Part shown: positions 1-21,141 of the stretch, piece after piece | Layout of the letters: the number at the start of each line of letters is the position of its first letter | Position numbering within the stretch: the stretch's first letter is position 1 | IMG/VR virus record: IMGVR_UViG_3300007542_000242 | Coordinates: 1-21,141 of that record | DNA: 21,141 bases | Strand: one strand, 5' to 3' | DNA from: a virus | Translations under genes and position numbers: made by a program | Notes under the pieces: model-generated | Told to the model about the DNA's origin: nothing | Database searches by the model: none | Seen by the model: the letters and a program-made list of their open reading frames with translations, nothing else

Positions 1-487
1 CAGCTAAGCCAACAGGTGGAAACCTTACCTAGGGAAGCATGCCCTAGGCTCGGATCACGCTCCACCTTGCAGGGGCATCCGGTCATAGCGTGCAAGGCGT
101 TGACGTTAGGTCCCTCTGGGTAATCGGACTGCGAACGGGTGGCACGGAATAGGCGCACAATGGGAATGAGTAGGCTCGCCCGTTGAATGAACGCCAACCA
201 AGGAAAGCCCAAGTAGCACAAGGCCAGACAGAAGGTAGACTAACAGAGACGAGCGATAACGCGGGCATGGCTTGAAGTAACAAGTCTCATGGTGGAAGTG
301 AAGCAGAACCACCGTGCCATTCATTCAGTGCCAACCTGAGATCAGTTGCTGTGCGGTTGGAGCGTTGTCTTGTACCCGGAAGGGGAACCTGTATTAACAG
401 TACAGAGCTTCAAAAGGTAGGCGTGGTAGCCCCGGGAAGAATGTGTAGAGGGAACCTCGTGACACATTACAAAAGGTTTCCAAGGTG

Positions 488-543
488 ATAGACTTTCTAA
501 GCTAGGCCAACCTAGTTAGTCCGAAAGGACTAGGAAAGTTTAT
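488..543 (+). other. three-way junction RNA motif
   Basis: Bases 488-497 pair with 534-543 over ten positions (one G-U). Inside are two hairpins: 502-506/511-515 (CTAGG, loop CCAA, CCTAG) and 517-522/527-532 (TAGTCC, loop GAAA, GGACTA). This closed junction with a GNRA tetraloop is the best-defined part of the leading non-coding region. Confidence 0.6.
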
Positions 544-550
544 ACCTAGA

Positions 551-576
551 GGGGCTGTGAGGAAACTCATGGCCCC
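551..576 (+). other. 11-bp hairpin with GAAA tetraloop
   Basis: GGGGCTGTGAG (551-561), loop GAAA and CTCATGGCCCC (566-576) pair at all eleven positions, with two G-U pairs. No run of T follows, so it does not look like a normal intrinsic terminator. It reads better as the 3' domain of the structured RNA or as a stabilising/processing element. Confidence 0.55.
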
Positions 577-578
577 TT

Positions 579-614
579 CATGGTGTAAACTCAACAGAAA
601 GGACTAACACCATG
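579..614 (+). promoter_or_regulatory. hairpin over the first start codon
   Basis: CATGGTGT (579-586) is the exact complement of ACACCATG (607-614), which includes the ATG of the 612 gene. The 20-base loop holds the Shine-Dalgarno AAAGGA. When folded the start codon would be paired while the ribosome-binding site stays exposed, which suggests translational control. The pairing is seen; the control is inferred. Confidence 0.45.
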
Positions 615-1130
615 CACACTTACAAACCGGAACAAATCGACTCTCAGATTGCACTGGTCGCACGGGATGCAGGACGTTTGCAGGACAAAATCCATGCTCT
701 CGCCTATGCTGTCCTGTTGGACTGGCGCAAGACTGACGATGGGGATGTGGCAGCAGATCGTCTCTCTCGTCTCCAGTCGGCAAGCCCGTACCATGCGGAT
801 GCTTTCTCCAAATGGACAGCTAACTTCCTTTCCGGCCATCTGGTCTGGAACAAAGACAAGGAAGTTTGGGTAGCCAAGGAAGATGTGTCCTTCAAGGACA
901 ATGCCAAGGCCATCCTCAAGGGCGTGAAGGATACTCCCTTCTACAAATTCAAGCCTGCCTCCGCGCCCAAGCCCTACGACGACATCGACGCCTTCGAAGC
1001 CTTTTACGCCAGCGCCAAGGCACGTGCCAAGGATGCCGAAAAGAAAGAGAACGTCACTGTGCATCCGGCCTACCAGAATGCTCTGGATGAGATGATGCGG
1101 AAGGTCCGTGAGATCAAAGCAGCGGCCTAA
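612..1130 (+). CDS. hypothetical phage protein, 172 aa
   Basis: I do not recognise a named family. The protein is soluble and mostly helical. Its N-terminal third (about 8-35) looks amphipathic, the middle is tryptophan-rich (W59, W79, W86 region), and the tail after residue 115 is alanine/lysine/glutamate-rich and probably helical. Start chosen at 612 because AAAGGA lies nine bases upstream. It is the first gene after the structured non-coding region, and its start codon is held in an 8-bp hairpin. Third codon positions are richer in G/C than in genes further right. It is followed by a hairpin repeat rather than by an overlapping gene, so it may be its own transcription or processing unit. 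An early host-takeover role is possible but is only a guess from position. Confidence 0.8.
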   Translation: MHTYKPEQIDSQIALVARDAGRLQDKIHALAYAVLLDWRKTDDGDVAADRLSRLQSASPYHADAFSKWTANFLSGHLVWNKDKEVWVAKEDVSFKDNAKAILKGVKDTPFYKFKPASAPKPYDDIDAFEAFYASAKARAKDAEKKENVTVHPAYQNALDEMMRKVREIKAAA

Positions 1131-1135
1131 GAGTG

Positions 1136-1163
1136 TAGCACCTAGGGGAAACTCTAGGTGCTA
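1136..1163 (+). terminator. 12-bp GAAA-capped hairpin (terminator or processing site)
   Basis: TAGCACCTAG pairs with CTAGGTGCTA, extended by one G-U and one G-C pair, and is capped by GAAA. It begins six bases after the stop of the preceding gene. The following ATTCCTGTT is only weakly T-rich, so a processing or stability element is as likely as a terminator. The second copy at 1689-1714 has a C-to-T change in the stem that turns a C-G pair into a U-G pair, so pairing is kept. Confidence 0.5.
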
Positions 1164-1180
1164 TTCCTGTTAGACTGTAG
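1140..1180 (+). repeat. 41-base direct repeat, copy 1
   Basis: These 41 bases recur without change at 1692-1732. The unit holds most of a GAAA-capped hairpin followed by ATTCCTGTTAGACTGTAG, and it stands just upstream of a small gene with a strong ribosome-binding site. It may be a duplicated terminator/leader or a phage-specific promoter. It has no recognisable sigma-70 or T7-type promoter consensus. Confidence 0.9.
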
Positions 1181-1205
1181 CTAGAGGAAAGAGGAGGGAC
1201 ACATC

Positions 1206-1403
1206 ATGGATACCAATCAGATACTAATCCCGTTAGACCCGGTCTGCATTGATGACTACGTTGAGGTAGTCTACTCTGGACCAGACTGGTGCGTGATGCT
1301 CTGGAACGGCAAAGAGGAATGGCCTATCCGTACCGCAGACCTAAAGAGGGATTACCGCCCTCTGAGAACAACCGACAAGGAGGTTTTGCGGCGACTGACC
1401 TGA
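1206..1403 (+). CDS. hypothetical small protein, 65 aa
   Basis: Unrecognised acidic micro-protein. Residues about 18-45 alternate hydrophobic and polar in a way that suggests a small beta-barrel (V-E-V-V-Y-S-G-P-D-W-C-V-M-L-W), ending in a basic tail. The start is supported by a strong GAGGAGGGA about eight bases upstream. It follows the first 41-base hairpin repeat and ends inside a 17-base direct repeat (1391-1407) that recurs after the next gene. Function unknown. Confidence 0.65.
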   Translation: MDTNQILIPLDPVCIDDYVEVVYSGPDWCVMLWNGKEEWPIRTADLKRDYRPLRTTDKEVLRRLT

Positions 1404-1407
1404 GCCT
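1391..1407 (+). repeat. 17-base direct repeat, left copy
   Basis: GCGACTGACCTGAGCCT occurs here and at 1634-1650. Each copy covers the end of a gene, but in different reading frames, so the identity is not protein-driven. The copies flank the GC-rich insert holding the 1477-1641 gene. Confidence 0.8.
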
Positions 1408-1414
1408 CTCGTCA

Positions 1415-1434
1415 CTGCGCCCTCCGGGGCGCAG
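1415..1434 (+). terminator. GC-rich hairpin with UCCG tetraloop
   Basis: CTGCGCCC, loop TCCG, GGGCGCAG: eight perfect base pairs with a UNCG-type tetraloop, eleven bases after a stop codon. No T-run follows, so rho-independent termination is uncertain. It could stabilise mRNA or be part of the transferred GC-rich segment. Confidence 0.4.
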
Positions 1435-1476
1435 CACCGGACGCTCAGTCCGAAATCGAAACCATGGAGAAACCAA

Positions 1477-1641
1477 ATGATCCGCATCAATCGCTCGTTC
1501 GACACCGAAGCCGAAGCCATCCAGTTCAAAGAGGACATGCTTCGCCAGTACCACCCCTGCGGCTACGGCACGAAACTGAACATCAGCAGCGCGAACGGAC
1601 AGTGGCACGTCACTGGCCACCGCTTCAGCAGCTGCGACTGA
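1477..1641 (+). CDS. GC-rich hypothetical small protein, 54 aa
   Basis: Encodes a short polar protein beginning M-I-R-I-N-R-S-F-D-T and ending S-S-C-D, with two further cysteine/histidine positions (H26, C28) and a Q-W-H-V-T-G-H beta hairpin. A GGAG lies eight bases before the ATG. About five in six third codon positions are G or C, clearly different from the neighbours, and the whole segment is flanked by 17-base direct repeats. Both suggest separate acquisition. I have the impression of similar short proteins ending S-S-C-D in other phages, but cannot name a function. A longer reading frame overlapping it in another frame is rejected. Confidence 0.6.
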   Translation: MIRINRSFDTEAEAIQFKEDMLRQYHPCGYGTKLNISSANGQWHVTGHRFSSCD

Positions 1642-1650
1642 CCTGAGCCT
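1634..1650 (+). repeat. 17-base direct repeat, right copy
   Basis: Second copy of GCGACTGACCTGAGCCT (first at 1391-1407). It overlaps the last codons and stop of the 1477 gene. Confidence 0.8.
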
Positions 1651-1691
1651 AGTAGGCAAAGGTAGACAACCACCGGAAGAAACATGTCAGT

Positions 1692-1732
1692 ACCTAGGGG
1701 AAACTCTAGGTGCTATTCCTGTTAGACTGTAG
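1692..1732 (+). repeat. 41-base direct repeat, copy 2
   Basis: Exact copy of 1140-1180, ten bases before the start of the 1743 gene. The flanking bases extend the hairpin to 1689-1714, using a U-G pair where copy 1 has C-G. Repetition of the same leader before two unrelated small genes suggests a regulatory or processing unit. Confidence 0.9.
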
Positions 1733-1742
1733 GAGAAGAACT

Positions 1743-1910
1743 ATGAACCTCAAGTACGAACCCGAGGCAAGGTCAATCCTTGTCAAGTCGTATGAGGAGA
1801 GCAGTCTTGTCTTTGCCTGCTTTCGTATCATCCTCAAGAAGCGTCTCGGAAGGGATGACTTCTCGAAGGAGATGAGGACGATCAAGAAGTTTATCCATAA
1901 GGAGGAGTAA
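1743..1910 (+). CDS. hypothetical small basic protein, 55 aa
   Basis: Unrecognised. Helical and lysine-rich in its second half (I-L-K-K-R-L-G-R ... T-I-K-K-F-I-H-K-E-E). Start at 1743 chosen because TAGGAGAAG lies five to ten bases upstream; an in-frame extension further upstream would run through the 41-base repeat. The last codons (AAG GAG GAG) form a strong ribosome-binding site for the next tiny frame, whose ATG is three bases after the stop. Function unknown; charge would suit nucleic-acid binding. Confidence 0.6.
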   Translation: MNLKYEPEARSILVKSYEESSLVFACFRIILKKRLGRDDFSKEMRTIKKFIHKEE

Positions 1911-1913
1911 ACC

Positions 1914-1958
1914 ATGAAGTACGGACATATGGAATGCTACCGAGGAGGAGAGAAATGA
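1914..1958 (+). CDS. 14-codon leader peptide / coupling frame
   Basis: M-K-Y-G-H-M-E-C-Y-R-G-G-E-K. The preceding gene's AAGGAGGAG serves its ATG, and its own G-G-E codons (GGA GGA GAG) form the ribosome-binding site for the ATG at 1955, which overlaps its TGA. It may exist only to pass ribosomes along. Too short to be sure it is translated. Confidence 0.35.
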   Translation: MKYGHMECYRGGEK

Positions 1959-2065
1959 CCATTCACTTCACTGCTAAAGGACTGTACGTCAACGGTGTGC
2001 TGATGGAGAAGTCTCACACCAAGGACGCTATCGCTGAACACATCAAGAGCATGCTGTTCAAGTAG
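1955..2065 (+). CDS. hypothetical micro-protein, 36 aa
   Basis: M-T-I-H-F-T-A-K-G-L-Y-V-N-G-V-L-M-E-K followed by a helix. The start overlaps the stop of the 14-codon frame (ATGA) and is preceded by GGAGGAG. A short beta hairpin plus helix is likely; the pattern resembles several phage micro-proteins with a G-x-Y-V-N-G-x turn, without a known function. It ends nine bases before the next ATG, whose ribosome-binding site GGAGAGG begins at its stop codon. Confidence 0.6.
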   Translation: MTIHFTAKGLYVNGVLMEKSHTKDAIAEHIKSMLFK

Positions 2066-2073
2066 GAGAGGCT

Positions 2074-2367
2074 ATGCTTAAGAAATCGGACGCTATTCCG
2101 GGGGTAAGGATTCAATTCCGATCCTTCTTTAAGGATGGTGGCATATGTGGAGTATCATGTGACGATGTTACCTGTCTGCCAGTTTCAATGGTTGATGGCG
2201 GCATGGAATTTGATACACCTTACGCAGTGCTGCCCGGAACACAAGCCACCATAGTCGCACCGCCTAAGAAGAAGAACAACATCAACATGATTGAGCTTGA
2301 CTTTGGTGACGATCAAGTTGGTTACATGTTCTGGTGTGACGTACACAGGAACTCGTCTAAGCTGTAG
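2074..2367 (+). CDS. hypothetical beta-rich protein, 97 aa
   Basis: Unrecognised by name. Beta-rich throughout, with a central P-G-T-Q-A-T-I-V-A-P-P-K-K-K-N-N turn and a C-terminal D-D-Q-V-G-Y-M-F-W-C-D-V segment. Small phage proteins with a basic loop followed by an F-W or Y-W strand are common and may bind nucleic acid, but no function can be assigned. GGAGAGGCT directly precedes the ATG. It ends nine bases before the tRNA gene, so the tRNA may be processed out of the same transcript. Confidence 0.7.
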   Translation: MLKKSDAIPGVRIQFRSFFKDGGICGVSCDDVTCLPVSMVDGGMEFDTPYAVLPGTQATIVAPPKKKNNINMIELDFGDDQVGYMFWCDVHRNSSKL

Positions 2368-2375
2368 CATCAACA

Positions 2376-2451
2376 CTCCCCGTAGCTCAAAGGATAGAGC
2401 AAGGACCTTCTAAGTCCGAGGTTGTAGGTTCGAGTCCTGCCGGGGAGGCCA
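2376..2451 (+). tRNA. tRNA-Arg (anticodon UCU), CCA encoded
   Basis: Full cloverleaf: acceptor CTCCCCG/CGGGGAG (2376-2382/2441-2447), D stem GCTC/GAGC, anticodon arm 2402-2418 with loop CTTCTAA and anticodon TCT at 2409-2411, T arm GTAGG-TTCGAGT-CCTGC, discriminator G and encoded CCA at 2449-2451. The D loop holds the A20-type base and the anticodon the C35 expected for arginine. The first anticodon-stem pair is an A-G mismatch. It reads AGA (and AGG by wobble), which is used heavily in the neighbouring genes, so it probably supplements a tRNA that is scarce in the host. Confidence 0.93.
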
Positions 2452-2470
2452 ACTGATGAAGGAGAATACC

Positions 2471-2653
2471 ATGAGACCTAACTGGAACTACTACCATGAC
2501 GTGATTGCCCACTCGCACCGGACTGAGGAGGTGAAGGCGTATCATGTCTCTGTCAACCCGACTAAGACCCTGCCCGGTAGCCTTACTGCTAGCAGGAAGA
2601 ACATCAAAGAGCTACTCGGCAAGCGTAAGCGCCGGGTGATTGTCTTCAACTAG
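2471..2653 (+). CDS. hypothetical small basic protein, 60 aa
   Basis: Unrecognised. The sequence begins M-R-P-N-W-N-Y-Y-H-D and ends in a basic G-K-R-K-R-R-V-I-V-F-N strand, suggesting nucleic-acid or ribosome contact. An earlier in-frame ATG at 2456 exists, but the AAGGAG at 2459-2464 is spaced correctly for 2471, so that start is preferred. It lies directly after the tRNA gene. Function unknown. Confidence 0.6.
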   Translation: MRPNWNYYHDVIAHSHRTEEVKAYHVSVNPTKTLPGSLTASRKNIKELLGKRKRRVIVFN

Positions 2654-2663
2654 GAGAACTGAG

Positions 2664-2789
2664 ATGCCGTATGAATTCTTTGACTGGTCGAGGATGAAGT
2701 GGTGGGTGTGGTCTACTGTATCCCAGTCATACATCATTTCTCGAAGGAAGAACCACAAGCCGCCATCTATTGCGGGGATGTACCAATGA
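2664..2789 (+). CDS. hypothetical micro-protein, 41 aa
   Basis: AGGAG lies about eight bases before the ATG. Tryptophan/tyrosine-rich N-terminal half (M-K-W-W-V-W-S) followed by a basic S-R-R-K-N-H-K-P-P. It might be a small membrane-associated peptide. Its stop overlaps the next ATG (ATGATG). A GTG-started frame (2699-2896) overlaps it in another phase, so only one of the two may be real here. Confidence 0.42.
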   Translation: MPYEFFDWSRMKWWVWSTVSQSYIISRRKNHKPPSIAGMYQ

Positions 2790-2896
2790 TGCAGGTACCT
2801 ATCTGGAGCAAGGGTGTCTTTGTGTGGGTGGACCTCACCGAGGAACTGTTCTACAAGCTGTGGAGTAGAGAGAATGAGAGAGTACAGAGTGGGTGA
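2786..2896 (+). CDS. hypothetical micro-protein, 36 aa
   Basis: Begins M-M-Q-V-P-I-W-S-K-G-V-F-V-W-V and ends in a helix L-T-E-E-L-F-Y-K-L-W. The ATG overlaps the preceding stop in the ATGA fashion typical of this genome. The frame stays open upstream to a GTG at 2699 with a possible GAGGA site, which would give 65 aa, so the start is uncertain. Its 3' end overlaps the start of the next gene by 23 bases. Confidence 0.42.
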   Translation: MMQVPIWSKGVFVWVDLTEELFYKLWSRENERVQSG

Positions 2897-3050
2897 CTGC
2901 ATAGGTTACCATGGAAGCCACACTATCATAGAAGAGGTTGTAGACGACAGGCTGTACGGCTATTGGTTTGAGTGGAACCGTATTTATGGCGATCTTACAT
3001 GGACCGGAGCCTACGAAGTAGACAGCCACATCCCCAAAGAGTATTGCTGA
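2874..3050 (+). CDS. IPKEY-family micro-protein, 58 aa (member 1)
   Basis: First of nine micro-proteins that share a C-terminal I-P-K-E-Y-x. The N-terminus Y-R-V-G-D-C-I-G-Y matches V-Q-V-G-D-C-V in the 3094 member and V-E-G-D-C-F in the 11137 member. The body alternates hydrophobic residues (T-I-I-E-E-V-V ... Y-G-Y-W-F-E-W) like a small SH3-type or KOW-like barrel; the fold is inferred only. Here the motif is encoded CCC AAA GAG TAT TGC, a weak Shine-Dalgarno, yet the peptide is intact. A possible 18-codon frame starts on its stop (TGATG). Start ATG at 2874 lies inside the end of the preceding frame. Confidence 0.65.
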   Translation: MREYRVGDCIGYHGSHTIIEEVVDDRLYGYWFEWNRIYGDLTWTGAYEVDSHIPKEYC

Positions 3051-3106
3051 TGAACATCTTCTATCTGTGCTCTGCACGAAGGGAGACACCTGAATGGTAC
3101 AAGTAG
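3050..3106 (+). CDS. possible 18-aa coupling frame
   Basis: M-N-I-F-Y-L-C-S-A-R-R-E-T-P-E-W-Y-K. Its ATG overlaps the previous stop (TGATG), and its R-R-E codons hold AGGGAG, the ribosome-binding site for the 3094 start within it. It may carry ribosomes between two IPKEY genes rather than encode a working peptide. Confidence 0.25.
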   Translation: MNIFYLCSARRETPEWYK

Positions 3107-3276
3107 GAGACTGTGTTACAACTAGAACTGGTAACTACGGGGTAGTTCAAGAGCAACGGGTACCCGGAAGTTGGTGGGCCTTGTTCCTGAAAACGGCATG
3201 GGGAAGTCGGGACTTCGAAAGGCTGCACTTCAAACAGTCTAACGCAAAGGTAGTAATCCCTAAGGAGTATACATGA
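3094..3276 (+). CDS. IPKEY-family micro-protein, 60 aa (member 2)
   Basis: Begins M-V-Q-V-G-D-C-V-T-T-R-T-G-N-Y-G-V-V, close to member 1 and typical of a small barrel with a Gly-Asn turn. Ends V-V-I-P-K-E-Y-T. The last codons CCT AAG GAG TAT ACA TGA contain the ribosome-binding site TAAGGAG and overlap the next gene's ATG (ATGA). AAGGGAGA upstream supports the start. Function unknown; the two adjacent members look like an old tandem duplication that has diverged. Confidence 0.7.
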   Translation: MVQVGDCVTTRTGNYGVVQEQRVPGSWWALFLKTAWGSRDFERLHFKQSNAKVVIPKEYT

Positions 3277-3524
3277 TGCAAGATGATCCTCGGTGTTGCC
3301 CTTTCTATTCTCGTAGGGCAGAGAGAGTATACGAGAAGAGTCGTACCATCTACTACAACCTACCTCTTGGTGATGGTACACCTAGGTCAACCAATGGCTA
3401 TGAGTCCATCGTTGAACTGGTGAACATGACCACTGGCATAAAGATTTACAAGAGGTCTCCTGTTATGAACACTTGGCGGGATGCTTTCTATTGGGAGAAC
3501 CCATATGAACGACGACCCGATTGA
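3273..3524 (+). CDS. hypothetical protein, 83 aa
   Basis: Unrecognised. Starts on the stop of the IPKEY gene, using that gene's embedded AAGGAG. Arginine/tyrosine-rich (R-R-A-E-R-V-Y-E-K-S-R-T-I-Y-Y) with a Cys-Cys near the N-terminus and a C-terminal W-R-D-A-F-Y-W-E-N-P-Y-E-R-R-P-D. A basic, aromatic composition would suit nucleic-acid contact, but there is no recognisable domain. Its last 20 bases overlap the next gene. Confidence 0.6.
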   Translation: MMQDDPRCCPFYSRRAERVYEKSRTIYYNLPLGDGTPRSTNGYESIVELVNMTTGIKIYKRSPVMNTWRDAFYWENPYERRPD

Positions 3525-3660
3525 CGACTGGACTAAGTACCTTAACAAACTAAACCAGAGGTACACAGAGAAGGGGTTTCTTCCTAGAGACCCGGAGAAC
3601 TTGGACCCTTATGGTCCTCAGAATCACCCACTGAAGGAGAACAAAGATGCTAGTTCGTAG
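3505..3660 (+). CDS. hypothetical acidic micro-protein, 51 aa
   Basis: M-N-D-D-P-I-D-D-W-T-K-Y-L-N-K-L-N-Q followed by a proline/asparagine-rich half. GGGAGAA lies upstream, inside the preceding gene. Its L-K-E-N codons (CTG AAG GAG AAC) form the ribosome-binding site for the next ATG at 3647, which lies within its 3' end. Overlapping both neighbours, it fits the tiling of this operon. Function unknown. Confidence 0.6.
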   Translation: MNDDPIDDWTKYLNKLNQRYTEKGFLPRDPENLDPYGPQNHPLKENKDASS

Positions 3661-3904
3661 AGATAAGCACGGTTTGTACATCCGAAACCGAGGGGGAAAG
3701 AACTACGCGCCATACAGACCGGGTACATTTAAGGGTAGTTCTCATGTTTGGAATACAGGAGAAGCCGGTCTAAAAGAAGGCGATAAACCAAAGACACGCC
3801 ATGTAACCGGAGAGCCTTTCGTTAAAATCTGGCTGCCTAATGGCTCCTTCGCATATTGGGGATGCTATGGGCGGGAAGAGGGGGAGTACAAAGAAAATGA
3901 TTGA
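3647..3904 (+). CDS. hypothetical basic protein, 85 aa
   Basis: Unrecognised. N-terminal half is very basic (M-L-V-R-R-D-K-H-G-L-Y-I-R-N-R-G-G-K-N-Y), with glycine-rich turns and a C-terminal F-V-K-I-W-L-P-N-G-S-F-A-Y-W-G strand pair. The opening x-L-Y-I-R-x-R-G-G-K-x-Y-x-x-Y-R-P-G resembles short basic phage proteins; no function known to me. AAGGAG seven bases upstream lies in the end of the preceding gene. Confidence 0.65.
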   Translation: MLVRRDKHGLYIRNRGGKNYAPYRPGTFKGSSHVWNTGEAGLKEGDKPKTRHVTGEPFVKIWLPNGSFAYWGCYGREEGEYKEND

Positions 3905-4085
3905 CGTGTGGATTGCAACTGGGTTGTGCCTTGTATTCTGTTGTCTGTTCTACTACCTTGGTTGGGTCAGGGGTGTTAACCGTACTGCTCTTGCTGCTTA
4001 TACCAAGGGAGTGAATGACGCAGTGGAACTGGTGACAAGAGAGATCAACAAGATGATCGAGAAGGAAGGTAGTGATGGGGAATAA
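3897..4085 (+). CDS. small membrane protein, one TM segment, 62 aa
   Basis: A hydrophobic stretch at residues about 4-23 (V-W-I-A-T-G-L-C-L-V-F-C-C-L-F-Y-Y-L-G-W) is followed by a charged helix, giving a type-I-like or N-out anchor with a cytoplasmic or periplasmic tail. The ATG overlaps the preceding stop; GGGGAG lies about ten bases upstream. In-frame starts further upstream are possible but would overlap the preceding gene more. It could be a superinfection-exclusion or spanin-like small membrane protein, but nothing specific supports either. Confidence 0.6.
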   Translation: MIDVWIATGLCLVFCCLFYYLGWVRGVNRTALAAYTKGVNDAVELVTREINKMIEKEGSDGE

Positions 4086-4467
4086 AGTAATCTATTCAAT
4101 CGACAACGTGGCTAACTTAAGGCAACTCGCCAAGTTTACCAGTCACATGGACAAGCTGGAGGCTGGAGGTAAAACTCTAGGGAATACAATCCCTTGCATC
4201 GGTGCTTATGATTCAAAGCTTGAAGTATCCTTCGTAAGTACCGAAGAAGATTACAAGAATCACGTTGTACCCTATGGGTTTGTAGATAACCAAGAGAGTG
4301 TAATCCTTCTTGGTCCTGACAACGTAGCCTACCTTAGCGACAACCTGCTGCATACATCTGAATACCTTGGCCGTATGGTGCAGGTGAATGACTACGAAGA
4401 CTTAGACGACGAACAAGGATGGACATACAGGATGGACCAGAATGAGTACTACCATGTTTCCACCTAG
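4075..4467 (+). CDS. hypothetical acidic protein, 130 aa
   Basis: Unrecognised, soluble, mixed alpha/beta. Residues about 35-85 look like a beta sheet, and the C-terminus is very acidic (D-Y-E-D-L-D-D-E-Q-G-W). Start placed at the ATG at 4075 with AAGGAAGG upstream, rather than the in-frame GTG at 4072; it overlaps the preceding stop by 11 bases. Fifteen bases separate it from the next gene, one of the few real gaps in this stretch. Confidence 0.7.
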   Translation: MGNKVIYSIDNVANLRQLAKFTSHMDKLEAGGKTLGNTIPCIGAYDSKLEVSFVSTEEDYKNHVVPYGFVDNQESVILLGPDNVAYLSDNLLHTSEYLGRMVQVNDYEDLDDEQGWTYRMDQNEYYHVST

Positions 4468-4482
4468 AGGAAAGGAACTACC

Positions 4483-4752
4483 ATGTGGGTAATCTGGGAA
4501 GACAGACAAGAACGGAGAGATAGACTAGCGGAGTACGGAAGAGCACCCGATGTCTTCGAACAAGATGGATGGTACTGTAACGATAAGTACTCTCGCAAAG
4601 TAGACCGTGGTGACATCAAGAATGCTAAGATATTTATGAACAAGAGGGCCTTAGCCCAAGGTCTTTCATGGGCATGTGGTGAACCCACTGTCTACGAAGT
4701 TGAAGTAACTGTAACCCCTATCAAGAAAACTACACTCGGAGAAATCAAATGA
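4483..4752 (+). CDS. hypothetical protein, 89 aa
   Basis: Unrecognised. Begins M-W-V-I-W-E-D-R-Q-E-R-R-D-R-L-A-E-Y; the middle is lysine-rich (D-I-K-N-A-K-I-F-M-N-K-R-A) and the end is a beta strand V-Y-E-V-E-V-T-V-T-P-I. AGAGGAAAGGA upstream supports the start. It overlaps the AAA+ ATPase gene by four bases (ATGA), so its product is made in step with that enzyme, but no link in function can be shown. Confidence 0.65.
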   Translation: MWVIWEDRQERRDRLAEYGRAPDVFEQDGWYCNDKYSRKVDRGDIKNAKIFMNKRALAQGLSWACGEPTVYEVEVTVTPIKKTTLGEIK

Positions 4753-6320
4753 CTAACTACATTCAAGAAGCAGGTCAACACTACTGGCCGAACATTGAAG
4801 AAGCAACCAAGACCAACATCCAGAAGATTCTTCACGTCTGTAAGCGGATGTTCAACGACAAAGAACCTTCCTTCTATAACGAGATGGAGAAGAAGTTCGA
4901 CAAGACTTTCTACAACATCCTCAAGGAACTCCCTGCTGGTACTGTGTTCGCACTAATCACCGGGGATATCCCTGTTGAAGAGTTCAAGACTTGGTTGTCC
5001 TCCAAGAACAAGGAGACTAACTTCAAGGACATCGGACCTGATCGCTACACTGACTCCGAGTGGCCGGTGAAAGTAGTCAAGGCAATGGAGACTCTGGCTG
5101 AGGCAAGCAAGGGTAACTACAAGGAGACTACCGAAGAGAGTGTAGCCTCTGGTGGTATATCTCAGGAAGCCTTTGATGAACTCAGGGCCAAGCTGGACCG
5201 AGAGTATCGAGAGAACAAGAACCTTTCGGACCAGAAGGATGCCCTTCAGAAACTCTTCGAAGAGACTGAGACTAACTACAAGGAGAAGCTTAAAGAGTTG
5301 TCATCCTCTAGGGTGAAAGAAGAACTTGAGGGGTTGACAATCGGAGAGGGAGACCTTACTTCTACTATCACCATGCGTCCTGCCAAGGAACTGTTCTTCG
5401 GTGTGACTGATAACAACATCGAGGTGCCTGTCTTTGAGTGGAAGGATGCCGAGGGTAACGTGGTTGCTCACCCGGATATCCCCAAGCAAGACCCCAAGTA
5501 TCTCTTCCGTGAGAAGGAGTTGACTCGTGTGCTCTATGCTCTGATGACTAACCAGAGGATGTACCTGCATGGCCACACTGGTACTGGTAAGACTACCCTC
5601 ATCGAACAGGTAGCAGCACACCTTAACTGGCCTGTACTGCGGATCAACTTCGACTCTGAGATCACTCGCATGGACTTGATTGGTAAGACTGATCTGGTTG
5701 CTGATGGTGGTACGACTACAACTCAGTGGCAGGATGGTCTGCTCCCCAAGGCAATGTCTAATGCTTACATCGCTATCTTTGACGAGATTGACTTCTGCCG
5801 TCCTGATGTTAGCTACGTAATGCAGGCAGCTACCGAAGGGAATGGTATGACTCTGCTTGAGGACGGTGGACGTAAGGTGTATCCGCACCAGATGTTCCGT
5901 ATGTTCGCTACTGGTAACACGGTAGGCCAAGGGGATGAGTTCGGTATGTACCAAGGTGCTCGTGCTCAGTCTCTTGCCTTCCTTGACCGCTTCACTATCT
6001 GGCAACGAGTGGACTATCTGCCTGCTGACAAGCGTAAGGAACTGGCTCAGAGTGCAGCACCTACCCTCAAGTCTGAGATCGTGGATCGTATCAGTAAGTA
6101 CGTCACTGAACACCTTGAAGCCTTCACTGGCAACAACGTACTCCAGCCTATCTCTCCTCGTGGTATGATGGCAGTGGCTAAGGCAGCAGAGTTCCTGTCT
6201 CTTAACGGTGCCTCAGATAAAGATGCACTGAGCGAGGCTCTGGATATGGTGGTGCTTGATCGTTGTACTCAAGAGGATCGTGCGGTACTCAAGGGGATTA
6301 AGGATCGGGTATGGAAATGA
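4749..6320 (+). CDS. MoxR/CobS-like AAA+ ATPase
   Basis: ATP-driven remodelling enzyme of the MoxR/CobS branch. Residues 1-130 are helical and unmatched; 139-190 is a charged coiled coil. The AAA+ core follows, with Walker A G-H-T-G-T-G-K-T (275-282), Walker B I-A-I-F-D-E-I-D-F (341-349) and a sensor-1 asparagine in A-T-G-N (about 390). The region after residue 395 gives the arginine-finger and lid part (L-D-R-F-T ... P-I-S-P-R-G). MoxR proteins usually act with a vWA partner to insert metals or remodel complexes, and the next gene is exactly such a partner, overlapping by ten bases. Phage members are often labelled cobalt chelatase CobS-like; the label describes the fold, not proven B12 synthesis. 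The long N-terminal extension is unlike ordinary MoxR. Confidence 0.9.
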   Translation: MTNYIQEAGQHYWPNIEEATKTNIQKILHVCKRMFNDKEPSFYNEMEKKFDKTFYNILKELPAGTVFALITGDIPVEEFKTWLSSKNKETNFKDIGPDRYTDSEWPVKVVKAMETLAEASKGNYKETTEESVASGGISQEAFDELRAKLDREYRENKNLSDQKDALQKLFEETETNYKEKLKELSSSRVKEELEGLTIGEGDLTSTITMRPAKELFFGVTDNNIEVPVFEWKDAEGNVVAHPDIPKQDPKYLFREKELTRVLYALMTNQRMYLHGHTGTGKTTLIEQVAAHLNWPVLRINFDSEITRMDLIGKTDLVADGGTTTTQWQDGLLPKAMSNAYIAIFDEIDFCRPDVSYVMQAATEGNGMTLLEDGGRKVYPHQMFRMFATGNTVGQGDEFGMYQGARAQSLAFLDRFTIWQRVDYLPADKRKELAQSAAPTLKSEIVDRISKYVTEHLEAFTGNNVLQPISPRGMMAVAKAAEFLSLNGASDKDALSEALDMVVLDRCTQEDRAVLKGIKDRVWK

Positions 6321-8119
6321 AAACACAAGAGTTCATTCACGAATCTATCGGAGTTACCGATGTCTTTGGCCGTAAGTCTGGAGTCAAGGTAGTCTTCGAA
6401 GGAGATCAGGCCCATACTGATGGAGAGACTATCATTATCCCATCTCTTCCTCAAGACAAGGTGATGAGTAAGCACTCAGTTGGTGTAGCCCGAGGGTATA
6501 TCGACCACGAGTCTGCCCATGTACGCTTCACTGATTGGGATGTATCCAAGAAGTTGTTCAAAGAGTGTGCGGAGCACAACCGTCCTTCACTCAAGGCAAT
6601 CACTAACTGCGTAGAGGATATGTTCATTGAGCGGGAGTACATGAAACTCTACCCCGGCTCGGAAAGAAACCTTAACACTCTCTGCACTGACATTAATGTA
6701 CGAGAGGTAGAACATATCAAGGCACTGCCTGAGGACCAGAGAACAGGAGTTAACCTTGGTACAGTAGCCTCAGGTATCCTTGCCCGTGGTCGTCGTGACT
6801 ACGTGGATACCTCAGAACTCTGGGACTGTGTACCTGATAACGTCAAGGCTCACGCAGAGAAGTGGCAAGAGCATATCGACAAGATAGAGTCTACCTCAGA
6901 TTCTATTCGTCTTGCCAAGTCTATCTACAAACTGCTGAGAGAGGACCCTAACCTTGAGTCTGATCCCGAGGACTTCAACCCTGAGGATGACGACCTCTCT
7001 GATGTAGCTGATGGTGATGGAGAGTTGTTGCCTAAGGGTATGAAGGAGGAGTACGGTGAGGCTGGTGAGGCTCTGGGGGAAGCACTCTCAGAGGATGGAG
7101 AGTCTGGTCCTGCTGAACTTGGTGAGGGTAGTGGTGCTAAGGGATTAGCTAACGGTAAGGGTGCCCTTGGTTACACTGTGTACACTACCAAGTATGATAC
7201 AGTACTCCATCGTCGTCTCCCCAAGCCTAGCGAAGAATCCCGTATGGACAATCCTCCCTTCTGGACTGGCACTCATGAAGGCTACGCCAAAGACAAGTCT
7301 CGTCTTCAGTCTCAGATCACAGTGATGAAGTCTAAACTCCAGAGAGTGATTGCGTCCAAGGAGATGAGAGACTGGGACTTTGGTAGAGAACAGGGCAGGT
7401 TGGACTCCAAGAGATTCTCTAGTGCCATGACTGGACAGAAGAATGTCTATAAGAGACGCACTGATCGTATTGAGATGGATACTGCTATCAGTATTCTTGT
7501 GGACTGTTCTGGTTCCATGTCTAGTGGAGGTAAGATCACTCTGGCTAAGCAAGTGGCTATTGTTCTTGGTGAATGCTTCGAAGGTACCGGAGTCAAGTAC
7601 GAGATCGTAGGGTTTACTAATCATTATGCTAACATGCGCGATACTATTAACAGACTAGTCTACAAGGGTGAGAAAGAAACCAAAGTCTATCATAGGATTG
7701 AACCACTTCAATTGATGATGTTCAAAGAGTTTAACGACAGGCTCCGAGATGCTCAACCATTCATCAACGCTATCGACATGGTAAGTATGGGTAACAACTC
7801 GGACAGAGATGCTATTCAGTTCGCTGCTAACAGATTGAGTAAACGTCCAGAGTCTAGGAAGATTCTATTCACTCTATCTGATGGTTCACCAGCCAACTCC
7901 TGTAGTAATTCTGTGGACAGTAAGGACCTTATTCGTGGAGCTAAAGAGGCGGTAGACGAAGCATCCAAAGAGATTGAGTGCGTTGGTATCGGTATTCAAG
8001 ATAGTTCAGTGAAGAGAATCTATCCTAACTATGCAGTGGTGAACAACCTCGAAGAACTCCAGAGTACCGTGATGAGAAAGCTGTCTGCTATTCTCACTGG
8101 TGGAAAGGTGAGACTATGA
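6311..8119 (+). CDS. CobT-like vWA protein with HExxH motif
   Basis: Partner of the AAA+ ATPase. Near the N-terminus is H-E-S-A-H (66-70), a perfect HExxH zinc-protease signature, followed by E-D-M-F-I-E-R-E (102-109) that could give the third ligand. Residues about 212-275 are strongly acidic and low-complexity, as in CobT. The vWA domain follows with MIDAS D-C-S-G-S (398-402) and later conserved acidic and threonine positions (D-R-D-A-I-Q; L-S-D-G-S). Putative metallopeptidase plus vWA architecture is known in proteins paired with MoxR ATPases. Start at 6311 is preferred because AAGGA is six bases upstream; an ATGA-overlapping ATG at 6317 is the alternative. Whether the HExxH is an active protease is unknown. 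Confidence 0.85.
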   Translation: MEMKTQEFIHESIGVTDVFGRKSGVKVVFEGDQAHTDGETIIIPSLPQDKVMSKHSVGVARGYIDHESAHVRFTDWDVSKKLFKECAEHNRPSLKAITNCVEDMFIEREYMKLYPGSERNLNTLCTDINVREVEHIKALPEDQRTGVNLGTVASGILARGRRDYVDTSELWDCVPDNVKAHAEKWQEHIDKIESTSDSIRLAKSIYKLLREDPNLESDPEDFNPEDDDLSDVADGDGELLPKGMKEEYGEAGEALGEALSEDGESGPAELGEGSGAKGLANGKGALGYTVYTTKYDTVLHRRLPKPSEESRMDNPPFWTGTHEGYAKDKSRLQSQITVMKSKLQRVIASKEMRDWDFGREQGRLDSKRFSSAMTGQKNVYKRRTDRIEMDTAISILVDCSGSMSSGGKITLAKQVAIVLGECFEGTGVKYEIVGFTNHYANMRDTINRLVYKGEKETKVYHRIEPLQLMMFKEFNDRLRDAQPFINAIDMVSMGNNSDRDAIQFAANRLSKRPESRKILFTLSDGSPANSCSNSVDSKDLIRGAKEAVDEASKEIECVGIGIQDSSVKRIYPNYAVVNNLEELQSTVMRKLSAILTGGKVRL

Positions 8120-8286
8120 GGTGTTCCTGCTGCGACACAGATGAAAGACTTAAGTACGACAAGGACACTAACAAGTTCTACTGTACCCACTGCTGGGGAG
8201 AGATCAAGGAGAACTATAAGCAGTTAAAGAACGGAGGGTTTACCTTCAGAGACTTGAACTATATCTTCTTCGGAGAGGAGCAATGA
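8116..8286 (+). CDS. zinc-ribbon micro-protein, 56 aa
   Basis: M-R-C-S-C-C near the start and F-Y-C-T-H-C-W about 20 residues later give two Cys-x-x-Cys-type knuckles, so the protein probably binds zinc. The rest is helical and ends F-F-G-E-E-Q. Its ATG overlaps the vWA stop, and its own stop overlaps the next ATG (ATGA on both sides). The E-E codons (GGA GAG GAG) form the next ribosome-binding site. It may bind DNA or RNA or act with the primase, which has its own zinc finger; no evidence decides this. Confidence 0.72.
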   Translation: MRCSCCDTDERLKYDKDTNKFYCTHCWGEIKENYKQLKNGGFTFRDLNYIFFGEEQ

Positions 8287-8471
8287 ACCTTTGGCAATAC
8301 ATGCGTATAGGAATCTATCTTCTGTATCCTAATAAGGAACAAAGTAGTCTTACGTATTCTCTTTCTGCAGCGAATCCAGATTTTATGAAATTAGTATCAG
8401 ATAAAGATAAATTCCCTAGAAGATTAACTAATTCAGATTTCAAGTTAATAGTACCTGAGGAGTACATGTAA
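8283..8471 (+). CDS. IPKEY-family micro-protein, variant IVPEEYM, 62 aa (member 3)
   Basis: Divergent member ending L-I-V-P-E-E-Y-M. The motif is encoded GTA CCT GAG GAG TAC ATG TAA, which still supplies GAGGAG for the primase-helicase start at 8471 (TAATG overlap). The codons are noticeably richer in A/T than in both neighbours (many TTA, AAT, GAT, AGT), suggesting recent arrival. The body is aromatic and serine-rich, without the V-G-D-C start of other members. It sits exactly between the zinc-ribbon gene and the replicative primase-helicase. Confidence 0.6.
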   Translation: MNLWQYMRIGIYLLYPNKEQSSLTYSLSAANPDFMKLVSDKDKFPRRLTNSDFKLIVPEEYM

Positions 8472-9946
8472 TGGAGACACACCAAGACTGCCCCCACTGT
8501 GGACATAAGGAATGCTACACCGTATTCCCTGACGGTGGTTACTACTGCCATTCGTGTGGAGCAAAGAGCGGAGGAAAGCCATTGGAAATTGAAGAGAGAA
8601 ACTTTGAAACCATTCGTGGTATCGACAAGAAAGTCTGTGAGTTCTATGGTACTACTGTAGACTATGACTCTCTTGGTAATGCAGTACGACACACCTACCC
8701 CTACCCCCATGCTGAGAAATACCGCTACCTTCCTAAGGACTTCTCAAAGAACAAGGGGTTCACAACAGATCATCTCTTCGGGCAGGACAAGTTCAACCCC
8801 GGCTGTGCCAAGTATATCACTATCGTAGAGGGTGAGCTTGATGCTATGTCTGCCTATCAGATTCTCGGTAAGAGGTGGCCGGTAGTCTCTCTGCCTTCGG
8901 CTAGTATCAGCAGGAAGTTGTTGCAGAATGTACACGAATACTTGAACTCCTTCGAGAGTATCGTTATCTGTACTGATGGTGACGATGCAGGGAAGAAGGC
9001 CAGTGATACACTCTGTGAAGCATTCCCCGGTAAGGTATGGAGAGTCAAGCTAGAGAAGCACAAGGATGCTAATGCTTTCCTTCAGGCTGGTGACGAGGAG
9101 AGTTTCAAATGGTCATGGGTAAACAGAGAACGGTATGTTCCTTCTAACGTTTACAACAACAAGTCTGACTTTGATTCTATCCTTGACGACGACGAGACTA
9201 ACACCTTCATCCCTACTCCTATCACTGACTTCAACAAGCTGTGTAAGGGGCTGATGCAAGGCCACCTCACTGTGATTACAGGACCGGAGGGGCAGGGTAA
9301 GACAGAGGTGATGCGTCTCTTCGAAGCAGACATCCTTATGAACCATGACATCCCTATCGCAGTGCTGCATATGGAGGAGAGTAAGAAGACTTGCCTGTTG
9401 TCTTTGGCTTCCTACGTACTGGGTATCAACCTTCGGGACCCCGAGCATGGTGTGCCTCAGGAGGATATCAAGGCAGCGATAGACAAGCTGAACGCCAAGA
9501 AGAACCTGTTCCTCTTCGAGCTTGGTATTGACGAGGACCCACTCAGTATCATGGACAAGGTGCGTATGCTTACTTCTGTCTACGGCTGTAGGTACATCTT
9601 CATCGACCCTATCCAACAGCTTAGCTACGGCAAGGATAAGGACTCTACGGAGGAACAGGTGCTCACCAAGATCAGTGTACAATTGGAACGTATCGCCACT
9701 GAGTTCAATGTGGGTATTGTCTGTACTACTCACGTCAATGACGATGGACAAACTCGGAGCAGTCGTATGATTGGTAAGTCTGCCAGTGTGCGTATTGATC
9801 TTCAGCGAGACCATATGAATCCTGACCCTGACATTCGTAACCAGACCAAGCTGATGGTGTCAAAGAACAGACCTATCGGCCCTACTGGGTTTGCTGGTGT
9901 GTTGGAGTTTGACCCCGGCAGCTTCACTCTTAAGGAGATGGTATGA
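8471..9946 (+). CDS. T7 gp4-type DNA primase-helicase
   Basis: Makes primers and unwinds DNA at the phage fork. The N-terminal zinc finger has C7, C10, C26 and C29. The TOPRIM part has V-E-G-E-L-D-A (E120) and T-D-G-D-D-A-G (169-174). The RecA-like helicase domain, from about 245, has Walker A G-P-E-G-Q-G-K-T (271-278) and Walker B Y-I-F-I-D-P-I-Q-Q (375-383), followed by a T-T-H-V switch-type region. At 491 aa it is shorter than T7 gp4 (566), mainly between finger and TOPRIM, so primase activity is likely but not certain. The C-terminus L-K-E-M-V is encoded over TTAAGGAG, which starts the next gene. It partners the T7-like polymerase and SSB downstream. Confidence 0.93.
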   Translation: METHQDCPHCGHKECYTVFPDGGYYCHSCGAKSGGKPLEIEERNFETIRGIDKKVCEFYGTTVDYDSLGNAVRHTYPYPHAEKYRYLPKDFSKNKGFTTDHLFGQDKFNPGCAKYITIVEGELDAMSAYQILGKRWPVVSLPSASISRKLLQNVHEYLNSFESIVICTDGDDAGKKASDTLCEAFPGKVWRVKLEKHKDANAFLQAGDEESFKWSWVNRERYVPSNVYNNKSDFDSILDDDETNTFIPTPITDFNKLCKGLMQGHLTVITGPEGQGKTEVMRLFEADILMNHDIPIAVLHMEESKKTCLLSLASYVLGINLRDPEHGVPQEDIKAAIDKLNAKKNLFLFELGIDEDPLSIMDKVRMLTSVYGCRYIFIDPIQQLSYGKDKDSTEEQVLTKISVQLERIATEFNVGIVCTTHVNDDGQTRSSRMIGKSASVRIDLQRDHMNPDPDIRNQTKLMVSKNRPIGPTGFAGVLEFDPGSFTLKEMV

Positions 9947-10116
9947 GGTACAATCTTTTAATTACTCTCCGACCTACGGACTATGGGTATGGATGGGAGA
10001 TAAGGCCCGGAGTCTCGTACCCCTTAGGCCATCATAAATTCCCTACCGTATGCTGTTCTGGAACCACCAGAGACCCAGATAAGTACAACAAGAAGATACC
10101 TAAGGAGTACACCTGA
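9943..10116 (+). CDS. IPKEY-family micro-protein, 57 aa (member 4)
   Basis: M-R-Y-N-L-L-I-T-L-R-P start, a Y-G-Y-G-W-E-I strand, a Cys-Cys pair, and end N-K-K-I-P-K-E-Y-T. Starts on the stop of the primase-helicase using the TTAAGGAG at that gene's end. Its own CCT AAG GAG TAC ACC TGA supplies the site for the next member, whose ATG overlaps the stop (TGATG). It forms a two-gene array with the 10116 member between helicase and polymerase. Function unknown. Confidence 0.68.
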   Translation: MRYNLLITLRPTDYGYGWEIRPGVSYPLGHHKFPTVCCSGTTRDPDKYNKKIPKEYT

Positions 10117-10298
10117 TGCAAGCAGGAGAAGTCTGGAAGAATAAGTATTCACCAACCACTCTGGTATTAGGGCGAAGTACTAGGTTTTATTTCTATAACG
10201 GGGATGGGAATGCTCTCTTCGGTAGGTATGCCTGCTGTACTGTTAGTCTTAATAATCCTAGCGAGTGGAAAAAGATTATTCCAAAGGAGTACGCATGA
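10116..10298 (+). CDS. IPKEY-family micro-protein, 60 aa (member 5)
   Basis: Begins M-Q-A-G-E-V-W and continues with beta strands (T-L-V-L-G-R; R-F-Y-F-Y-N-G-D-G), ending K-K-I-I-P-K-E-Y-A. The 3' end CCA AAG GAG TAC GCA TGA overlaps the polymerase exonuclease-half ATG and provides its ribosome-binding site. Barrel-like alternation resembles the other members, but outside the C-terminus identity to them is low, which implies old divergence or convergence on the terminal motif. Confidence 0.68.
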   Translation: MQAGEVWKNKYSPTTLVLGRSTRFYFYNGDGNALFGRYACCTVSLNNPSEWKKIIPKEYA

Positions 10299-11158
10299 AG
10301 TTATTCGTATCAGACATCGAGACTGACGGGTTCGATCCTAGTGTGATCCATTGCTTCTTCGGTAAGGTGGTGGATACGGATACTTGGAAGGTAGAGGGAA
10401 CTGAAAGATGGGTAGACTTAAATAGTTTCGATACCCCAGACGTACCAGCAGTAACTCCAGTATTCCATAACGGATTGAACTTCGATGTCCCGGTACTTAA
10501 CAAGTTCTATCACGGACTTATTGATCCCCACAAAGTAGTGGATACCTTCGTGTCCTCTCGTCTTATTAACTATAGTAAGTTCCGTACTCATGGTCTAGAG
10601 GAACTTGGACGCTATCTCAAGATGCCTAAGGGTACATTCAATGGGCCTTGGGATAAGCGTACCAAGGAGATGGAAGACTATTGCTGGCAGGATGTAGACG
10701 TAACCATTGAAGTATTGAAACACTACTGGCCTCAGATCAGTGACCCCTCTTGGAAGAAAGCTCTCAGAGTAGAGCATGAGATGGCTATCATCTGTAAGGA
10801 CATGCAGGACAATGGGTTCTACTTCAACGACGAGAAGGCTCTGGATATTCTCCACGATGTACAAACAGAGCAGGCTACTCTTGAGGCTTCATTCAAGAAG
10901 GAGTTTCCACCCCACAGAGTAGAGACTAAGAGGATCAAGTACCGTACCAAGAAGGATGGCTCTCTGTTCTCTGGTGTATCCAAAGCACTAACAGAATACC
11001 CTGACCACGAGAGGGACGGAGAAGACTTGGTGTGCTACACTAAGCAAGAGTTTAATCCCGGTTCACCAAGAGATCGTATTGACGCCCTGTGGGATGCCGG
11101 GTGGAATCCATACCTCAAAACGAAAGGACACAAGAAATGGTTAAGAGAGTCCCGGTAG
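10295..11158 (+). CDS. split family A DNA polymerase, exonuclease half
   Basis: Carries the 3'-5' proofreading domain: Exo I V-S-D-I-E-T-D-G (D7, E9), Exo II H-N-G-L-N-F-D (D64) and Exo III Y-C-W-Q-D-V-D-V-T (D133). The start of the polymerase module follows, up to F-N-P-G-S-P-R-D-R-I and G-W-N-P-Y-L-K-T-K-G-H-K-K. In T7 polymerase the same F-N-P-S-S-R-D-H-I region runs straight on towards the palm; here the frame stops after W-L-R-E-S-R, and two micro-genes intervene before the polymerase half. By alignment from memory the break falls near T7 residue 360, in the thumb. The first micro-gene begins inside the last 22 bases. The two halves would have to assemble to make a normal enzyme. Start at 10295 is fixed by ATGA overlap and AAAGGAG. 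Confidence 0.9.
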   Translation: MKLFVSDIETDGFDPSVIHCFFGKVVDTDTWKVEGTERWVDLNSFDTPDVPAVTPVFHNGLNFDVPVLNKFYHGLIDPHKVVDTFVSSRLINYSKFRTHGLEELGRYLKMPKGTFNGPWDKRTKEMEDYCWQDVDVTIEVLKHYWPQISDPSWKKALRVEHEMAIICKDMQDNGFYFNDEKALDILHDVQTEQATLEASFKKEFPPHRVETKRIKYRTKKDGSLFSGVSKALTEYPDHERDGEDLVCYTKQEFNPGSPRDRIDALWDAGWNPYLKTKGHKKWLRESR

Positions 11159-11307
11159 AGGGTGACTGCTTCATTAGTAAGTCTGGTGAACTAAAATGGA
11201 TTTGCCTTAAGGACTCTAAGAAACAATACAACTTCAACACAGGAAGAGCGGTCAACTCCCATGTGGTCACTGCATTCGAAATCCTAATCCCTAAGGAGTA
11301 TACCTAA
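11137..11307 (+). CDS. IPKEY-family micro-protein inside split polymerase, 56 aa (member 6)
   Basis: M-V-K-R-V-P-V-E-G-D-C-F-I-S-K-S-G start resembles members 1 and 2 (V-G-D-C); end E-I-L-I-P-K-E-Y-T. It begins out of frame within the last codons of the polymerase exonuclease half, where polymerase codons for K-G (AAA GGA) act as its ribosome-binding site. Its CCT AAG GAG TAT ACC TAA serves the next member (TAATG overlap). An in-frame ATG at 11089 would extend it further into the polymerase and is less well supported. Confidence 0.68.
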   Translation: MVKRVPVEGDCFISKSGELKWICLKDSKKQYNFNTGRAVNSHVVTAFEILIPKEYT

Positions 11308-11522
11308 TGGCCTACAATGGAGTATGTGTCACTGAGTATAGTGCTGGGAGTGGAGATTATGTAGATGATTGCTGCCTTGTCCACGACTCTATGGTAGTGT
11401 TTACCTTTCGAAGAGATACAGGGTGCGATTACATGGTATTACCTCGTAGACCTTTCAGAGTAGATGACCCAGATGACGGTGTCAGATCAGTTGAAGTAGT
11501 AATCCCTAAGGAGTACACATGA
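11307..11522 (+). CDS. IPKEY-family micro-protein inside split polymerase, 71 aa (member 7)
   Basis: Longest member. M-A-Y-N-G-V-C-V-T-E-Y start, a D-D-C-C pair, M-V-V-F-T-F-R-R strand, and end V-E-V-V-I-P-K-E-Y-T. The terminal CCT AAG GAG TAC ACA TGA overlaps the ATG of the polymerase half and is its only evident ribosome-binding site, so this micro-gene is needed for the second half of the enzyme to be made. Function of the peptide itself unknown. Confidence 0.7.
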   Translation: MAYNGVCVTEYSAGSGDYVDDCCLVHDSMVVFTFRRDTGCDYMVLPRRPFRVDDPDDGVRSVEVVIPKEYT

Positions 11523-12541
11523 TAGAAGACAAGGAAGAACATTACAAAAGGTACGGATGGGAGGTCAACGAGGAGAACCTGTCCACTCTACCAGCTACAG
11601 CACCACAGGCAGCAAGGGATTTGACCAAGTGGTTAACTCTTGAGGGTAGACGTAAGCAACTGGAGGATTGGTTAGCTAACCTGAACAGAGACACCAACTC
11701 TATTCACGGTAAGTTCTGGCCTATCGGTGCTTGGACGCATCGGATGGCACACACCAGCCCTAATGCCGCCAACATTGTGTCTGTCTTTAGTGGTACACCA
11801 GAGACACCAGTAGAAGAAGTAAAGGAAAAATACGATGGAGAGATGCGGTCCTGTTGGGAGGCTGATCCGGGTGCATGGCTTGTGGGTACTGACGCTGATG
11901 GTATTCAGTTGCGTATCCTTTGTCACTACACCAAGTCTGCTGTACTCAGGGACGCTATTGTATCCGGTGATAAGTCAGTGGGTACAGACATCCACTCAAT
12001 GAATCAGAAGGCTCTTGGTCCTATCTGTAAGACCAGAGACGACGCCAAGACATTCATCTACGCTTGGCTCCTAGGTGCTGGTATCCCCAAGATAGCTAGT
12101 ATTCTCAAGTGCACCATGCCTCAGGCTAAGGAAGCAGTGGATAACTTCCTGTCTGCTTATCCAGAGTTGAAGAGGTTGAAGAACGTCACCATTCCTAGAG
12201 ATGCAGCAAGAGGATACTTCATCGGTCTTGATGGACGTAAAGTACAGTGTGACTCTGAACACCTGATGCTGGCTGGATACCTACAGAATGGTGAGGCTGT
12301 GGTGATGAAGCACGCTAACGTACTCTGGAGGAAAGCACTAGATGAATTCTTTTATCAGTACAAGCAGGCAAACTTCGTACACGACGAATGGCAAACGGTA
12401 GTCTTTGGAGGACGAGACAATGCAGAACAAGTCGGGTTGATACAGAGACAAGCTATCATAGACACAGGACATGACCTGAGCCTGTTCTGCCCATTGGATG
12501 GTAGCTATAGCGTAGGTAGAAATTGGCGCGAAACCCATTAG
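11519..12541 (+). CDS. split family A DNA polymerase, polymerase half
   Basis: Contains the whole catalytic palm and fingers: motif A G-T-D-A-D-G-I-Q-L-R (catalytic D125), motif B R-D-D-A-K-T-F-I-Y-A-W-L-L-G-A-G (R173, K177, Y181, equivalent to T7 R518, K522, Y526) and motif C V-H-D-E-W near the C-terminus. The first 25 residues (H-Y-K-R-Y-G-W-E-V-N-E-E-N-L-S-T-L-P) continue the region interrupted in the upstream half. Translation starts on the stop of the second embedded micro-gene. 287 + 340 residues gives 627, somewhat below T7 polymerase (704), consistent with lack of the thioredoxin-binding insert. All catalytic residues are present, so the split gene looks functional rather than decayed. 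Confidence 0.92.
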   Translation: MIEDKEEHYKRYGWEVNEENLSTLPATAPQAARDLTKWLTLEGRRKQLEDWLANLNRDTNSIHGKFWPIGAWTHRMAHTSPNAANIVSVFSGTPETPVEEVKEKYDGEMRSCWEADPGAWLVGTDADGIQLRILCHYTKSAVLRDAIVSGDKSVGTDIHSMNQKALGPICKTRDDAKTFIYAWLLGAGIPKIASILKCTMPQAKEAVDNFLSAYPELKRLKNVTIPRDAARGYFIGLDGRKVQCDSEHLMLAGYLQNGEAVVMKHANVLWRKALDEFFYQYKQANFVHDEWQTVVFGGRDNAEQVGLIQRQAIIDTGHDLSLFCPLDGSYSVGRNWRETH

Positions 12542-12556
12542 AAAGGAGACACACTA

Positions 12557-12739
12557 ATGCAAGAGACTAGACAGGTTAACACTAGGTACGTAGGTATTGG
12601 TTGGCTAAGTAAAAAGGCTAGGGAACTCAGGCTGCCCAAGGAGAAGGTAGAATCTATCAGACATCCTGATGCACGTTACGTAGGAAAGGGATGGTATGAG
12701 TACACCTACGAGACAGACATCCCGTGGGAATACCGATGA
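12557..12739 (+). CDS. IPKEY-family micro-protein, variant IPWEYR, 60 aa (member 8)
   Basis: Ends E-T-D-I-P-W-E-Y-R, a variant of the family motif encoded CCG TGG GAA TAC CGA TGA, with the embedded ribosome-binding site largely lost. It has an internal repeat R-Y-V-G-I-G-W (about 10-16) and R-Y-V-G-K-G-W (about 41-47). A strong GAAAGGAG precedes the start, 15 bases after the polymerase stop. The next member's ATG overlaps its stop (ATGA). Motif placement and context support family membership; the body differs from the others. Confidence 0.6.
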   Translation: MQETRQVNTRYVGIGWLSKKARELRLPKEKVESIRHPDARYVGKGWYEYTYETDIPWEYR

Positions 12740-12906
12740 AGAGCGGGGTGTTGTCCGATCATGGATTAGGTATTTACTCTCTTATCTACAAGAGTGCCGA
12801 TACCGTTTACTACTTCCCTACAGGGTCATCTCTCGAAACTAAATTCAGTTCGGTAGAGAGACTGGGCGAAGGCTACAAAGAAGTGATCCCGAAGGAATAT
12901 TGTTAG
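12736..12906 (+). CDS. IPKEY-family micro-protein, 56 aa (member 9)
   Basis: M-K-S-G-V-L-S-D-H-G-L-G-I-Y-S-L-I-Y-K start, then D-T-V-Y-Y-F-P-T-G strand, and end K-E-V-I-P-K-E-Y-C. The motif is encoded CCG AAG GAA TAT TGT TAG: the Shine-Dalgarno is weakened, and the next gene has its own AAAGGA after a gap, so the peptide motif persists where it is not needed for translation. The start overlaps the preceding stop. Confidence 0.65.
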   Translation: MKSGVLSDHGLGIYSLIYKSADTVYYFPTGSSLETKFSSVERLGEGYKEVIPKEYC

Positions 12907-12913
12907 AAAGGAC

Positions 12914-12942
12914 TTGACATCATGCTCGATACGTGTTATAAC
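12914..12942 (+). promoter_or_regulatory. candidate sigma-70 promoter upstream of ssb
   Basis: TTGACA (12914-12919), a 17-base spacer and TATAAC (12937-12942) make a near-consensus bacterial promoter in one of the few spots without a tight gene overlap. A second TATACT follows at once. It overlaps the first codons of a small frame (12922), and would drive the ssb and nuclease genes. Seen by consensus only. Confidence 0.5.
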
Positions 12943-13065
12943 TATACTATAAGGGAAGGAGAAGAAGACTACTACGTACTAGTAGATGACTATGAACTTA
13001 AGGAATACCATAGTGATTGGTATTATTCTTTCAAAGAAGAGGAGAACTCTAAGTATGGCTACTGA
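12922..13065 (+). CDS. hypothetical acidic tyrosine-rich micro-protein, 47 aa
   Basis: Very acidic and rich in tyrosine (G-E-E-D-Y-Y-V-L-V-D-D-Y-E-L-K-E-Y), a composition seen in DNA-mimic or inhibitor peptides, though that is speculation. AAAGGA lies about eleven bases upstream. Its E-E-E codons (GAA GAG GAG) form the ribosome-binding site of the ssb gene, whose ATG overlaps its last 11 bases. Its first codons overlap the candidate promoter, so it may not be made from that promoter's transcript. Confidence 0.5.
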   Translation: MLDTCYNYTIREGEEDYYVLVDDYELKEYHSDWYYSFKEEENSKYGY

Positions 13066-13519
13066 ATTTGTGAAGCTCAAGGGTACCGCCAAGTGGGCAC
13101 GAGTCTTTGAGGACAACCGAGACCTCTACGGTTTCGAAGGTGCTGCCAAGGAATACGGTGGGCAGTATGTTATTGATGTCTACGCTGACAAGGAGAATCT
13201 GGATAAGCTCAAGGCTTCCGGTTCTCGTATCCGTCCCAAGCTTGACACTGATGGGAAGATGTTTGTCAAGTTCAAGCGTAAGCACGAAGGTCCTTTCGAG
13301 GCTGCCAGTGGTGCACCTAAGGTAACCAACAAGGCAGGGGATGTATGGTCCTTTGAGGATGATGGACCTATCGGTAACGGCTCTGAGGTAGAGGTAGACC
13401 TTGTCGTCTATGACACCAGAATGGGTAAAGGTACTCGTCTTGAGGGGGTGAAGGTGTTGAGCCTTGTGGAGTACAAGGAGACTTCTGGTCCTCGTGAGAA
13501 AGAAGAGGAGTTGTTTTGA
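13055..13519 (+). CDS. gp2.5-like single-stranded DNA-binding protein
   Basis: 154 aa beta-rich protein starting M-A-T-E-F-V-K-L-K-G-T-A-K-W-A-R-V and ending in an acidic tail with terminal aromatic (E-K-E-E-E-L-F), the layout of T7 gp2.5, whose acidic tail and last phenylalanine contact polymerase and helicase. The middle K-R-K-H-E-G-P-F-E and V-D-L-V-V-Y-D-T strands fit an OB fold. An in-frame upstream ATG (12986) would add 23 unlikely residues; GAGGAG before 13055 fixes the start. Genes for its likely partners (polymerase, helicase) lie just upstream. The final codons hold GAGGAG for the TTG start of the nuclease. Confidence 0.82.
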   Translation: MATEFVKLKGTAKWARVFEDNRDLYGFEGAAKEYGGQYVIDVYADKENLDKLKASGSRIRPKLDTDGKMFVKFKRKHEGPFEAASGAPKVTNKAGDVWSFEDDGPIGNGSEVEVDLVVYDTRMGKGTRLEGVKVLSLVEYKETSGPREKEEELF

Positions 13520-14388
13520 CTAAGACCATCGACACTCTGGTAGAGGATATCTACTCCGTAGTTGATGGCCAAGGGGGGTGGACAGAGACAGTCAACAAGC
13601 ACATGGGTGAGCGTCTTATGGCCACCATGATGGCTCGTCTCAACCCCGAACCTAGGGCTGGAGGTACTCTACGTATGTCCAACCTAGGTACCCCCTGTGA
13701 GCGTAAGCTCTGGTACTCAGTCAACTCGGAAGGTGATCCTGTTCCTCTCCTGCCTAGCACCAAGTTCAAGTTCCTCTACGGGGATATCCTTGAGGACTTG
13801 CTCATCTCTCTGGCAGAGGCGGCAGGGCATGAGGTGACTGGGTTTCAAACCACTATGGACATTCAAGGTATCAAAGGACATCGAGACTGTGTGATTGATG
13901 GAGTAACGGTAGACGTGAAGAGTGCTTCTACCTATTCCTTCCAGAAGTTTCAACAACACAACCTCAGGAATGATGATCCCTTTGGTTACATTGAGCAGCT
14001 TAGTAGCTATGTCTATTCAGGGAAGGACGATCCTCTCGTAAGAGACAAGACTCACGGTGCATTCTTGGCGGTAGACAAGCAACATGGTCACATCTGCCTT
14101 GACATGTACGACTTCACTGACGAGATCAACCAGAAGGAAGGGAGAGTCAAGTACCTCAAGGAGATGGTCAAGGATACTACACCGCCTACCAGAGGGTTCG
14201 ACCCTGAGCCTGATGGTAAGTCTGGTAACATGTCTCTTGCTCTGAACTGTAGCTACTGTGAGTTCAAGAAGGTATGCTACCCAGAAGTCAGAGGCTTTAT
14301 CGTAGGTGGTAAACCAAAGTACCTGACCACTGTAAAGAAGGAACCATGGTCCTCAAAGTACGGACCTTGCAAGGAGTTTGAAGTATGA
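13516..14388 (+). CDS. Cas4/RecB-like PD-(D/E)XK nuclease with Fe-S cysteines
   Basis: 290 aa exonuclease-like protein. C-E-R-K-L-W-Y (C61), Y-G-D-I-L-E-D (E93), G-H-R-D (D124) and V-D-V-K-S (D133, K135) give the PD-(D/E)XK active site. C245, C248 and C254 in C-S-Y-C-E-F-K-K-V-C complete, with C61, a four-cysteine iron-sulphur set as in Cas4 and AddB. Such phage enzymes trim DNA ends for recombination or degrade host DNA. The start is a TTG overlapping the ssb stop (TTGA) with GAGGAG five bases upstream. No CRISPR array or other cas gene is visible, so this is a phage exonuclease rather than an adaptation gene. Confidence 0.87.
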   Translation: MTKTIDTLVEDIYSVVDGQGGWTETVNKHMGERLMATMMARLNPEPRAGGTLRMSNLGTPCERKLWYSVNSEGDPVPLLPSTKFKFLYGDILEDLLISLAEAAGHEVTGFQTTMDIQGIKGHRDCVIDGVTVDVKSASTYSFQKFQQHNLRNDDPFGYIEQLSSYVYSGKDDPLVRDKTHGAFLAVDKQHGHICLDMYDFTDEINQKEGRVKYLKEMVKDTTPPTRGFDPEPDGKSGNMSLALNCSYCEFKKVCYPEVRGFIVGGKPKYLTTVKKEPWSSKYGPCKEFEV

Positions 14389-14618
14389 CTAACGATAAAC
14401 TGATTACACTGACTTACGACAAGCTTGTAGAACTGGTGATGAATGGTCCTCTGTTCCTTGCCGAACAACTGGATGGGATTCTTGCTGATCCTATTCAGGA
14501 CAACGTGGAGGTAGACGGCAATGGCAACTTCAACAGCTTCGAAGAAAGCGAAGGGGAGGAAACTTCAGCAGTGGACGAGGGACAAGATACTGTCTTTATG
14601 GTCTACTTTGAATGGTGA
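14385..14618 (+). CDS. hypothetical acidic protein, 77 aa
   Basis: M-T-N-D-K-L-I-T-L-T-Y-D-K-L-V-E-L-V-M helix, then a very acidic segment (E-E-S-E-G-E-E-T-S-A-V-D-E-G-Q-D). ATGA overlap with the nuclease gene and AAGGAG in that gene's last codons support the start. Its final 98 bases are also read, in another frame, by the next gene, so its acidic tail may be partly a by-product of that gene's lysine-rich N-terminus. Confidence 0.6.
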   Translation: MTNDKLITLTYDKLVELVMNGPLFLAEQLDGILADPIQDNVEVDGNGNFNSFEESEGEETSAVDEGQDTVFMVYFEW

Positions 14619-14871
14619 TGACGTAAGGTCTAACCCGATGGGTGCTCAGGGGGAGGATATCCTTCTGAGTACTCGGGCCAGAGAGTTGGTGCCCCTGTCT
14701 ATCGAGTGCAAGTCCAGAGCTACCATTGCTGTGTACAACTGGTACGATCAGGCTAGCACTAACTGTCCAAAGGGGAGTGAACCCTTGGTGGTATTCAAGG
14801 CAGACAGGAAGAAACCTCTGGCTATGGTAGACGCTGAGTATTTCTTTGAACTGATGGAGAAGAGAGGATGA
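14521..14871 (+). CDS. small PD-(D/E)XK-type nuclease / resolvase-like
   Basis: 116 aa. The N-terminal K-K-A-K-G-R-K-L-Q-Q-W-T-R-D-K helix, G-A-Q-G-E-D (about 42-47) and P-L-S-I-E-C-K-S-R-A (E-x-K near 63) resemble small phage Holliday-junction resolvase or PD-(D/E)XK proteins I know only by pattern. GGAGG nine bases upstream supports the ATG, and the lysine-rich helix is typical of the family, so the long overlap with the preceding gene is accepted. It would act with the Cas4-like nuclease and SSB in recombination or packaging. The family call is by motif; a search is needed for a firm name. Confidence 0.68.
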   Translation: MATSTASKKAKGRKLQQWTRDKILSLWSTLNGDDVRSNPMGAQGEDILLSTRARELVPLSIECKSRATIAVYNWYDQASTNCPKGSEPLVVFKADRKKPLAMVDAEYFFELMEKRG

Positions 14872-15638
14872 CTAAGACACACCTTATCATTCCTGACCAA
14901 CACGCTCACCCTGACTTCGACAACAAGAGAGCAGATTGGTTGGGTCAACTCATCAAGGATGTAAAGCCTGACCTAGTGGTGAACATCGGGGACGCGGCAG
15001 ACATGCCTAGCCTCAGTGCTTACGACAAGGGTAAGGCTTCTTTCTGGTCTGCTTCCTACGAGAAGGATATCGAGGCACACCTAGACTTTCAGGATCGTCT
15101 CTGGCATCCAATCAAGAAGTCCAAGAAGAAGCAACCCTATCGTGTAGTCCTTGAGGGTAACCACGAGCATAGAATCAAGAAGGTATTGGAATACGAACCG
15201 CATTTGAAGGGTAGCCGGTATGGTGTCTCGTTTGAAAACCTTGCTTTCTCCGACTACTATCATGAGGTGGTGGAGTATAAAGGACAAACCCCCGGAATAT
15301 ATTCCAGTGACGGTATTGATTATGCTCACTTTCTCATCAGTGGTGTCATGGGTCGTCCTATTGGAGGTGAGCATCATGCTTATTCTCTTATCGCCAAAAA
15401 CTTTACCTCTTGTACTGTTGGCCATTCCCATACTGTTGATTGGTGTGTTCGTTCTGATACGCACGGTAAGAAGATTATGGGCCTCGTATGTGGCGTTTAC
15501 CAAGACTACGAAAGTAAGTGGGCTGGACACGTCAATGATCTCTGGTGGTCGGGCGTGGTCATCAAGAGAGGAGTAGAAGACGGCAGCTACTCTCCTCAGT
15601 TTGTCTCAATCAAGGATTTGGAGAGGGAGTATGGATGA
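14868..15638 (+). CDS. calcineurin-like metallophosphoesterase
   Basis: 256 aa with the metallophosphoesterase signatures in order: P-D-Q-H-A-H (D-x-H, about 9-11), V-N-I-G-D-A-A-D (G-D-x-x-D), L-E-G-N-H-E (G-N-H-E) and V-G-H-S-H-T (G-H-x-H). These bind two metal ions. Phage members include 2',3'-cyclic phosphatases and DNA-processing enzymes such as SbcD/Mre11 relatives; the short length and lack of an SbcC partner argue for a stand-alone phosphatase or nuclease. ATGA overlap with the upstream nuclease. Ends in R-E-Y-G over a GGGAG site for the next gene. Confidence 0.87.
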   Translation: MTKTHLIIPDQHAHPDFDNKRADWLGQLIKDVKPDLVVNIGDAADMPSLSAYDKGKASFWSASYEKDIEAHLDFQDRLWHPIKKSKKKQPYRVVLEGNHEHRIKKVLEYEPHLKGSRYGVSFENLAFSDYYHEVVEYKGQTPGIYSSDGIDYAHFLISGVMGRPIGGEHHAYSLIAKNFTSCTVGHSHTVDWCVRSDTHGKKIMGLVCGVYQDYESKWAGHVNDLWWSGVVIKRGVEDGSYSPQFVSIKDLEREYG

Positions 15639-15771
15639 ACAGATTGAACTATTGCTGATGTCCTACTCCCTTGACCAACTCTGTGACGACAACGATATCG
15701 ACAGAGAGTTCATACTCAGATACCTGATAGAAGAAGGAATGGTAAACTTGGAGGACTACTTTAATGACTGA
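15631..15771 (+). CDS. hypothetical acidic micro-protein, 46 aa
   Basis: All-helical and acidic: M-D-E-Q-I-E-L-L-L-M-S-Y-S-L-D-Q-L-C-D-D-N-D-I-D followed by R-Y-L-I-E-E-G-M-V-N-L. The pattern suggests a small helix-turn-helix-like bundle (S-L-D-Q-L-C-D-D-N-D-I-D-R-E-F-I), but the DNA-contact helix is not basic. GAGAGGGAG upstream; overlaps both neighbours. Function unknown. Confidence 0.6.
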   Translation: MDEQIELLLMSYSLDQLCDDNDIDREFILRYLIEEGMVNLEDYFND

Positions 15772-16012
15772 CGCACCTGAACGGATTTGGATGGTTAAGC
15801 AAGACGACGACGATTATGGACCTATGCCGCTGATGCGGACGACAAAGGACATGCCAGAGGCCGTGGAATACATCCGTAATGATATCTACCGCGCAGCACT
15901 TATGGACGCTATCTCAGCGGACTGTGACGCCTTAGATATGTATGAGCGCCTTCAGAGTCTTGCTAAAGAGAACACTGACCTTAAGGCTAGACTGGAGAAG
16001 TTTAATGACTAG
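15764..16012 (+). CDS. hypothetical protein with coiled-coil tail, 82 aa
   Basis: M-T-D-A-P-E-R-I-W-M-V followed by acidic D-D-D-D-Y-G-P and the E-Y-I-R-N-D box found in many small phage and prophage proteins of the Ead/Ea22 type. The last 30 residues form a predicted coiled coil (L-A-K-E-N-T-D-L-K-A-R-L-E-K). GGAGGAC upstream. Such proteins are common in accessory phage regions but have no assigned role. Confidence 0.6.
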   Translation: MTDAPERIWMVKQDDDDYGPMPLMRTTKDMPEAVEYIRNDIYRAALMDAISADCDALDMYERLQSLAKENTDLKARLEKFND

Positions 16013-16385
16013 AGAAGACAAAGTAAAAGAGTTCCATGAAGCATTCAGCCATCCTATCGGAGGAGAATGGACTGAGGAGTTGATGGCCTTCCGTATTAAT
16101 CTTATCACAGAGGAGCTTGAGGAACTGCTGGAAGCCTGCGAGCATGTGATCCTTGAACCCTATGAAGGATGCGAAGCTGCTCTGCTAAAGGAACTGGCAG
16201 ACATCCAATACGTAGTCTCAGGCATGGCAGTAGCTCTTGGTCTTGATCTTGAAGAAGCATTCAATCGAGTGCACAAGAGCAACATGAGTAAGCTCGGAGA
16301 GGATGGTAAGCCTATCTACCGCTTTGATGGTAAGGTTCTTAAGGGACCAAACTATAAGGAACCTGACTTGGAGGACTTGATTTGA
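16005..16385 (+). CDS. MazG-like NTP pyrophosphohydrolase
   Basis: 126 aa all-alpha protein. E-E-L-E-E-L-L-E-A and E-L-A-D-I-Q-Y-V-V-S-G-M-A (E-x-x-D) are the metal-binding helices of the MazG/HisE superfamily, which hydrolyses NTPs or dNTPs to the monophosphate. The A-F-N-R-V-H-K-S-N-M-S-K-L segment is also typical of phage members. In phages it may clean the nucleotide pool or lower alarmone; substrate cannot be told. Start at 16005 is chosen over an upstream in-frame ATG because GGAGAAG is five bases away. It precedes the ribonucleotide reductase. Confidence 0.85.
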   Translation: MTREDKVKEFHEAFSHPIGGEWTEELMAFRINLITEELEELLEACEHVILEPYEGCEAALLKELADIQYVVSGMAVALGLDLEEAFNRVHKSNMSKLGEDGKPIYRFDGKVLKGPNYKEPDLEDLI

Positions 16386-16567
16386 TTACCGTACAGATCA
16401 CAGACGACTTCGCAGACGAGATCGTTAAGCAATCCCTGATGAGTATCATCCTTGACCTAGACTACGAGGAAGACGAAGAACTTATCAAGGCAGCAGTCAA
16501 GGTTATTGAATACTATTCCACACCAACAGAATGGGAAGAATTCCAGAAGGAGTACAGCTTTGAGTAA
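16382..16567 (+). CDS. hypothetical acidic protein, 61 aa (TTG start)
   Basis: Acidic helical protein (D-L-D-Y-E-E-D-E-E-L-I-K-A-A-V-K-V-I-E-Y-Y) with no known domain. The start is a TTG overlapping the MazG stop (TTGA), with GGAGG seven bases upstream. It ends Q-K-E-Y-S-F-E, whose AAG GAG TAC codons make the ribosome-binding site for the reductase. That ending echoes the IPKEY genes but lacks I-P and is not terminal. It may be a small partner of the reductase, judged only from coupling. Confidence 0.6.
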   Translation: MITVQITDDFADEIVKQSLMSIILDLDYEEDEELIKAAVKVIEYYSTPTEWEEFQKEYSFE

Positions 16568-18329
16568 CTACGGACCTACTCTTCCAATCTCGGAAGAAAT
16601 CCACTCCATGAAGTACCGCCTCAAGGGGGAGACATTCAAGGAGGCTATGTCCCGAGTGGCTCAGTCTCTCTCGGATGGTAACGAACACTTCGAGAAGTTC
16701 AGGGACATTCTCTACAACCAGAGATTCCTTCCTGCTGGGCGTATTCAGTCTGCTATGGGTAGTCCTCGTGTGGTTACACCGTACAATTGTTTTGTCTCGG
16801 GGACTATTAATGATTCCATGGACGACATCATGGACAAGGCTAAAGAAGCAGCGGAGACAATGAGACTCGGAGGTGGTATCGGTTATGACTTCTCTACTCT
16901 ACGGCCTAGGGGTGCTAATATCCGCAGTCTTGATTCACGATCTAGCGGTCCGGTATCTTTCATGGGAATCTACGACGCTCTCTGCAAAACTATTTCGTCT
17001 GCTGGCCATCGTCGTGGTGCTCAGATGGGCGTACTTAGAGTGGACCATCCAGACATCGAAGAGTTTATCACTGCAAAGAACAACTCCAGTAAGCTCACAG
17101 ACTTCAACATCTCAGTAGGTATCACTGACAAGTTCATGGAAGCAGTGAAAGAGGATAAGCCCTTCGATCTTGTCTTCGATGGCCGAGTGTACAAGACAGT
17201 GAATGCTCGTAACCTGTGGGATTCTATTCTCCGTAGTACATGGGACTGGGCTGAGCCGGGAGTTCTCTTCATCGACAGGATGAACTACAAGAACAACCTC
17301 TGGTACTGTGAGACTATCGCAGCAACCAACCCCTGCGGTGAACAACCTCTGCCTCCCTATGGTGCTTGTCTTCTCGGCAGCTTCAACTTGGTGAAGTACA
17401 TCAAGGACGGAGTAATCAAAAGCCACAGCTACTACGGAGAGGACACTTACGGTAAGGTCTTCGACTACGAGATGTTCAAGAATGACATCCCCTTCGTAGT
17501 CAGGGCTATGGACAACGTGATCGATAGAGCAGTATACCCACTCAGAGAACAGGCTCAGGAGGCACTGGACAAGAGGCGTATGGGCCTAGGTGTTACTGGT
17601 CTGGCTAATGCTATCGAGGCTCTGGGATACCCGTATGGTTCTCCTGAGTTCCTTACCCAGATGCAGACAATCATGGGAGTCTTGAGGGATACAGCTTACA
17701 CTGCTTCTATCTCTCTGGCTATCGAGAAGGGGCCGTTCCCTAAGTTCGATCCCGCTATCACTCACTCTGGATTCTACCGTACCCTGCCGTACAGTATTGT
17801 GGAGAACGTAAAGAAGTATGGAATTCGTAACAGCCATCTCCTCTCTATTGCTCCTACTGGTACTATCAGTCTTACTGCGGACAACGTATCGTCGGGTATC
17901 GAACCAGTCTTCTCGCACTGGTATGACCGTACCATTCAAACATTCGACGGAGCAAGAATTGAAAGAGTGGAGGACTTCGGCTATCGTGAATTCGGCATTA
18001 AGGGCAGGACAGCAGACCAAGTCAGAGTAGAGGATCATGTCAAGGTACTCAACATGGCCTCTCAATACGTTGACTCTGCCTGCTCCAAGACCTGTAACGT
18101 GGGTGATGATGTCACTTGGGAAGAGTTCAAGGATGTCTACATGCAAGCCTATGACGGTGGGGCCAGTGGGTGTACTACCTTCAGGGCTTCTGGTAAACGG
18201 TACGGTATTCTTAATGCTTCAAAGGACGAGGAGATTGTAGAAGTGGAGACTAAAGAAGAAGACAACTTTATCGAAGAAGGTGGGGCTTGTTACTTCGACC
18301 CTGCCACTGGTTTGAGGACTTGCGAATGA
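16560..18329 (+). CDS. nrdJ: class II (B12-dependent) ribonucleotide reductase
   Basis: Converts ribonucleotides to deoxyribonucleotides using adenosylcobalamin. 589 aa. Catalytic set: C77 in N-C-F-V-S-G, N-P-C-G-E-Q-P-L (C259, E261) and partner C270 in G-A-C-L-L-G-S-F-N-L; shuttle cysteines near the C-terminus (C577, C588). No separate small-subunit gene follows and there is no ATP-cone domain, both usual for monomeric class II phage enzymes. Start is taken as TTG at 16560, seven bases after AAGGAG and giving M-S-N-Y-G-P-T-L-P-I-S-E-E-I-H; a more upstream TTG (16506) adds 18 unlikely residues. The host or its surroundings must supply B12. Stop overlaps the protease ATG. Confidence 0.9.
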   Translation: MSNYGPTLPISEEIHSMKYRLKGETFKEAMSRVAQSLSDGNEHFEKFRDILYNQRFLPAGRIQSAMGSPRVVTPYNCFVSGTINDSMDDIMDKAKEAAETMRLGGGIGYDFSTLRPRGANIRSLDSRSSGPVSFMGIYDALCKTISSAGHRRGAQMGVLRVDHPDIEEFITAKNNSSKLTDFNISVGITDKFMEAVKEDKPFDLVFDGRVYKTVNARNLWDSILRSTWDWAEPGVLFIDRMNYKNNLWYCETIAATNPCGEQPLPPYGACLLGSFNLVKYIKDGVIKSHSYYGEDTYGKVFDYEMFKNDIPFVVRAMDNVIDRAVYPLREQAQEALDKRRMGLGVTGLANAIEALGYPYGSPEFLTQMQTIMGVLRDTAYTASISLAIEKGPFPKFDPAITHSGFYRTLPYSIVENVKKYGIRNSHLLSIAPTGTISLTADNVSSGIEPVFSHWYDRTIQTFDGARIERVEDFGYREFGIKGRTADQVRVEDHVKVLNMASQYVDSACSKTCNVGDDVTWEEFKDVYMQAYDGGASGCTTFRASGKRYGILNASKDEEIVEVETKEEDNFIEEGGACYFDPATGLRTCE

Positions 18330-18997
18330 GATACCTTCTAGTAATTCTAATGCTACTGGCTACTCCTCTGAGGGCTGACATCCTTGAGGACATCCTCTAC
18401 CCCACTGTGTCTGTCGAGGTAGCTGGAGGTTCTGGTAGTGGTACATCAGTAGCTATTGATCCTATCCTCGGTACTTACATCATCACCAACTACCATGTTG
18501 CTTCTATGGGGGAGGACCTTAGGGTCTTCTTCCATGGAGACAGCAAAGGATACCCTGCCTACATGGTGGCCCACAACGTAGCTTACGATATGGCTATCCT
18601 AGTGACCAGACACAAGGCAGACCACGTGGCTAAGCTTGGCAAGTCCTCTGATGTCTCTCTGTTCAAGGACACTATCTGTATCGGTAACTCCTTCGGTAAT
18701 GGTATCGTGCCATCCAAGGGTATCATCTCTGGTGTTGATGTAGAGATCGGAGGGTATATTAATCTGTTCTACAAGATGGACTGCAAGATCGTACCGGGTA
18801 ACTCTGGTGGTGGTATGTACGTAAAGGTAGGCAACCACTGGGTCTACATCGGTATGCCCTCCAAGGGTATGGTAATCAGGGGACAGTTCTTTGAGCACCT
18901 GTCTGTAGCAGTACGAGTTAAGGACATCAAGGAGTTCCTTGCCTATCACCATGTAATCCCAATCACGGAGGCGTATGACCTTGGAAGACCGTATTGA
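18326..18997 (+). CDS. exported trypsin-like serine protease
   Basis: 223 aa. Residues 1-18 look like a signal peptide (M-R-Y-L-L-V-I-L-M-L-L-A-T-P-L-R-A). The catalytic triad is visible: H57 in T-N-Y-H-V-A-S, D88 in A-Y-D-M-A-I-L and S160 in V-P-G-N-S-G-G-G-M. It resembles the protease domain of DegP/HtrA-type enzymes, but has no PDZ domain. A secreted protease inside a replication/nucleotide operon is unexpected; it might act on envelope proteins during infection or on phage-modified host periplasmic targets. ATGA overlap with nrdJ means it is translated together with the reductase. Substrate unknown. Confidence 0.85.
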   Translation: MRYLLVILMLLATPLRADILEDILYPTVSVEVAGGSGSGTSVAIDPILGTYIITNYHVASMGEDLRVFFHGDSKGYPAYMVAHNVAYDMAILVTRHKADHVAKLGKSSDVSLFKDTICIGNSFGNGIVPSKGIISGVDVEIGGYINLFYKMDCKIVPGNSGGGMYVKVGNHWVYIGMPSKGMVIRGQFFEHLSVAVRVKDIKEFLAYHHVIPITEAYDLGRPY

Positions 18998-19283
18998 AGT
19001 CAAGTACGAAGAAGACAAGAAAGGTAGAACCTACATCGTAGAACCTGATGGGAACCACTGGTACCCTAAGCGACCGCGATCAGGAGTGTTGCCTGAGTAC
19101 TGCCGGTATCTTATTGCCGGTGGTACCCTACCTGATACTGTCATCACGGTCCTCAGAGAAGAGACAGTCTGCTTCGTACCTATGCCTGTGGACTGGTGGG
19201 CGGGTAAGGCTATCTCTGAAGGAGAGACCTCTGCAAAGTATGTAGACTATAAAGGATTTGATTATGAAAGCAACTCTGATTGA
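18975..19283 (+). CDS. hypothetical protein, 102 aa
   Basis: Unrecognised mixed alpha/beta protein beginning M-T-L-E-D-R-I-E-V-K-Y-E-E-D-K-K-G-R, with a P-M-P-V-D-W-W-A-G-K-A segment and an aromatic, acidic end. Overlaps the protease by 23 bases, with GGAGG six bases before its ATG, and overlaps thyX by 20 bases. No domain can be named. Confidence 0.65.
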   Translation: MTLEDRIEVKYEEDKKGRTYIVEPDGNHWYPKRPRSGVLPEYCRYLIAGGTLPDTVITVLREETVCFVPMPVDWWAGKAISEGETSAKYVDYKGFDYESNSD

Positions 19284-19944
19284 CTCGATGGGGTCAGACC
19301 TCAGTGTGGTAAATGCTGCAAGGGTTTCCTTCGGCAAGAAGCACGAAGAGTTTGATGAGGACAAGGACACCAAGCTCATCCACTACCTTGCCAAGCACAA
19401 CCACAAGTCACCCTTCGGCCACTGCTTCGCCTCCTTCCACGTCAAGGCTCCTATCTTTGTGGCTCGACAGTTGGTGAAGCACAAGTTCCTCAGGTGGAAT
19501 GAGATCAGTCGTAGGTATGTAGACGAGGAGCCTGAGGTTTATGTTCCCGAAGTATGGCGGGGTAAGTCTGAGAATAAGAAGCAAGGGTCTTCCGGTAAAG
19601 TTTCTCTTGAAGATGTGAATTCAATCGGAGAAGAGTTCCAAGGATTCTTCGGAGAGAGTTCTTTACAAGACAGACTGGAAGCTAAGATAGAGGACGACTT
19701 CGAGGTTTACGATATTTTACTAAAGGCAGGAGTAGCTCCAGAGCAGGCTAGGATGGTACTCCCTGTGTCTCAGATGACAGAATGGTACTGGTCAGGATCA
19801 CTGGATGCTTTCGCTGACATGTGTAACCTACGCTGCAAGGAAGACACCCAATGGGAAACCAGACAGATTGCTAACCAGATTGACGAAGAGATGGGTAAAC
19901 TCTACCCGGTAGCATGGGAGGCTTTGAGAGCTTATGCTGATTGA
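19264..19944 (+). CDS. thyX: flavin-dependent thymidylate synthase ThyX
   Basis: Makes dTMP from dUMP using FAD/NADPH and methylene-tetrahydrofolate. 226 aa. The signature region R-Q-L-V-K-H-K-F-L-R-W-N-E-I-S-R-R-Y-V keeps N-E-x-S-x-R-Y, but the usual R-H-R is K-H-K and the first S is R, a variant I associate with phage enzymes. S-P-F-G-H-C near residue 50 and A-P-E-Q-A-R-M-V-L-P (about 160) are further ThyX hallmarks. Start at 19264 chosen, with AAAGGA seven bases upstream, over a TTG two codons earlier. Works with nrdJ to supply dTTP. Overlaps the next gene by 11 bases. Confidence 0.88.
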   Translation: MKATLIDSMGSDLSVVNAARVSFGKKHEEFDEDKDTKLIHYLAKHNHKSPFGHCFASFHVKAPIFVARQLVKHKFLRWNEISRRYVDEEPEVYVPEVWRGKSENKKQGSSGKVSLEDVNSIGEEFQGFFGESSLQDRLEAKIEDDFEVYDILLKAGVAPEQARMVLPVSQMTEWYWSGSLDAFADMCNLRCKEDTQWETRQIANQIDEEMGKLYPVAWEALRAYAD

Positions 19945-20326
19945 TAATATCTGGGATTCTAATCTATCCGATAAAATTAGAAAAGAAGCCTACAGCAGCC
20001 CACAGAAAAATATGAAGGATGCCATGGACGCTGTGAAAGTAAACAAACCCGGAAGAGTAGTCTACGTAGAGGGGGACAAGATTATGGAATACGAAGCACC
20101 TGACTATGATTATAAACCTCCCCACGAGAGACAGGTAGGAGGATCACACTATAAAGACTTGCCTATTCAACCCAGTGAGTTCATCAGGAAGAATGGACTA
20201 GGCTGGTACGAAGGGAATATCATCAAGTATACCTGTAGGTACAAACAAAAAAATGGCGCAGAGGACATCCGTAAGGTTATCCACTACGCCGAATTGTTGT
20301 TAGAAGAATTGGAGAGGGGGGCTTAG
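19934..20326 (+). CDS. DUF3310 protein
   Basis: 130 aa. C-terminal half has the DUF3310 pattern Q-V-G-G-S-H-Y-K-D-L-P-I-Q-P-S-E-F-I then G-N-I-I-K-Y-T-C-R-Y and E-D-I-R-K-V-I-H-Y-A-E-L-L. A DUF3310-like part occurs in T7 gp1.7, a nucleotide kinase, so a role in nucleotide metabolism fits with thyX and nrdJ next door. The N-terminal 60 residues are low in complexity and A/T-rich in codon use, without a match. Its stop codon lies in the loop of the terminator that closes the operon. Confidence 0.78.
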   Translation: MLIDNIWDSNLSDKIRKEAYSSPQKNMKDAMDAVKVNKPGRVVYVEGDKIMEYEAPDYDYKPPHERQVGGSHYKDLPIQPSEFIRKNGLGWYEGNIIKYTCRYKQKNGAEDIRKVIHYAELLLEELERGA

Positions 20327-20337
20327 GCTCCCTTTTT
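20317..20337 (+). terminator. intrinsic terminator ending the + operon
   Basis: GGGGGC (20317-20322), loop TTAG, GCTCCC (20327-20332) and TTTTT form a classic rho-independent terminator with one G-U pair. The stop codon of the DUF3310 gene (20324-20326) is in its loop. Read from the other strand there is no T-run, so it does not terminate the tail-fibre gene. Confidence 0.8.
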
Positions 20338-20339
20338 CT

Positions 20340-21141
20340 TTACGCTACCTTCCAGATTTTAATATCCGCATAGACTTCCACTTCACCTAGGTTGGACGGG
20401 TAGCCTAGGCCATTAGTGTTTGAAGTGTTAGAGCATCTATGTTGAAGCTCAAAGTTCTTGCTACCCGCAATAGTAACACGACCGGAGAGTTTAGAAGTAT
20501 TCCCGCAGAAGTCACCAGACGCTGCTCGTTCACTGAATCCAATAAGAGCCGTGGTGCTATCAGAAGTATTCCTGAGTCTGAGTTTATGTTCATTCGCCTG
20601 ATAGGCCGAGGCCTCTGCTTCTATATAGTAGGTACCAGCAGGAAGAGTGATGACACTAGATGCTACACTAGCACCAGAGATTTCACTGGTGAGAGCAGTA
20701 TTCAGAGTTCTCTTCTGCCAACTCCCCGAAGTAAAAGTGCCTCCTGCGGTATTAGCAGCCTTCTGGTCTTGAAGATGATACAGTGCCCCATTAAAACCGC
20801 TCGCTAAAATCTCCGCATCTACGTAGGCCTTAACACTCTGTTGACTAGGAATAGCAGTAGCACTATCCGAGGCCATGTCGTCCTCATCCTTGAAGTCAAG
20901 GAGAGCAGCAGTGGTAGCCGAGTCGAAGTAGGGAATCTTGTCTGTAGCCTGAGTGAGTCCACTAAGGTCATCAAGGATAGCATCCCAAGCCTGTACGTCT
21001 ACACCAATCTCCACTCCAAGGTTAGTGCGAGAGGTAGAAGCATCCGCCAGATCACTCAGGTTATTGGCGGCAAGCATATCACCAGTACCAGCACCAGTAG
21101 CACCCTTCTGCGCTACGAGTGCCCACTTTGCAGCAGCAAGA
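20340..21141 (-). CDS. tail fibre protein, C-terminal part (runs off window)
   Basis: The reading frame is open through the right edge, so the 5' end is missing; an internal methionine at 21077 is not the true start. The visible part has alanine-rich fibre repeats (L-A-A-A-K-W-A-L-V), a collagen-like G-A-T-G-A-G-T-G-D, the N-N-L-S-D-L-A-D-A-S-T-S-R-T-N-L-G linker of tail fibres, S-Q-Q-S-V-K-A-Y-V-D-A-E, then a beta-sandwich C-terminus (S-G-S-W-Q-K-R-T-L-N ... A-G-T-Y-Y-I-E-A-E-A ... I-K-I-W-K-V-A). That head would bind the host surface. It faces the replication operon and marks the structural gene cluster on the other strand. Confidence 0.85.
   Translation of the reverse strand, partial: LAAAKWALVAQKGATGAGTGDMLAANNLSDLADASTSRTNLGVEIGVDVQAWDAILDDLSGLTQATDKIPYFDSATTAALLDFKDEDDMASDSATAIPSQQSVKAYVDAEILASGFNGALYHLQDQKAANTAGGTFTSGSWQKRTLNTALTSEISGASVASSVITLPAGTYYIEAEASAYQANEHKLRLRNTSDSTTALIGFSERAASGDFCGNTSKLSGRVTIAGSKNFELQHRCSNTSNTNGLGYPSNLGEVEVYADIKIWKVA

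Follow-up and report, generated by a model that had tools for sequence, protein, structure and literature searches.

A C-terminal peptide, here called the tag, is common to a set of small proteins encoded among the replication genes of a phage genome and differs from genome to genome within one clade. In the window, i.e. the whole stretch of DNA that was analysed (an IMG/VR virus record of 21,141 bases), the tag reads [IV]P-x-E-Y-x-stop and ends nine genes of 56-71 codons, all on the + strand. The tag is under selection at the amino acid level, the bodies that precede it have been turned over almost completely, and the genes are confined to a segment ending at an SSB-like gene and are coupled to the gene that follows. 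The data support a real and undescribed family, best described as one family in very fast evolution of which the tag is the sole well-kept part, and they suggest fast-changing proteins that dock on a common partner. The microgenes are listed here together with the core genes of the replication region, as called by a simple script and not by a trained gene finder.

2874..3050, + strand: microgene 1, 58 aa, tag IPKEYC (codons ATC CCC AAA GAG TAT TGC)
3094..3276, + strand: microgene 2, 60 aa, tag IPKEYT; its stop overlaps the next start (ATGA)
4749..6320, + strand: CobS-like AAA+ ATPase (phrog_249, 5.8e-54)
6311..8119, + strand: CobT-like VWA protein (phrog_1576 and phrog_17276)
8116..8286, + strand: small CxxC..CxxC (zinc-ribbon-like) protein, untagged
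8283..8471, + strand: microgene 3, 62 aa, tag VPEEYM, adjoining the primase-helicase on its upstream side
8471..9946, + strand: primase-helicase (phrog_239, 4.4e-105)
9943..10116, + strand: microgene 4, 57 aa, tag IPKEYT
10116..10298, + strand: microgene 5, 60 aa, tag IPKEYA, immediately 5' of the polymerase exonuclease half
10295..11158, + strand: DNA polymerase, 3'-5' exonuclease half (phrog_17, 4.3e-41)
11137..11307, + strand: microgene 6, 56 aa, tag IPKEYT, between the two polymerase halves
11307..11522, + strand: microgene 7, 71 aa, tag IPKEYT, between the polymerase halves and overlapping the start of the polymerase half
11519..12541, + strand: DNA polymerase, polymerase half (phrog_17, 4e-57)
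12557..12739, + strand: microgene 8, 60 aa, tag IPWEYR
12736..12906, + strand: microgene 9, 56 aa, tag IPKEYC, uncoupled
13055..13519, + strand: SSB-like gene, so named by its position and acidic C-terminus

The T7-type DNA polymerase of the window is split in two genes, and alignments show that the split point is kept in relatives. The SSB-like gene, which has no match among PHROGs, forms the 3' limit of the window's microgene region, and the 5' limit lies just upstream of the CobS-like gene. A CobS-like gene was found in every micro-bearing locus covering the region, the D-x-S-G-S-M motif of the CobT-like protein is invariant in ten relatives, and the small CxxC..CxxC protein adjoins microgenes in relatives too. 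Microgene 3 has an atypical codon usage and is absent from the analysis's own gene-finder calls. All nine endings reported in the initial annotation are present, but the range it assigned to them, 8283-12906, holds seven of the genes; two lie outside, the array beginning upstream of CobS. The V-G-D-C-type start it described was recognized in three of the nine (2874, 3094 and, as EGDC, 11137) and is missing from the rest. Its placement of the genes around the replication genes was borne out: microgenes occupy nearly every junction among the primase-helicase, exonuclease and polymerase genes, and these positions hold in relatives, in which the CobS/CobT junction is occupied as well.

A search in six frames of the window for [IVL]P.EY.-stop gave nine occurrences, versus a mean of 0.01 in 200 runs of a third-order Markov model of the window, none of which gave more than 1; in the other loci of the analysis, together 2.54 Mb, the pattern was seen once. 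The likeness of the C-termini is also apparent without reference to the motif. Comparison of all small genes of the window yielded 34 similar C-terminal pairs, with 0.9 expected from internal segments, and the same motif-free test gave 40 pairs vs 0.7 expected in L084, 31 vs 1.1 in L083, 16 vs 0.3 in L182, 14 vs 0.4 in L031 and 13 vs 0.6 in L003. The signal is weaker in L085, L086, L087 and L088, with 4-6 pairs vs 0.2-0.5.

The initial annotation had proposed a search of other phages for IPKEY endings. An exact search of the 80 loci obtained by a scan with the polymerase half found none, but relatives carry other tags on like genes: the nearest ones have similar small genes at matching junctions, with endings that differ from IPKEY. 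Because IPKEY is only the window's version of the tag, a search for IPKEY alone would have dismissed a true family. Further scans brought the micro-bearing set to twelve genomes, the twelfth of which (L271) came from a CobT alignment scan; scans with single CobT proteins yielded nothing. The twelve are Zobellviridae/Cobavirinae of marine type with a split DNA polymerase and CobS/CobT-like genes. They contain 3-16 tagged genes each, about 109 altogether, of which 95 from eleven genomes form the test set and 14 more are contributed by L271. The tags are as follows.

Window: IPKEY
L271: LP[KE]EY[MLA]x
L089 (PQ867845.1): [IVL]PxEF[FL]
L081 and L084: LPxEF[FL]E
L182: VPxEML
L086: PMEFLI
L085: IPKEL and IPRGLL
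L087: PKEFxF
L083: GPxE[LIV]xxW
L082 and L088 (sister genomes): GPxCLVxW

L089 is a complete Cobavirinae genome in which the microgenes are annotated as hypothetical proteins. The polymerase half of the window is 62% identical to that of PQ867845.1 and both fall in one clade of the tree; polymerase phylogeny and gene content thus indicate that the window phage belongs to the Cobavirinae (Zobellviridae).

Members of one genome share a tag that is different in other genomes. Among the 95 proteins the similarity score of the tags was 20.6 within and 8.5 between genomes, a difference reached in 0/2000 label permutations, whereas the 20 residues preceding the tag scored 7.0 within vs 6.5 between genomes; since the set was defined by the tag, these scores are partly circular, unlike the motif-free tests. 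The sisters L082 and L088 illustrate the turnover of the bodies. Their polymerase halves are 83%, their primases 87% and their SSB-like proteins 76% identical and they have the tag in common, yet the bodies of their microproteins are unalignable and similar only at background level.

Of the 92 microgenes in ten genomes, 78 are situated between CobS and the SSB-like gene and 14 upstream of this segment; downstream of it there are none. Eight genomes were checked for the tag on ordinary proteins, and it was absent from them; the sole apparent exception, L084 6508-6762, is itself a microgene that gene calling had missed and that carries a short extension. Arrays of 1-4 microgenes stand at most core-gene junctions whatever the order of the core genes, which varies between Zn, primase, exonuclease, polymerase half and exonuclease, primase, Zn, polymerase half, with a third order in L087.

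Most microgenes run into the start of the gene that follows, whose Shine-Dalgarno sequence is AAG GAG, read as K-E in the microgene. Among 73 PxE-type tags, 51 are located 2-13 nt 5' of the start codon of an ORF of at least 30 codons. The tag might arise only as a side effect of the ribosome-binding site, AAGGAG being translated as K-E at a fixed distance from an overlapping start, in genes that serve as translational-coupling spacers. The codons agree with this to some extent: the tag E is encoded by GAG in 45/51 coupled vs 10/22 uncoupled genes (p = 2e-4), the x residue is mostly K, E or G in coupled genes and free in uncoupled ones, and 85 of 105 coupled ordinary genes also have E among their last seven residues. 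Arguing against it is the rest of the motif. P-x-E-hydrophobic occurs in just 2/105 ordinary genes that are coupled by the same kind of overlap in these genomes, as opposed to 35/45 microgenes. The tag P uses all four of its codons, synonyms of I, Y and F are in use too, and the Shine-Dalgarno sequence does not extend to the hydrophobic flanks. Uncoupled genes retain the tag with relaxed codons; microgene 1 keeps the motif though no coupled start codon was found for the next gene, and microgene 9 still ends in IPKEYC though its stop is followed by a separate Shine-Dalgarno sequence for the next gene. The CLVxW tag of L082 lacks a Shine-Dalgarno sequence in several copies.

Across the window's tag codons, the x codon left out, synonymous differences are saturated (pS 0.93) and the amino acids are nearly fixed (pN 0.02), a pN that is lowered by the choice of the set by motif and is partly circular for that reason, whereas the saturation of pS carries no such bias. 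This pattern, in which the amino acids are kept and the synonymous sites are saturated, means that the copies have not been made uniform at the DNA level. In coupled genes, the KE codons can be put down to the ribosome-binding site; the I, P and Y on either side of them cannot. Shine-Dalgarno constraint as the sole cause was rejected on the 2/105 ordinary genes and the saturated synonymous sites; in that form it is very unlikely and largely refuted, and it remains as an added constraint. The initial annotation had considered that the motif frequency might match chance given such a constraint; the Markov expectation and the ordinary genes contradict this, although the KE codons are partly a ribosome-binding-site effect.

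Alternatively, the microgenes might encode regulatory leader peptides, with a conserved C-terminus that stalls ribosomes over the start of the gene downstream. A conserved C-terminus, a variable body and core genes directly downstream would fit. The tags, however, differ strongly among phages and ribosomes do not, several tagged genes have no coupled gene after them, and the bodies keep common features that are protein-like, so that this explanation is regarded as extremely improbable.

The microproteins are 40-87 aa long, mostly 55-80. An N-terminal G[LIVMA][YW] occurs in 24/95 of them vs 4/147 other small genes (a further figure is 26/1979). With leave-one-genome-out profiles, tag-free bodies outscore other small genes (AUC 0.78, p 9e-14) and their own shuffles (AUC 0.66, p 4e-7). 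BLAST revealed no body homology beyond a best pair of E 8e-4, in line with the initial annotation, according to which the bodies are otherwise very different; they are practically unalignable. Scans of 9-21 members against each of Pfam, PHROG, NCBIfam and PADLOC gave no consistent or significant match. When two members were compared by tblastn with 50,697 phage records, they matched their own record or noise alone, and searches of open-access papers revealed no described family with such tags. The earlier statement that no family with the IPKEY motif is described thus stands as far as the libraries are concerned, but IPKEY is this phage's version only. AlphaFold models of window 3094 with eight paralogues (pLDDT 52) and of L084 4269 with fifteen relatives (pLDDT 62.5), both of low confidence, predict a protein of five strands and place a helical turn at the tag. 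With these models as queries, Foldseek found no fold match in the PDB (best E 3.0). The body is probably a small beta-rich domain, and the small-barrel-like pattern described initially is plausible to that extent; the models and the PDB search do not establish a shared fold such as the five-strand barrel of small SH3-like/KOW proteins.

These features underlie the main rival to docking, in which the tag would be the last strand and turn of a common small fold in paralogues that expanded lineage by lineage and have no common partner. It would account for the weak signal in the bodies, the common N-terminal G-hydrophobic-Y/W and the turn predicted at the tag in both low-confidence models, and two junctions of L089 that are 84% alike across 67 nt suggest tandem duplication. 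A structural element should, however, drift with its own body, yet tags agree within genomes whereas bodies hardly do; in addition, the synonymous tag sites are saturated and recent-looking duplicates are few. This explanation is considered possible but doubtful.

The resemblance of junctions has a second implication. The tag, start and first codons at the junctions recur as 33-67 nt repeats in L089, L083, L081 and the window and are a possible substrate for cassette exchange. The microgenes might then be selfish or modular cassettes whose bodies are inserted, deleted and swapped by recombination at near-identical junctions (tag, Shine-Dalgarno sequence and start codon), as the complete body turnover between sister genomes, the arrays at most core junctions and the rearranged core order would lead one to expect. 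The synonymous saturation of most tags speaks against frequent exchange at the tag, the amino acid conservation would be left unexplained, and the microgenes show no consistent link to a nuclease or recombinase. As the full explanation it is unlikely, but cassette recombination is compatible with docking or with the structural explanation and may be the way in which arrays change.

In the explanation rated most likely, albeit tentatively, the tag serves for docking to a phage-encoded partner with which it co-evolves. The agreement of tags within a genome, the lack of homogenisation as DNA and the unrelated-looking bodies together argue for docking to a common partner. The nine genes would belong to one fast-diversifying family of translationally coupled phage microproteins, and their common C-terminal peptide (hydrophobic-P-x-E-hydrophobic in most genomes, GPxCLVxW in the two sisters), which is selected as protein, would be recognised by one phage-encoded partner, presumably a component of the replisome or a CobS/CobT-like one. 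The tag would alter in concert with this putative partner while the bodies diversify, e.g. as host-takeover or counter-defence modules fixed to the replication machinery. Counted against docking is that lineage-specific duplication combined with very fast body divergence could yield common tags without a partner. In a barcode-like form, each genome would have a private C-terminal peptide, carried by a dozen hypervariable microproteins and co-evolving with a reader in a phage machine (the replisome or an AAA+/VWA complex). This form is speculative; were it true, bodies could be freely swapped for new host targets while the attachment is retained.

Companion genes bear on the identity of a partner. 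CobS/CobT were found in 16/16 micro-bearing loci of at least 15 kb vs 0/21 others, and a split polymerase in all micro-bearing loci. The eleven micro-bearing genomes in the tree form a single clade, so that these co-occurrences count as one event; L271, outside the tree set, has a polymerase half 61% identical to that of the window. CobT-bearing phages outside the clade (ICP2, CRP-810, nickie and about 70 IMG/VR loci) are devoid of such tags, the split-polymerase phages Veravirus ICBM2 and CRP-5 lack tags as well as CobS/CobT-like genes in the region seen, and the related split-polymerase loci L090-L103 have no common tags. CobS/CobT as a general companion, and the split polymerase as cause or companion, were rejected on these grounds; neither feature is sufficient as the partner. 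The evidence comes from one clade, mostly metagenomic.

Phage genomes abound in tiny genes of no known function, which ordinary homology searches handle as orphans without relatives. Here such genes can be recognised as one family by a tail peptide that is shared within and differs between genomes. Within-genome likeness of tails is a property that no database search uses, and a scan for C-terminal similarity among the small genes of a genome is applicable to any phage collection. It gives a handle on "dark" phage genes and a route to the partner, which would be whatever binds the tag. If docking is true, the tags would provide modular attachment of rapidly changing effectors to the phage replication machinery.

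Short terminal peptides that direct otherwise unrelated proteins to one partner are known from encapsulin cargo-loading peptides and from the T4 capsid-targeting sequence, which is N-terminal and cleaved. The tagged genes, by comparison, lie among replication genes, and no shell or protease partner is known for the tags. The C-terminal tail of SSB is a short hydrophobic docking peptide in DNA replication by which one protein binds many partners, whereas here one peptide is common to many proteins. The SAS/ESAS repeats of cluster K mycobacteriophages occur in many copies per genome at the starts of small genes and overlap the translation signal, and the ESAS consensus varies between subclusters (PMC3203893). 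The tags resemble SAS in copy number, in their placement immediately at gene starts and in lying over the translation signal. SAS is conserved as DNA (GGGATAGGAGCCC) and is located upstream of the starts, whereas the tags lack such nucleotide-level conservation, being conserved as amino acids with saturated synonymous sites, and lie inside the preceding gene. In the OM43 phages MEP401/402 (Zobellviridae), a small unknown ORF is situated between the halves of the split polymerase (PMC10580990), a likeness to the window that rests on that paper's description of the ORF. MEP401/402, Veravirus ICBM2 and CRP-5 have the exonuclease and polymerase halves as separate genes, as in the window; in ICBM2 and CRP-5 the halves overlap directly with no insert, whereas in the window they are separated by microgenes.

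Three features of the window are listed here apart from its microgenes, the small genes whose products end in the tag [IV]P-x-E-Y-x:
1137-1180 and 1689-1732, 44-nt direct repeat, copies 98% identical
2376-2451, tRNA-Arg, anticodon tct
12922-13065, small untagged gene, product of about 45 amino acids, upstream of the SSB-like gene

The product of the untagged gene contains the pattern ...DxYxSxKEE..., and the gene is recognisable in most relatives, whereas the microgenes are not. The first microgene begins a few hundred bases after the tRNA-Arg. The direct repeat encloses the hairpin CACCTAGGGGAAACTCTAGGTG, and small genes stand downstream of its copies.

The left end of the window (positions 1-600) comprises approximately 600 nt without a clear gene. 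Since it folds much better than its shuffles (z -5.6), and a comparison with Rfam families gave no match up to E 1, it is a candidate structured non-coding RNA. At 18326-18997, the sequence alone, with the motifs ITNYHVA and PGNSGGG, suggests a serine protease of the trypsin type that carries a signal peptide. The gene adjoins phage nucleotide-metabolism genes, an unusual setting.

Shared or tag-like C-termini also occur in other genomes. In L175 and L177, phages with an unsplit polymerase, two adjacent small proteins (7279-7810 in both) have in common the C-terminal stretch LKG[VI]ARFF[KR][EDG]K or a similar one, possibly a second shared-tail pair unrelated to the microgene tags. Many relatives share a conserved core gene whose product, about 135 amino acids long, has the C-terminus [IV]P.EW (14158-14568 in the microgene-bearing L182, 9449-9859 in L096, and others), an ending similar to the microgene tag.

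In L102, a tag-less relative, an apparent HNH-type fragment lies in the gap between the split polymerase halves (6908-7012), hinting that the split originated from a homing endonuclease.

Follow-up and report, generated by a model that had tools for sequence, protein, structure and literature searches.

Split polymerases as such are already known. In the T4-type Aeromonas phages 25 and 44RR, gene 43 is split into 43A and 43B, whose polypeptides co-purify with DNA polymerase activity, and a homing endonuclease is associated with the 43A/43B junction of phage 25 (PMC2988022). The nrdA gene of Aeh1, an example of genes in pieces, is split by mobE with retention of the function of the phage enzyme (PMC2988022). 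The OM43 phages MEP401 and MEP402 (Zobellviridae) also have a split family A polymerase, its two genes being separated by a small ORF of unknown function (PMC10580990). For ICBM2 (Veravirus) and CRP-5, both Cobavirinae, Zobellviridae, RefSeq uses the names 'DNA polymerase exonuclease subunit' and, separately, 'DNA polymerase I', the exonuclease subunit being present in the ICBM2 record. The texts of the cobavirus and RCA phage descriptions, as covered by a keyword search, do not discuss this split.

The locus analysed here lies in a viral DNA stretch of 21,141 nucleotides (IMGVR_UViG_3300007542_000242; hereafter the window), in which a family A (T7-like) DNA polymerase is encoded by an exonuclease gene (exo, 10295-11158) and a polymerase gene (pol, 11519-12541). 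It shares with split gene 43 a replicative polymerase in two polypeptides, whereas gene 43 encodes a family B polymerase, belongs to unrelated phages and has no micro-gene arrays described. Unlike Aeh1 nrdA, which encodes a ribonucleotide reductase and whose insert is a homing endonuclease, the window has inserts without a nuclease motif. In MEP401, our alignment places the break just before motif A (gp13 ..LFLSRYGE / gp15 MILNADAKALEW), which is not where the break of the window lies, and the inserted ORF (77 aa) lacks the IPKEY-like tail of the window's micro-genes. ICBM2 and CRP-5 resemble the window in enzyme family, subfamily and split linker. They differ from it in having no micro-genes, in the overlap of their two genes and in a pol read in the +1 frame from a Shine-Dalgarno sequence inside the KTKGH codons, and their split is separate from that of the window on the tree. 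The closest GenBank record is T5S1-k141_653015 (PQ867845), whose pol is 62% identical to that of the window. Its halves are separate genes, both annotated just as 'DNA polymerase', and like the window it has tailed small genes, the tails following the pattern PxEFLS; unlike in the window, its exo precedes the primase-helicase gene and is separated from pol by 2.7 kb.

Two intact genes and the position of the break

Both genes of the window lie on the + strand and each ORF is intact. The exo gene (10295..11158, from ATG 10295 to the stop at 11158) encodes 287 aa that end in ..KTKGHKKWLRESR* and correspond to the exonuclease half and the N-terminal part of the thumb. The pol gene (11519..12541, from ATG 11519) encodes 340 aa that start with MIEDKEEHYKRYGW and correspond to the end of the thumb, the palm and the fingers. 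The Pfam family PF00476 matched the pol half (E 9e-27), PF01612 matched the exo half at E 6e-5 with 23.4 bits, just below the gathering cut-off of 23.6 bits, and the PHROG_17 DNA polymerase family matched both (exo E 4e-41, pol E 4e-57). Comparison of the profile of each half with T7 polymerase gave E 1.4e-39 for pol and 1.4e-19 for exo. The exo half contains exo I (DIETD), exo II (HNGLNFD) and exo III (YCWQD), and the pol half contains motifs A (DADGIQLR), B (RDDAKTFIY) and C (VHDE) at residues 125, 173 and 287. The proteins thus hold the DNA_pol_A domain with motifs A-C and the 3'-5' exonuclease domain with exo I-III that define family A membership, and lack the single continuous polypeptide that is usual, if not strictly defining, for the family. 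The first-pass annotation had described separate exo and pol genes with two IPKEY genes between them and all catalytic motifs intact, and both statements held. The split of the polymerase gene in the window is secure; an artefact or a pseudogene was rejected, since each half is an intact ORF and many contigs as well as two isolates show the split too.

That annotation had also placed the break in the thumb, where T7 polymerase is continuous, and this was borne out. In the numbering of the 704-residue T7 DNA polymerase, the exo-half profile aligns up to about residue 357 and the pol-half profile from about residue 365 onward, and T7 polymerase is continuous at this position. Alignment with unsplit relatives, proposed in the same annotation as a check, located the break more exactly, in a linker that varies in length and sequence between ..AGWxPxxKTKGH.. 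and ..YGWxxxExNLxTLP.. The break of every split relative coincides with this linker, the length of which varies among the unsplit relatives. On an AlphaFold model of the unsplit polymerase of L096 (mean pLDDT 90.8; Z 35.9 and rmsd 4.9 over 570 residues against T7 polymerase), the break maps to loop 285-292, between helices 275-287 and 292-301. By alignment and model, the break sits in a loop between two surface helices and costs no conserved residue. We take this loop to be the tip of the thumb, from the domain layout of T7 and Klenow polymerases.

The primase-helicase gene (8471..9946, + strand) lies upstream of exo in the window. The order cobS - cobT - primase-helicase - exo - pol - exonuclease - phosphoesterase is common to the window and other relatives. 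On the basis of this shared gene order and of its nearest polymerase record, which is classed in Cobavirinae (PQ867845), the window is assigned to a Zobellviridae/Cobavirinae-like podovirus, a phage of marine type. It also carries a tRNA gene at 2376-2448 (Rfam RF00005, 61 bits).

The split among related phages

Relatives with a continuous polymerase include L096, L013 and CRP-4. The loci fetched first were unsplit, split without insert, split with an insert of 0.3-0.8 kb, or split with halves 2.4-3.2 kb apart; further scans, whose counts include some repeats of the same contig, gave 153 unsplit loci, 49 split without insert, 14 split with insert and 3 far-split. In the five far-split relatives (T5S1, which is L002, and L089, L009, L011 and L097), the primase-helicase gene separates exo from pol, so the halves must be separate proteins and not parts of a spliced gene. 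In L010, the genes overlap and the junction has no insert; a break at the same linker, likewise free of junction micro-genes, is found in the isolates CRP-5 and ICBM2 and in many contigs. Conservation extends to both halves in every split relative. In close split pairs of the CRP-5-like clade, dN/dS is 0.03-0.16 in both halves; the window itself has no relative close enough for this measure.

These arrangements bear on whether an intron, an intein or recoding might join the two ORFs of the window into one continuous polymerase. One relative does have a group I intron within its polymerase gene (L087:10478-10837; Rfam, 57.2 bits), a third kind of interruption in this family, and the authors of the MEP401 study also raised an intron (PMC10580990). 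The Rfam library that detects the L087 intron gave no match in window 10900-11800 even at E 5, and the interruption thus holds no self-splicing RNA of the group I or II type that this search could recognise. Instead, the gap contains two ORFs with their own RBSs; a whole gene separates the halves in the far-split relatives, and in L010 and the CRP-5-like phages the genes overlap and pol starts at its own ATG. Post-transcriptional or translational joining of the ORFs is strongly disfavoured, and we regard a single continuous product formed in any of these ways as highly improbable.

In all split forms without insert, pol is in the +1 frame. In most insert-free splits of the CRP-5-like clade, the ATG of pol follows by 10-11 bases an AAAGGA or AAGGG sequence within the KTKGH codons, and the unsplit relatives of this clade have TTG or nothing at the matching position. 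A single base change (TTTG to TATG, a Phe to a Tyr codon) would thus help to create the pol start. The exo C-terminus of L010 (..QRHGHYD*) matches that of L254 (..QRRKSYD*), which disfavours a one-base assembly error as the source of the L010 split.

Trees were built from exo plus pol. L010 is the sister of the window (support 100/98-99), and both fall in a clade (100/100) with L039, L401, L092, L254, the five far-split phages and the unsplit L096. A second split clade, adjoining unsplit relatives, comprises CRP-5, ICBM2 and numerous contigs; L109 and L113 may belong to it or represent a third case (p-AU 0.156). A single clade of all split forms was rejected with p 2e-5 in one tree set and 8e-63 in another. 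Within the window's clade, L096 is sister to the split L254 (100/100), and a clade of the split members without L096 was rejected (p 0.0006; p 0.42 with a smaller set). This placement calls for at least one re-fusion or one additional split, so the split trait is labile. By these phylogenies, the split arose (or reverted) more than once.

The first-pass annotation had explained the split by a cassette insertion that broke the gene yet kept it working. The second part presumably stands, as both halves are conserved under low dN/dS; insertion as the cause is not established, as L010 and the CRP-5/ICBM2 clade are split without micro-genes at the junction. Such a history, in which a micro-gene cassette interrupted a continuous polymerase in the ancestor of the window's clade and its embedded RBS rescued the second half, draws on L096, the intact relative that the annotation had suggested looking for: it belongs to this clade and has no micro-genes around its polymerase. 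In addition, the split members of the clade all carry junction micro-genes (five of them also the primase), L010 excepted, and plain parsimony would then put the insertion at the base of the clade and a loss in L010. Set against this, L010 is the very sister of the window, the CRP-5/ICBM2 clade is split at the same linker without micro-genes, and no micro-gene was seen within an uninterrupted polymerase frame. We consider insertion as the first event unlikely. The annotation had also said that its reading would be refuted if all close relatives had the split without the micro-genes, the split then being the older event; L010, CRP-5 and ICBM2 point this way, whereas most members of the window's clade have micro-genes.

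A few further observations concern individual relatives. L401 (RXKB01000026.1) has the closest full-length pol half found (67%), and this phage contig is binned in a Candidatus Dependentiae MAG, which may hint at the host or be a binning error. L179 and L271 have a split polymerase with a gap of 600-645 bases and no ORF longer than 31 codons in a scan that can miss ORFs starting inside exo. In L079, L081 and L083, the pol half contains about 0.3 kb of extra in-frame sequence (~10138-10502 in locus coordinates) near query residues 54-65, which may represent an intein or a lineage-specific domain.

Micro-genes and endonucleases at the junction

The micro-genes are coupled to their neighbours on the + strand of the window. 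Micro-gene 1 (MVKRVPVEGD...ILIPKEYT; 11137..11307, 56 aa) overlaps the 3' end of exo; its start is most likely ATG 11137, after an AAAGGA at 11123-11128, rather than the listed GTG 11089. This Shine-Dalgarno-like AAAGGA lies within the codons of the conserved KTKGH motif, and in CRP-5-like relatives it serves the pol half directly. The IPKEYT tail of micro-gene 1 contains an AAGGAG (11293..11298) that would serve micro-gene 2 (MAYNGVCVTE...VVIPKEYT; 11307..11522, 71 aa), which also ends in IPKEYT, and the stop codons of both micro-genes overlap the next start codons. As the first-pass annotation had proposed, the second half of the polymerase apparently starts from an RBS embedded in this cassette: an AAGGAG at 11508-11513 in the tail of micro-gene 2 precedes the pol ATG at 11519, which overlaps the TGA stop.

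Micro-genes with IPKEY-like tails also occupy other boundaries of the window (2814-3276, 8283-8471, 9943-10298 and 12557-12906). Between primase-helicase and exo there are two on the + strand, one with an IPKEYT tail (9943..10116) and one with an IPKEYA tail (10116..10298), whose embedded AAGGAG would serve the exo half. Two more follow on the + strand 3' of pol, with the tails IPWEYR (12557..12739) and IPKEYC (12736..12906); the gene after the latter is loosely coupled, and the tail codons are relaxed to AAG GAA. A total of nine small ORFs on the + strand of the window end in a PxE[aromatic/aliphatic] tail, against none on the - strand; in unrelated loci, such ORFs number about 0.1 per locus. 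The PxE tail of the window's small ORFs is not due to chance.

Each phage lineage has a uniform tail of its own: IPKEY[TCA] for the window, PxEF[LF]x for T5S1, L011 and L089, GPxExxxW for L092 and LVxW for L039 and L401. The uniformity within lineages looks as if the tails were under concerted change. Among the 42 tails that double as RBS for the following gene, 36 have GAG as the Glu codon, compared with 7 of the 17 tails without this role (Fisher p 0.001), so codon choice follows use as RBS. The tail peptide persists also where the next gene does not need it as RBS, partly by construction, since the ORFs were picked by their tail. The IPKEY boundary pattern was found at DNA level in five IMG/VR stretches with one match each and without micro-gene arrays, and the exact IPKEY boundary is thus lineage-specific. 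A limited literature search found no description of such micro-gene tails or of repeated fission at the thumb tip.

The bodies of the micro-genes are hardly alike. A few pairs within a genome are significant, pairs in the same slot across genomes are not, and positional orthology could not be detected among 24 slot sequences (mean z 0.07 for the same slot vs 0.12 for different slots; one sequence, L092 'pre', was out of frame and only added noise). Same-slot micro-genes that are not orthologous above background speak against insertion as the event that broke the gene, while a weak likeness of micro-gene 1 to the first micro-gene after exo in L097 (phmmer E 0.005) speaks for it. As micro-genes in matching slots are not recognisably orthologous, it does not follow from where they are present or absent which event came first. 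Micro-proteins 1 and 2 matched no Pfam or PHROG family, and the AlphaFold model of micro-gene 1, from a noisy alignment of 27 rows, gave a pLDDT of 58 with a mere hint of beta strands.

Different genes occupy the junction in different lineages. In the window's clade, it holds two micro-genes in the window, two in L039, one in L401 and four in L092, and the far-split phages have several around the primase. In the CRP-5-like clade, Pfam identified HNH or endonuclease VII genes at the junction of L133, L147, L142 (with a match below the curated cut-off), L148/150/152 and L162; further ORFs in L183, L185 and L234 align with the endonuclease VII type. The endonuclease genes identified by Pfam each begin at the ATG of pol itself and pol restarts behind them, a takeover that we call start capture. 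L254, within the window's clade, has one micro-gene followed by a 23-codon fossil of an endonuclease VII C-terminus (L254:3937-4008), which aligns with five of the endonucleases at E 6e-7 to 9e-5 and scores 18.1 bits vs 6.5 for the best of 50 shuffles. An HNH_3-type endonuclease ORF also starts at the end of the exo half in L165 (4388-4753), a contig that ends before any pol half.

These genes raise the question of whether a free-standing HNH/endonuclease VII homing endonuclease split the polymerase gene and was later lost and replaced by micro-genes. The occupation of the junction by at least five different endonuclease genes in the CRP-5-like clade and the fossil in L254 would fit this history, and it has precedents in the seg endonuclease found with split gene 43 and in mobE of Aeh1 nrdA (PMC2988022). 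The carriers are nested, however, among close split genes without an endonuclease (L109 for L133, L128 for L142, L003 for L162), and the endonucleases of this clade therefore came after the split. An endonuclease between the halves, as in genes in pieces, was found in L133, L147, L148 and L162 and not in the window, where Pfam, PHROG and comparison with the endonucleases revealed no nuclease domain or trace in the gap. Endonuclease entry as the first step seems improbable. The absence of a nuclease trace from the gap also led us to reject the micro-genes as decayed endonucleases.

Order of events and significance

We consider it probable that the enzyme consists of two polypeptides and that fission at the thumb loop came first, the new boundary being colonised afterwards by micro-genes or homing endonucleases. 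The polymerase would be made from neighbouring genes of one operon and assemble non-covalently into one enzyme. We infer that the halves reassemble into an active complex because both are conserved and because the 43A/43B polypeptides of T4-type phages co-purify with polymerase activity. The loop at the thumb tip would tolerate fission, and a frameshift or an internal start within it may have made two genes. ORFs bringing their own downstream RBS could then have inserted at the new boundary by taking over the start signal of the downstream gene. Such colonists would be micro-genes in the window's clade and HNH/endonuclease VII homing endonucleases in the CRP-5-like clade, with the fossil in L254. 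The two IPKEY micro-genes of the window would be later colonists of its exo-pol boundary, pol being probably translated from the AAGGAG embedded in micro-gene 2.

Fission before colonisation is favoured because of the insert-free split of L010, the independent splits without insert, the pattern of start capture and the micro-genes at many other boundaries; we rate it as the most likely order, not as a proven one. The junction micro-genes carried by every split member of the window's clade except L010 count against it, and the sisterhood of L096 and L254, which requires re-fusion or several independent splits, counts against any simple history. A broader reading, which we put forward tentatively as possible though doubtful, is that the thumb-tip loop is a recurrent fission site, that the junction is a hot spot of insertion by start capture and that micro-genes with dual-coded tails are shuffling cassettes. 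On that broader reading, entry would be open to every ORF whose start coincides with the start signal of the downstream gene and whose end supplies an RBS of its own; micro-gene cassettes could settle at the boundary of any gene pair and may have rearranged exo and primase-helicase relative to each other.

Repeated fission at one loop, if true, would amount to a natural experiment that shows where a cut leaves a family A polymerase working, and fission at the thumb tip bears directly on engineered split polymerases. The junction also offers a concrete, testable model of how small genes may be added between essential phage genes with translation unbroken. Homing endonucleases, micro-genes and a change of gene order share this one junction, and the order of these events can be read from relatives.

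Follow-up and report, generated by a model that had tools for sequence, protein, structure and literature searches.

Genome-specific C-terminal tags on a family of small, fast-diverging proteins in marine phage replication modules

We found that nine small plus-strand genes (56–71 aa) in the window, the whole 21,141-base stretch of viral DNA analysed here (an IMG/VR virus record), code for proteins with the C-terminus [IV]-P-x-E-Y-x, followed directly by the stop codon; the deviations among them are a single V for I and, at the third position, E for K once and W for K once (Table 1). Such genes recur in a marine phage group, in which each phage bears about 3 to 19 tagged small proteins with an ending of its own. 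The constraint acts on the peptide, the form of the peptide is uniform within each genome, the bodies that it terminates are diverse and weakly related, and the Shine–Dalgarno (SD) signal within its codons is a separate layer. An earlier note on this DNA had suggested that the peptide itself matters, perhaps as a terminal tag or binding motif. A terminal tag or a putative binding motif is indeed the best reading of the peptide, and the present analysis supports and extends it: the tag is C-terminal, takes its own form in each genome and is borne by a family of small proteins that diverge fast, for which we infer docking to a shared partner.

Table 1. Tag genes and their neighbours in the window (positions in bases from its first letter; each tag gene runs to its stop)
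Position	Strand	Feature	Basis or remark
2874..3050	+	Tag gene, ...IPKEYC	Uncoupled; next start 43 nt away
3094..3276	+	Tag gene, ...IPKEYT	
4749..6320	+	CobS-like MoxR-type AAA+ ATPase, clade-specific neighbour	Pfam AAA_5 4e-18, PHROG 249
6311..8119	+	CobT-like VWA protein, intact MIDAS (DCSGSM ... SDG), clade-specific neighbour	Pfam CobT_C 1.6e-28
8116..8286	+	Small zinc-ribbon-like protein, two CxxC, near clade-specific	Recurs beside tag genes across the clade
8283..8471	+	Tag gene, ...VPEEYM	Overlaps primase-helicase gene
8471..9946	+	Primase-helicase	Pfam DnaB_C, Toprim_2
9943..10116	+	Tag gene, ...IPKEYT	
10116..10298	+	Tag gene, ...IPKEYA	Overlaps polymerase exonuclease gene
10295..11158	+	DNA polymerase A, 3'-5' exonuclease half, separate gene	Pfam DNA_pol_A_exo1, 6e-5
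11137..11307	+	Tag gene, ...IPKEYT	Start codon 11137 or 11152, uncertain
11307..11522	+	Tag gene, ...IPKEYT	4-nt overlap with polymerase palm gene
11519..12541	+	DNA polymerase A, polymerase half, separate gene	Pfam DNA_pol_A, 9e-27
12557..12739	+	Tag gene, ...IPWEYR	4-nt overlap with next tag gene
12736..12906	+	Tag gene singled out in the earlier note, 56 aa, IPKEYC at 12886-12903	Not translationally coupled
13058..13519	+	SSB-like gene, right border of tag region	Position, acidic C-terminus

Most gene junctions hold tag genes over a region that begins upstream of CobS and stops immediately short of the SSB-like gene, beyond which no tag gene was found in any mapped genome. The order of the exonuclease and primase genes is swapped between genomes, and the tag genes stay around both. 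The family A DNA polymerase of the window is split into two genes with two tag genes in between; in L112 it is likewise split, with the primase-helicase also between the halves, and in L114 it is fused (621 aa). The acidic C-terminal tips of the SSB-like proteins read EIPF, EVPF, ELF, SWD, LWD, MEW or VGW across the relatives. Elsewhere in the window, a Trypsin_2 serine protease gene lies among nucleotide-metabolism genes (18317-18997, Pfam 5.8e-13), and the stretch 4072-4467 has a weak, below cut-off match to the S-adenosylmethionine lyase family (Pfam PF23780, 2e-4), a possible counter-defence gene.

The set of motifs in the window is not due to chance. The exact pattern ATHCCNAARGARTAYNNNTRATG has four copies in these 21 kb; among the 2.9 million viral contigs scanned for it, 25 contained it, each once and none as a set, and these 25 were rejected as unrelated single matches. 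An unbiased score, contrasting the C-terminal similarity of small ORFs within one contig with that of pairs across contigs, showed enrichment in only a few contigs, the window being one of them (36 similar pairs versus 4.2 expected), and it was this score that first singled out its closest relatives. Relatives were sought with the polymerase palm protein and CobT as baits in the viral contigs and with the polymerase in phage records; the primase as bait returned only two contigs. Small genes of this type sit between the same replication genes in 12 related, Cobavirinae-like contigs of the Zobellviridae. The tally is 119 tagged proteins (about 46–87 aa) in 13 contigs, with two further ones found beyond these (L116, 8979-9200; L118, 11008-11322). 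Their endings are collected in Table 2. The L033 and L125 sets are small, with three tagged proteins each, and L033, which did not stand out in the unbiased scan, was recognised by eye. The L198 tail combines features of both forms of the ending, so that all tails look like versions of one element.

Table 2. Tag consensus by genome
Genome	Consensus	Remark
Window	IPKEYT	
L034	LPxEFFE	
L112	VPxEFLS	Phage T5S1-k141_653015, PQ867845.1, Zobellviridae Cobavirinae
L116	xPxEFxE	
L118	xPKEFx	
L125	LPxEFLT	
L032	FPMEFLI	
L120/L209	LP[KE]EY[MA]x	Also given as LPxEYML
L121	VPxEML	
L114	LPxKYL	
L033	IPxxL	
L198	GPxE[LIV]xxW	
L062	GPxCLVKW	

These phages share their polymerase, primase and RNR gene set with the cobaviruses, roseophages of the Zobellviridae (Cobavirinae), a group in which the tagged relative T5S1-k141_653015 (PQ867845.1) is itself filed; the annotation of its tag genes goes no further than "hypothetical protein". 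A term search of the cobavirus paper turned up neither CobS/CobT nor any C-terminal motif; literature searches returned only unrelated text for the motif itself and nothing relevant on phage C-terminal tags. In the polymerase tree the tag phages form essentially one clade, and the pattern thus reflects few independent events. The contig L130 (1-5239) falls inside this clade, and in its 5.2 kb the CobT, exonuclease, primase and polymerase genes are packed together with no tag genes, which suggests that these can be absent or lost as a set.

The codons of the tag often embed an SD for the next gene, and the earlier note had pointed to two window genes in which that signal is weakened and the peptide unchanged. 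Both cases were borne out. The ORF at 12736-12906 ends in ATC CCG AAG GAA TAT TGT TAG and is followed by an ORF starting at 12922 with its own AAAGGA; the one at 2874-3050 ends in ATC CCC AAA GAG TAT TGC TGA, and the next ORF, 43 nt downstream at 3094, has its own GAAGGGAG. The same separation holds across the 97 P-type tags when these are divided into coupled ones, with the next start codon at −14 to +1 nt from the stop, and uncoupled ones. An SD tetramer is present in 55 of 64 coupled versus 12 of 28 uncoupled tags (Fisher p = 6e-5), the GAG:GAA ratio is 51:5 versus 12:11 (Fisher p = 2.6e-4), and coupled tags often end in ATGA. In contrast, P-x-[ED]-[FYML] is intact in 89% of both classes (57/64 and 25/28), although complete losses would be missed because members are recognised by the motif, a bias that the unbiased scans reduce but do not remove. 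Thus, the loss of the peptide from uncoupled members, which would have spoken against the earlier claim, is not what we see. Selection acts on the peptide in its own right, with the SD superimposed on it and retained only in tags that make use of it.

Codon usage points the same way. The window tags use all four Pro codons, all three Ile codons and both Tyr codons in approximately genome-wide proportions (e.g., CCT for Pro in 5 of 9 tags versus 49% genome-wide), and in comparisons between the motif codons third bases differ in 48% of pairs versus 13% for first and second bases. Motif copies therefore vary as far as synonymous sites allow while the residues are held, and we do not favour gene conversion or DNA exchange at the gene ends, given the background usage of synonymous sites in the tails. 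That the conserved stretch is nothing but the SD and start site of the next gene would account for the SD and GAG preference of the coupled members and their frequent ATGA, and AAGGAG and ATGA do partly explain the Lys, Glu and last residue of the window tags. They do not explain Ile, Pro and Tyr, which, as the earlier note had argued, a ribosome-binding site does not need. Further, uncoupled members retain the peptide through GAA or other codons that form no SD, and the same C-terminal element occurs in relatives without any AAGGAG (CLVKW in L062, IPWCLR in L033 and LPxKY in L114). The test of coupled versus uncoupled codons refutes translational coupling as the full explanation and leaves it only a vanishing probability.

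We then asked how the tags vary between genomes by means of a neutral pattern: any residue, Pro and three free residues near the end, with a few other matches set aside as lying in unrelated or spurious ORFs. The fifth residue is uniform within every genome (93 of 93 tags) and differs between genomes: Y in the window, L120 and L114; F in L034, L112, L116, L118, L125 and L032; M in L121; and L in L033. When the 93 letters were shuffled among genomes, at least 10 mixtures arose, compared to none observed. Tag similarity clusters by genome far more strongly than body similarity (z 15.3 versus 5.2), and bodies that look alike across genomes keep the tail of their own genome—for example, the window gene ending at 12906 (IPKEYC) and L121 8838 (APKEML), or L033 7783 (IPWCLR) and L125 2084 (MPLEFLT)—with the individual pairs being near noise level. 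Bodies are somewhat more alike within than between genomes, and part of the tag uniformity may consequently stem from lineage-specific expansions.

The bodies are almost unalignable and nearly saturated, yet they bear faint family marks. The nine window proteins had no Pfam or PHROGs match at E below 0.01, and the family profile found nothing significant in the PDB (best E 0.86). An N-terminal G[LIVM][YFW] is present in 29% of bodies versus 2% of 1,400 control small ORFs, and GW in 23% versus 4%. A body-only profile trained on eight genomes separated held-out bodies from controls, which may include spurious ORFs, with an AUC of 0.83 overall and 0.89 for L062, being weak for L114. Body pairs with a similarity score of at least 48 numbered 8 within genomes (0.1 in shuffled sequences) and 7 between genomes (0.9 in shuffled sequences). 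We read the tag proteins as probably one old family with extreme divergence. Two AF2 models, one of them of the protein from 12736-12906 and both weak (pLDDT 68 and 63; pTM 0.35 and 0.26), predict two or three strands, a low-confidence linker and a tail forming a short helical turn rather than a strand of the core, with a local pLDDT of 78 and 85 in the tail, the highest or near-highest in the model; a Foldseek search with them found nothing at E ≤ 0.001, a result of little weight given their low confidence. The predicted tail is more like a linear motif than a strand of the core, though not decisively so.

The only clade-specific companions of the tag genes are CobS, CobT and, less strictly, the small zinc-ribbon gene. 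The phage CobS/CobT pair is widely annotated as a cobaltochelatase, and it may instead be a remodelling machine. CobS and CobT are present in every tag contig covering that region, CobT occurs in none of 144 other polymerase relatives, and its MIDAS is intact throughout. In the CbbQO system, the VWA MIDAS of CbbO binds an acidic residue of its client Rubisco (PMC4660213), and the tag Glu could be such a ligand. The tail might then complete the MIDAS of the phage CobT VWA domain through its Glu, with the CobS AAA+ ring remodelling or delivering the tagged proteins. Most genomes have Glu at position four of the tag, and E or D is found in 86 of 97 P-type tags, but the acid is absent from L062, most of L114 and most of L033. 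Moreover, CobT phages outside the clade (CRP-810, ICP2 and about 50 CobT contigs) showed no shared tails, which rejects CobT as a sufficient cause of the tags; L130 has CobT with no tag genes in its 5.2 kb; and as the tag phages are essentially one clade, the association of CobS/CobT with the tags is a single event. We consider CobT an unlikely direct receptor.

The interpretation that we favour, with somewhat better than even confidence, is that these proteins are rapidly diverging paralogues whose C-termini carry a docking motif, read by a shared partner that differs between phages. Under it, the small paralogous proteins between the replication genes would each meet a target of their own through the variable body, while the last six residues (phi-P-x-E-aromatic-x), the putative docking motif selected at the peptide level, would engage one common partner. 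A change in the binding site of that partner between phage lineages would have changed all tails of a genome together, seen as the concerted replacement of Y at residue 5 by F, M, L or W; the ATGA start and the SD within the tail codons would be a dispensable second layer coupling translation of the next gene. The candidate partners are the phage's own CobS/CobT AAA+-VWA pair and a host protein. We entertain more tentatively a phage-private peptide code, in which a co-evolving phage-encoded receptor, possibly CobS/CobT, would read the C-terminal address of its own small-protein arsenal.

The main rival to docking on a shared partner, in our view rather improbable, is a structural one: the motif would close one small fold and so stabilise each protein, its genome-specific form being a relic of expansion from one ancestor per phage. 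The weak homology of the bodies, their slightly greater likeness within genomes, the ability of the body-only profile to find the family across genomes and the position of the motif, always terminal after beta-like hydrophobic residues, are in keeping with this. However, the bodies are nearly saturated while the tails are uniform, a structural residue is expected to wander equally within and between genomes, as residue 5 never does, and the weak AF2 models put the tail outside any sheet. Self-assembly, with the tails binding each other or a common groove on sister proteins and the interface drifting in concert, would explain genome-specific uniformity without an outside partner and suits the 3 to 19 members per genome; yet we see no conserved groove, since the bodies hardly align, and consider it a poorer candidate still than binding to CobT. 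A virion or compartment targeting signal, with its receptor in the capsid, scaffold or a host compartment, would fit a common tail on differing small proteins that co-varies with that receptor, but the tag genes belong to the replication module, end at the SSB-like gene and are away from the structural genes; we hold this quite implausible.

Known systems offer partial parallels to docking on a shared partner. In phage T4, an N-terminal, cleaved capsid-targeting sequence is common to several unrelated internal proteins and read by one receptor. The tag would similarly be one short terminal signal on several different small phage proteins; unlike the T4 sequence, it is C-terminal and carried by replication-module genes. 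The C-terminal tip of bacterial SSB (DxIPF), a short hydrophobic and Pro-containing motif that docks many partners, resembles the tag in make-up, but SSB is a hub with one tail, whereas here many proteins carry tails. Mimicry of the SSB tip was rejected, as the SSB-like tips of these phages do not co-vary with the tag residue. We know of no common terminal tag on the substrates of MoxR-VWA remodelling systems. As with CbbQ/CbbO and other MoxR-VWA pairs, an AAA+/VWA pair is present, and most tags have a conserved acid, as do ligands of the VWA MIDAS (PMC4660213); the differences are that several tags lack the acid and that pair and tag co-occur only at the level of the clade.

Were the phage-private peptide code true, the cargo bodies would be free to change, with the address compatible within a genome and not between genomes. 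To our knowledge, the majority of small genes in phages lack an assigned function and diverge too far to be grouped. The shared tail groups up to 19 proteins per genome as one system without alignable bodies, and it predicts a common binding partner that could be fished for with one synthetic peptide. With the residue switching from phage to phage (Y, F, M, L or W), tail swaps would be a direct test of specificity, and the tags would give functional access to the phage CobS/CobT pair and its putative role in these phages.
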